NCBI RefSeq assembly: GCF_026210795.1
Contig: NC_089442.1
Location: 4,430,501-4,494,500, forward strand
Direction of reading: 5' to 3'
DNA length: 64,000 nucleotides
DNA from: Rhizophagus irregularis
Lineage: Eukaryota > Glomeromycota > Glomeromycetes > Glomerales > Glomeraceae
The notes beneath the pieces are model-generated. The model made no database searches. It was given only the letters and a program-made list of their open reading frames with translations, and was not told the origin of the DNA. Made by a program: the position numbers and the translations under genes. This document shows, piece after piece, positions 1 through 64,000 of the stretch. How positions within the stretch are numbered: the stretch's first letter is position 1; every line of letters begins with the position of its first letter.

Positions 1-8
1 AGGACATA

Positions 9-97
9 TTAAACATCAAAAATCATTTGAAGAATTGAAGGTTCAAGGGGATTAATTGCTGAAGAAAATTCTGATGGATCGCGTCGAACAATTATGA
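9..97 (-). CDS. candidate 3'-terminal exon of a minus-strand gene
   Basis: Reading the minus strand, a poly-pyrimidine stretch ending in TTTATTGTAG stops at 98-99. It is followed by an open frame (first two bases complete a codon) that ends in TAA at 9-11. It encodes 28 residues with ordinary-looking composition, including VRRDPSEFSSAINPLEPS. The array of mini-exon-like repeats lies immediately upstream on the same strand (133-968). The nearest unit, 133-170, would leave one base in its best frame, which joins correctly to this exon. No domain is recognised. The upstream exons and the start are not resolved, so this is only a partial model. It could also be a chance open stretch. Confidence 0.35.
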
Positions 98-985
98 CTA
101 CAATAAACTCTCCCCCACCCCCTTTAACCTACCCTTTTCGCAAGAGAATTCCAAGTCCGAATGCAAGTTCCTAAAGAAAAAAAGAAAAAAGAATATCAGT
201 GACATTCCTACAGCAAACCTCCCTTCCCTCACACCTTTTAACTTACCCTTGCAAGAGAATTCCAAGTCCGAATGCCAGTACCTAAAGAAAAAAAAAGGAA
301 CGTTAGTGACGTTCCTATAACAAAAGAAACCCATATATTTAACCTACTCTTTCACGAATTCAAGTCCGAGTGACGGTTCCTAAAGTATTTCTGTAAAAAA
401 ATATTTTTTTTAAATAATTAAAGACCGAAACGAGTTGAGTCAACCTGGGTCAGTTTTCTTAATAGTAGCTTGTTCAGTATCCTACAAAAAGAAAAGAATC
501 GTTAGAACGTTCTTAATTAATAAACACATTCGCACACTCCCATTTACCTCTATTCTTGATCATCACCGTTCTAAAAGAACGGACCATTCCTAAAGAATAA
601 GAATAAGTAAGTGAAGAAAAAAGAAAAATAAAGAAAAAAAAACGAAAATATACCTTCCGCAACTTCCTGCATTCTTAGAAATCCACTGAAATCGCCGTTC
701 TGAAATCGCGAAAGAAGAGACCGTTCCTAAAGAAATAAGAATATATAAAGTAAGTAAGAAAATGAAAAAAATGAAAAATCATAAAATCAAAAAAAATGAA
801 AAATATACTAACCTTCCCGTACCTCTTGGAAGTCCACTTAACTCGCCGTTTCAAAAGAGACAGTTCCTAAAGAAATAAATAAAGTAAGTAAAGGAAAAAA
901 ACCGAAAAAAATAAAATATACTAAACCTTCCTCCAAATCGCCGTTCTGAAAGAACCGTTCAGTCCGTTCTTGAAGAAACTAAAAA
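98..985 (-). repeat. tandem array of mini-exon-like units
   Basis: The minus strand shows successive units. Each consists of an acceptor-like TTCTTTAG, a 32-73 bp block usually starting GAAC, a donor-like GTAAGT, GTAGGT, GTTAGT, GTAAAT or GTATAT, and 60-86 bp of AT-rich spacer. Exon-like blocks lie at about 927-968, 813-866, 654-726, 548-589, 348-379, 247-281 and 133-170. The blocks at 133-170 and 247-281 are nearly identical and share the reading HSDLEFSC. The block at 348-379 is a decayed version with a one-base loss. The blocks at 654-726 and 927-968 share FQNGD in one frame. Lengths are not multiples of three, so joining all blocks would break frame. Either one block is used per transcript or the array is decaying. 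Confidence 0.55.
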
Positions 986-2982
986 AAAAAGATCAGATAA
1001 TCAAACTGGATTCGAGTCGATCTTTTCCCGATTCTGAATCAATTTTTTTTTGAGGCGAAATTTAATGAAACAGTCTATTAAAGACTGGAAAAAATTTTTT
1101 TATTTTATTTTTTTAACAAAATGGTCTGTTAAAGATGTGATTAGCCGTAATTTAATACAAACTAATAGCTATACCATACCGATAACCGATTAAATTGATA
1201 TTCCTAATTTATTCTAATGATCTAATGATTTGTGGCACGACTTTTTGATAAATGATCAATTATGTTCGTGTAATATCTATTTCTCCATCAGACCGCTCAA
1301 CCAAAAAAAAAAACCCGTTGCTGTTCACGTGATTGCCGCATCGCGGTGGAAGAAAAAAAATAAACTGGCAACCAATGATTCATTTTTTTCACCTACAGTA
1401 TAGTAAATTGAAAGAATCAGGAAAGAACAAATAAATCTAACCAACAACATTTTTTTATTATTTTATAGCAAAATTTAGTGAAATATATCACCTTTATGGG
1501 TTCTTGATCTTATAGTTTGTAGATTGTAAAAGTTTAAAGGTTAAACACTCAAAAATACAAGTTAGTATTATTTGATAATATTTAATGAGTATTAACTATT
1601 ATCAATTTTTAATTATATTCCTTATTATAGGATTTATTGGTAAACAGAAATAAATAATGTTTAAAACTTTTAAAGAATTATTTTATTTTCATGTAGTTTT
1701 TAATAATAACTAATAACTTTGTCTTTTTTTTGTAATTTATTTTGAATAATTTTTAATTTATAATATAATCACAATTAATATTATTCTATTTAATAAGGAT
1801 TAGTTGTAAAATTGTAAATAAATTATTTATACTTTGCTTTATTGTTAAAGTGGGCAAAGCTTCCTATACGGAATATGGTAACTTTTTAATAATAATTCGT
1901 TTGCTGACTAAACGGTAGACGTTGAGCATAAGAGGATCGTATACGTGACATAAATCACATAATTTGACGGGCTATCCAATAAATTTATTATTATGCTAGA
2001 ACATAGTGTGACTAAAGGTTGTTTAGTTTCAAAAGGGAAGATATTTTTTTGTTTCAACGGTCAATATCCAAATTTATTTTTAAATGATCTAAAACTTAAA
2101 AGATTTGTTAAATCAGTACGGATTGTAATTCAGTAGATTCTTCAAAATACTTTTCAACAAAAAAAGATTTTAAGAATTTTCAGCACTTACAGCATCTGCA
2201 GGAGAAAGATAAAATTTTAATTTTTTTTTAATAAATGCAGAAATAGTAATAATTTGAAATTATATTAAATAATTCCGTTTAAGAAAAATATTAATATTAC
2301 AAAAGTGAAAATTCGTTTCCTTTCAAGAGAAATCGATAAGTTTTTTAGAAAATAAATTTCACCTTCATTAAAAATAAACATTTTTATTCTAGTAAAGTAC
2401 TTTCTGGAGTTAGTTTATATTACGATATAAAATACCAAAAAGCTGAGTAACCAATCAACTACAATGCAAGAAGTTCTCATGTAAACGTATTATAGACAAG
2501 CAATTGTTGCAATGATCTTTACGATACGATTAAAATTTCTCGTTTACCTAACTTAGGTTTCTTTACAAGAAAAATTGTTACGTATTATTCCTACGAGGTA
2601 AAGTCCAATTATGATTAAAAATCAACTTTTTTTCTTCATAATCTATGATATTCGTCTTAAATCTTTTTAAACGCATGAATGGATTAGACATTAGTTCCCA
2701 TAATTATACAGCTGTGCTTATCCCCGAATTTGAAAGAAATCTATATTAAAATTTATGTAGAATTAATAATATCACGTTACAATTCCCTAGTAATAAGCAT
2801 ATTGACATTTCGAAGAGGACTTAGAATTATCTAAATAACCGATTAATTTAACATTATCTTAGATAATACTGAAAGATATAAAAAAACTTTTTTTTTTTAA
2901 GAAAAAAAAATTTTTTTGAACAGTTAATATCTGATTAATCCGGCCAATCCGGTCAAAACTATCCGAACATTTTGAAACTTAC
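986..2982. other. AT-rich spacer, no gene seen
   Basis: Long A/T stretches with many stops in all frames. There is a CACGTG site near 1328, and 1012-1023 resembles the TCGAGTCGA sequence at 3644-3652. It may contain introns or lost exons of the minus-strand gene suggested by the arrays on both sides, but none can be supported. Confidence 0.5.
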
Positions 2983-3262
2983 TGATTAAAATCTTCAATC
3001 CAAGAAAGCAAGAACTGATGCTGATACCTACAAAAAAAGAAAAAAAAAATTAATAAGAATTTCTTAAAAAAAAAATATTTAAAAAAAGTAGTTTCAAAAC
3101 TCTCGTTTCAAAACTTACCGATCCAAAGCTAAATAACCGAAAGCCGACACCTACAAAAAAAATAAAAAAGTTTAAATAAAATTTTAAAAAAATTCATTTA
3201 AAAAAAGTTTCGAAGAACGCTTCAAAACTTACCAATCCAAACCTGAGGACTGATATCAATAC
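2983..3262 (-). repeat. second mini-exon-like tandem array (3 units)
   Basis: On the minus strand three exon-like blocks lie at 3233-3262 (30 bp), 3119-3150 (32 bp) and 2983-3027 (45 bp). Each is preceded by a T-tract ending in GTAG and followed by GTAAGTTT. The two spacers (3151-3232 and 3028-3118) are AT-rich and begin with the same GTAAGTTTTGAA. The blocks are related: all begin GTRT and share a TTGGATYG motif near their 3' part. The pattern matches duplication of an exon together with its flanking intron. No protein domain can be named. Confidence 0.55.
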
Positions 3263-4205
3263 CTACAAAATGAACGTTTAATAACGTTTTGTTAAATAAA
3301 GATATAAAAAAAAAATCTGGTTTTTTTTATAATTGTATGAGATACATTAATGAATGACACTATATTCTTAATTAAATATTTATAACTTTTCTGCCTTACG
3401 GAGAGGTGCAGATGTTAAAAAGAGAATTTTTAATGAAATATTAGTAATTCATGGGAGATTACAGAGATTTTCTAGCAATCTCCACGAAATAATTGTGTAA
3501 TTCCCAGGAATGTATCACAACTTTAGAAAGGTCTATTTCGGCAAGTGAAGTGAAATTTCTCATAAACCCTACTATAACTTTATAAGACTTTGCAATAGCA
3601 TATAATGTTGTCCGTAGGGATGGAATCGGTTCAAAATGAGTCGACTCGAGTCGATTCTGGAACCGATCTTAAATTTAAAAGATTCTAGATCTCTTGGGCT
3701 TAAAACTACTTTTAATCATAAAAACCGTTCGAAGTTCGAACCGATTTCGAACCGACACACCAACTATCATTTGAGGCCAATCAAAATTTTTCTGGTTGAT
3801 CATCATCACGTCTTAATTAGCTCACACAACATATCACGTGATGAATAATCCTTTAGTCATTGTACAATGATCTTTTTGGAAAATACTCTTGCGATACTTG
3901 TACTTTAAGCAGTAAGAACAGTAAAAATTTAAATAACTCATTCGTGTTTCATATGTCAAATAAACAAAACATGATACATATTGTCATCATCTATCTGTAA
4001 TTCATGTTCGGATTATCCAGTTTTGAAGTATAATATGTTGACTTGTTGACTTATTAGTAGTGGTCTTCGAAATATTACGGTTACACACTTTATAATTGAT
4101 AATTTAACGAATAATTAATAGCTAATCTTATAAAACACCAAGCAATTCGAACATTCCTAATGGCTATACATTTTTTATCTCTTTACCATCAACAATTTAC
4201 TAAAT
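3263..4205. other. spacer with a small palindromic repeat at 3620-3760
   Basis: Mostly AT-rich sequence without a supported gene. Between about 3620 and 3760 there is a GC-richer patch built of TCGA-containing palindromes (for example GAGTCGACTCGAGTCGATTC, then several copies of TTCGAACCGA). It looks like a decayed fold-back or MITE-like element. The last 150 bp are presumably the promoter of the gene starting at 4206. Confidence 0.4.
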
Positions 4206-6702
4206 ATGAGTGTTCAATATTACAATTACACTAAAGGAAAAACTGTATTATCTCTCAAGATTCCTCAAGCAGTGCTTGATAATGAAAATCGTGCTCTTTC
4301 ACTCTTCATATGCCTGGATATTTCAGGTACTTCATATTTACTTTTTTTTTTTGCTTTATCTTTCTGTTCTCGTCGACTTTTGTTGATTTTTATTTTTTTC
4401 TTATATTAATCTAATTCGGTAATTATAGGTTCTATGTCAGGTTCGCCAATACGTCAAGCAAAAGATGCTATTTTACAGATTATGGGAGGATTAATAGAAA
4501 GAAAGGTTCTTGCTGAAAAAGATATTACATGTTTCTTTTTTCAGTCATTTTGTCAAGAGATTAGATTCAGAGATCATCCGGGCATGCTTTGGGCAAATGG
4601 CGGAATAAAAAGATACTTTGAGGATGTACGCTCTGGTGGAGGTAACTATGTCGTCATTAAATTTTAATCAATGTTTTAATGAATTTTCATTTAAACATTT
4701 TTTATATTTATGAATCTTAGGTACAAGTTTCTCAGCCGCTTTCAGTTCAATCATCGAAAATCTTGATAGAATTAATACCGATTTGGCCATTATCTTTTTT
4801 ACTGATGGTCAAGATACAGATACAAGAAATAACCTTGAATATGCAAAGACCGGGTTGAAAACTGCTTTAAAGGAAGCTTCATATTCTACCGAAGTTCATT
4901 CCATTGGATTCACAAATGAACATGATGCAAGTAAGTATTTATACTTGAGTATAATATTATAATCATCCATGTGATCACTTATTCAACTATTATTCTTATT
5001 TAATAGAGCTTCTTTCATGGTTAACAAAATGTGGTAGGAAGGAAGGTAACTTTCTGTATATTAGATCTTCTGATGAGATTGTAGATAAAATGAAGACAAC
5101 ACTACAGTTGTTGGAATCAAGTTATAAAACTTTGTATGTTAAAATTGGTGATGAAACCCCACAGCCTGCAAATTTTGATGATGAAGGTGTTGCAGTGCTT
5201 ATTCTCAACGATGATGCTTCCAATGTGGAGAATAAGGAAGTCAAAATCTTGAAAGATTTAAAAGAAGGCAAAGAGGATTACATATTCGAATCATTACCAA
5301 GTCAAATTCCTGCCAGTGATCCGATGTCAATACAATTAATAATTTTCCTTGTTCAACGTGAAATAATACGTTTAACGAATGAAATATCCAATTATGAAGA
5401 GGATGATGCTAGTAAAAGTGAGAGATTCAATCAAATTTTGGTCGAGGTAAATGCATATGAAGAACAATTAAATACTATTGCCTCAAAAAAATCGAGTATA
5501 AGTAGTGTTATTATTCAACAATGTTTGGATATCAAATCTACAGTTCTCAAGTTTAAGGATGTCTTATCTGAGTACGTAAAATTCCTTATATCTTATGTGA
5601 TTAAATATTAATACTTACCGCTTGTTTAAATTTTTTTTTAGAGGATTATTTGGTACTTTAACAAATGAAAAAATAGCCATAATTAATGATTTGGCATACC
5701 GTAATATTGTTCGACAAAAAATAACTAAAAGGTTGCGTAATATAAATGATATTATTGGCACTTTTCATTTCAAGGGCTAACAAATACCTTTTATATCCAA
5801 TATTAGGAAATTAATATCAAATCGATTTTGTGAAAAACTTTGTCAAGACTTTGCTACTTTCTATGAACAAAAAAAATTTTGTGATGTGACCATCGATGTC
5901 GGATCATGTCCAAATAAGAAATTTGAAGCACATGCATCTATTCTTTATGCACGTTCTACTTTTTTTCGTAAAATCTTGGATAAAGGAATACTCCACGTAA
6001 TTGAGATTTCTGGTATTTCATCAAAGACATTTGAGGTTTTGCTCAAGTGAGTTTACTTTTAATTGAATTAAGTTTTGTTGCTAATTTATTAATTTATTAT
6101 TAATTCGTTTTACGTCAATAAGATATATTTACAGTGGTTATATCTCCATGGATAATGAACCTTCGGAAATTTTTGATCTTCTTCTTGCAGCCATAAAATT
6201 TGACTTTGAAGAAGTTGTTAGCTATTTAGAATCGCAACTAATAAAACAACATCGTAAGTGGTTACATGAAAACTTTGAATTGGTACATCATACAAGTCAA
6301 CAACATGGAATTTTAGTGGATTTTTGCACCAATGCTACCATGAATATGTTGGAAAAGTTTTTATCAGATGATTTTTGTGAAATCAAAGAAGCAGTTTTGA
6401 TAGAACTACTTAAGAGTCACAAACTCAAGTTAGATGAAATTGAGATTTGGAATAGGATTCTCAAATGGGGATTGGCCAAACATCCTTCATTAAATCCAGA
6501 TCCTAAAGTTTGGTCCCCTAAAGAAGTTGAAGCATTTTCCATGACTCTTAAGAATATACTTCCGTTGATCCAGTTTTTCCAATTTTCTTCTGATCAGTTT
6601 ACTAAAAGTGTACGACCATACAGGAAGATTCTTTCGGAAGATCTATATGAGGAACTAATTAGTTATTACATGATTCCTGGATATAAACCAATGAAATTCT
6701 AG
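4206..6702 (+). CDS. von Willebrand A domain fused to BTB-BACK protein
   Basis: Seven exons give an open frame of 672 codons: 4206-4326, 4429-4641, 4721-4930, 5007-5571, 5642-5731, 5807-6046 and 6123-6702. Residues about 30-230 form a VWA domain with the full metal-ion site: DISGS at 38-42, T113 and D140 in FFTDG. A helical, charged middle section (about 230-400) follows. A BTB/POZ domain spans about 400-490, with CDVTIDVG and the typical end KYIYSGY. A BACK-like helical region runs to the end. VWA domains bind partners through a metal ion, and BTB-BACK proteins often recruit substrates to cullin-3 ligases, so a substrate adaptor role is a family-based inference. The join 5731/5807 uses a weak GTTGCG donor but a good CTAAC branch point and a TTAG acceptor. 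Without it the first gene would stop at 5778-5780 and the BTB part would lack any in-frame ATG. Confidence 0.8.
5732..5806 (+). other. intron that decides between fusion and two genes
   Basis: This 75-bp stretch starts GTTGCG, contains CTAAC at 5777-5781 (ideal fungal branch site, overlapping the in-frame TAA at 5778-5780) and ends TATTAG. Splicing it out removes the only stop between the VWA and BTB parts and keeps the frame. If retained, the VWA protein ends with HFKG. Alternative or regulated splicing here could yield a VWA-only product. Confidence 0.6.
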
Positions 6703-7740
6703 AAAATTATTTTCATTATTAGAAGTATAAAAAAATTTCTTTTGCACATAAAATTAAAATTATCTACAGATTTTTGTATGGTAATTTAAAATCTTAAAAA
6801 TTCTTACAATTTCATTTTATTTTGGTTTTATAAATTACATATTCATCATTACATATTACTGATATTAGTTTAAAATAAACATTAAACATATCCTTCATTG
6901 ATATATTACATACCTTATAATAAAAAAATTTTTTTTTTCGTATAAAATTTATAGAAAAGCAATGTTTTAAAAAATGAATGCATTTTTAATAAATAATATA
7001 ATATTAAATTAAAAAATTATAGATATTTTTTACAAGAAAGATAGTAGTAAATTAATATATTCTAATAATTATATTAAAATTACTATTAAAAAATTATAAT
7101 AGTAATTTTATTTTAAAATATACAGTCAGAACCTAGTGTTCCGAACGGATCTGATCTGATCTGATTATTTTTATAAAAATCAAATAAAAAACGTTAAAAA
7201 CCGTTTTTTATCGGTAAAATTCATAAATCAAAAACGTGTTTTGCAACATTTTTTTATATTAAAACACTTAAAAAAAAATGGGTTGCAACATTTTTTTATA
7301 TTATTATTGATAAAAAACATAGCGAAACATTTTTTTTTAATAACACCAATAGATCGTTATAGATATAATAAAATCTCCTTCGTACCTTATTTTAAATCAA
7401 AATCAAAAAGAACAAATTTGTTCTCTTCAGCTTCTGAATTTAATAATTTAAACTGGGAATCACAAAGTATTGCTATTTTTCTTTAAGCGAGTATAACTTT
7501 ATTCTTAAAAATATTCAACCAGATTACCAGAACACAAATGGAAAACACCTTCTACAGTAGCATTAAAAATAAAGGGAATTTATTGTTTTACAGTGTTGTT
7601 GTGGAAGTGATATGAGTTTAAAAAATCTAATCCAGAAACAAAAACGGCAAATGTATAAATTTGTTGAGTATCTCGCATTTGCATGGATTAAGAAAAAAAA
7701 ATAATAATTGTATAAGTATTTTTAGTTATCTTAAACATCT
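6703..7740. other. spacer with short direct repeats
   Basis: Downstream of the VWA-BTB gene the sequence is very AT-rich. A roughly 41-bp direct repeat carrying TTGCAACATTTTTTTATATT occurs at 7240 and 7282, with a third, shorter relative (CGAAACATTTTTT) near 7321. No supported gene. Confidence 0.4.
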
Positions 7741-10020
7741 AGAGGTCTGTCAGCGTTGTTTACCAACCTCCACCTCTTCACCTTAATGAAACAGAAAAAG
7801 AATGCCACAAAATTTTATTACAACTTCATGCTAATCCTTCACAGATAATATTATATGGGCTATGTAGCGAAACATTTAAATGGAAAAGTTATAATTAATA
7901 ATGTAAGGTTTTATTATCAAATCAAGATTTTTAATAAATATATGACATATATATATATATATATAAAGAAGTTTGTGGATAAACACAAAGCATAGGAAAT
8001 TAATATAGATGAATTTTTATCAAATAGTAAAGATAGTGAATAGAAGCAACTATATATTACAAACCAAGAAAAGTTAAATAATCGGTTTAGCGACAAAAAA
8101 TCAAAGAGATCTAGTTTGGAAATTTGGACATCAGCAGATTTTTACATCTGGATGGAAACATTCGGTATATCAAATAAAAAAAATTCTTTTATTTGTTACT
8201 TGTATTGGATGATCAAAAAAAGTAATTCCTAATAGGGTATTTATTATTTTCAGCGCTAGTAATAGTTATAATCATTTCAATATTAAAAGAATTAATACTA
8301 CGTTATAAAGATAAGAAAGAGATTGTGAATTTGTTTCATTTATTTCTTTTTTACGTTTGAAAAAAACTTTAACATGTAATAACAGATACAGAATATTTTT
8401 TAAAGGTATGTTTTGTGATTTAATTTATTTTTTTTCGCATAAAAATTTTGCATGACATTTCATGATTGTGAATACTAATTTATAGAATAATTTAATTCAA
8501 GAAAAAATAAATCCTAAAGCTATCAATAATTATTAAAGGTGCATTGGATTTTGTTTATTATATTCATGATTACTGGTGTGGAGATTTGGCTTCTAGATGG
8601 TGTACATATGAAAGAATTATTGCTGCCGATTTATTACAAGTGCCATTAGAACAAATTCCAAAAACAAATAATTGCCTTAAATCTTTTAACAGTGAATTAA
8701 GGGTTTGCCAATTACAGAAATATGAACATCTTTTACGGTTTGATATTTAAGTTATTTAAGTGTAATCTTAATTAAAAGTAGTACTCAAAATATACTTTCT
8801 AAAAAAAGAATTCAACTTGAAATCATTATGGTCAATTAGTATATTACACGCCAGATCCTAGTCGTGATGAAGCTGCCAAGCGGATTTGTGAAATAATTTA
8901 AGTAGAATTAATGGTTAAACCAATATATACATTATTCAATTATTCAATTACTTCCTAATATTACTTGTCAATGTATATATTTTTTATCTCGAGGTGGTGC
9001 ATGTAAATAAATTAGAAGCATCGATCATTTGGATTAATTGGTTGTGATTACAGCCACCTCATCCTAAATATTACTACGCTTTTGATTATCAAAATTTGCC
9101 ATATATATTTCGTTACTAACAAAGGATGAAGTAGTAAATACATAGGGAGTATATCAATATAATATTAAAATAAGTTAGATATAAAAATTAATTTTTATTA
9201 TTTATTTTAGAGTACATTTTCATCAAAATAATGAAATATCCCTATTACCATCACAAGATATTCTCCATAAATTCCTAAAACACCATCACTAATTCGCTTT
9301 ACCAATAGGTAATACTGATATATCTAATTCTGAACCAAAACGGGGTTTGATTGATCCTTGTTGACTTAAATTCGTAGTATTCATGTTTTTTAATCACATT
9401 TTTTCACTAATAATTATAATGACACGTGATCCGCATGATCCGATCCATACATCACTCATGTCATTATATAATATAATGTAAAGTAACGTAATTCTTTTAC
9501 TATCGAATTTTTTTTTTTACACGTTCTCTCTTTTTATCTGTGTCGAAATTATTTGGAGTTTTGGACTACATATGTTTCATAGTTATGAAACACCATTATT
9601 ACTATCACAACAACAAGGATTGATTCTCTCCATAATCCTGAAACATCAATACCTAATGATCATAAAAAAAACACTTAATAATCTCGAGATAGCACCATCT
9701 CATGATCCTAAAAAAACAACTTCGCCTATAAATTCATCATTAAATCATCACGCAGCAATCTGGAAACAAGAGCATATTACATTATCTACAAATTTACTTG
9801 CAAATTTAAATGAAATAGAATGAGAGTATAAAACGAATATCTGACAACGTACTTGATGAAATTGGAGAAAATACCAAACGCTTGAATGTAGAAATGAAAT
9901 CTATTTTAGAAAGAATAAGTAAAAATGAAGATATTAGAAAGTTAAGAGATATTTCAAATAAAATTTGGAAAGAACAAAATATTAAAGGCAAGAAAATATC
10001 CTTTGTCACCTTCAAAAAAA
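7741..10020 (+). pseudogene. relic MULE-type transposase
   Basis: Scattered short coding-like pieces in changing frames keep the order expected of a Mutator-like transposase. An N-terminal piece is at about 7765-7895 (LNETEKECHKILLQLHANPS). RDLVWKFGHQ lies near 8110. The best-preserved middle is at 8544-8750, with VYYIHDYWCGDLASRWCTYE and IPKTNNCLKSFNSEL. A YYTPDPSRDEAAKRIC piece lies near 8845-8900, and a SWIM-like zinc finger remnant (SRGGACK, then ASIIWINWL in a shifted frame) near 8990-9045. A low-complexity tail with a coiled-coil-like end (about 9572-10015) follows. Many stops and frameshifts separate the pieces, so it is inactive. The family call rests on recall of similar fungal MULE proteins. 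Terminal inverted repeats were not found. Confidence 0.65.
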
Positions 10021-12116
10021 TAACGTCGTCATGATTCTAATTCAGTTTTCTAATACACATATTTTGTATTTTTATAATAATGCTTATTTAGAATAGCTTA
10101 AATATATATAGTGAATAAATCTTTTTTGAACGCAACATTAACTGTTAAATTATGTGGATACGCATGCTTAATTACCAAATTTTGTGACAATTTTGTCATC
10201 ATTAAATATCCATCTCTATTATGTGTAATCCTTTTGAACTAGTAAAATTTTTCAATTTTCTGGCAACGTAGTACAGCTTAAGGATTCTGCTTCCTCCCGG
10301 TTACTCGTGGTGTCAAATTGAAAACCTGGAAGTCGCTTTCTTTGTGAGCGCGTTCCTTACATATTCTGATTAATTAACCTATCTACTTCTTTGTAGGAAA
10401 TCAAAAACGTAAGGGTTTATCGTTATTAAGTGAAAGTGATTTATATTATATTAATTTGCGTACGCTCTGCAGCGCACAAAAAGTTTTTAGAAAATTCCAG
10501 AAATCTTCTGAAAAATACTGAAATCTGCAGTAAAATGTCCGAAATCATTCAAGATTTAAAAAATTTTACCAGATTTTTCAAAAACCTTTCAGAAAATCTG
10601 GCAAAATTTAAATAGATTTTGTGCGCCGACGCTCTGTAGTTATAGGCAAAATATAGAAAATTGCGCAGAACATATTTGTTCGTTATTCGTTAAAAAAATC
10701 AGACGCTTGTAAGCAGGATTGTTTTCTTTCACATGCTATATAAGTGATGCCAGATAATTCCTTTGTTCTAACTTTTCTGAATTTGACGCAATTAATGTAA
10801 GGTAATTCATTACCTGAAGATGAAGTAGTTATGGTATAAAAATGTTACCTTGAATTTTCATAACGATAATTTTTTAACGATCTTTTATTATATTGACAGC
10901 ATGAAGAATTAAACAATGGCAATCAAGAAGAATGAATAACCACGAGGAGAAGTTGCTATAGCTAGTAGTACGTTGCAAACGAATAACTTGTACTATAAGG
11001 CTGACATATATTCAAATTAACTCAGATTTGGAGAATGGTTTGAAGAAACATCAGAATCAATGGTTGGGAAAATAGATGAACTCTATTGATATTGAACAAC
11101 ATTAAAGTTTTTATAAACTCGGCCAATCACTCGCAATTTTCAAAAATTAGTATGAAGGAAATCATGAGTTACACTTAAGTGCGACAGGGGATTAATGTTT
11201 TTATTTTAAAAATTAACGTTTTTATTATGGATAGGGGGGTTAGAATATCACCGAACTGCGATATTAAGCTATTTCCGGTTTAAAGTGACGCGTCATTTTA
11301 CCTTTTACATGTTATTTAGTGCAATAATAATTATGCAATTGTAGTTTATTTATAGCTTAGTTTATTTATAGTTTAATGAAAAAATATCAGCACGATGAAA
11401 AAGCATGATCCTAGGATGATAATATTTAATAATTTTAATAATACTTCACAAGAATTAATGTTTTTATTTTAAAAATTAATATTTTTTATTAATATGTAAT
11501 AAGTTTTAACAATACTTCGAAAAAAAATTTATGATTAATTATTAATCTTTAAAAAGCTTTTTTTAAAATTTTTATATTAATGATTATCAGGAGGACAATA
11601 TTTGTCAGGATAATGAGGAGGTGTCAGTAAATCCCGGATCACCCACAAAAGCTAATTGTATAATTACCGTAATTGATAAGAATCAACATGACCGGAATTA
11701 TCTCTGCGATTTTTCAAACGAAATAATATATGTATGTTCATATGACATCATATGTTCCAACTTTAATTCTATAAATTCTCAATAGATATATTTGCAGTTA
11801 GACTGTAACTATTTTTAAGGACACATGGGCATGTAATTAAACGTATAAAATTAAATGATCATTTAATAAAGCTTTCTCATTACTTCTTGTAGTTATCATG
11901 GAAACATTTGCAAGAAGCTAAGGCTCAAAAAAACTGTTTCGTTACATTTGATGAGGTAGTGGGGGTACTGTACTGTATATATATATACCATATGGTTAGG
12001 TACATGGACAAAATTAGACTAATATTACTACCTTACTTATGAATCAGTATAAACCAAAAAAGGCGATCTTATAAAGGGCTCTGCAATGTAACAATGAGAT
12101 GTCATTCATACAGTAA
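10021..12116. other. spacer with one MITE-like element and a coding-like relic
   Basis: No intact gene. At about 11583-11790 (+) one frame stays open over roughly 65 codons with protein-like composition (for example VNPGSPTKANCIITVIDKN) but has no clear start. It may be a gene relic. The stretch 11940-12116 precedes the first channel copy and contains a TATATATATA run near 11978. The remainder is AT-rich. Confidence 0.4.
10462..10636. mobile_element. small MITE-like insertion
   Basis: Perfect 10-bp inverted repeats GCGCACAAAA (10472-10481) and TTTTGTGCGC (10617-10626) enclose about 135 bp of AT-rich sequence. The element is flanked by a direct repeat ACGCTCTG (10462-10469 and 10629-10636), consistent with a target duplication plus a few extra bases. 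The interior contains repeated AAATTTTNCAGA-like words. There is no coding capacity. The superfamily is unknown. Confidence 0.45.
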
Positions 12117-15100
12117 ATGAATAAGATTCGCATGTCGATTGAGATGTATTTTTTTTTATTATTTATTCTTACGATATTCCCTTTTTTTCATGGTTTTTTT
12201 TATAACAAATTATCTCTTAAAATAATGAGCGAAGAAAATACTATTCAAATATCAGATGATGTCAATGAAATAGTGTCACACAACTCACGTGATCCGCACC
12301 ACGCGCACAATGGAAAACAAATATCTTTAGTATCATTATCTCCTAACGGTACATATATCGTCACATATAGCGAAGATGATAAATCAATTGAAGGATGGAT
12401 TGTAGATAATTCTAAACTGATCCCAGATTCTCAAGTAAATGTACCAGAAGAATCAAAGAAAATTTTTATGATTAAAGTAAATGATAGTAAAATTGTTTGT
12501 TTTTTGTGTAGAAGGAATCATGAAGTTTGTGTAGAAATCTTTCAAATTTCAAATGAACATCGTCCATTTAAACTTAATCCAAAACTTAAAAAGTGGCAAC
12601 CTACAATTTTTTTCCAAAAAAATGGCAATCTTGTAATAAATACCTCTTTTAAAATATTAATTTATTCTCCACATGATGAAATAAACGATGAGCTAATTTT
12701 AATGTCATCTTGTGAAATATCAAATAACAAAGGAAATTTTATTGATGAGGATAATAATGTATGGGCTATTTCTTCAAATTATTTATTTCATTGGGATTTA
12801 GAAACATCACGATTGAAATTTAGTTATTCGCTTGGGTTTACGGCAACTCATAGTAAAACTAATAACAAGTTGACGGTAATGTCTAAAGGAAATTATATTT
12901 TGGTGAAACATTATGATGAAATTGCAATCTTTTCAAAAGGTGTACATTTTCCAATTCGTAACATTTGATTAATAAATTCTGATATGAAGATAGAATTGTG
13001 CGAAGTACAAAATAATGTTTACCTTTTAGCTTTTAATTCACCTGAAAAATACACAATAAATATAATATATGATATAACTGATATATATGATATAATTGAT
13101 ACCAATAAACAACCCGTAGATGCATCAAGGATGTTTAATGATGAAAACTCTGAGAACGACTACAAGAATAAGTTTATTCTTTGTGAATATAATTCAGGAT
13201 CAAAGAAAGCATTTGGACTAGTTGATGGAAAAATTTCATGCATCAATTTATCAGATTTAAATTGGCATGATTTTTATGAATCTCATAAGGGAGAAGATGA
13301 TTTTATCGGTTGGAATAATTACTTGTGTCAGACGGCTTTCGAAAAGAATTATTGTAATGATACCTTAGCTTTTCCTGATATGGAAAGTATTAGATCTTTA
13401 TTTTCTAAAGAACATAAAAATATTCAACAAATAAACTTTGATAATCAAAAATATAAATGGAAAATAAGTCAGACAACCAATAAACTCTTAGTTTATATGG
13501 ATGAAAAAGAATTGTGTTCAATAAATATTTTTAAAAAACAGAACTCTTCGAAATTTCAGGAACTGAAATGGAAAATCCTTAATAATAATGCATTAGCATT
13601 ACTAGATAATAAGACTATAAAAATATTTGAATATAATAACAATAAGGAGAGTATTAAAATTCAATATAAATTTCGCCGAAATAGTGGACTAAAAGTCAAA
13701 GAATTTTCTGGACCTATATTACCGATAATGAGTGATGTAAAAAAAGATTTCTTAATTGAAATCATTAGCAGTATCATTGAAGATGAAAGATGCCTTGCGA
13801 AATATGGACCAACTTTATTACCAAATTTAATAAAGTCGTCTGATCCAGAATTAACTCGTTATATAAAAGATATTTATAACAAATGCATGAAACTTGTTAA
13901 AGAAGATCCAAAAAGAAATCTGAAATTTCTCAATATTATAACTTCCTCTATGAATGATTTACATAAAAAATATCCTGATCACATAACAAAATTCAATTCT
14001 GAAATGTTTATGTTATTAGACCCTTTTAATGAAAAAATTGACGATAATGATTATTCACATTTTTATCCTTTTTGCCAAGAAATAAAAATTGGTAAACAAC
14101 TTATACAATATGAATTAAATTTTAAAATTTTATTGATTTTAATATCGTTATTATTTTTACCATTTACAATTATTTTAATTATTTTATTTTTAATATATAT
14201 TTTTATAACATATCGAAAATATACAATTAAATTAATTAAATTAGTAATATTTCAACTATTTCTAATATTTCAACGCGATCAATCTAAACAACGCAAACAA
14301 CAAATTGTTCTTATTGTGCCCTATATAGATTATTGTTATTATCCATTTGAATATAGTGGGTGGAAAGAAATATTTTATCCTCAATCGAGTGTTTTTACTG
14401 ATACTTGTAAAAAAGAATTTTATACGAGTTGGAATGGTGAAGCAATTATTAATTTTAAATGGAATACATTTGGAAGGATATATTATTTTGTTATTTGGCT
14501 ATTATTTATGGTTTTTCTTGTATGTTTCACAGTTGCTTCTTATCCTACACTTTCTATAACTCGAGATGTTCGTATTAATCTTTATCAAACTTCGATTGCA
14601 TTTGGATTTTTTCATATTATATTTGAATTAAGACAATTTATCTGGAATCCAAAAAAATATTTTTCAAGTATTTGGAATTTATTTGGTAAGCGTATTTTTA
14701 AGACTTATTTTTTAAAGTTTATTAAATTTGAACTAACTTTCTTAAAAAAAAAACCAGATATAAGTGCGTATCTTTCCGTTACTATTACATCAATTTATTA
14801 TATTAAAAATGATGTTACAGTTGTTACACCCGAATGGGCACTATCAATTTCATGTTTATTATTAGATTTAAAATTTTTACTTTTCTTTAAAATATTTGAA
14901 TCATTTGGTGTTTATTTTGCAATAATTTTTGGAGTAGCTAAACGTGTATTTTCCTTTTTGGTAGTATTGGCAATTATTATTTTAAGTTTTGCACATGCTT
15001 TTTTTTTACTTTTACATCCTGAAAAGCTATTAGATTCGTTAAAGGCACAAAATCCAAATGATTCAAATAATCCTTGGACTCTTTCTAATACTTATAATCA

Positions 15101-15787
15101 AACTGATGAAAATGGAAAAATATTAAATGAAACCCTTATTCAAGTACCTGGTGAAAATACAAATTTATTTTATTCATATTCCACTTCTCTTCTTGCAACT
15201 TATTTATTTTTAACAGGTAACTGTTAACATTAATTAATATTTACAATTAAAATATTGTAATTTATACTAATATATAAACATGTATAACAAATAATTTTTA
15301 GGTAGCCAAAATTCATTTTCACCTTGGTCACCTGATCCAACATCTATTGGAAATTTATTTTAATGGCAGTATTTTCATTCTTAATTGTTATATATTTAAT
15401 GAATTTATTTATTGGTTTACTTAATATGGCAATTGAAAAGGATAATGATAGAGCTTCATATTTAGTACAAAAAGCAGAAGTTATAGCAGAAATCGAACTT
15501 TTTTATTTGTTACCTCATCAAAGACGTTGGAAAACTTGGTTTCCTGAAGTAATGTAAGTATTTTATTTATTTACTTATTTATTTTCGAAAAAAAAGAAAA
15601 ATGAATACTGATTAATAATAACTTTTTATGGTTTAGTTATTATACTGTAGAAGTTGAGAAAGCTCGAAAATACATTAGAGAAGCAATCATAAAAGGTGAA
15701 TGGAAAATGGATGATTGGCCTGAAATGAAACATAAAATTTTAAAGCTTCTTAGCATCGAAGATGTTATTATAGATCTAGCAGTTTAA
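12117..15787 (+). pseudogene. propeller-TRP-like channel, copy 1 (broken)
   Basis: The N-terminal half carries a propeller-like module (SLVSLSPNGTYIVTYSEDD near 12331, then VWAISSNYLFHWDLE). The C-terminal half (from about 14100) holds six hydrophobic helices of an ion-transport domain. These include FMVFLVCFTVASYP, VFSFLVVLAIIILSFAHAFF, a pore segment SLLATYLFLTG and a last helix ending NLFIGLLNMAIEKDND, as in TRP-type cation channels. Introns are 14686-14757, 15217-15301 and 15554-15636. The family start is probably ATG 12225; an upstream ATG at 12117 adds a hydrophobic leader. Two lesions are visible against copies 3 and 4. TGA at 12966-12968 stands where the others have CAA. A net 7-bp loss near 15345-15360 shifts frame and gives TAA at 15361-15363 before the last helix. 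The family is a presumed membrane channel; this copy should not make a full protein. Confidence 0.75.
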
Positions 15788-17068
15788 TTTTTTTACATGC
15801 GCAGCGTAATCAATTTTGGTGTTAATCTCAGCAATACAGTACTTATCAATACTGAATCAAAAGACTAATAAAATATAAAAACATAATAATTTATTAAAAT
15901 ATTATACCACGATGAGCAAATTTTTTGGAAAAAATTGCTTTAATCAACGACCAACGGTCATATCACTTGATTATTTAAGAACGTGATAACTCATGATTTA
16001 ATTTTTATATTTCAATAGCTTCTTCACATTTCACTCTTATTGACTTAACCAAATTATTTATAACGATATTTGAAACAACCTGCTCATTGACCACTTCAAT
16101 CCCAAATTTTGTGGATTTCTTTTTTTTCACGTTTTTCTTAACAAGTTTCCGTAAGTTTTTGGATCAGATTAAGGTTTTTTTTTTGCCATTTGACTCGTAT
16201 CTAACTATGTGTGCATTAGCATAACAAATGGAGGAGAAATTTTCTAACCACAATGGTAAAGATGGTCTCCAACAATGTGACTGGAACTTTTTTAACATTT
16301 TTTAACTAAAAGCACTTAGGATTTTGAATAGTATATAAACTTATAATATTTTTTGTAGTATTAGTAATTTTTTTAGCCGATAGGTTTTTAAACCACATCT
16401 CCTTATCCTTCAACTTTTTAAAGTATAATATATTATGAAGAGGCCAATGTTGGTATGACGTTGAATTTTACTTGAATTATTGTGTAAAATTATTTCTTAT
16501 TATCAATTTTTTTTGACATAACCTTCAGCTTCTGGTCATTTTTTTTTCGAAGAGCCTTATATAGGATGTTGTGTAGGAAAAGGATGTTAGTGGTGTATAA
16601 AATTGATTAAAATTTGAATTCGACCCGTCGGCCCGGACGATAAATTTTTATTTTTATTTTTTTTATTTATAATTTGTAAACTAGCAACAGTCTGTCGCTT
16701 CGCATCGGGATCAAAGACTGAACTTAAGTCATATAGTAAGTTGTAAATTGTGTACAAATTCTGTAAATAAGTTGTAGCATGAACAAAAAAAGTCTTTAAA
16801 TTTTATTAAATTTATCATATTTCAGTGATAAAATTATGATAATCAAATCATTTTTAGCGAAAGTGATACATTACCGACACCAATCTACTACATCGATTAA
16901 AATTATACATGACATAATGCAATCCGTAATAAATTTGACGGAAACATGCTACACGTTACAGTCAAATTAATTTATGGGGGTAATCTAAATATAGTATTAT
17001 CCACAAAAATATGGAGGGCTTTGTACTGTACATACTGTGCATTTGGGACAGTATTATATTAAAAGGAA
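15788..17068. other. spacer, nothing recognised
   Basis: AT-rich sequence between channel copies 1 and 2 with many stops on both strands. Only scattered homopolymer runs are seen. Confidence 0.5.
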
Positions 17069-17097
17069 TTTGCTTTACTCGTTAAACGTTGGATTAG
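17069..17097 (+). promoter_or_regulatory. upstream block shared by channel copies 2 and 3
   Basis: TTTGCTTTACTCGTTAAACG at 17069, continuing TTGGATTAG, matches the sequence at 22029-22057 upstream of copy 3 (TTATTCTACTCATAAACGTT, GGATCAG). Both lie roughly 80-110 bp before the start of the conserved N-terminal coding region. The conservation shows that duplication included the 5' flank. A promoter role is only inferred. Confidence 0.35.
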
Positions 17098-18872
17098 GGC
17101 TTGGACTATACACATCGGTAAATACTGTAAATCATCACGTTACCATTGTTCCACACGATCCACGCGACTCGCACAATGCGCACAATGGAAAACGAGTGTT
17201 TTTAGTATCTTTATCTCCTAGCACTCTCCTAGGCACATACGTCATCACATAAGAATGGGAATATACAGATTCAAGTATAAGATAGTAAAATTGTTTGTTT
17301 TATGTATAAAAAACATAATTATGATTATGTTGAAATCTTTCAAATATATCAACAAGTTAAACTTAACTGAAGTGTGGTGGGTTAGGATCTGTATCAAATA
17401 TAAACTTATAAATATTTTACACTCGTAAAATATCAGCTTATTCTATAAGCTATCGCATTACGGAAGAGGAGTTTTTGATGTAGATAATAATATTTGGGTT
17501 GTTTATTCAAACTATTTATTTCATCAGAATTCAGATACATGTCAATTTGTTATTCTCTTGGGTTTATGACGAGGAAATTCAATCGTGGTAAAATATTATG
17601 ATTAAATTGCAATTTTTTTCAAAAGGGTTATACACTTTCCAATTGGAAATATTTGATTAGAAGGTACTAATATAAAAGTAGAATTGTGCGAAGTACAAAA
17701 TAATGTTTATTTAATTTTATCTGAAAAAGACGAAAAGCAGAATATAACCTTTATAAATTATTTATAGATGTATCAATAATTTTTAACGATGAAGACACCG
17801 AGAACGACTCCAAGAGTAATTTTTTTCTTTATGAATATAATTCAGAATCAATGGAAGCATTTGAAATAGTTAATAGAAATTTCCATATATTAATTTATAA
17901 TAAAATGGCATGAATTAGAGATGTTAGTTGGAATTATTATTTGTATGAGAAGAATTATTATAATGATACTTTGACCTTTCCTGATATGGAAAATATTAGA
18001 TCTTTAATTTCTAATGAGCGTGAAAATATTAATAACGTTACAGTTATACTTATAAGCTTCAATAATCAAAAGCATAAATAAAGAATAGACCTAGAAACGA
18101 TAAACTTTTTTATACAAATGAAGAAGCATTATTGTGTTCAAGAGATATACAGTATCTAAAATAATGAGAAAACTGAACCGGAAAATTCTTAAAATAATAA
18201 TGAACTAGCATTACAAGATGATTACTCTATAACAATATATGAATATGGTATCATTAATATGAGTAATTAAAATCAAATGATTTGGAATCATGAATATAAA
18301 AGACTTTTCTGGACTTACTAATACCAATGATAGATACAATTCATATGATAGGCATTTTGCGAAATATGGATCGACTTTTAATTAAGTCGTCAAGATTCAG
18401 GATCAACTCGGTATATAAAAGATACTGTCAATATCAATGCACAAGCTTTGTTATGGTTTTAGATCCCTCTAATGACAACATTGGCCATTATACGTATATT
18501 TCACATTTTTCTAAGTTTAGCCAAAGAGAAAATAACCAAATATTCGAAATTCTTAAATACTTTTAAACTCTTTCAATATTTATATGATTGATTTTTGTTA
18601 GATTAATCTTACTTGATAACCGATAAAATGTATTAGTCTTATTTGTACCTTATATAAATTATTCTTATTTTTAAAATATAGTTTATGGAAATTCTCAATC
18701 GAGTGTTTTTATTAATACTTGCAGAAAAGAATTTATACAAATTAGAATGATGAAGTGGGTTATTAATTTTGAATGGGAAATTACATCCTCAGAATTTTTT
18801 AGATTTTTATTCATATCCCACCTCTTTTCTTGAAATATTTATTTTTAACAAGTACCTAATTAATATTTACCA
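17098..18872 (+). pseudogene. propeller-TRP-like channel, copy 2, 5' part (heavily decayed)
   Basis: The conserved family N-terminus is still readable near 17150-17250 (HDPRDSHNAHNGKRV). Further recognisable pieces follow in order: FHFPIxNI-like near 17635, VELCEVQNNVYL near 17680, YNDTLTFPDMENIRSL near 17960, GSTFN/KYGST-like near 18360, and WKLHPQNFLDFYSYPTSFLE near 18780, with large internal deletions and many stops. Much of the transmembrane region is missing. The copy runs into the intron after the pore exon (AATTAATATTTACC) and then breaks off. Its 3' end resumes at 21134, on the far side of a 2.25-kb insertion. Confidence 0.75.
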
Positions 18873-21127
18873 GCCAGTATTTTATCACCAGTACCCACGC
18901 CACGTTACACTAGGGAGGTATGATGGTAGAGGAATTTTTACGAAAATTTAATATGAAAGTATTAATAAATAAAGTGGATCAGTTACGTTAGAGGTAGTGC
19001 ATTATTTGAATAGGTCTATGCAGATTGTTAGGCAAACGTATACAAATTAGTCCATTTATTTTAATTTATTAGGGATTTTATGTAATAAAATGAAGTATAT
19101 ATGATAATATGTTATAATAAGTTTTTATGAAACAAATCGAAAATAAAATTTGAAAAATAATAGAAATAAAGGTTGTAAGCAATAGACAATTATAATACTA
19201 GAGTTATTATTATTATATTTAAGATGTAAATTCAATAAAATTCCTGAAAAAGCTTCTTGAATACTGTACATCATGACCATCGATTACTTACCCTTTACAA
19301 CAACACATACCCAACATTTTCTTGTCCTTCAACCCAAACATTCACAATTTAAGAGTCCCTACCTATGAAGCATGTAAGAAACCTATTATTAGGTTTCCTT
19401 TTCTTCTCTCCTTTACCTGAGAAAATACTTTCCGTTCTTCTGCATAAGAGGAAGTTCCTGTCACCATATATCTTCATTGCTACGAGGCGAAATCAGCAAA
19501 TGAAGAGATAATCATTCACAAATTGAAAATTTTAGTACTTACAAAGTACCACCCAGAACATCCCACAAACTTTCTTTTTAAAAATATGACGTCTCAAAAT
19601 TGTCAATTTGGTTGATATATTTCAATCAGATGGAATAAAAGTCTTGAGATAAATAACCTTGGTCGCATCATTATCATCAGTTCTTAAAACTGCTATGATT
19701 TCTTTGACCATGTAATCTTAAGTCAGACGTTCTGTAGAATCATGTACAGTACGTAGGTAATAGTTGAGATTTTAGCAGGCATAGTGGAAATTTTGTTAGC
19801 GAAGTGAATAATTGAATGGTAAAATATACCCTTTTCAAATTCTTTTTTTTTTTGAAAAAATGCAATCTGAAGTAATCTGAATTTTTTTCTCATGAAAAAA
19901 AAGTGGCTTCACAATGATCACACTATTTTCACCATTTTTTTTTTAAAATCAAACCATTTTCCCCCTTATAGAGATATATGAAAATTTCATAAAAAAAATT
20001 TTTTACGAAATAAAAAGAAATTTTTTTCATGTTATTTATCCATGAAAATAAAATTATATAATATCAAATAGAAAAAAAAAGAAATAATTCTTAAAATGGG
20101 CCAAACTCATATAACTTACAAGTAAAAAGCAGGTTAGTTGTATGAAAGAAAGAAAAAAAATATTTTCACCTCATGCTTAGCATTTTTTTTACAACGGGTT
20201 TAGCACTGCCACATATCATTAAATTATGATAAGATGATTTTTTCCAAAAAAAGTATCAGATAATTTTATTTATACAAACAAAAAATTTCGATTCTTTGAT
20301 ATATACAAAAAAATTTTTTTTTTTTATTTATGATCCAAATGGAGCAGAAACCCAATCTATATTCAAACAGAATGGCAATTTTTCTCCAACCAAAAAAAAG
20401 AAAGAAATAGCATGATTTACTTTTAAAAGAATTGTAGGACAATGCGCAGGAAATACAAAACGTATCAAGTTTTTTCATACTATGACAAGATGAGTGATAA
20501 TCGGGTAATCAAAGAAAAAAAATGCAAGATGCATGAATTCAATCAATATGAGAAAATATTTTTTGATTTTTTTAGAATATTTTAATTAATGTAAGAAATT
20601 TCTTTATTAAGTTAAAGTTTCCTAAAAGAAAAAGAATATGATGAGAGTGGATTTTTTTATTAGTCATTCTTGCATTCCAGAAAAAAGTCATTTTTTTCAA
20701 TAAAAAAAAAATTTTTTAATTTTTTACTTCAGTTTTTTTTTTCGATAATTTAATAATAAAATAAGGGGGATCGCAATTTAATATGGGAAAAAAAAATCTA
20801 TTTTAGAAGCATGATTTATTTATTATTTTTATTTGTTATTTCAGCCACATCATCTGAAATTTTGCGTAACATGCGTTAAAATTTTTTTTTTATTTTTTTT
20901 TGAAATTTATGAAAAAATATATAAAATTCATCGATTCATAAGGAAGGTGGGCGTTGTACTCTTAGATTTAGGATTTATTCCTAAATCCAATAATCTTTTT
21001 TTTTTTTTAAATTCGCGGGCAAAGTTTTCATACCAAAAAAGAGTATACATTGCAAGTGTTTTGATGATCATTTACCTGGGAGTTTATGGGTCACTTTATT
21101 TTGTAATATTTTAAATAGTACAACAGG
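18873..21127. mobile_element. 2.25-kb insertion splitting channel copy 2
   Basis: TTACCA occurs at both edges (18867-18872 and 21128-21133), as a target-site duplication would. The flanking sequences together reconstitute the intron present in copies 1 and 3. The insert has no clear terminal inverted repeats. On its minus strand there are coding-like fragments: near 19620-19710 (MVKEIIAVLRTDDNDATKVI) and near 19290-19350 (VNVWVEGQENVGYVLL), one of them followed by a GTAAGT-like donor. On the plus strand 20833-21114 is open for 93 codons with a hydrophobic end. None matches a family I recognise. Large parts are homopolymer-rich. Confidence 0.5.
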
Positions 21128-21133
21128 TTACCA

Positions 21134-21466
21134 AATAGATTGTCTGTTTTTTACTCTACGATAAATAACTTATAATAACTTAATAAACCTGGATTTTAGG
21201 AAATTATCACCTGGGCACCAAAACCAACAACTAAAAATACAATATGATTATTTCATTCTTGTATTTAATGAACTAATTTATTGATCAACTATTCAACTTT
21301 AATATGACGATCTAGGATTTAGATCACCTTATCAAAGTAACTTGGTTTCCTGAAATAATGTAAGTATTTTGAAAAAGATGCTCCATATTTTAAATTAAAA
21401 AATCTTTTTTTTACGAGTTAGTTATTATATTGTAACGGTAAATGTTGAAAAAGTTCGGAAGTATAA
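21134..21466 (+). pseudogene. propeller-TRP-like channel, copy 2, 3' fragment
   Basis: After an intron end (GGATTTTAG at about 21193-21201) the sequence reads LSPWAPKPTTKNTI, the family's pore-distal exon, then becomes degraded. WFPEIM with the conserved donor ATGTAAGT follows at about 21345-21366. The start of the final exon (YYIV...NVEKVRKY) follows at about 21421-21465. The last helix is largely deleted. It is the natural continuation of copy 2 across the insertion. Confidence 0.65.
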
Positions 21467-22028
21467 ATCGAAATATTTTTTGAAATTATTTTATTAAAAA
21501 TTCGATAAAATTTTTTTCGTGTTAAAATTAAAAAAACAAATATTAGGTAATTAAATATTCTAATGTCTTTCTCATAACCCGTTCTCCCTATCCTAGATTA
21601 TCTTTTACTCAGTAATAATGGAACTGCAAGTCGTCGATATTAATATGAAAATATACAGTTTATATGGTTAATATGACTATTTTTTTTTAAAAAAAAAAAA
21701 TAGTAAGTGTAAACATAATTTTATAAATAAAACACTAATTCAATTAATTGTTTGTTTATCTAAATATTCAATATTAATATTACAAAATTTCACGTGACTT
21801 CATGAATAGTCATTATAACATTACTACCTGGATGGTAAACTTGTATAGCCCCAGTCGAGTCTATATCTTAAAAATAAAAAAAAACTTGTATATTTATTTT
21901 TTCCAATTTTTATGTGCCCTGAGCCCCTGATAATTTGACATTTATCATTTTTGAAAGCCGGCTGCTATTTGGCATTACGAGTATTATCCATAAGGCTATG
22001 TAAAGTAAATACATATGGAGCGGAAATT
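21467..22028. other. spacer between channel copies 2 and 3
   Basis: AT-rich, no gene. It contains a T8A10 dyad near 21683-21702 and a CACGTGA site near 21790. Confidence 0.4.
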
Positions 22029-22144
22029 ATTTATTCTACTCATAAACGTTGGATCAGCATAACCGAGGGCTATGTAGACCTGCTGTATGCTATATAATTC
22101 ATGCGATTTTTAAATTGTTATTAAAAAAGACAATTATTTTTCAT

Positions 22145-25100
22145 ATGGCAAACACGATACTCAACCCACGCGATCCGCACAATGCGCACGACGGAAAACA
22201 AGTATCTTTAGTATCTTTATCCCTTAACGGTAAATATGCCGTCACATATAGCGAAGACGATAAATCAATTGAAGGATGGATTGTTGAAAATTCTGAACCG
22301 ATACTAGATCATGAAGCAAATGTTTATAAATTACCAAAAGAATGGACGTATATTTATGAGATTAAAGTAAATGATAGTAAAATTGTCTGTTATTCATCTT
22401 ATGATAATATTGAAATCTTTCAAATGTCAACCGAACATCAGCAAATTGAACTTAATCCTCCACCTGAAAGTTTAGTAGAATATAAGATTAATTTCAAAAA
22501 AGAAGGGAATCTTGTAATATTCAATAATGATAAAATATCAATTTATCATTCTAAGCATGATATGAGTAATGAGCTAAGTTTAATGTCATCTTATGAACTG
22601 TCATCATGTAACAAATTAATAACTGGAAAGTTAATTGATTATATTAAAAAAGTAATAAATGGAGTGTTTATTGATGATGATAATATATGGGTTATTTCTC
22701 CACATTATTTATTTCATTGGGACTTGGAAACATTTCAATTGAAATTTAGTTATTCACTTGGGTTTACGGCCAAGTATTATGAGCATGGTAAATTAACAGT
22801 ATTAACTAAAGGAAATTCAATCGCGGTAAAATATATGGACTATGAAATTAATGAAATTGCAATTTTTTTAAAAGATGTACATTTTCCAATTCGAAATATT
22901 CAATTAAAAGATACCGATACAAAAATAGAATTTTGCGAAGTACAAAATAATGATTATCTTCTGGCTTTTAATTTACCTAGAAAAGACGAAAAACAGAATA
23001 TAATCTTATATAATATAACTGACATCAACGCACAACCCAAAGATGCATCAATGATTTTTAATGAGAATAAGTTTATCCTTTATGAATATAATTCAGAATC
23101 AAAGAAGGCATTTGGATTAGTTGATGGAAAATTTTCATATATTAATTTATTAGATTTAAATTGGCATGAATTTTTTGAATCTCATAAGGAAGATGATGAT
23201 TTAGTTGGTTGGAATGATTACTTGTGTCAAACTTTTAAGAAGTATTACTATAATGATACTTTAGCTTTTCCTGATATGGAAAATATTAGATCTTTACTTT
23301 CTGAATCTAAAAATATGAAAGAGGTTGTTAGATCTTTATTTTCTCATGAATATGAAAATAAAAATATTGCAACTAAAGATATAAACTTCAATAATCAAAA
23401 ATATAAATGGAGAATAGAACTGAAAATTGATAAACTCGATAAACTTGATAAACTCAATGAACTCGACAAACTCGATAAACTTGATGAACTCGATGAACTT
23501 GATAAACTCGGCAAACTTGATAAACTCTCAGTTTATTCAGATAAAGAATTTCTGTGTTCAAAAGATTTAGGTATCAAGTTTACCAAGTTTACGAGGTTGA
23601 ACTGGAAAATTCTTAACAATAATGCGTTAGCATTACGACTTGATTATAATGGTTTTATTATAATATACGAATATGATATCCATAACAAATGTATTAAAAC
23701 TCAATACTTCGTTTACAAAAGGAAAATGCTAAATATTAAAGATTTTTCTGGACCTACAGTATATTGCCAATGATAATCGCAACAGAAATAGCAGATCTCG
23801 ACACAAATATTAACCGTAAACAATATTTCACAGTGTTGTCAGAAAGTATCATTAGTATCATCGAAGACGAAAGATGCCTTGCGAAATATGGACCAACTTT
23901 ATTATCAAATTTAATAAAGTCGACTGATTCAGAATTAACTTGTCATATAGAAGATATTTATAACAAATGCATAAACCTTGTTAAAGAAAATCCAAAAAGA
24001 AATATGAAATTTCTGAATATTATAATATCATCTATGAATGATTTATATAAAAAGTATCCTGATTATATAACAAAATTTAATTCTGAAATGTTTATGATTT
24101 TAGATCCTTCTGATGAAAGAGTTCACAGTGATGGGGATCATTCGCATTTTTATACTCTTAGCGATGAAGTAGAAATTCGTAAAATATATGAAGATACAAC
24201 TATTAACTATGTTATTGGAAATATTAAAATACTCATTAAAATACTCATAATCCTAATAATTTTATTTCTGACTATTTTAATTTTATTGTTACCATTTATA
24301 ATTATATATATAATTTTTAGTCGAACTGAATTTCTTGACTTTCTTGAACATGAGAGACAACGCAAGCAACAAATTGTTCTTATCACACCATATATAGATT
24401 ATTCTCGTTATCCTTCAGAATATAGTTCATGGAAGGAAATATTTTATCCTCAATCAAGTGTTTTTGTTAATACTTGTAAAAAAGAATTTTATTTAAATTG
24501 GAATGGTGAAGCAATTATTAATTTTAAATGGAAAAAATTTGGAAGGATATATTATTTTACTATTTGGTTAATATTTATGGTTTTTCTTGTGTGTTTTACA
24601 ATTGCTTCTTATCCTACAAATTCTATAACTCGAAAAGTTCGTATTAATCTTTATCAAACTACAATTGCTTTTGGATTTTTTCATCTTATATTTGAATTAA
24701 GACAATTTATCTGGAATCCAAGAAAATATTTTTTAAGTATTTGGAATTTATTTGGTAAGTGTTCTTATAAAATTTATTTTTTTAAATAGGTTTAATTTGA
24801 AACTAACTTTTTTTTAAAAAAACCCCAGACTTAAGTGCTTATCTTTCTGCTACTATTGCATCAATTTGTTGGATTAAATATGGTGATATACCATATTGGG
24901 CACTGTCAATTTCTTGTTTATTATTAGATTTAAAATTTTTACTTTTCTTTAGAGTATTTGAATATTTTGGTGTTTATTTTGCAATAATCTTTGGAGTAGC
25001 TAAACGTGTATTTTCCTTTTTGGTAGTATTAGCAATTATTATTTTAAGTTTTGCACATGCTTTTTTTTTACTTTTACATCCTGAAAATCTTTTAGATTCG

Positions 25101-25841
25101 TTAAATGCACAAAATCCAAATGATTTAAATAATCCTTGGACTCTTTCTAATACTTATAATCAAGTTGATGAAAATGGAAATATCTTAAATGAAACTCTTA
25201 TTCAAGTTCCTAGCGAAAATACCAATTTATTTTATTCGTATCCTACCTCTCTTCTTGCGACATATTTATTTTTAACAGGTAATCGTTAACGTTAATTAAT
25301 ATTTACCATAAAAATAACTTATACTAACTTATTTGACCTGAATTTTAGGAAATCAAAATTCATTATCACCTTGGGCACCAAAGCCAACAACTGAAAATAC
25401 AATTTTATTCATTCTAATGGCAGTATTTTCATTCTTAATTGTTATATATTTAATGAATTTATTTATTGGTTTACTTAATATGGCGATCGAAAAGGATAAT
25501 GATAGAGCCTTGTATTTAGTACAAAAAGCAGAAGTTATAGCAGAAATTGAACTTTTTTATTTATTACTTCATCAAAGACGCTGGAGATCTTGGTTTCCTG
25601 AAGTAATGTAAGTATTTTATTATTATCAGTTATTATTATTATTTTAAAAAAGAATATGAATACTAATAAATAATAACCTTTATGGTTTAGTTATTATCGT
25701 GTAGATGTTGAAAAAACTCGGATATATATTAAAAAAGCTATTAAGAAAGGTAAATGGAACATGGATGACTGGCCTGAGATGAAACATAAAATTTTAAAGC
25801 TTCTTAGCATTGATGATGCTATTATAAATCTAGCAGTTTAA
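22145..25841 (+). pseudogene. propeller-TRP-like channel, copy 3 (single frameshift)
   Basis: The best-preserved copy. ATG 22145 opens directly into the conserved PRDPHNAHDGKQVSLVSLS. The propeller-like region continues to about 23740. The channel part follows: a hydrophobic run at about 24225-24320, FMVFLVCFTIASYPTN near 24575, ISCLLLDLKFLLFFRVFEYF, FSFLVVLAIIILSFAHAFF, pore SYPTSLLATYLFLTG and final helix LMNLFIGLLNMAIEKDND. Exons are 22145-24754, 24829-25278, 25349-25607 and 25691-25841; all joins keep frame. The only lesion seen is a 4-bp gain near 23756-23761 (GGACCTACAGTATATTG against GGACCTATATTACC in copies 1 and 4), giving TGA at 23771-23773. Without it the frame would be open throughout. 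It may be a recent null allele, an assembly error, or a strain difference. The predicted role is a plasma-membrane or organelle cation channel. Confidence 0.75.
23424..23533 (+). repeat. in-frame KLD/ELD minisatellite inside copy 3
   Basis: A 9-bp unit (GATAAACTC/GATAAACTT/GATGAACTC) repeats about twelve times and encodes tandem DKL and DEL tripeptides. Copies 1 and 4 have only a short stretch here, so the expansion is specific to copy 3. It preserves frame. Confidence 0.8.
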
Positions 25842-26125
25842 TTTTAGCTAGATTTTCATATGATTAAATTAAATATAGATTTGTCTTCTTATCTGTTATC
25901 TAAATTATTATTTGGGACATATCTGATATGACGCAATAAATTAGAATTAGTAGCATGTCATATTAATGCGGGCCAAAACGTAGTGCTGTAAATTCCTGGA
26001 TGTATAAATTTAAGAATGATTACTACATAGACTAATCGTAATGTAAATTAAGTTCGTCTGCGTTATGAATAATTTATTAAATATTAAAATATTTGTTTTT
26101 TTTATACATATTTTGTTTTTATATT

Positions 26126-28234
26126 CTACATAGTACTCTTTTTTAAAGGAATTCTCCTAGGTTTTTTAGCCAACCATTCTTTTTTATCAATATTAAAAAT
26201 ACTATCATCATCATCATCATCAATAATAATACTATTATTATTACTATTATTATTACTAAAATTTACTTCTTTTTGAATATTTACATCAAAATTATTTTTT
26301 AAAGGAGAATTTCCATTAATATAAAATTCATCCCTATCAGAAGGAGATGATAAATTACTTGAAGAACCTAAAAAAGTTGAATTTAAAGAAGAAATTCCTA
26401 ATGAATTATGCTTATAATTATAATTATTATTATTATTATTAGTTCCTATTAAAGTAGAAGTTTCACCACCACTTGAATATTTATAATTAAATTTAAAACT
26501 TTTTGGTGAACTATTATTACTTGATTCATATCCATATCTATAAATTTGTCTATCTGATTTATTTAAATGATGATATGAAAATAATTCATTATGTGATGAT
26601 TTATTTGATATAATTGATATATTTGATCTATTTGATATTGAAAAATTATCATCATTAAAATGACGATGTATTGATTCTAATGGTTTTGGTTTACGTTTTG
26701 ATGATGTAATTGAAATGATTTCATTATCTTCATTATCGTTTTCTGGAGTAATATTTTCTTCGTCGTCATCATCATCATCACGTGACTTGTTGGTTCGTCG
26801 TTTATGTGAAAGTATCGTTAAAGGTGTGGAAATAGGATTTTCTCGTGACGATCGTAATTTACTATTAAATTATTGAATTGAATTTATGGTTAATATGGTT
26901 AATTTAAAATTATTATTTTTTTTTTTTAAAAAAAAAATATTATTAAATTAAATAATAATCGATAACTTACTGATATATAATAACGAATTGAGCAATGTTA
27001 AATGATACCGGAATTACGTAATTCATTATAAACATAGCAGCCATATTTAATCCCAAATTATAAATTGTAGTCGATTTAAAAAGGAAAGCACTAATTAAAC
27101 AAATTACACAATATAATATAAAGATTGACCCAAAAGCAGCCACGACTACCGTTAACTAAAAATAGAAAAAAAAAAGATTTTAGTTAACAATAATTAATTA
27201 TATATAATTAATTAAATATAAACAACAATAAACAAACAATAATAATGATCACTTACATTTTTAGCAGACTTTTTTAATTTTTCTACTTTCCATTTTTCAT
27301 CAAAAATAATTCCATTGTCTCTTTGATTACTAATTATTTTTATATGATTATTTAATATACTGATTAATTTATACCAAAATATTATTATTGTCATTAATAA
27401 AACAAAAGTCCAAAAACTCCACATTATATAATGAATTTTAAAAAAAAAATTCGCTTTTTCAATTTCATTAATATCAGCATAATATCCCGTATAAATTGCC
27501 AAAGGGATATTACTTATAAAAGGACAAATCATTAAAGAAAATCCCACAATATCTATTAAATATTTATTTGGTGCCCATCGTATAGCTACTGTTGTGTTTG
27601 CATCAATATTCGGTGTCGAATGAACTAAAAATAAAAATAAAAAAATAATATTTAGATAATGTACATTTTAGAAAAAGGATAATAAATAAATAAATATTCT
27701 TACTTATGCTTATAGGATAAAGTGTGGCGAGCGCATATGATACTAGACGCGGTATGTCAAGATAAAGTTCTGCATGCAAAGTATTTTGGTATCCATCAAA
27801 TAACTTAACTAAAAGATGAATAACTTGTACTAATAAAAACAAAAACAAATTAATTTGATAAATATTATAAACGTAAAGATAAAAACGAAAAAGTACTTAC
27901 ATAAATTACATGAAAAACAAATCAAATGAAATGTTTCCTGCGGACGTGGTCGAAGAATTCCTCTAAATCTCGAAGGAGGAAAAAATAAGGATTGACCAAC
28001 AATAAATACTTGGTTATACAAAAAGTACATGGATATACATCCGATTAATATTGAATAAATCACTAATATCCAAGTCGCTATAAGATAGAATTGTTCTCCT
28101 TTACAATAACGAAGATTTATTCTAAAGTCACAATAACAATTTTCCGGATTTTCCGAAACGTAATTAACATTTACTAATTCATTATTTATTACTTCTCTAC
28201 AGGAAACTGTAAAGTTATTTATAAGTCGAACCAT
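26126..28234 (-). CDS. multipass membrane protein, copy A (7TM-like)
   Basis: Five exons (minus) join in frame to 582 codons: 28234-27901, 27829-27704, 27624-27257, 27155-26971 and 26861-26126. The N-terminus begins MVRLINNFTVSC and has several cysteines (CYCDFRINLRYC), probably outside the membrane. Helix 1 is near TWILVIYSILIGCISMYFLY, followed by the motif RFRGILRPRPQ, shared with copy B. Further hydrophobic segments include GFSLMICPFISNIPLAIYTG, the motif TGYYADINEIEKAN, IMWSFWTFVLLMTIIIFW, and two in exon 4, for about seven in total. The last 240 residues are a polar tail rich in Ser, Asn and Asp, presumably cytoplasmic. A receptor-like role would fit seven helices plus a polar tail, but no known receptor family is recognised. 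It lies between channel copies 3 and 4 and converges on copy 3. Confidence 0.85.
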
Positions 28235-31200
28235 GATGAGTGATGACGTATAATTTCGTAATTCGAAACACGAGATATTTATCGCAAGAGTGGCGTAAAA
28301 AATAATGGAGAGGTGAAAAGGGAAAGGGAATGTAAACTAAACTTTTAAAAGCAAAGTTTTCAAAAAGTAAATTAAACTTTTAAAGTAAAAGTAAATTTAC
28401 GGGATTGTAGGAATCGTAATTAAGCCTTTTTAAAAAATGTTAGCTTCGACAGCTTAATTACAATTAATACAAATGATATGATTAAGGTGAATTTCATACA
28501 TCTGTAGACAGAATGAAAGAAAGAAAAGTAAATTCACCGAAAAAAAAAGACCGAGGCCAAACTTAAAAAAAAAGAAAGAAAAAGAAAACAGAAAAAAAAA
28601 TTGGGAAGTTGTGCTTAAATAAACTTATCCTTTTCTAATTAATCATATGCAATAAAAAATATCGGGATGATTAATATTTATTAATTATATACTTATTTGG
28701 GTTTCAATTATGTGAAATAAAAAGATCTAGCATAATAATATTTACAAAATATTAATATTAAAAATAAATAAAAATAAATGATATTATAGTCCACATTAAG
28801 TGTGAAGTAGCATAGCCTTTAAATAAAATATTATATTTGTATTTGTCATTCCACTACAATTTAAGATAACAAGGTCGATGTATCGAATGTTGTTGTAACC
28901 ATAATTATTTATTCCTAAGTGTCTAACCTACAATAGGATTTAAAATAACAGGATTTGGTGAATAAATAATTTGTAGATCATCATCGTTTCAATTTCGTCA
29001 TCCCCAATACGGAAATTACCGAAACTACCGGAAATTTTATCTAATAAAAAGTTATCCAAATTGTACTCTTTTGCTTAAATGCTATTTAAGGCCCAATTCA
29101 ATTATCTAACTGTTTCACGTGTATCAAATAGCTAGAATTGTTACGACTTCTGATTATTCCCATACGTCGAATTTAATGTGTGGCCCAGGCTGTGTATCAC
29201 CTTATTGGCTTTTGGGTCATTGTTTATCAACGTGATAAATGATTGGTGCCTAGTAATAAATGTCATTATAAAAAGTTCCATTGTCTTTAAAATCTAACTT
29301 TCCGTAATTCCTTGTTGTCTCTTTTCGTTCAATTTAATATCACAGATGAATTTTTATTTTACTTTTTTTGAAAAAAGGGTCAATATGAATCTTTGGTAAA
29401 ACATAAGGCGGCATGCCACTAAAATCTTTAAGAATAAATTACGTCAGCCATGAAAGTTAAATTTCTAAAGAATATTGAATGCAACAATACATTCTTTTAT
29501 TTTTTACAAAATGAGAGCCAAGCATCAATTAATTAAACGTTGTCTCGAATTTGTTTCATTTTCTATTGCATTTATTATTACTTTTAAGTGCTTCAAACAT
29601 TGAGTAAGAACGTTATCATATCTTTACTAATATAGACATCCGTTAAATACTACAAATACCAAAAGGTCGCTATTTGACGTGTTATTTATTATTTATATCG
29701 CGAAATTATGCAAATAATTCATTGTCTAGTTATAATTATACCCTGTTTTCCATATAGAGTAAAATATTGATTTCGGAACTGCTTATGTATTGTTAAAAAA
29801 GTTTATAGGTTGTATGTATGCGATATGCCTACTTTAATTCAATGCGCTCTAAAAAGGGGGATTTTCTTTACATATTAATGTACTAGAACATACGAAACAT
29901 GCAAAGTAAATCAAATCATAATTAATTTTAAATAAAGACTTTTCTTTGAGAAAATTTATTAATTGTTTAAAAAAAAAAATTCTAAATTTAGATTAAAGAT
30001 TTACTATTCAAAAAAAATTTAAATTAATTTTATAAAAATAAATATACTGTATAATTATATCAGTTTCATAATTTAAACCAATCTAATTTTAAATTTAATA
30101 TTATTCACAATTTAAATAATGTAATTTCGCATTTATAATGATCGCATTAATATTATGACGCACTTTTTACAGAAAAATTAAACTTAACAAACAATAATAA
30201 TAAACCTGGTACCTTTTTTTTTTTATAAAATAAAAAGAATGAATTATAAAATTTATTGTACGTTCTTTATTCTTACAATTTAGCGTCCTAGATATTTTGT
30301 GCCACAAAGTACTTGCGCATTATGTCTTACAGGCTAAACATGATATAATTACGAATTAAATTTAAAAGTCAATTTGAATACCATTATCTTTTGGACTGAC
30401 TAATTTTTGTAAACGGTCGACTTTATATTTTAATATTATATAAGAATAATAAATTTAACCAAACGTATTTTACTTTCAATTTTATTTTTATTTAATATTG
30501 TAATTCATTATAATTTACAAATTTAATTTAATAATTTATTCGGAAAATACACTTCAAAAAATTTCTTCAAAATTACTCCTGATTCTTTAAATATTGAGCG
30601 AATAGTGTCAAAAATAATATTAGAGCTTTGTATTATATATGCTTGTGCACGGGATGATCATTTATTTTAATAATTCAGGTACGTCAAAATATTCATTTTG
30701 CATAAATCAGAATAATGTAACATGAATTACATGCAGTTGATGCATCTTAATTTATTGGCAATTTGGCAACAATCGGTAGTTTACAAGTATTTTAGTACCG
30801 AATCCATGGAATTATTATGTGAAATTATTGGTGATGCTTAATAATATTTGAATCAATTAAAAGTATTGGTTGACGCATGTTTAAAATTAGCGTTAGCATT
30901 TAATTTACCAAATCTGGCCAAGAAAAATATTTTAATTTAATTTACGGTCCACAACTTAACGCAAATTGACGAAATTATTACATGTAACTTTTTATATGCG
31001 CAAATTCTATGCAATACTCCTTTATCCTAATGATTCAAAACAACTATATTTATTCCAAATATTCCATTTTTCTAATGCTTTGGTATTGGTATTTAGTAGA
31101 GTGTTTTTTTTGTAACCACATAATTATAATAATATGATAAAAAGTAAAAACATTATATTATCGATTTTTTGTGATCACATTTTCACATAAATTTTTATAT

Positions 31201-31710
31201 GAGATGATAACTTTGTGTAAACTAAAGATAAGAATTTAAGTTGTCTTACATATTATTTAGAATTAGATGATAAGGTAATTTTTTTATTGGATGTTATAAA
31301 AAACTTTGAACGGGGATTTACCATTTAATGAGATTTACTGCGTCATTGTATCACTGCATGGTGTTATGAACCCACCAATGAGCACTAAGTAAAGAAATCA
31401 CATGACTGTAAAAAAGGTATGATTTTTCTGTGAAATACGTACTATTGGGAGATTTATCTATCCTTTTAACTAAATATAATCCGTAAATACTGTACCTAAA
31501 AAAAATACATCAGATGAATCAGATGATCTATTTATGTATTTTTTCGAATTCTTCACTGAAGAGTAATAAGCTTAGAGGAAATGTTATAACCCAAACGCAA
31601 TTATTAAAAAATAAGACATGTCACAAGTTTCTAAATTTGCTGCGCCATGTAATACATCAAAATATTTACATACAAAAAAAAAATACTTAACAAATATAAA
31701 ACAATTAAAA
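28235..31710. other. long spacer, no supported gene
   Basis: 3.5 kb between two minus-strand genes. The first 300 bp upstream of 28234 are purine-rich. The rest is AT-rich with stops everywhere. A short coding-like piece near 30805-30840 (SMELLCEIIGDA) is too small to assign. A TATATAC-rich region and a CACGTG site (29115-29120) are present. Confidence 0.4.
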
Positions 31711-34700
31711 TTAAACTGCTAGATCTATAATTGCATCATCGATGCTAAGAAGCTTTAAAATTTTATGCTTCATTTCAGGCCAGTCATCCATGTTCCATTT
31801 ACCTTTTTTAATTGCTTCTTTAATATATATCCGAGTTTTTTCAACATCTACACGACAATAACTAAATCATAGAAGGTTATTATTAATTAGTATTCATTTT
31901 TTTTAAAAAATAATAATTATAATAAAATACTTACATTACTTCAGGAAACCAAGACCTCCAGCGTCTTTGATGAGGTAATAAATAAAAAAGTTCAATTTCT
32001 GCTAAAACTTCTGCTTTTTGTACTAAATACAAGGCTCTATCATTATCCTTTTCAATCGCCATATTAAGTAAACCAATAAATAAATTCATTAAATATATAA
32101 CAATTAAGAATGAAAATACTGCCATTAGAATGAATAATATCGTATTTTCAGTTGTTGGTTTTAGCGCCCAAGGTGATAATGAATTTTGATTTCCTAAAAT
32201 CCAGACCAAATAAGTTAGTATAGTTATTTTTATGGTAAATATTAATTAACGTTAACGATTACCTGTTAAAAATAAATATGTCGCAAGAAGAGAGGTAGGA
32301 TACGAATAAAATAAATTGGTATTTTCACTAGGAACTTGAATAAGTGTTTCATTTAAAATATTTCCATTTTCATCAACTTGATTATAAGTATTAGAAAGAG
32401 TCCAAGGATTATTTGAATCATTTGGATTTTGTTCATTTAATGAATCTAAAAGATTTCGAGGATGTAAAAGTAAAAAAAAACCATGCGCAAAACTTGCAAT
32501 AATAATTGCTAATACTAATAAAAAAGAAAATACACGTTTGGCTACTCCAAAAATTATTGCAAAATAAATACCAAAATATTCGAATATTCTAAAGAAAAGT
32601 AAAAATTTTAAATCTAATAATATACATGTAATTGACAGTGCCCAGTCTGGTATCATGTCATCATATTTAATCCAATAAATTGACGCGATAGTAGCAGAGT
32701 AGCAGAAAGGTAAGCACTTAAATCTAGATTTTTAAAAAAAGTTAGTTCGAGTTTAATAAATTTTAAAGATAAAACTTAAAAAATATACTTACCAAATAAA
32801 TTCCAAATACTTGTAAAATATTTTCTTGGATTCCAGATAAATTGTCTTTATTCAAATATAAGATGAAAAAATCCAAAAGCAATTGAAGTTTGATAGAGAC
32901 TGATACGAACTTTTTGAGTTATAGAATTTGTAGGATAAGAAGCAATTGTGAAACACACAAGAAAAACCATAAATATTGACCAAATAACAAAATAATATAT
33001 CCTTCCAAATGCTTTCCATTTAAAATTAATAATTGCTTCGCCATTCCAATTTGAATAAAATTCTTTTTTACAAGTATTAACAAAAACACTTGATTGAGGA
33101 TAAAATATTTCCTTCCAGAAACTATATTCTAAAGGATAACGAGAATAATCTATATAGGGTATGATAAGAACAATTTGTTGCTTGCGTTGTTTAGTAACAA
33201 TGTAGAAAGGAATTGCAAGCAGCAAAAAAGGAATCATTTCTCCTCGACCCATAATTAAACAAATAATCATAAGTATAATTATAAATGGTATAAATGGTAA
33301 TAATAAAATTAAAATAGCCAAATATAAGATTGTTGCAAATATTAATTTGATCAATTCAATAATAAGTTTAATAGATTTAATAATATTTTTAATAGATTGG
33401 TCTATTTTACGAATTTCTACTTCATCGCAAAAAGTACAAAAATGGGAATAATTCCCATCACTGTGAATTCTTTCATTAAAAGGGTCTAAAATCATAAACA
33501 TTTCAGAATTAAATTTTATTATGTAATCAGGATACTTTTTATATAAATCATTCATAGATGATGTGATAATATTCAGAAATTTCATATTTCTTTTTGGATC
33601 TTCTTTAACAAGTTTTATGCATTTGTTATAAATATCTTCTATATTACGAGTAAATTTTGGATCAGCCGACTTTACTAAATTTGATAATAAAGTTGGTCCA
33701 TATTTCGCAAGACATCTTTCGTGAGTTTTGTCTTCAATGATGCTAACGATACTTTCTGATAATTGTGTGAAATATTGTTTATGATTATCTTTTTTGAGGT
33801 TTGCTATATCTTTTGTATCTATCATCGGTAATATAGGTCCAGAAAAATCTATTAGTCCTTCTTTTTTGTAAATGAAGTATTGAGTTTTAATACATTTGTT
33901 ATGGATATCATACTCGTATATTATAATATTATCATAATTAAGTCGTAATGCTAACGCATTATTGTTAAGAATTTTCCAGTTCAACCTCGTAAACTTGATA
34001 CCTAAATCTTTTGAACACAGAAATTCTTCTTTATCTGAATAAACCGAAAGTTCACCGAGTTCATCGTTTTTCAGTTCTATTCTCCATTTATATTTTTGAT
34101 TATTGAAGTTTATATCTTTAGTTGCAATATTTTTATTTTCATATTCATCAGAAAATAAAGATCTAATCTCTTTCATATTTTTCGATTCAGAAGGGGAATG
34201 TAAAGATTTAATATTTTCCATATCAGGAATAGCTAAAGTATCATTATAGTAATACTTAAAGGTTTGACCCAAATAATCATTCCAACCAACTAAATCATCA
34301 TCTTCTTTATGAGATTCAAAAAATTCATGCCAATTTAAATCTAATAAATTAATATATGAAAATTTTCCATCGACTAATCCAAATGCTTTCTTTGATTCTG
34401 AATTATATTCATAAAGGATAAACTTCTTCTCATTAAAAATCATTGATGCATCTATGGGTTGTTTATTAATATCATTTATATTATATAAGACTATATTCTG
34501 TTTTTCATCTTTTTTAGGTAAATTAAAAGCCAGAAGATAATCATTATTTTGTACTTCGCAAAATTCTATTTTTGTATCGGTATCTTTTAATTGAATATTT
34601 CGAATTGGAAAATGTACATTTTCTAAAAAAATTGCAATTTCATTACAATATTTTACCCCGATTAAACTTTCTTTATGTATTACTGTAAACTTTTTGTAAA

Positions 34701-35318
34701 TATTTTTACTTTTATCACCTTCGTCATCTTCATCAGTATAAGTTGTCGTAAATCTAAGTGAATAACTAAACTTCAATTGAAATTTTTCAAAGTCCCAATG
34801 AAATAAATAATGTGGAGAAACAATCCATATATTATTATCATCAATAGACACTCCTGTTATTACTTCGTTATATGATGATAGTCTATGAGATGACATTAAA
34901 CTTATCTTATCATGTGCAGAATGATAAATTGATATTTTATCATTATTGAATATTAAAAGATCCCCATCTTTAATTTGCTGATTTTTGGTTGACATTTCAA
35001 AGATATTAATATTATTGCTATTAGAATATGTATAACAAACAATTTTATCATTTACTTTTAACTCAGTAATAAAATTTACTACTTCTGGTAATTTATAAAC
35101 ATTTGCTTCAGGATCTAGTCAGAATTTTTAACAATCCATCCTTCAATTGATTTATCATCTTCGCTATATGTGACGACATATTTACCGTTAAGAGATAAAG
35201 ATACTAAAGATACTTGTTTTCCGTTGTGCGCATTATGCGGGTCGCGTGGGTTGTGCGGCACAATTTCATTATCTACATCATCTTGTTTTTCATCTATTGG
35301 AATTATTTCGTCACCCAT
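31711..35318 (-). pseudogene. propeller-TRP-like channel, copy 4 (three lesions)
   Basis: Full-length, inverted relative to copies 1-3. ATG 35318 starts MGDEIIPIDEKQDDVDNEIV and enters the conserved PRDPHNAHNGKQVSL. The propeller and channel regions follow as in copy 3, ending at the stop 31711-31713. Three lesions are visible against copy 3. A net 7-bp deletion near 35115-35122 gives TAG 35115-35117. TTA has changed to TAA at 32848-32850, in FELRQFIW. An exact 8-bp tandem duplication AGTAGCAG (32690-32705) shifts frame at the start of the third-helix exon. Splice sites remain intact: the GTAAGT donors, and the acceptor before 32193. The decay therefore looks recent. It must have been a channel paralogue. 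Confidence 0.8.
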
Positions 35319-37615
35319 AATTTTTTTTAGATCAGTTTACCAAACGTGAAAGGAAATTGTTAAAAAGAAAAGAAAAAGAAAAATCGTAAGAATAAATAAC
35401 AAAAAACATCTGCTGAATCGAATTTTCAAATTTACTATTTATGATTAATAAAATTATTAAAAATTCTTAAATAACTGTGGTATAACACTATTTAGACTTT
35501 TTTTGTATTAGAATTCATTCAAAAAAAAACATTTCGTTATATGAAATCATGTAAATATCTTTTTAAATTAACTAATTAAGAAAATTAAAATTTAAAAAAT
35601 TTCATTTAATCAGTTAATGCAAGTATAACGAAATAGCACCATAACGTATGTATTAAAAGTAGAATTCATTGAGATTTACAAAAAGAGTAAATTATAAACT
35701 TAAATATGTTTCGCAAAATTCACTGAATGCACTGATGATGATAAACTTGTCCAAAAATCGGTTTTTATGTAACCTTATAAATAAATGGGCGTTTTATAAT
35801 GAGGTAATCGTGAACGTCTATTTTTTTTATTACCCAGAATATCAACCATCTTAAGTAAGTTAAGAACCAGTATCTGAAATCAAACTCGTATTATGCCTAT
35901 TATGAGAAGGTCCACTTAAGGTATTAAACTCTAATACAAACAAACATACAAATGCACTAAATGATGTTATTTGTGGCCATTATGATTTATTATATGGTTT
36001 ATTTATTTATTACAATGTTTTTCGTTAGGAGCCAAATAAGAATTTATGCAATCATTATAGTAAATAAAATCTAAAAATATAGAAATAATTTGCAAAGTAA
36101 TTTCGCTATATTAACAAACATATGTCTACAAAAGTTAAGATGATTAAAATCATAATCATGACAATCAGAAAGATCCACAATTGTGCCAGAAGTTATGGGC
36201 GCATTCAAATATGGTTAATAATTTTTCAATAAAGATTTTGCCAGAATTAGTTTCGTTACAATAGTTATGCCATCTTTTACGCCTGGAAGCGTGAGAGTTT
36301 TGCCATTGCAGAAGAATCTCCAGCCATGTTGAAAGTTATTGAACATGAAGTAAACGTTAATTAATCTAAAATGCTTTCTTAAGAACAACACGAAGTCCTA
36401 AGCCCTTTCTAAAATATCAATACGCAATTAAACGCGAAATATTAATTTACATAAATAAATCATTGCTGCAATAAATTTTGTATAAAATTTCTTTCGAATA
36501 CGGTTATAAAAACCAGCTATATGACGGCGAATACCAAAGCCATTCATATGTTTGTAATTACCCAAGATCATAGAGATAAAGTTGATTTTTTAATTATTTT
36601 TGAACTTCACCTGTTACAAGATAGTAAAATATTAGGCGGTCCGACTAGCAATAATATCAAAATGTTGATATTACTTTGCAATGCGATTTTGCATTGCTTT
36701 CTTCAATGTAGTTATTATACAATCTCATTGAAAATTACACACGATTCGGTTATATAATATTTTTGGTTCCGTATGATATGTAAATATGTTATTTGGGTCA
36801 AATCATTTGGTAGTATTTCTCTAAAAGTATATACTTTAAAAGAGACAATATCTTCTGTCGATATATCACAAATTAGTTATTCCATAACATATCTAATTTT
36901 TTGATCGTACGTAAATTAAAGGCTGGAGTTCAAGTTCATCTGATGGTAGTTATTCAATATATCACGGTTGTAATCTTGTTAAGTCGATACTTCCACAATA
37001 AATATATAAAAAGAAAAATGTTAGAAAAATTTCATTTATCTTTTTAAACTTTTAGAAATTACTGTATACTGAAAAATACCATTTCAAATACTTTAGGTGA
37101 ATAAATAAAATAACCATCCTTTTTCTGAATATCTTCAGTAAAGACAGTTTTAAAAGTTTAGATTGTGTTTTTAATATGAAGGAATGAACATGCAAAGTGA
37201 ACGAGAGACTGAAAATGAGATTTTACATCGTACCTTTCCTTTGTTTCATAAAGTTTTTATAATAATAATACGACGAAGCGTCAATGCTACACAGTAAACA
37301 ATATAACTATCAACTATTTTCTTTCAGACATGATGATTCGTTTTTAATTATACGAAAAATATTTATAAGCTAACCGAATTACCAGAATTGAACTTTATAT
37401 GAAACCCTAATAATGTATCTAACTGGTAAAAGTGGAAATTTTCTTATTTAAGTAGTCGCATGAATAAATTACATAATAATCTACTTAGACTTTAGATTTG
37501 TATGTCCGCACGCGTTTAAATACATAAATATGTTATAGATTATTTATAACACGCGTGATGTAAACAAAATCACATTAGTTTTATACTTGTACTTTTTACG
37601 CGCTCTAACAACCAC
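35319..37615. other. spacer with a short coding-like relic
   Basis: No intact gene. At about 36256-36350 (+) a frame reads YAIFYAWKRESFAIAEESPA for about 31 codons before stops, possibly a gene relic. The rest is AT-rich. Confidence 0.35.
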
Positions 37616-37837
37616 CCTAGCGTCGCCTTCAAAAAATGATAGCCGGATTCATTTTTCCGGGGCGACAATTAGAGTTAAAAATTTCCAAGTCCACAGAATA
37701 ATTATAAAATTGAAGAACTTCTACACTACGTGACAAATTACTAATCCTAATCCCTTTAACCTAACTCTAGTCCTAACCCTAATTCTAAAGAACCGGCAAA
37801 ATGAATCCGGCTTCCATTTTTCTGAGGCGACGCTAGG
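37616..37837. mobile_element. MITE with about 40-bp terminal inverted repeats
   Basis: The left end (37616-37655) begins CCTAGCGTCGCCTTC and contains AGCCGGATTCATTTTT. The right end (about 37798-37837) is its reverse complement with few mismatches, ending GAGGCGACGCTAGG. The 222-bp element lies between imperfect direct repeats CGCGCTCTAACA (37599-37610) and CGCGCTCCAACA (37843-37854). Its interior carries a run of CCTAA-type words (CCTAATCCTAATCCC, CCTAACCCTAATTC at 37744-37787) resembling telomere repeats. Non-coding. The superfamily is unknown. Confidence 0.75.
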
Positions 37838-37854
37838 TTCGTCGCGCTCCAACA

Positions 37855-40800
37855 GTTTGTATAAAAAAAAGCTAAGTATAAATATATTATTCGAAGATAA
37901 AAATATCTTACTCCTGATGTTCACATAAATAATATTTTGTATTGCTAATATTCTATTGGTCGGTTGCTCAATGATTTCATATATTATCAGTTATCCTCAT
38001 AAGTTGCATGTTACGATGTATTAGCATAATAATAAAATTATTGGATAGTAACGGGAGTTTATTATAAAAATTGCATAACGGTCCCGTCAAACCGATAACA
38101 TTATTATTGATGATTTAAACTATATAATCACAGAATAAATGATATTAATTTTCGCCTGATTTAGGATATGCAATCATCATAATGCTGGCTGACATTAAAT
38201 TTGGCCAGAATTTGTGATCGTAATGTTGGCTGACCTTGCATAATTCTGGCCAAATCACAGAATTTCTTATAATTAACTTGCAGAAAATCATCGTCCCTGA
38301 TACCGAGTCAAACAAATTTGTAAACTGAAAAAAATCAAAAAATCACGTTAATCACGTTACGCGTTTTTTCTTATAAAAATCACCCTTTTCGTACTAAATT
38401 TTTTTCAAAAACTCTTTTCTCAAACTCTTTCACAACAAACAACTCTTTATACAAAAAACTTATACAAAAAAAAAAATTTTTATATAATTCTTCACATTTT
38501 TATACAATAAATAACAAATTTTTTACTCTCTTTTTATACAAAAAATAATGCTGTCCTACTCTTTTAAAGTAATGTTGAAGTTGTTTAACACTTATAGTAT
38601 CATGCTCTCGGTTCAGTATAGAGTCCAAAGATATATCTCACTAACTTAGGAGGACCTTTCGTATTTTCTGGGATCCTTGATTTTAAAATTTATGCGATAT
38701 ATTACTGGGTCACTGGCGATATATTAAAGTCATGGGACAGCAGGGGACAGCAAATCATTTTTGAAAAATGTTTTGTACTGGAATAAGGATTTAAGGCAAG
38801 TGATATAGGCGTTTATGTGAATATGACGGCCACATAGGTGTCCTGGGATTCCCTGCTTAGGCATAATTAACAGGGTGGTAAACCTCATATGGTATGAGGT
38901 GATAGTAACTAAAAAAAATCTTTGAATTTTGTAAGCCAATAAAATTGTAAATCTAAATGAGAACTTGAGAATTTTTACACTATCCACTAACTACTATCAT
39001 GGATGAAAATTTTTAATTGTAATTTGTTTCTTATACTATGTATACTTGATTTTGCTATTTAGCATAAAATTTCTTGATGAAATAAAAAAGTTCTAATAAT
39101 TATCTGGAAGTATATAGAGAGTAAGTAATAACGAAGTAACATAAATCACATTTATTACTTAATGTTATGATTACGCTGAAATAAACATTATAGATCACTC
39201 TTAATGATGAAACTGCTCGATACATTGAATCACTTTAAATACAAGAACTACTTTATCTTCTAAACTATGAATATTAAAACGCAACACCAAAACGATCCTC
39301 CGTCATCTACTCCTCAAATAAGAAAATTTACTACAACGGGATCGATCATTAACTGAATTTGATTTTTCAAATATATGCTCTAAAACGCGGCGCTTCAGGC
39401 TTGTTTAACACCATTTAATAAAAGCTATGCTTATATAGCTTTGTTTTTCTAAATCGCGTCCGATCAACTAATTTCTATCCGATGAACTAACTTAGAATGT
39501 GACACGTGTTTTCTTTATGATGATGATAATAATAGGATTAACTCCTGCCCCTAGTGCGTTATCTAATGCGTTGGGTGTAGTCTACTGTACTTCGATTGCC
39601 ATTTTGATCACAAAAACTAAAAACCAACCAAAATTTGCGATTAAAGTTCAATTTTGATGATAAACTATTAACAAACCAATCAGTTTTCGTTTTGTATTTG
39701 TCAGTATTTTTTATCTACTCGACCAAAACGACCTACGTTTTTGGTGGTACATATTAATCGGTTTTCTACAATCAAAATTTTATTAGACATAAAGTTTAGT
39801 GCAACCGACCAAAAATCATGATCAATCAATACTGAAATATCATGAAAATAATAAAAAAAATGAGTATAAATAATGTAATCTAACTAAATAACTTATAAAA
39901 TCAACTGCAGCTTTTCTCAGAACATTTAAACTTTTAAGCTGTATTGAAAATTGTAAGTTGCGCTTAACATTCAATATCAGATATTGGTTAGTTGCGGCGA
40001 ACAAATGAAAAATTATATCAACGTAATAACTAGCATAATTAGTAAGTAACAAATGAATATTTAACAGCAATTCCAAGATCATAATATTTCGCAACCCGTC
40101 CCAGCGCCTTGCTCAGCAAAGCTGCTGGCAAGCAATATTTATCGAATAATTTGTCTCATCCTATAAATTGCCCAATAATTTTAGTTCTTTTGAATTTATC
40201 AGTAATTGAACTCTTAAGTAATACTGTAATAACAACTCGATTAAATTTATTTTAATAACCTAAACAAATTTCATTTTTTTTTTTCAATCTTGAAAAAATT
40301 TACTCTGTGAACTCGTTAATCATTCTGATAACAAAAGACCGTTCAATACTTACCTTGAATATTAATCTTTCCAATTGTAAAAGAAAGGGTTAGAACATAT
40401 GATTTATATTGAGTAAAGTAGATTTTCACTTGATAATAATAGTATGCGTACCTAACAAAGTCATCATATATCTAAAATCTGGATTTGGTACGAAATCCTG
40501 AAACTCATACAGTAATCCCGACGGTATAATATCCCGACACTCGCCCGTAGTTTCTTCCCGAAAAATCAAAATATCGAAATGTTATAATCCCAACATTTTA
40601 TAAGCCCGAAATTCAAAATACGGAAACGAAAAATCTTGAAATCGGTATTATGGGGGTACGGGATTATGACATTTATTTTGGGATTATGACATTTGAATTA
40701 AGATTTTGTCGGATTTTGAGTATCTGGATTTAGGATGACGGGATATAGAACCACAAAATTTCTTTCAAAATCCGTTCATATATATATATATATTTAAGGT

Positions 40801-41240
40801 TTAGTATTTGGTATACCATTAGCAAGGTAATTGAGAGTCATCGTAGGACGTAAAGTGAACTTATATTCTTTATGTCACACTCTTTATAAAGTACTGTATT
40901 TCTGTATGGTACATAACAAATAATGATCAAATTATTACAAAATTATGCAACAAAACCAAAGGCATTTTCAAGTAATTAATTTTAACATCTTGATTTTTGA
41001 ATTTTTGAAGATTAAATCATAAAATATATTTTCATGAAATTGATTAATATTGATCATATTGATCGCAGATAAAAATTACCCTTCAGTGAAAAAAAGATTA
41101 AATAATGATTTTTTATTACTATTTTTAAAATTATTGAAAACGTGAACTTTTAAAATTATTAGATGGATTCATGATTTATTGTTATTATTTTTAAATTTTT
41201 CACTAGACGGATTTTTATGAATCTCAAGATGCGATTTATA
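37855..41240. other. spacer with minor repeats
   Basis: No supported gene. At 38177-38270 two direct copies of AATGYTGGCTGAC each precede or follow a TTGGCCAGAATT word, the second in inverted orientation, making a possible fold-back. At 40500-40750 words such as GGGATTATGACATTT repeat. An (AT)n tract lies at about 40780-40795. Confidence 0.4.
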
Positions 41241-42851
41241 GTTTAACAAAAAGTTGTTTTTCATATGCGTGCGTATAAACAGACATTTACTTACTCCTAA
41301 GTAGAACAGAAGTGTCTTCCGCTACGTCATGTATCTTTGTATCTTCCGCTATGCTTTGTATTAAAAAATCATGACGTTTAATAAAGATAATCGATGTAAT
41401 TATTATAAGTGTTAAAATGAATTAAATATTTGATTAAATATTATTACGTACAAAAGTTTACAATAACGGTTTTTATTTCAAAAGAATTTTAAAGCAACAT
41501 TAGGGCGAAACTAAATTATTTATTCTAATACAAATTAGGCAACCATTTATCTAATTCAAAAAATGGTCCTCTTTTTCTGGTTAACACTCACTTTGATAAT
41601 AAATAATTTCCCTCCTTTTTCATTTGCTTATAAAAGCTAATGCATTTCTCAAACAAAGTAAAAACAATTCGAATAAATTATAATAGAACAGTAAAGTATT
41701 ATTTACTCATTAATGTTTTATTAAAATTTAATGAAATATGATAACATTATAATTTTAACAAATTGGGCATAATTTGGGCAAAATGGTATTTGATAAAATT
41801 AAGTGTAATAACTCTCAATAAATACTGAAACCTTCTTTCATCGAAGTCGATTGATTATCTACGCTGTTGCCTAAACAATCATGAATCAAGAATATATATT
41901 TTAATACTTTTTTATTATTTATTACAAATTTTTTTTTTTAAACGCAACGAAAACTCCGAGCTATCAAAGATACGGGACGTAAATTAGCCGCGAAAATCAT
42001 GGCGTTGACCGTTTAAACGAAACTATACTGTAGCATCAAATGTATAATTTGTAAAGGTTATGTTTTACGTAAAAAATTAATGTCAGATAGGTTTTTACAA
42101 CAGTGTTAAGACTTAGGGGTAAGGAAGATCACACAATTTACTATTTCACGCATCTCTTCAGGACCAGAATTACGATATGATTATTTTTGGTCGTTCTACA
42201 CAAAGTTTGAAACGGTGAAACCTATCCCTCAAATTGTAGCCATACAGCTTTGGGGTCCTACGTTCAAAGACTATTTAGTGTAAGTTTTATACAACATATT
42301 TAATTATAACATTTTTAAACAATTAAATAATTTACTTAAGAATCATTTTTTGGGAGGACTAAATAACATATTACTACTTGCATGATGTTTAGGAAACTGT
42401 GGTATGATAGATATGAATAGAGTGTAAAAAAAATTAACATGAAAATCTCGAACATGATTCTTGGCGAAAATTATCGTGAAAATCAGAACTTAATTTCTTG
42501 GCAACGATTTATTAATTGAATTGATCCGATTATAGATTTCCGTAGCTTCCGTAATTTCTTGGCAATGAATCATCAAAAAATTAAACTGGTAAATATGAAT
42601 CATTTAAACGCGCGATAGAATTTATTACGTGATAGTAATACTTTTAATATTTTTGTATCATTAACTTTTTTTGACATTTAACATTTGACTATGATTAAAT
42701 TAAAAATAAAATTTTTTTTATAGAATTTTTATTTATAGATTATGATTTACGTGGGCGAGTATTATGAGTATGATCACACCGATTGACATCATACATACAT
42801 AGCGAATTAAAAATAGTAAAATGGTATATTCATTTAACGTTTTGGATAAGC
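41241..42851. repeat. diverged tandem duplication, unit A
   Basis: Unit A shares ordered blocks with unit B. These include TCATGACGTTTA (about 41362), GTTTACAATAA, AATTAGGCAAC, GGGCATAATTTGGGCAAAAT (41764), TTCAGGACCA (about 42158), CATTTTTTGGGAGG and ACCGATTGACATCATA (42778). The unit boundary is marked by GTTTAACAAAAAG at 41241 and GTTAAACAAAGAGA at 42852. Divergence is moderate with many indels. Confidence 0.65.
42110..42279 (+). pseudogene. relic exon inside unit A
   Basis: A 56-codon open stretch with good protein-like composition (RISSGPELRYDYFWSFY, then KPIPQIVAIQLWGPTFKD) ends exactly at a GTAAGT donor (42280). The counterpart in unit B (about 44515-44640) is interrupted by stops. 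The segment loosely recalls the trefoil/IPT region of CSL-type DNA-binding proteins (IPQIVAIQLWG), but that is recall, not a match I can test. No neighbouring exon was found, so it is taken as a relic. Confidence 0.35.
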
Positions 42852-45225
42852 GTTAAACAAAGAGAAATGTCTTTCGATACGCCATGTATCCTTGTATCTT
42901 TCACTACGCTTTGTATCTTTTGCTATGTTTTGTATTAATTAAAAAATCATGACGTTTAGTAAAATAATCGATGTAATTATTATAAGTGTAAATGTAAAAT
43001 GAATTTGACAAATTTCTTTATTTTTTAAAATATTTGATTAAAAACATAAACATTATTAGTTATAAAAAGTTTACAATAAACAAAAATGATTCGGATTTTT
43101 TTTCTTTCGAAAGAATTGGAATTATTATAATGAAACTTTAAAGCAATATTTAGGGCGGAACTAAAATTATTTAGTCTAATACCAATTAGGCAACTGTTTA
43201 CCCAATTCAAAAAAAATGTTTACCTCTTTTCTGGTTAAAAATATTTCACCATCATTTTTAATAATAATTACTTACTCATAAAAGCTCAAAACAAAATTCG
43301 AATAAATTATAATAGAACAGTAAAGTATTAATAATTTTCTAAATTTAATGAAATATTATAATTTTAACAAATTGGGCATAATTTGGGCAAAATGATATTT
43401 CAGATTTGACAAAATTAAGTGTAATAACTCATAATGAAGCTTTTTTTCATCAAAAGAACGATTAATTATCTACTACGCTGTTCTAACCAAATAATTGTTA
43501 ATTCTGATAATCATAACCAAAGTACAATTGTATCAAGAAACACTTGTTACAAAACAAGATTATGTTCCAACTAACCTATAATAAATACAGCCTTACTTCT
43601 TTTTTCATCGAAGAAGGTTGACTACTTTATTGTTACCTGAACGAATAATTGTTATTGTTAATTTGCACAATCATAAACGAAGTACAATTGTGTGTTATTA
43701 ATTAAAAAACCTATAATTTAATTATTCATTACAAATTTTTTTTCTTTTTTTTGAATATTCAAACACTTATTCAAAAAGATAATGTTCGATACGGCACGTG
43801 TGAAAATCATGATGTTAACCGTTTATAGGTTATAGACGGACCAATGGATTATTCACAATAAAATTGGTTTAAAAATAAACGAAATTGTTAATGGCCACAA
43901 TTATAACCTTTATAGATAATCAGATGGATCTGATAACAGAAATCTGGCATGTACATTCAGATGCGGATTGGAGAACATTTATTTCATATGTAAACATGTA
44001 AATTCTAAGCATGTGCAAAGTAGTTACGACATATATGAATTTGGAGAACAAAAATATTATACTATAGCATCAAATATATATTTAGTAAGAATTAATGCCT
44101 TTTGATTCAGGATCACCAAATATTTTAAATGCGCTCCTCGAATTTATTAAAAGGATGCTAAAATTCGGATTTTAACAAAAGACCAATCATCAACGACTGT
44201 AAATATTAACGGATGAAAAAAAAAAATAATTTTTGAAATTATAAATAGTAATTAGATGTTCTTGATTAACGGGTTCAGGGGAATTTAGTTGAAGTCCTTA
44301 CAGGCTTACACTTACAGGAACTGGACTTTTCGTTCTTACCGTTCTTGCCATTTTTCTAAGAACTTGTTGGAACTTATTGTCTATATTTGGCTAAATTAGA
44401 AATTATTTCATTAAAAAATATTACACGCAATTTATGAATTACAGGTTATTACAACAGTATGTTAGGGGTAACCGGGTAAGGGATGGAAATGGGAGATCAG
44501 CACACAATTTACTACTTTTACGCAACTTCTTCAGGACCAACGTTGCGATATGATTATTTTTGATCGTTCTACACAGTTTGAAACAGTGAAACCTAACCCT
44601 TCGAATTATAGCCGTACAGCTTTTGGAGGCCGACTATTTTTTACACAACATGTTTATTTAATTTTAACATTTTTAAACAATTAAATAATTTACTTAATTG
44701 AAAAATCAAGGATCATTTTTTGGGAGGGATGCATAGCATATAGTTACTACCTGCCCTGCATGAATGATCGGAAACCGGAATGATAGACATGAAATAGAGC
44801 GTAAAAAAATTAACATGACATAATTCTTGGTGAAAATCATCGTAAGTAAAAATTTATTGAATTATTCCGAAGTCCGATCGTAGATTCCGTAGTTTCCATA
44901 GTTCCTTGGAATAAGCTGATATTAAAATTAGACAATGCAAGATACGAGTTCCATTTTAATATATCGATCGATCAATCTGAAACACTCAAAGATGTGATAA
45001 AGCATCTATTGCATGATGGTTTGTAACATCAACTTTATTGACATTTAATATTGACTAATAAAATTAAATTATATCTTTTTACTCAATAAAAAAAATTTTT
45101 CTTTATAGAATATTTATTCATAGAATTTTTATGTTTTACGCAGGACGAAGTTGATCACACAAGTCACACCGATTGACATCATAGTAAATTATAAATAGTA
45201 AATTGTGTTGAGGTTTCGGAAGAAA
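42852..45225. repeat. diverged tandem duplication, unit B
   Basis: Second copy of the unit, about 760 bp longer than unit A, and followed by another GTTAAACAAAGAGA (45226-45239). The extra length lies between about 43490 and 44400. It includes an internal repeat (TTCATCGAA...GTTGACTACT) and coding-like scraps such as DLITEIWHVHSDADWRTFIS (about 43929) and DSGSPNILNALLEFIKR (about 44104). No intact gene. Confidence 0.6.
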
Positions 45226-45239
45226 GTTAAACAAAGAGA

Positions 45240-46907
45240 GAATTGTTATTGCCATTTCTTTTTAAAGTAATTTTTATTATTTTATTTTTTTTTTGATCTT
45301 CCGAATTTTCTCTGCTTATTTTTACATATGTCGTAATAGAATGGACAATCAATCTTGTTTATTTAAAATATACTTGTACGGTATTTTCTTAAATTAGTAC
45401 TACTTATAATTTTTTTATAGTTTTCTATCTTCACCAATAAAAAAGAAAAGAAAAGAAAGAAAATAATATATCATATTTTGAATTAAAGTTTTTCCGCTAA
45501 ATTTATTTTGTATTAAATCGACTTAATAAACAAAAAAATTATTAATATTATAAATTAGCGGAATTAAGTTTTTATAGTAAAAAATTAGAGAACTCATAAA
45601 ACTCATACAATCGTAATTTTTCAAAAAAAAAAATGAAAAACAAACATTATTAATTAGTGAAATTAAGATTAGATATTACTGTAGTAGTACTGTAGTATAA
45701 AACTTTTTTAAAAAAAAGATTCAATCATCATCTATAAGATCTGACAATGAAATAACCGTTTTCGAAAAAAGAAGGAAATTGTAAAAAATAATAAGGCAGA
45801 AAGCAAAAAAAGCGCAAAAACAAATGCAAACAAAAATGCAAAAAAATATTTAGGGATAATAATAAAATAATATTATTGTTAAAATTCTTTTTGAATAAAT
45901 GAATGAATTCCTGATATGTTTAAAAAAAAAAAAAATTTTTTTTTTATTCTCTTGTTTCATTTTTTTTTTTAAAAAAAAAAGAGAAAATAAGATATTCATT
46001 TTCGTAAAATTAATCAATTATTATTACATAAAAAAAAACTGCAGCTTTAGTCATAAATAATAGACCATAATCCAAATTACTTAAAATACTTTAGGTCCTC
46101 ATGCCGAGTTAATTGCATAATACATTTTTTTTTTATTTTATTGACAAAAATAACTTGTCATGTGAATTTTGTGAAAATCGTATGATGATGTACAACTAAC
46201 ATTATTATTATACGGTATATTTTAGTTGATGAAATTTTAATAATTTTCGAAATAATTATAAATGTATTTCCAATTTTAGATATGAAAGAAATCGCAACCT
46301 TTTCTTTGATTCAAATGGTTACGTCGACTTCGCGTTTCATACTCCGTGTTATACGAATTTAATTCTTTAGCAAATAGCAATATTTGATCCAGTTTAAAAA
46401 AGTTTAGCGATGTGTAACCGAAGGGTTAATAATAAATTCTATTTTCTACAATCTCACATAAAATCTATTGAATTCGACCTCCTCAAAAAAAAAAAATTTT
46501 TCAGGTTCGGGTTCAGTCATTACCCATTAAGGTAAATTTCATACTACAAGATAAATGAAATTCCGAGATTTTATTAAATATATCCTAACCCCCTATTTTT
46601 AGATCATATTGTCCCTTATTACTCTGCGCCGGACGATAAAATAATTTATTAATTTGGTAAATTCATATAATAAACAAATATATAATTAGAAATTAAAGGC
46701 TTCCCTTTATTAGCTAAATAATTAACGTTACACAATTTGTTGTCCTCGTCTATCATTTCAACAAATTTGGTTTATTGATAGTAATGCAACAGCAGGTTGG
46801 ACTGGTTTTTTTAATTTAAGTTATTATGGGGTTTGTATGAATTGATTTAATATTTTTTTTTATGTATATATTTATCTTTTATCAATGATTAATATTTGAT
46901 AAATTTG
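45240..46907. other. spacer, homopolymer-rich
   Basis: Dense A and T runs, including A13T11 near 45930 and T11A10 near 45961. A CTGCGCCGGACGATAAA word (46624-46640) recalls CCCGGACGATAAA near 16630. No gene. Confidence 0.4.
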
Positions 46908-46915
46908 TATAAATA
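46908..46915 (+). promoter_or_regulatory. TATA-like box of the multicopper oxidase gene
   Basis: TATAAATA lies 62 bp before the ATG at 46977, a plausible core promoter distance. The sequence between is less AT-biased than the surroundings. Confidence 0.45.
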
Positions 46916-46976
46916 CGCTTCTTAGGAAGGATACTTCTCGTTCGAACAGGATAAGGCGTCTCAATTAAAAAAAAAG

Positions 46977-49701
46977 ATGGGGAATATTAAAAGAATTTTT
47001 GCTCTCATAATAACCTTATTCGTGATATCTGCGTTTTCAAGATCAACTTTTTCTGAGCAATTAAAACATAAACGACAAAACAAAGATAATGGCCTTTTTA
47101 CACCTTATATTCCTTTGGAGCCAACGCCTAATCCTATAACAAGAAGTTACGAAGTTGAATTGTCCCAAATAAATTTAGCTCCAGATGGTTTTACGAAAAC
47201 AATTTTTGCAATCAATGGTCAATATCCCGGTACTGTCATTCATGCTAATAAAGGTGATAGAATTCAAGTTACAGTAAAAAATAATATTGGTGAACCGTCA
47301 GGTAAAAAATTATTTTTTTTTTCATATATTTTTGTGTATTTAATTGAAAGATCTGTGAACGTTTTTCATCTTAATACCTTCAATAATAATAGTTATCCAT
47401 TGGCATGGAATGTTTCAGAGAGGAACTAATTGGTATGTAAATCATTTTTTTAATTTTTTAATTTACATCAAAATTACCTCATTTTCGTAAGAAAAAATAA
47501 TAATAAAAATTTAAATTTTGACTTTGTAAAAAATAGGTATGATGGAGTATCAGGACAAGTAAGTTAATCTGAATTAAATTAAATTAATCCTTTTTTAGTC
47601 TCGATTTTTTTTTTTTCTGACCGATTTATGTCACGTGATCATCAAATGATCAGACTCAGTGTCCCATTCCCAACGGTTCATCATTCGTGTACGATTTTAG
47701 TACCCAAGAACAACGTGGAACCTTTTGGTACCACGCACATACACATGGTCAATATATGGAAGGAATTCGAGCTCCATTAATGTAAATATTATAATTTTAT
47801 TATTACCGTATTTTGCGGTTAGTAAGCACCCCCGAAAATAAGCATACCTGGCCAGAATCATAAGGATCTTGGCCGGCATTAAGTGCAAAATGGGGTGCTT
47901 ATATACCGCAAAATACGAAGTTCACGAAACATGTATTCAATTTACGATATATTTTATATATACTTTTTTTTAAAAAAAAAAAGCATTCACGATCCCAATG
48001 ACCCTTACCGTAAAGATTATGATTTTGAATACATTATAACGATGTCGGATTGGTATCATCAACGTGTATCAGATATGTTGGCAATAAGAATGTCTCCAAA
48101 TTATGGCGGTCGTAATGTACGAATTAAATCTTTTTATACTTTTATACTTTTATTATTTGATTCAAAATTTAATAATAAAATATTTTATCATTTAAATATA
48201 GCCTATTCCGGATTCTGGTCTCATAAGTGGTGCCGGTCGTTATAATTGTTCTGCTGCTCCACCTGGTAGCGAATGTCGGGAAAACAATCCACTTGCTGAA
48301 TACAAAGTTACACCCGGTAAAAAATATAGACTTCGTTTAATAAATACAAGGTAAATAGAAAATGAAATTTTTTATTCCGGGATGGTCTTTTGCGGATAGT
48401 AACCATAGTAATCATATCAATTTTTTTTTTTAGCGGATTGTCCCACTTTATGTTTTCGATCGATAATCATCCTTTAAAGATTATTGAAGCAGATGGAGAA
48501 TATTCGAAGCCAGTAATAGTAAATAAATTGCCTGTAGCCATTGGTCAAAGATATTCTGTCATTATTGATGCTAACCAAAAAGTTGATAATTACTGGATGC
48601 GTGCGACGATTGATGATAGATGCCTTCTAATTAATAACCAAACAGTAAATTTCGATTCAGCGATAAATTATAATGTTACAGGAATTTTAAAATATGATGG
48701 TGCAGGATTAGGTTATCCAACATCCACTGAATATCCCGACCAACTTGAACCTTGTCTTAGTATTGATCCAAATCTTTTGAAAACACTCGAACCTCAACAA
48801 ATTCCTGGACCTGCAACAAATAAAATTCAATTAGTCGTAACTTTTAGAGATGACGATCAGAATGTTACACGTGCTTTTATAAATAATTCTTCGTTTGTTG
48901 TTGACGATAATAATCCAACATTAGAAAAATTTGTTTCTGATGACGTGCCGTTAGATCAATTTCCTGCTAATCAAAATATATATGCTTATGATCAACTGGG
49001 TGGAACTATTGACATAGCTTATATAAGTAAGTTCCGTACCGAGAACAATCCTTTTTTTGTACTATTGTTCTACTTGATTATAATTTATAAACAAGACAAA
49101 GTAAAATTAAAAAAAAAATTTTATAATTTATATTTTTAAATTATAGATAATAATAGTGCGATTCATCCAATCCATATGCACGGACATAATTTCTATGTAC
49201 TTGGTACAGGATCAGGAATAGTAGTTGATGAAAGCAAGTTGAATTTAGTGGATCCTTTCCCTCGCGATACATTTGTAGTGAACTCAACCAGGTAAGAACC
49301 AGTAATTTGAACGATTGTTTATTTATTTATTATATTTATTTAACGTGAAATTTTCTATTAATGAAAATAGTTGGTCCGTATTTCGATACAAAGCTGATAA
49401 TCCCGGTGTCTGGTCTATACATTGTCATATTGAGGTAATTATTTTTTTAAATTACTATATTTTTTTTTAAGTAAATTTTAAAAAAGAAGTTAACCAATCA
49501 AATATATATATTTTTTAGTGGCATGTTGAAATGGGTATGATCGCGCAACTTATTGAGTTACCAACGGAACTATCAAAAGTCACAATACCAGAATCTGTTA
49601 GTAATTTATGTAAACAACAAGACAATTCCAATTCAAAGAGATCCAAATTCTCAAGAAGGAATAGACTATTTAATACTGATATGAAAAGAATAAAAGTATA
49701 G
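46977..49701 (+). CDS. secreted laccase-like multicopper oxidase
   Basis: Ten exons give 591 codons: 46977-47301, 47393-47432, 47537-47558, 47660-47781, 47984-48116, 48202-48350, 48434-49026, 49147-49291, 49371-49434 and 49519-49701. A signal peptide ([14 protein letters not shown]) starts the protein. All copper-ligand motifs are present: HWHG (111-114), WYHAH (152-156), HPIHMHGH (468-475) and HCHIEWHVEMGM (527-538). C528 serves the type-1 site and M538 sits at the axial position. The enzyme should oxidise phenols or metal ions at the type-1 copper and reduce oxygen to water at the trinuclear site, outside the cell. No C-terminal membrane anchor is seen, so it is less like Fet3 ferroxidase. 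The third exon is only 22 bp. The intron before exon 5 holds a MITE. Its last exon has a broken second copy at 50311. Confidence 0.92.
47807..47918. mobile_element. intronic mariner-like MITE
   Basis: CGTATTTTGCGG, then AAGCACCCC, at 47807-47833 is mirrored by GGGGTGCTTATA and CCGCAAAATACG at 47893-47918, giving inverted ends of about 26 bp with two or three mismatches. The whole element is about 112 bp and sits in the 202-bp intron between exons 4 and 5 of the oxidase, in an AT-rich target. Without it the intron would have the usual size of about 90 bp. It has no coding capacity. Confidence 0.75.
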
Positions 49702-49960
49702 TAAAAAAGAATAATAGAATAATGAGAAATCATTAATTATTATTAATAATTTTATTTTAAAAGAGACTTTATTTAAAAAGACTTTGAATCAAACATTTTT
49801 TTAATTTTTTGAGAAAAAAAAAAGACATTTATTTCACTTTCACCACTACTCTCACTACTCTCAAGAAAAAAACTTTTTTCATTTTCTTTAATTCCATTCA
49901 AAACTACACTTTACTAATTCATTGTAATAACAGAATCTTTTATTATTATTATTTAATAAA

Positions 49961-50245
49961 CTTTTTTTTTATTAACAATTGTAATAGTAGTATTTCTATG
50001 TGATTTCTTAATTAATTTAACATTATTAGTAGAACTACCATTATAACTATGATGTAATAATTTAATATATTATTATTATTATCATCTGGTAAAGAAAGAA
50101 TAGAAAATCTTTGATTATATTTATTATCATTATTTGGAATTGTACTTATACCATTTTTCATCCATTCTGCTTTTTTTGATTTAATATCAAAGTTATAATA
50201 TGAATAAGTAGAACGATATAAATCTTTTTTTACTATAATGTTTTG
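49961..50245 (-). pseudogene. duplicated tail fragment of membrane protein copy B
   Basis: On the minus strand this encodes part of the low-complexity C-terminal tail (KSKKAEWMKNG, then NQRFSILSLP) found intact in copy B at 50760-51030. It lacks all transmembrane exons, has a frame change before its end, and is a by-product of the tandem duplication. Confidence 0.8.
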
Positions 50246-50310
50246 TAGTGGCATGTTGAAATGGGTATGATCGCGCAACATATAAATCCTTTTTACTATA
50301 ATGTTTTGTA

Positions 50311-50489
50311 GTGGATGTTGAAATGGGTGTATGATCGCGCAACTTATTGAGTTACCAACGGAATTATCAAAAGTCACAATACCAGAATCAGTTGGTAATT
50401 TATGTAAACAACAAGACAAATTCAAAGAGATCCAAATTCTCAAGAAGGAATAGACTATTTAATGTTGATATGAAAAGAATAAAAGTATA
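50311..50489 (+). pseudogene. duplicated last exon of the multicopper oxidase
   Basis: It follows a TTTTGTAG acceptor-like end and copies 49519-49701. Loss of CA (TGGATGTTG for TGGCATGTTG) and gain of GT break the frame. The copper-ligand histidine of this exon is lost, and a later indel ends the frame early. It is not expected to be used. Confidence 0.8.
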
Positions 50490-50759
50490 GTAAGAAAGAA
50501 TAATAGAATAATGAGAAATAATTAATTATTATAATAATATTTTTTTTTTAAAAAAAAAGACTTTATTTAAAAGGACTTTGAATCAAACATTTTTTTAATT
50601 TTTTGAGAAAAAAAAAAGACATTTATTTTACTTTCACACTACTCTCGCTACTCTCCTATTCTCGCTACTCTCAAAAAAAAAACTTTTTCAATTCCATTCA
50701 AAACTACACTTTACTAATTCATTGTAATAACAAAATCTTTTTTAATAAACTTTTTTTTC

Positions 50760-52985
50760 TTAATAATTATTAACAATTGTGGTAGTGGTATTTCTATGTG
50801 ATTTCTTAATTAATTTAACATTATTAGAAGAACTACCATTATAACTATGATGTAATGATTTAGTATTATTGTTATTATTATTATTATCTGGTAAAGAAAG
50901 AATAGAAAATCTTTGATTATAATTATTATCATTATTATTATTTGGAATTGTACTTACACCATTTTTCATCAATTCTGCTTTTTTTGATTTAATATCAACG
51001 TTATAATATGAATAAGTAGAATTATATAAATCTTTTTTACTATAATGTTTTGAAGTTGTACTAGGAGAAGAATTATTATTATTATTATAATTCGAAATTT
51101 TTGTTGATGAATAAGAATAACGATGATAAGCTGAAGGTATGATAGCATCATTACCACAACCTATTCCTATAATAGTACTACTACGACTTCGACCATTATT
51201 ATTATAATGACTACTATTACATATTTTTTTATTATTCCTATGTAATTTCTTCGGAGGTTTTTTTGATGCCACATGAGTACTAATAAAAAAAAAAGAAGAT
51301 TTAGTTATTATGCATACCAAAGCAATGTTGACAAATACCCAATGCGTAAACACTAAGTGAATTAAATCAAAACATACTTATAAATCATAACCCATTGAAT
51401 TACATGAATAAAGATAGGTAAACCATAATTCCAAATAATTATAATGGTAAGATTAATCCCATTAACAAAAATAATATTAGATCTACGGAGAGTCACGTAT
51501 ATAAATAAGACCAAAAGAAAAAGACATGCAGGAATTATTTTCCAAATAACTGGAGAGGTTAACTAAAGAAAGAAATTTTCATTAGTCAACGGTGAGATTT
51601 CAACGGTGAGATTTCAACGGTGAGATTTCAACGTGATTTCAACGTCGTTTCAAGTTTCAACGTGGTTTCAACGTGATTTCAACGTCGTTTCAAGTTTCAA
51701 CGTGGTTTCAACGTGATTTCAACGTCGTTTCAAGTTTCAACGTGGTTTCAACGTGATTTCAACGTCGTTTCAAGTTTCAACGTGGTTTCAACGTGATTTC
51801 AACGTCGTTTCAAGTTTCAACGTGGTTTCTTTCAACGTAAAATAAATTATATACTTACATTATCACGATTTTGTAAGAATTGTTCTAATATTGAATCAAG
51901 ATTCTTTTTTTTATCATTCAAAATTAAATCATCAATATTTTTTTTTACCCTAGGAATGAATCTTGACCAAAAATATATCATTGATCCAATATAACCTGAA
52001 CCCCATAAAACCCAAAATATATTTTGAACTATAAAATAATTATTCGCTTTCTCAATATTACCAATATCAGCATAATAACCTGTTAATCCGGCCAATGGTA
52101 AAAAGATGATGAAAGGTAATAACATTAAGGTGATACATGTGATGTCTATTTTAAGTAAATTCCGAGATTTTTTTGATTCCATTAAAGATAATGTTGTATC
52201 TAATTCAATGGCACCCGTTGAATATACTATATAAAAATAAAAAAAAAAGTACATATAAAAATTTTGTCATTTATTAAAATAGCGTAAAATCCGTAAAAAA
52301 TCCGAAGATCATAAAAATTGGTAATATCGTAAAAATTCGTAAGATCCGTAAAACAAAAAACACAAACACTTACAAATGCTCAACGGATATAATACCGAAA
52401 ATGATGCTATTAAAGTTCGAGGTAATATTTGGAAAACTTGTAATATTATATAAAAAAAAAAAAATAATAATTAATTAATAATCTTAAATTACAAATAAAT
52501 TTATAATATAAAATATAAAATATATGTACTTTCGGCCCAAGCAACGTTCGGATAAAGATCGTTAACAAGTTGAAGTATATGAATGATTTGCCCTGTATAA
52601 AATAAAATAAATATATGATGAGATTTACACATAGCATATATGCATATAATACTTTACAATACTTACATGGACAATATATTAAAGCCAAAGCATAGTACAT
52701 GTGTTGTGGACGTGGTCTTAAAATTCCACGATCTTTTCTTGCAGGAAGAAAGAAAGGTTGTTTCTTAACATAAATTAAATGGTACAAACATATTGATGAT
52801 ACTATTGTTAATAATAAACAATAAGCTAATAAAACCCAATTTATGATCTTAAGAATTTCTTGTTCAGGACATTCATGAATATTAATTCTAAAATCACAAA
52901 TACATATGCTAGTATCCCAAACAAATTTGTTATGAGGATTATAGTTTTTACATAAAAGGGTAAAACTATTTGATAAACGAACCAT
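50760..52985 (-). CDS. multipass membrane protein, copy B (7TM-like)
   Basis: Six exons (minus) join to 505 codons: 52985-52667, 52592-52530, 52436-52374, 52226-51859, 51562-51378 and 51279-50760. It is a paralogue of copy A. It has the same start (MVRLSNSFTLLC), the cysteine motif CICDFRINIHEC, the motif GILRPRPQ after helix 1, the motif TGYYADIGNIEKAN, and two exons of exactly the same length (368 and 185 bp). The copy A exon 2 corresponds here to two short exons. About seven hydrophobic segments are followed by a basic, Ser/Asn-rich tail of about 170 residues whose sequence differs completely from copy A. Ligand and function are unknown; a receptor-like role is only suggested by topology. 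Its 3' end overlaps the tandem duplication, and the exon 4/5 intron contains a minisatellite. Confidence 0.85.
51586..51838. repeat. 40-bp intronic minisatellite
   Basis: Three 14-bp units (CAACGGTGAGATTT) lead into five near-perfect 40-bp units built from TTTCAACGT words (TTTCAACGTGA, TTTCAACGTCG, TTTCAAG, TTTCAACGTGG). ACGTGATTTC recurs at 51631, 51671, 51711, 51751 and 51791. The array fills most of the 296-bp intron between exons 4 and 5 of membrane protein copy B. Confidence 0.95.
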
Positions 52986-52990
52986 AATAA

Positions 52991-53046
52991 ATAAAGTCGA
53001 TAAATATTAAATAAGTCGGATAATTATTAAATAAGTCGATAATTAT
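52991..53046. repeat. short tandem repeat upstream of copy B
   Basis: Three degenerate copies of TAAATAAGTCGATAATTAT lie directly before the start codon of the minus-strand gene at 52985. They occupy its 5' leader or core promoter. Confidence 0.6.
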
Positions 53047-53379
53047 TAAATTATTTAATTAATTAATATCTCTAAATGTTCATCTAAAAATCTTCCGTTA
53101 CACCCGCTGACATTCTACTTTTACAAAAAAAAAAAAAAAAGTTATTCTTTTTTTTCTAATTTCTTATAATAATAAAATGCACGACGTGCATAATTCAATT
53201 AATTAATTATATATTTATGGTACAACAGTTACAACAGTGAAGTTTTTTTTTTTAAAAAAAAAATATTATTATTATTATTCTAATTTTTCATTTCAAGGGA
53301 AAAAAAAAATTTTTTTTTTTTTTTACAAACGGTAAAAATTTTTCGAGAAAGAGTACCGTATGCAAAAATTCAGTACAAA

Positions 53380-53631
53380 TTAATTCTCATCCATCCTTAT
53401 ATACTTGTAAGACAATTCTTTGTTTTGTTCGTTGAATGCAAGAAAATTTACATATGCATCGAAGCCATAAATACATAAATACAGAAAGAAAGCGACCCAA
53501 TCAACGAAACTTGATTGGGTAACTTGTGTAGCTTTTAATTTGGTCGAGTTTCCTATTATGGTTGCTTGACGTACTGCATAAACGAGGCGAGTTTGCTTTT
53601 TTAAAAACTTTAAATCCTCGGTACAATTCAT
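53380..53631 (-). CDS. hypothetical 83-residue protein
   Basis: ATG at 53631 opens an 83-codon frame ending at 53380. The N-terminal half is polar (KFLKKQTRLVYAVRQATI) and a single hydrophobic segment (FVDWVAFFLYLCIYGFDAY) sits at about residues 43-61. The local base composition is clearly less AT-biased than the flanks, which supports coding. No family is recognised. It may be one exon of a longer gene, since a TCAG acceptor-like site occurs just upstream of the ATG on the minus strand. Confidence 0.4.
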   Translation of the reverse strand: MNCTEDLKFLKKQTRLVYAVRQATIIGNSTKLKATQVTQSSFVDWVAFFLYLCIYGFDAYVNFLAFNEQNKELSYKYIRMDEN

Positions 53632-56600
53632 GTGACCTGATGGTTAATGAAATAAATTTGGATAACAAACAAACAAAATTAGTTATAAAAAGATGCAGCA
53701 ATACAAGTAGCAATACTATTAATTAACATTATGTATTATGCGTTCTGAGAAGCAATCTTGAGATATTCTGACGACATATTTGAATGGTTATTACATAATT
53801 GTTAATTATTGACAATTTTAATTGTGATCCATTGTAAAAAATTCAAACTACTTAAAAGGTCGTTTCTAAAAATATATGATTATGTGATTCTTTTTTTGGG
53901 GCAACACATATTAAATGAACGAAGATTGAATGAAGCACACTTTTGGTTTAGAATGGTTAAAGTTTTTTTTTTTAACCTCCTGTTTCAAAAAATAATTTAA
54001 GAAAGAAAAAAATATTAATAATAATATTTAGCACGGCGAATATATTTTCTGTATTATAATAAAGTATGTATATATTTAAAAACATGGTAAATATATTATA
54101 ATAAAGTTTGTATATATTTAAAAACATGGCAAATATATTATAAAACTTGGCAAATATATTATGTATATATGGTAAATATATTAGCTGTGTTTAAAAACAT
54201 GGCAAATATATTATTAGTTTGTTGTATTTAAAACCACGGCAAATATATTAGCTATATTTAAAAACACGACAAATATTAATTTGCTGTGTTTCTATATATT
54301 TAAATACAATAAAAGTTGTGTTTGATATACTGTAAATTTCATATTCTTATTATAAATTTTTCCGAGTATGCAGTTTTAGTTATAAAAATTTTCAAACCTT
54401 TTTTCAAACCATCTGTATTTTTTTCCCGTCCTACAGGGGTTAAAAAGTGGTATATGTGGTATGCGTGGTATGTCAATTGGTATGTCAAAGGGTTGCCTAT
54501 CACCATTCATTCCATTCATTCCATTCATTCTTAAATGTTAATATAAATTAATTTTAAAAATTTTCCGGCATCTAAGATTTATTTTACCGAGATTTTACAT
54601 TACATTTTACATTTTACATATTTTTTTATGACTAAAAAGAAATCTCATCAGATGAAATATAAAAATAAGTGATACAAAATTACAAATCACATAAGATTGC
54701 GTATTTGATATATTTTTTTTTGAATTATATCTATTTTCCTAATTTGTATTTAAACTTTTTTATTTTTTAAATTAAATTAAATTAAAAATTTAATTGATTC
54801 GTTTCGATTTTTAATTTTGTATTATCATATAAACATAATAATTACCAAACATATTTTATGATTTTTAATGAAATACATTGCTGAGTAAGAAAAATATTCT
54901 ATACTCTATATAGAATAAGATTTATACCATAAGATTTATTATTATATATGATTAATTTTTGTCATTGTAAAAAAGAAAAAACTTATTAGGAAATATTTAA
55001 GATTATTAAAGGGTTATAAAAGTTTTGTTATCTTATTAATACATTATTATTATTATTATTATATATTATTTTAAAAATGAGGGTGAAAAAAAAAATTATT
55101 GTAAAATGAAAAAAAAATTTTTTTTATTGATTTAGCCGTTTTTAACGATAACTTACGATAATGACTTGCGTTTTTTTTAAAAAAAACATTGACCAATAAA
55201 TTATCATCCGATTAATTCCGACCAATCATTAAAGATAATCTGAATTTTAATTATACTAATTATACTATTTTCGTTAAAAAAGAAAACTATTTGTTTTCAA
55301 ATATTATGTATTACATAAAGATGATTATATAATTTTTGAGATCTTTTTTAATTTAATATTAAAAAAAAAAAAAAAAATTGATATTCTTTGGGATCTACCC
55401 CCGTTCTATGTAAATCTTTACACACACAATGATTAAAATTATTGAATTGATAATTTAAAGACCAATTAAAAGAAAAAACAATAATAATTTAAATTATTTG
55501 ATAACTTTTGTTTACTTTTTATTTACTACTTAATATTTTTAAAAGAAAAATAAGAGTATTACAAAATAAACTTTTAATATTACGCCTTGACAACATGTAC
55601 AAAAAAAAAATAACGGGTTCATCATTTAGAAATAATAAAAAAAAATTTTTTTTTATTATTTATTTGTAAAAATAAATATAAATAAATAAATAAAATGGAA
55701 AAAAAATTTATATTATAAAAAAAAAATAAAAATAAAAATAAAAATAAAAATAATAATATTTTTTTTATTTTTTTTGTAAGTGGAAAAATAGGGGAAAAAT
55801 AAAAAATATTTAATTTTGTATGAAAAAAAAATAATAAATATAAAAAAGTAAATGATTTGTTTTTAATTTAAGAAAAATTTTAAAACTTTATAATAATTTG
55901 TTAAATTGAAATTATAAAAAGTATTAAATATAAACTATAATTTTATGCTTAATTAATTAAAAGAATTTTTAGTTAGATCAACAAATCAACAAAATATTTT
56001 TACTTACATTGATCGGCGAAAAATAAAAATAATGTATAGATATAGATATATTACATATATATATATATATATATTAACTCGTGATGTTTTCGTGTAGCAA
56101 TCTTTTTTTTTGCACCAATTAAATCATTTCTTAAATGAAGAAATAAATTTTTGTTGTAAGCAATTTAAATAATTTAAATTAAATTAAATAATAATTATTA
56201 TTATTTAAAATTATTAATATTTATTTGTTTGCTTTTTGCCTTATTTTGTGATACAATAAAGAAAAATCAGGGTCAACGTGAGAAAATGTTACACAATAAG
56301 AAAAAAAATATTTATTTTCGCGAAAAATAAAAAAAAAAATTTTTTTTTTTTTTTTTTTGACTAACGAATAAAAATTAAATTGAACCAATGGGATTAAAGA
56401 TTTTCTGATTTTCGGATATAAATCATCACGTCCGCTTTCCTGGAAAGTTTGTAATTAGTCCGACATTGCCCCAGAAAAATAAAAAAAAAATAAAATAAAA
56501 ATAAAAAATAAAATTACTAAGAATCAAGAAGGTAAATTTTTTTAAATTTTTTATTTTAAAAAAAATTAACTAAAAAAAAAAAATGTGGTCCAATGATGCG

Positions 56601-57333
56601 ATTTTCCGCTTCACAAAAGGTTGAAGTAACTAACTCCGACATTCTCAATACTTTTTTTAGGTAAATGGTTATTTTTTTTTTTTGATCTAATAGATCGAAT
56701 CAGGAAATGACCAGATCCGAAACTCTCACATGAACCCAAGAAATACTTCAAAAGTTAAAAGTTCCAATGATTACAATTGTTTACTCATTGTTTTTGTCCT
56801 ACTTTCCTATTTCCAAATTCGTTTTTTTTTTGATAAAAATTGTTTGGTTCAAAGTGGTTACACGGTTAAGGTTATACTTGTACTAGAAAAAAAATTTGTT
56901 TCCTATTTATGTGTTCTTTACAAAACGCCCTAAAAAAGTCATTCTTTTTTTAACTTTAAATTATTTTTCGTTTTTTTTTAAACGCTACTGGTCCTCATTC
57001 TTTAGCCAGTCTATATCCTTATTATTGAATCCCTCCTTTAGGTTGAAAAACTCTTCTCGTGGAGTTTTTTACCGGTCCTATTCGGTTCCTTCTTATTTTA
57101 TTTTATACGAAATTTATATATATATATATATAATATATATATAAAAAATTTTTTTCATAATTTTTTTTTTCAAATTTTTCAAAATAAAAAAAAAACAAAA
57201 AAAAAAAGATAAAAAAAAAATAAATAAACAAAAAAAAAATATTTCTTTTTAATTTAATCTTCATATTTATTTAATAATTTCTCCTTTCTTTGTTTTTTTT
57301 TAAAATTCTATTTTTAAAAAAACAAAAAAAGTC
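53632..57333. other. long spacer before the Zn2Cys6 gene
   Basis: No supported gene. Besides the repeat at 54031-54285 it holds a GGTATGTGGTATG-type patch (54451-54490), CATTCATTC repeats (54507-54530), an AAAAT-type microsatellite (about 55725-55755), (AT)n tracts near 56058 and 57117, and very long A and T runs. The last kilobase is pyrimidine-rich and probably contains the regulator's promoter. Confidence 0.45.
54031..54285. repeat. degenerate AT tandem repeat
   Basis: About seven degenerate units around TTTAAAAACATGGCAAATAT and TATTA follow each other at irregular spacing of 20-45 bp. Non-coding. Confidence 0.7.
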
Positions 57334-58284
57334 ATGAATCGAACAAAGGTGACCGTCGCTTGTCAAGCCTGCCAGAAAAAGAAGGTCAAATGTACGGGTA
57401 GCGCACCTTGTACAACGTGCTCAAGAAGTGGCCACAAGTGCATTTTCTCCAATAATGCAAAAAAGCGAGGTCCACGAAACGGTAATGTGGAGGTCATTCG
57501 AACGTCGGCTCATAGATTAAACTGTGTATTACAGAAACATCCTGACTTACGCGACCAGATAAGTCAGATGTTAGAAAGTAATGGGAATAATGAGAATAAT
57601 AGTAAACATTCTCGTCAATCCGGAAAAAGTGGATTATATGCTTATTTGGTACCCAAAAAACCTGATATTCCCATTAAACCGCAACGTTGTCAAGATCAGG
57701 AGGATCATCAATCTCCTTTCTTCTGTAAACCTATGCCAGTCTATCCCTCAAATATGCGAAGGGATCTACCTTCTAAACGATCCGATATTAATGGATACAC
57801 TCCACTCACGTCACATAATATAAGTGAAGTAGTAGCTTCTGCTACTAAAAACACATCAATTAAAGATCTGACGTTGCCCCCCCCTTATTCTCAGTCTTCT
57901 ATGAGAAAAGGAATGTCAATGTCAGTTTATAGTTCTTCCCTAGGAACTCAATTACTGCTTCCTGCACCTGATCTAGGAATAGGAATGGATTTCTTACAAA
58001 AATCCCTAATTTCCTCATTAAAAAAAAGTAAAGATGAGGATCATGTATCAACAGATGGATCCTTTAATGTGAAAGAAGAAAAGGATTCTGTTACCATTTC
58101 TTTACCTTCTTTACCTTCGCCACCTTCATATTTATCATCGCCAACCTCCACGTACTGCCCCCCTACGCCAACTTCTTCGAGTTCACCTCCTCTATCTCCT
58201 AGATCCTATACCGCAAAAAGATCTTCGATTCATCTTTTGTCCAAACCGGCACCTTGGCATGATTATATGGAGATCGATTATTAA
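57334..58284 (+). CDS. Zn2Cys6 binuclear-cluster transcription regulator
   Basis: A single exon of 316 codons. The N-terminus carries the fungal Gal4-type cluster with cysteines at 10, 13, 20, 26, 29 and 36 (C-x2-C-x6-C-x5-C-x2-C-x6-C), followed by a basic stretch KKRGPRNG. This should bind two zinc ions and DNA, typically CGG-containing sites. The remainder has low complexity: Asn- and Ser-rich, then a Ser/Pro-rich segment (about 255-300) that could act in activation or be phosphorylated. The fungal-specific middle homology domain of larger family members is absent, so the protein is short for the family. The ATG follows a long T-rich leader. Targets are unknown. Confidence 0.92.
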   Translation: MNRTKVTVACQACQKKKVKCTGSAPCTTCSRSGHKCIFSNNAKKRGPRNGNVEVIRTSAHRLNCVLQKHPDLRDQISQMLESNGNNENNSKHSRQSGKSGLYAYLVPKKPDIPIKPQRCQDQEDHQSPFFCKPMPVYPSNMRRDLPSKRSDINGYTPLTSHNISEVVASATKNTSIKDLTLPPPYSQSSMRKGMSMSVYSSSLGTQLLLPAPDLGIGMDFLQKSLISSLKKSKDEDHVSTDGSFNVKEEKDSVTISLPSLPSPPSYLSSPTSTYCPPTPTSSSSPPLSPRSYTAKRSSIHLLSKPAPWHDYMEIDY

Positions 58285-59778
58285 GAAAAGAAAAGTTCGA
58301 TTATATGACGAATTTGTGGAGATATGTTATCCATCATGATAACATAAATATCTATAGTAGACAAAATATGATTAAAAAAAAAAGAATCGGTTTAATATTT
58401 TAATAGTGTCATTCATATTGACATGACATAAAAAATTAATTTAAGGTAATTTAATTTTCACACACGCACAAAAAATTTTTTATTAAGTTAAAAATTTTTT
58501 TTTTCTTAAAAAGAAAAAAAAAGAAATAATATGTTTATAAAGTGTGGAGATTAATATAAAGATTTATTTTTTTTATTATTTTTTTTTATTCTAAGAATTA
58601 GCAAACATAAGTTATATATTGTTTCTTTTTACTAAAAAGAATTCAATTTCTTGTTAATATTTTTTTTTATTATTATTGTTAAAAAAAAAATTAAAATAAA
58701 AAAAATTAAGTTGTTAAGGATAAAAAGGGACACTGCGCCATTTATACACTGCGCCATTTCTATACTGCGCCGCACGCTTTAATTTTCTCCATTATTTTCG
58801 TTACCATTTTTGTTAATAATTGTTTTTTTTTAAAAAAAAAAAAATTTCAGACTCGGCACCGAAAATACAGTAAATTATTAACAACAATCTTCTTTTTCAC
58901 TCAATATTTCAATATAACATACTACAATTACTACGTACATTATTATGTATATATATAAATTCATAATAAACAATAACAGATAGCCAAAATATTATCTCAA
59001 CTGCGCCATAAAGATAAAGTGACGTTTATCTTTCAAAAAATATTTAAACATTATGTTTAAATGCATTGCATATTATTATTTTGATTTCATACAATTATTA
59101 ACAAGCAGCATGAAGATAAGGCTCATGATCTCATTGGCATACGGAACTCGGATAAAAGTATAAATAAATGAAAATATGCTGTTTGTTACAAATGAATATC
59201 GAAGAATGTTAAGATTAAAATATGCATTACAATAATCTTTTCTATATTATGTTGTCTTTGTGTACTTTTGTTTGGATTTTCATTTGAAATGTTTCCAATG
59301 CTACAACATTTAGGGTAATTATGTGTTACAAAGAAATCACATTTTTTTTTTTTTTTTAAACGAAGTTTCCATTTTAGCGAAATCATTTGGAATCAAAAAT
59401 TATACCGGATCTAAATGCTTCAACATGAATAAGATCTTTTTTTTTCGGAGGTTTTTTTTTAAAAATTCTCTTTTTTCACTTCATTCATTTTAACATTTTT
59501 GTCCAAATGATGTAAAATATAGTAATTTCATAATAAGTATTATATCATCTCTTTAAGAATTTCTATTTATCGGGATTTCTTTTATAGTGTACATACAAAA
59601 TGTTACAAATTTAGAAGTCTAAATTGTAAATGAAAGAAAATTTATAAAATCGCCAGTTTAATAAGTTGAATCTTATTTATTTCTCTCGTTAATTTACTAT
59701 ATTTCAGAGAGATTGATCATACTTTATATTAAAGACATTATTAAGCTGCGTAGAAAACATATCTGATATAAACTTGCA
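58285..59778. other. spacer with a triple ACTGCGCC repeat
   Basis: Downstream of the regulator, ACTGCGCC occurs at 58732, 58748 and 58764, exactly 16 bp apart, with AT-rich fill. A fourth lies at 59000. The rest is homopolymer-rich with no gene. Confidence 0.5.
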
Positions 59779-60852
59779 ATGGAAGAAGAGAAAATAATCC
59801 CAGAAGGGTCAGAACAATTCTTTAGTAAGTCAATTATGAAAGAATCATATTTTATTTATTTATAAGAAAATGTTTCGTTTCATCATCTTTTTTTTTTTTA
59901 GTTGAATTTGCGAAGAAGAATTACATAGAGTTAAGTATTGTTGGATCACTTTTTGCGTTCGCAATATTTGTTTACTTAATTGGACGATGTAATAATAAAA
60001 AGGTATTAGATATTGAGAAGAACTTTTGCTATTTTTTTTTTTTGATTTAATATAATTTATTTAAAAATTTGTTTTATTATCTTTATTAGGGAAATAATTT
60101 TGTAATGTTCAACTTTCTCTTTATATGTTATGACTTAGCATTTGATATAGCATTTCTTGTAAAAAATGCGAAGGATGTTCCAGGATTATTTAGACCAGCG
60201 TAAGAAATAATAAAAAAGTTTTTTAATTATTTAAATAATTTGATATCTTTTTTAACTTTTTGATACATAATTATATAGGTTATTAATTTTAATAATATCA
60301 GGATCAATTAACCTAGCGATGAGCTTTGCAATAATTATATATCAAAGAATTTGTAATCCAGCATTTTCAAATTGGCTTAAAGAAAATAATAGATTTGCCG
60401 CTTTAATCACAATATTCTCGGCGGCGAATATACAAGCATTAAAGATTATTTCATCAAATTATGGGGGAATGGACGTACTTCAAGTAAAATATTCTTCTAA
60501 TGGACAAAGGGCTATTGCTTGGGGCGGAGTCTTAAATCTTGCTTTCCAAGATATACCTCAATTAGTTATTTTGGTAAGTAATAAAGACGGGCCAGCGTAG
60601 GGACATTTTAATATTTCTAATAGCCTGTCTTTCCTTATTTATTAGGTAAAATATTGGATCAAAACGGAAGGATATGTATTTTTTCCTTTTATAAGTCTAA
60701 TATTAAGTGTTACGATTTTATTTATTGATTTCTTTGGAAGAATTTATGATGCTATCATTATTTCAAATGATGATGATGGAACAACACGTCGTGTGAATAA
60801 TCGTTCAAGTGATAGTTCTTATCAATACAGTATGCGAGTTGGAGCTCCTTAA
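59779..60852 (+). CDS. hypothetical six-helix membrane protein
   Basis: Five exons join to 252 codons: 59779-59824, 59902-60002, 60090-60199, 60279-60573 and 60646-60852. All introns are 69-87 bp with GT and AG ends. A short acidic N-terminus (MEEEKIIPEG) precedes about six hydrophobic segments: LSIVGSLFAFAIFVYLIG, FNFLFICYDLAFDIAFLV, LILIISGSINLAMSFAIII, FAALITIFSAANIQALKII, LNLAFQDIPQLVILV and FPFISLILSVTILFIDFF. A polar C-terminal tail with Asp, Arg and Ser follows. No family is recognised. Topology alone suggests a transporter-like or sensory membrane protein. Confidence 0.85.
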
Positions 60853-63489
60853 TTGAAACAACGGATATTGATAAAAAAAAAGGACTTTTTTTTAAAAAAT
60901 TTTAATAAGTACAAGTATACTAAATAGAAATATAATATAATTTGTTTTTTTTTTTTAATAAAATTAATAAAATGAAAACATATAAAACATATATAAACAT
61001 ATAGATGGCACCGTAATAAATATATAGTACGTCATTAATATATTAATATATTATTATGTATAATTTTTCGCAGGGTTTAATGTTTATTTTCACAATGTAT
61101 TTTTAAAACCCCTTTAACTGTTTCAACCGTTTCAATAATTTTTGAAAAATGGTAATAATATAAATACACAGTAGTGATACAAAACGGGAAGGATATTGAT
61201 ATTTTAGGTAGGTGACAATAAGTCGGTATCAGTATCTAAAATTTTTCCTATTGCACGAACAGTGTTTAAGTAATCATACCAATAATACACTTATTGGTAT
61301 CGATCCTGCGGGAGTAACCGATATTTTGCCCCCCTAATTCCGAACAATTATGTTATTATATTGGTGTTATTTTAAAACCTTATATAAATAAACAAGTTCA
61401 TTTGTGCTTTCCTTCTTGGCAACGGCGATCATATGATCTAAATTGAACATAAATAATAAATAAATATTATAATATAAGCAAAAGCACCTTTCATAATTAT
61501 TTTGCCGGAAAAACGATTAAAAATAAACGTAAATGTTTATGATTAAATTTACCGTGTATGTTGCGATTTTCAAGATATTTATTTACACTTAAACTCCTAT
61601 TTTTTCCGTACCCCTCCCCCTATTTTTTGATTATCCGAGACTAAAAATTCATCGGAATTTCTCCAAGTAGTACAAAAACTCAGTACCTGATCACTTAATA
61701 ATTCACGTATAACTCTAATGTATTTTTGCATTTGTGACTATGTTATTTTTTTGTGTCATATTCTCTTAAAGAGGATACGAATAAGGAATACTGGGAAATT
61801 GTTAAGTAAATAAGTTTCTATATATACTGTACATACTACTAACTACCAATCTGCTGCGTTTTATGTTAACTTTGCACGACAAAATATTGAAAAAATTTGT
61901 ATAATTTTACCCGTTATTATTTATTTACACTTTTCGATTACGAACGAACCAATAAAGATTAGAATAGATGTGTTAAAGTAACGACTGTTAGTAGATTTTA
62001 CATAATAGATTTGATTATCCTATCGGCATTATATATATACCGAGGGATTCTTTTTGTCCCGGACCCCCGGTATAAAAAAGTATAAAATCCATCGGTGTAT
62101 ACGTCATACACAATCAGATAACCATCTTTACGCATAAATTTTTTTTATTAAATCTTGTTATAATATCCATATACGATCGGAAATCATGATCTTTTTGTTT
62201 TAATATCATTGAGCCCTTTTTTTTGTGTTATTCAGGTATATTATAATATAATAATTATTCAATTTTTTTTAAGAATTTTACGAATTTTACTTTTATAAAA
62301 AAAATTTGTAAAATTCAATATTATCTAATGTTTTAATTAACTATTATCAATTTTTTATTATTATCATTATGGTTCTATTATTAAATAATTGATCTGTACA
62401 CATATTTTTATTAAAAATTATTAAAAAAATTAATATTTAAAACAGAGAATTCTAAATTTATGTTTGTAAAATAGAAAATAATGTTTGTGCGCAATCTACA
62501 ATATCTACAATTACAATTTACAATGGTGATTTATTAAATGATTTAATGTCACGACTGCCACGTGTGTATCACACATCATGCAGCTAGTTTATTCTTTGTT
62601 TAAATTTTAAATTATTAGTTATTCAATATAATTTTTTTATTTATTGTACGCAGTCGCTCCACATGAGTTCTGACTAGCCGATGTGAGAACCAGGGAAGAT
62701 GTTTGGTTAATGTTAATCGCACAAGTAGATCGATTAGGGTTATATAATTCTTATTTTAAATCCAATTAATCCAATTAATCCAATTATAAGCAATATAAAA
62801 AAATATATATTATCCTATATTTACAAAACAAAACAAAAAAAAAGTAAAACAAAAATCAAATCAAATTAATGAATGATAATTAGTACAAAAATGTCAAAAT
62901 CATATTCGTAATCTTATGAAGATAACGTTCATTTCTTTTTTTATCAATTTATCATATGTTTTTTATTTACAAATAAAAAAAATTAAATTTTTTAAAATTC
63001 CATAATTTTAAAAACTTGATCAAAAACCTGATTCATGTGTTTGATTTTTTTGAAATATTTTTTTATCATTGGTATAATTGATGTCAGACAAGTTTTTCAT
63101 GATTTTTTAAAAAAAAGGTGATTCTCATGAAAATTATATTTACCAATACAAGGTAAGAAAGAACTTTTAAAGATCGGAAAAAAGTTTACTGCAAAGATAT
63201 AGTTAATATAGTTTTACTTATATAGAACAATCGACATCCATACAACTTCTTAATTTTTTTTCCGGTTTTTACGATCGTCACAAAATCAATTTATAATTTC
63301 TCACCTCATTTCCAAACACATTTGATTTTCACTCGTTAATATAGATTGTCAAATTTTCAATATGTGAATAGCCAATCAATCTATTTGTTACTTATAAAAA
63401 AAAATCCAAGGATTTTGATAATATAATTTCATTTGTTCATATATTAGAATATTTGTGATCACGTGCAATATATTTTTGCGAGCGCATTT
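60853..63489. other. spacer, no supported gene
   Basis: AT-rich with stops in all frames. Small GC-richer patches at 61284-61345 and 62040-62110 (ACCGAGGGATT, then GGACCCCCGGTATA) might be decayed elements, but no clear ends are seen. Confidence 0.4.
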
Positions 63490-63650
63490 ATTTCACCGAA
63501 AATCGTTTCATCGACTCATCGACAATCAACTTACCAATAGACATTTTACATACAGGATCATTTCACCTACAATTTGTTTCAGTGATGGTCATTTCACCGA
63601 TAGGTTCATTTTATTGACAGGATTATTTCACCGAGAATTATTTCACCGAC
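63490..63650. repeat. TTTCACCGA degenerate tandem repeat
   Basis: The word ATTTCACCGA or close variants (TTTCATCGA, TTTCACCTA) recurs about ten times at 10-25 bp spacing. The open frame through it is an artefact of the repeat. Confidence 0.7.
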
Positions 63651-64000
63651 AAATGATAATAAATGAATTTTTTATAATAAAAATATTCATTGATTATATT
63701 TTTGTATTTTTCGTCCTTTCGTTAGGGTTTTGTTTTTTATCGCACCCGCGAAATATCGCATCCCCTTATAAAAGTCGAAAACAGTATTCTAAATCCTTTT
63801 TGATATTCTAAATATATTAAATAAAATTGTAAAGCAGGCAAAAATACGCATACTATATGGTTTTTTAAAGCGTTAAAATAAGTATGTTGTAGACCAAATC
63901 TAAACCAATGTTCCAAATAGTGTTGGTCTCCGTAAATAGTTGTAAGTTCCAAAAATCAAGTAAATATAACGGTTGTAAATCAGAATTACCATCTTTTAGC

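What the first reader, a model, noticed from the sequence alone, without database searches (positions are those of the whole stretch)
98..985. Reiterated mini-exon array on the minus strand
Seen: at least seven blocks of 32-73 bp, each with a TTTAG-type acceptor before it and a GTAAGT/GTTAGT/GTAGGT-type donor after it. They repeat every 90-140 bp and lead into a plausible terminal exon at 9-97. Related blocks keep peptide similarity (HSDLEFSC in two, FQNGD in two), yet lengths are not multiples of three. Inference: exon-plus-intron units were duplicated, and if used they would have to be mutually exclusive to keep frame. Tandem alternative exons on this scale would be unusual in a fungus. The alternative is simple repeat decay.
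Basis: partly seen in the sequence, partly recalled or inferred. Interest (0 to 1): 0.72.

Follow-up and report, generated by a model that had tools for sequence, protein, structure and literature searches.

The report
Three repeated mini-exon arrays, one strand
A short stretch of what looks like a fungal genome carries three old tandem arrays whose units look like tiny exons with well-kept splice signals, which suggests a spliced but fast-changing transcript rather than a set of alternative protein exons; no RNA data were available to prove it.

Summary
The blocks are real. Self-BLAST found no other diverged long-unit tandem array in the 64-kb window. With splice matrices from 12 introns elsewhere in the window, this strand holds two of the three best separate intron chains among 506 overlapping one-kb segments; the other holds training introns. 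0 of 1000 shuffles reach either score. In arrays 3 and 1 splice-site columns are kept (16/16, 14/16) while bodies diverge; neutral simulations of matching divergence rarely or never reach that (0/200 and 0-1/200 per setting). So splicing is probably real, or was until recently. Mutually exclusive coding exons are not supported: some lengths are multiples of three, each sub-array is open with all exons included, all of A-H together is closed, codon usage in A-C is not gene-like, and the proposed last intron is 35 nt. Best reading: a minus-strand transcript with serial mini-exons whose splice sites, not content, are conserved. Array 2 (A-D) has mostly weak donors and may be decaying.

The parts
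922..978 (-). block A (57 nt with donor at 921, 52 nt with donor at 926)
   Evidence: acceptor 979 in best 0.2% of window AGs; neither donor in the best 6%; in the alignment the site matching the other copies' acceptor reads CAAG
813..866 (-). block B, 54 nt
   Evidence: acceptor 867 and donor 812 both in best 1%; intron 812-727 scores 10.7
654..726 (-). block C, 73 nt
   Evidence: acceptor 727 best 0.6%; donor GTATAT not in the best 6%
548..589 (-). block D, 42 nt
   Evidence: acceptor 590 best 1.6%; donor GTAAAT not in the best 6%; frame break to E
445..481 (-). block E, 37 nt, not clearly similar to the others; frame 0 has positive codon score
   Evidence: acceptor 482 best 1%; codon score +4.8 over 12 codons, no null computed for that length; donor GTTGAC not in the best 6%
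348..379 (-). block F, 32 nt (43 nt from the stronger acceptor at 391)
   Evidence: acceptor 380 not in the best 6%, 391 is; intron 347-282 scores 8.9; alignment
247..281 (-). block G, 35 nt
   Evidence: acceptor 282 best 0.1%, donor 246 best 1%; intron 246-171 scores 11.8
133..170 (-). block H, 38 nt
   Evidence: acceptor 171 best 0.3%; donor 132 GTAGGT best 5%
12..97 (-). possible terminal coding exon (28 codons and stop); from H it would need a 35-nt intron
   Evidence: codon score 8.2, above 88% of coding windows and reached by 0.2% of 1886 open non-coding windows; but as maximal segments the plus frame 34-168 scores 8.4 and the minus frame 128-12 7.7
3233..3262 (-). array 3, block u1, 30 nt
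   Evidence: donor 3232 best 0.6%; acceptor 3263 not in the best 6%; alignment
3119..3150 (-). array 3, block u2, 32 nt
   Evidence: acceptor 3151 best 0.5%, donor 3118 best 1.2%
2983..3027 (-). array 3, block u3, 45 nt
   Evidence: acceptor 3028 best 0.4%, donor 2982 best 1.2%; next acceptor 2869 best 0.5%

Best explanation
The minus strand of about 3.3 kb to the window's low end carries one or two spliced transcription units in which exon-plus-intron units of about 100-140 bp were tandemly duplicated long ago, at three separate places. The copies are spliced in series, not as mutually exclusive choices. Selection has kept the splice sites while exon bodies drifted, so the sequence of the mini-exons matters little: either a non-coding or leader part of a transcript, or a fast-evolving small protein. 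Array 2 (A-D) is losing its donors. Shown in silico: the arrays, their strand-specific splice signals, and the unequal conservation in arrays 1 and 3. Inferred: transcription, use of the junctions, serial inclusion, selection as the cause.
For: Self-BLAST finds three diverged tandem arrays in 64 kb, all here; the other pairs it lists are 91-96% identical. Splice matrices from 12 other introns: chain scores 27.3 (array 3) and 23.4 (segment 1-1000 minus) lead 506 segments together with the 27-28.5 kb minus segments (26.0), which hold training introns; plus strand of 1-1000 scores 6.8. 6 of the 17 non-training introns scoring 7.5 or more in the window lie here. 0 of 1000 dinucleotide shuffles reach either score; opposite strands score 6.8 and 0.0. 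Splice columns invariant 16/16 in array 3 against 12/30 exon and 37/94 other intron columns (P 1.5e-6), 14/16 in array 1 against 20/32 and 26/74 (P 9e-4). Neutral simulations with matching overall conservation: array 3 0/200 and 0/200, array 1 0/200 and 1/200. Block G+C 43.6% against 23.0% between blocks; reference flanks 31.1%, introns 18.0%.
Against: No RNA data, no genome of the source and no relative were available. Boundaries were chosen because they look like splice sites, so the conservation tests carry selection bias. Copies are not independent, so chain scores overstate the evidence. In array 1 the longest invariant run lies inside the exon. Array 2 donors are mostly weak and it gave no four-way splice columns to test. 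The acceptors of F (380) and u1 (3263) are not in the best 6%. The best chains with an ATG are only 38 and 53 codons.
Confidence: 0.5

Rival explanations
1. Decayed intergenic tandem repeats on a T-rich strand; the splice-like motifs are by-products of unit sequence and composition and are not used.
For: Array 2 donors mostly weak, A-H closed as a whole, A-C codon usage not gene-like; the window holds many other tandem repeats, some of them diverged with short units of 9-42 bp.
Against: Shuffles keeping dinucleotides never reach the chain scores (0 of 1000); splice columns of arrays 1 and 3 are kept better than bodies; strand asymmetry.
Confidence: 0.33
2. Mutually exclusive coding exons: F, G and H (all 2 mod 3) are alternatives leading into a terminal exon.
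For: F, G and H differ in length by multiples of three (32, 35, 38) and G and H keep HSDLEFSC in one frame; the exon at 12-97 has gene-like codons in frame 2.
Against: H to 97 needs a 35-nt intron; F has a stop in the frame that fits the terminal exon; E-H is open with all exons included. MXE below 0.2% of events in the fungi of PMC6176087 (passages), though called in 171 genes of Schizophyllum commune, mainly in UTRs (PMC5034255, passages).
Confidence: 0.06
3. A plus-strand protein with hydrophilic tandem repeats: the plus frame 75-317 (81 aa) holds two in-frame copies because the G-H period is 111 bp (37 codons).
For: Open plus frames with repeated peptides; the reverse complement of the joined E-H blocks is open in two frames; plus frame 34-168 codon segment 8.4, slightly above the minus one (7.7); strong plus donors at 607, 750 and 884.
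Against: No acceptor in the best 6% on the plus strand of 1-1000; best plus chain is one intron, 607-678, 6.8; third copy at spacing 98 is out of frame; lysine richness follows from A-richness; the minus strand also has an 81-aa frame here (343-101).
Confidence: 0.06

Closest known systems
Schistosome micro-exon genes (MEGs)
   Same: Many very short internal exons in series in one transcript
   Different: MEGs: about 80% of the coding region in short symmetric exons of 6-36 bp (PMC5825161, passages); here lengths are 30-73 nt, 6 of 11 not multiples of three whichever donor is used, and coding is unproven
Aphid bicycle genes and megacycle
   Same: Many small internal exons, fast-diverging sequence with better-kept exon-intron structure, internal tandem duplication in megacycle (PMC9168663, passages)
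   Different: Bicycle internal exons almost all have phase 2 and the genes are putative effectors; no common phase and no signal-peptide exon shown here
SP7-like effectors of arbuscular mycorrhizal fungi
   Same: Possibly a similar host lineage (a guess); repeated units
   Different: Protein repeats with a Y[KR]Rx[AP]x[AP] motif and a conserved intron before the first repeat (PMC11333574, passages); the motif is absent from all six frames of 1-3600
Mutually exclusive exon clusters of animals (recalled, no call)
   Same: Tandem duplicated exons
   Different: Frame-neutral alternatives; here serial inclusion keeps frame within each array

Membership tests
Mutually exclusive exon cluster | Alternatives share phase, so that each alone but not together keeps the downstream frame | tested here: not met
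   A-D, E-H and u1-u3 each open with all exons included; F has a stop in the terminal frame
Mutually exclusive exon cluster | Transcripts carry one copy at a time | not testable with these tools
   no RNA data
Micro-exon gene (MEG type) | Short symmetric exons (multiples of three) | tested here: not met
   of 11 blocks B, D, u1, u3 and (one donor choice) A are multiples of three; C, E, F, G, H and u2 are not
Micro-exon gene (MEG type) | Many very short internal exons with good splice sites | tested here: inconclusive
   in silico yes for arrays 1 and 3; use not shown
Bicycle-type gene | Internal exons almost all of one phase, in a gene for a putative secreted effector | tested here: inconclusive
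   no common phase over the open chains, whose frames are hypothetical; best ATG chains short; no signal-peptide test run
SP7-like effector | Y[KR]Rx[AP]x[AP] motif at repeat ends | tested here: not met
   0 matches in six frames of 1-3600; 1 in the whole window, at 21639 minus, outside the arrays

The most novel reading that the evidence does not exclude
A fungal gene of the micro-exon kind: a transcript built from serially reiterated mini-exons, in which selection holds the splice sites and exon count while exon content is free to diversify, as in schistosome MEGs or aphid bicycle genes but evolved independently.
Probability: 0.15. Interest if true: 0.75.

Novelty: new variant of a known kind. 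Interest (0 to 1): 0.42.

Why it matters
If the junctions are used, this is a case in a fungus where exon-intron units were multiplied at three places in one locus and splice sites outlasted exon sequence, which would let one ask whether fungi also use mini-exon reiteration to diversify transcripts. If not used, it is a clear example of how a repeat unit can mimic a multi-exon gene.

Tried and rejected
Coding by unspliced frames: the minus frame 343-101 and the plus frame 75-317 are both 81 aa and open over G-H; neither decides. Hexamer-based intron training gave poor introns and was replaced by frame-plus-motif selection, of whose 14 rows I kept 12 as references, dropping 11732 and 47738 as doubtful. 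The 12 include three paralogous introns (15554, 25608, 31934). Pfam on the joined E+T peptide and on 3465-3668 minus: no family at E 1. Rfam: 0 matches at gathering scores; ARAGORN: 0 genes. Exact block DNA in viral contigs: 0, 2, 0; in prokaryote genomes 3. Of these 5 loci, three show a profile match of 22-31 bases round the seed and two none at E 1e-3; taken as chance. Similarity of exon bodies between arrays and E: 2 of 43 comparisons have p below 0.03 (H-B 0.028, A-E 0.013), so no common origin is shown at exon level. Profiles of single arrays find weak cross-hits between arrays on the minus strand (E 0.0024, 0.042, 0.028, 0.01 and 1.4) and nothing else in the window at E 5. Open-frame chance by shuffling within exons: A-D 0.017, E-H 0.16, u1-u3 0.37; suggestive only, since donor choices were free. 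All of A-H is closed; of its subsets 23 of 70 with four blocks, 8 of 56 with five, 1 of 28 with six and 0 of 8 with seven are open. The first neutral simulation (0 of 150 in four settings) was more diverged than the real array 1 (invariant fraction 0.36 and 0.28 against 0.49) and so too easy; one search repeats it at matching divergence and is the one to use. Literature (10 searches; open-licence PMC papers only): tandem exon duplication with mutually exclusive exons and fungi gave 3 papers, none on a fungus by title and start of abstract; R. irregularis with micro-exon or exon duplication gave 0; 'small exons' with arbuscular mycorrhizal and secreted gave 0; microexon with effector, tandem, secreted proteins and fungus gave 2 listings, of which I read passages of one. 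In PMC10234402 (passages) nothing on repeated exons was seen.

Full report
What is there. The minus strand of window 98-985 holds diverged tandem units. Self-comparison gives 111-287 against 225-385 (74.6%) and 574-785 against 711-925 (70.8%). With an E-value limit of 1e-4, aligned length of 50 or more, offset 20-600 and low-complexity filter on, the only other tandem pairs in 64 kb are at 50216-50347 and 51612-51829, 91-96% identical. Tandem Repeats Finder lists many further arrays, some diverged but with short units of 9-42 bp; it does not list these three. So three long-unit, diverged arrays sit in 3.3 kb and self-BLAST found none elsewhere.

Which strand. I took 12 introns from other genes of the window, chosen by open frames on both sides, and built donor and acceptor matrices. 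These introns mostly have GTAAGT donors and are 70-120 nt long. In 98-985 minus, nine acceptors are in the best 6% of the window's 5098 AGs (the worst of them, at 391, in the best 2.1%); on the plus strand of that interval there is none. Plus-strand donors at 607, 750 and 884 score well, but the best plus chain is a single intron, 607-678, at 6.8. On the minus strand the same letters read ACTTAC, which resembles a branch point (sequence shows; reading by inference).

Significance. A dynamic-programming chain of introns (48-150 nt) and exons (20-130 nt) was scored over 506 overlapping one-kb segments on both strands. Array 3 minus is first (27.3), the 27-28.5 kb minus segments, which hold training introns, are second (26.0), and segment 1-1000 minus is third among separate places (23.4). 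Its chain uses introns 535-391, 347-282 and 246-171, so it rests mainly on array 1, not array 2. Of the 27 non-overlapping introns scoring 7.5 or more, 10 are training introns; of the other 17, six lie here (246, 812, 3118, 3232, 347, 2982). Dinucleotide shuffles: 0 of 1000 reach the score for either stretch (best shuffles 20.8 and 20.6). Copies in a tandem array are not independent, so these figures overstate the evidence: one lucky unit would be multiplied. The conservation test bears on that.

Conservation. In array 3 the two longest runs identical in all three copies are the acceptor (10 columns, two of them exonic) and the donor (8 columns). Splice columns are 16/16 invariant, exon 12/30, other intron 37/94 (hypergeometric P 1.5e-6). 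In array 1 the figures are 14/16, 20/32 and 26/74 (P 9e-4); its longest run, TCGGACTTG, lies in the exon, and the acceptor ties for second with a T-rich run. Array 2 gave no four-way splice columns; pairwise, B, C and D keep 8 of 8 aligned splice columns (by inference the acceptor) and A-B keep 6 of 7. Neutral simulation from one copy, at overall conservation close to the real one: array 3, 0 of 200 at 0.48 and 0 of 200 at 0.52 (real 0.46); array 1, 0 of 200 at 0.46 and 1 of 200 at 0.51 (real 0.49). The boundaries were chosen because they look like splice sites, so some bias remains.

Composition. The 11 blocks have 43.6% G+C and the stretches between them 23.0% (the 35-nt H-T stretch, at 49%, left out); reference introns have 18.0% and their 60-nt flanks 31.1%. 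The blocks are thus richer in G+C than the window's own coding flanks.

Coding. With all exons included, A-D is open in one frame (chance 0.017), E-H in one (0.16) and u1-u3 in one (0.37); A-H together is closed, because D is open only in a frame that meets a stop in E. The reverse complement of E-H is open in two frames, so openness there does not favour the minus strand. Codon usage is not gene-like in A, B and C (-7.1, -7.3, -3.8 in frame 0) and near zero in F, G and H (1.3, -0.1, 0.9). It is positive in E frame 0 (+4.8, no null for 12 codons) and in 97-12 frame 2 (+8.2; reached by 0.2% of 1886 open non-coding windows). E and 97-12 would join in frame over a 347-nt gap, leaving F-H inside an intron (inference). 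But as maximal segments the plus frame 34-168 scores 8.4 and the minus frame 128-12 scores 7.7, and the window has 21 segments of 8 or more outside the training frames, so this coding signal is neither strand-certain nor rare. The best chains with an ATG are 38 and 53 codons.

Reading. Mutually exclusive exons are not needed to keep frame, and fail for F and for the 35-nt intron after H. Pure decay explains array 2 but not why splice columns in arrays 1 and 3 are so well kept. I therefore favour a spliced minus-strand transcript with serial mini-exons under selection for splicing rather than for exon content, at 0.5, with unspliced repeat decay at 0.33.

Source. A fungal Zn2-Cys6 cluster domain (PF00172, E 1.6e-7) and multicopper oxidase domains fit a fungus. 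That it is an arbuscular mycorrhizal fungus is my guess from base composition and gene content, from no call.

Noticed in passing
12117-15636 (+), 22046-25690 (+), 35118-31862 (-): Three large genes that read as paralogues and share an intron near the 3' end; of the first copy, searched in two parts, Pfam gave only matches below cut-off, among them WD40 and ion-transport families.
   Followed up: partly
51586-51838: Minisatellite with a 40-bp unit built from TTTCAACGT blocks, copies 91-98% alike.
   Followed up: no
46926-49146 (+): Multicopper oxidase gene (PF07732 and PF00394 matches) with at least one intron.
   Followed up: partly
75-317 (+) and 343-101 (-): Overlapping 81-aa open frames on opposite strands, each with two in-frame peptide repeats because the local period is 111 bp.
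   Followed up: partly
52666-52227 (-): Two high-scoring introns (11.7 and 11.4) in and next to a 186-aa frame; likely an ordinary multi-exon gene.
   Followed up: no
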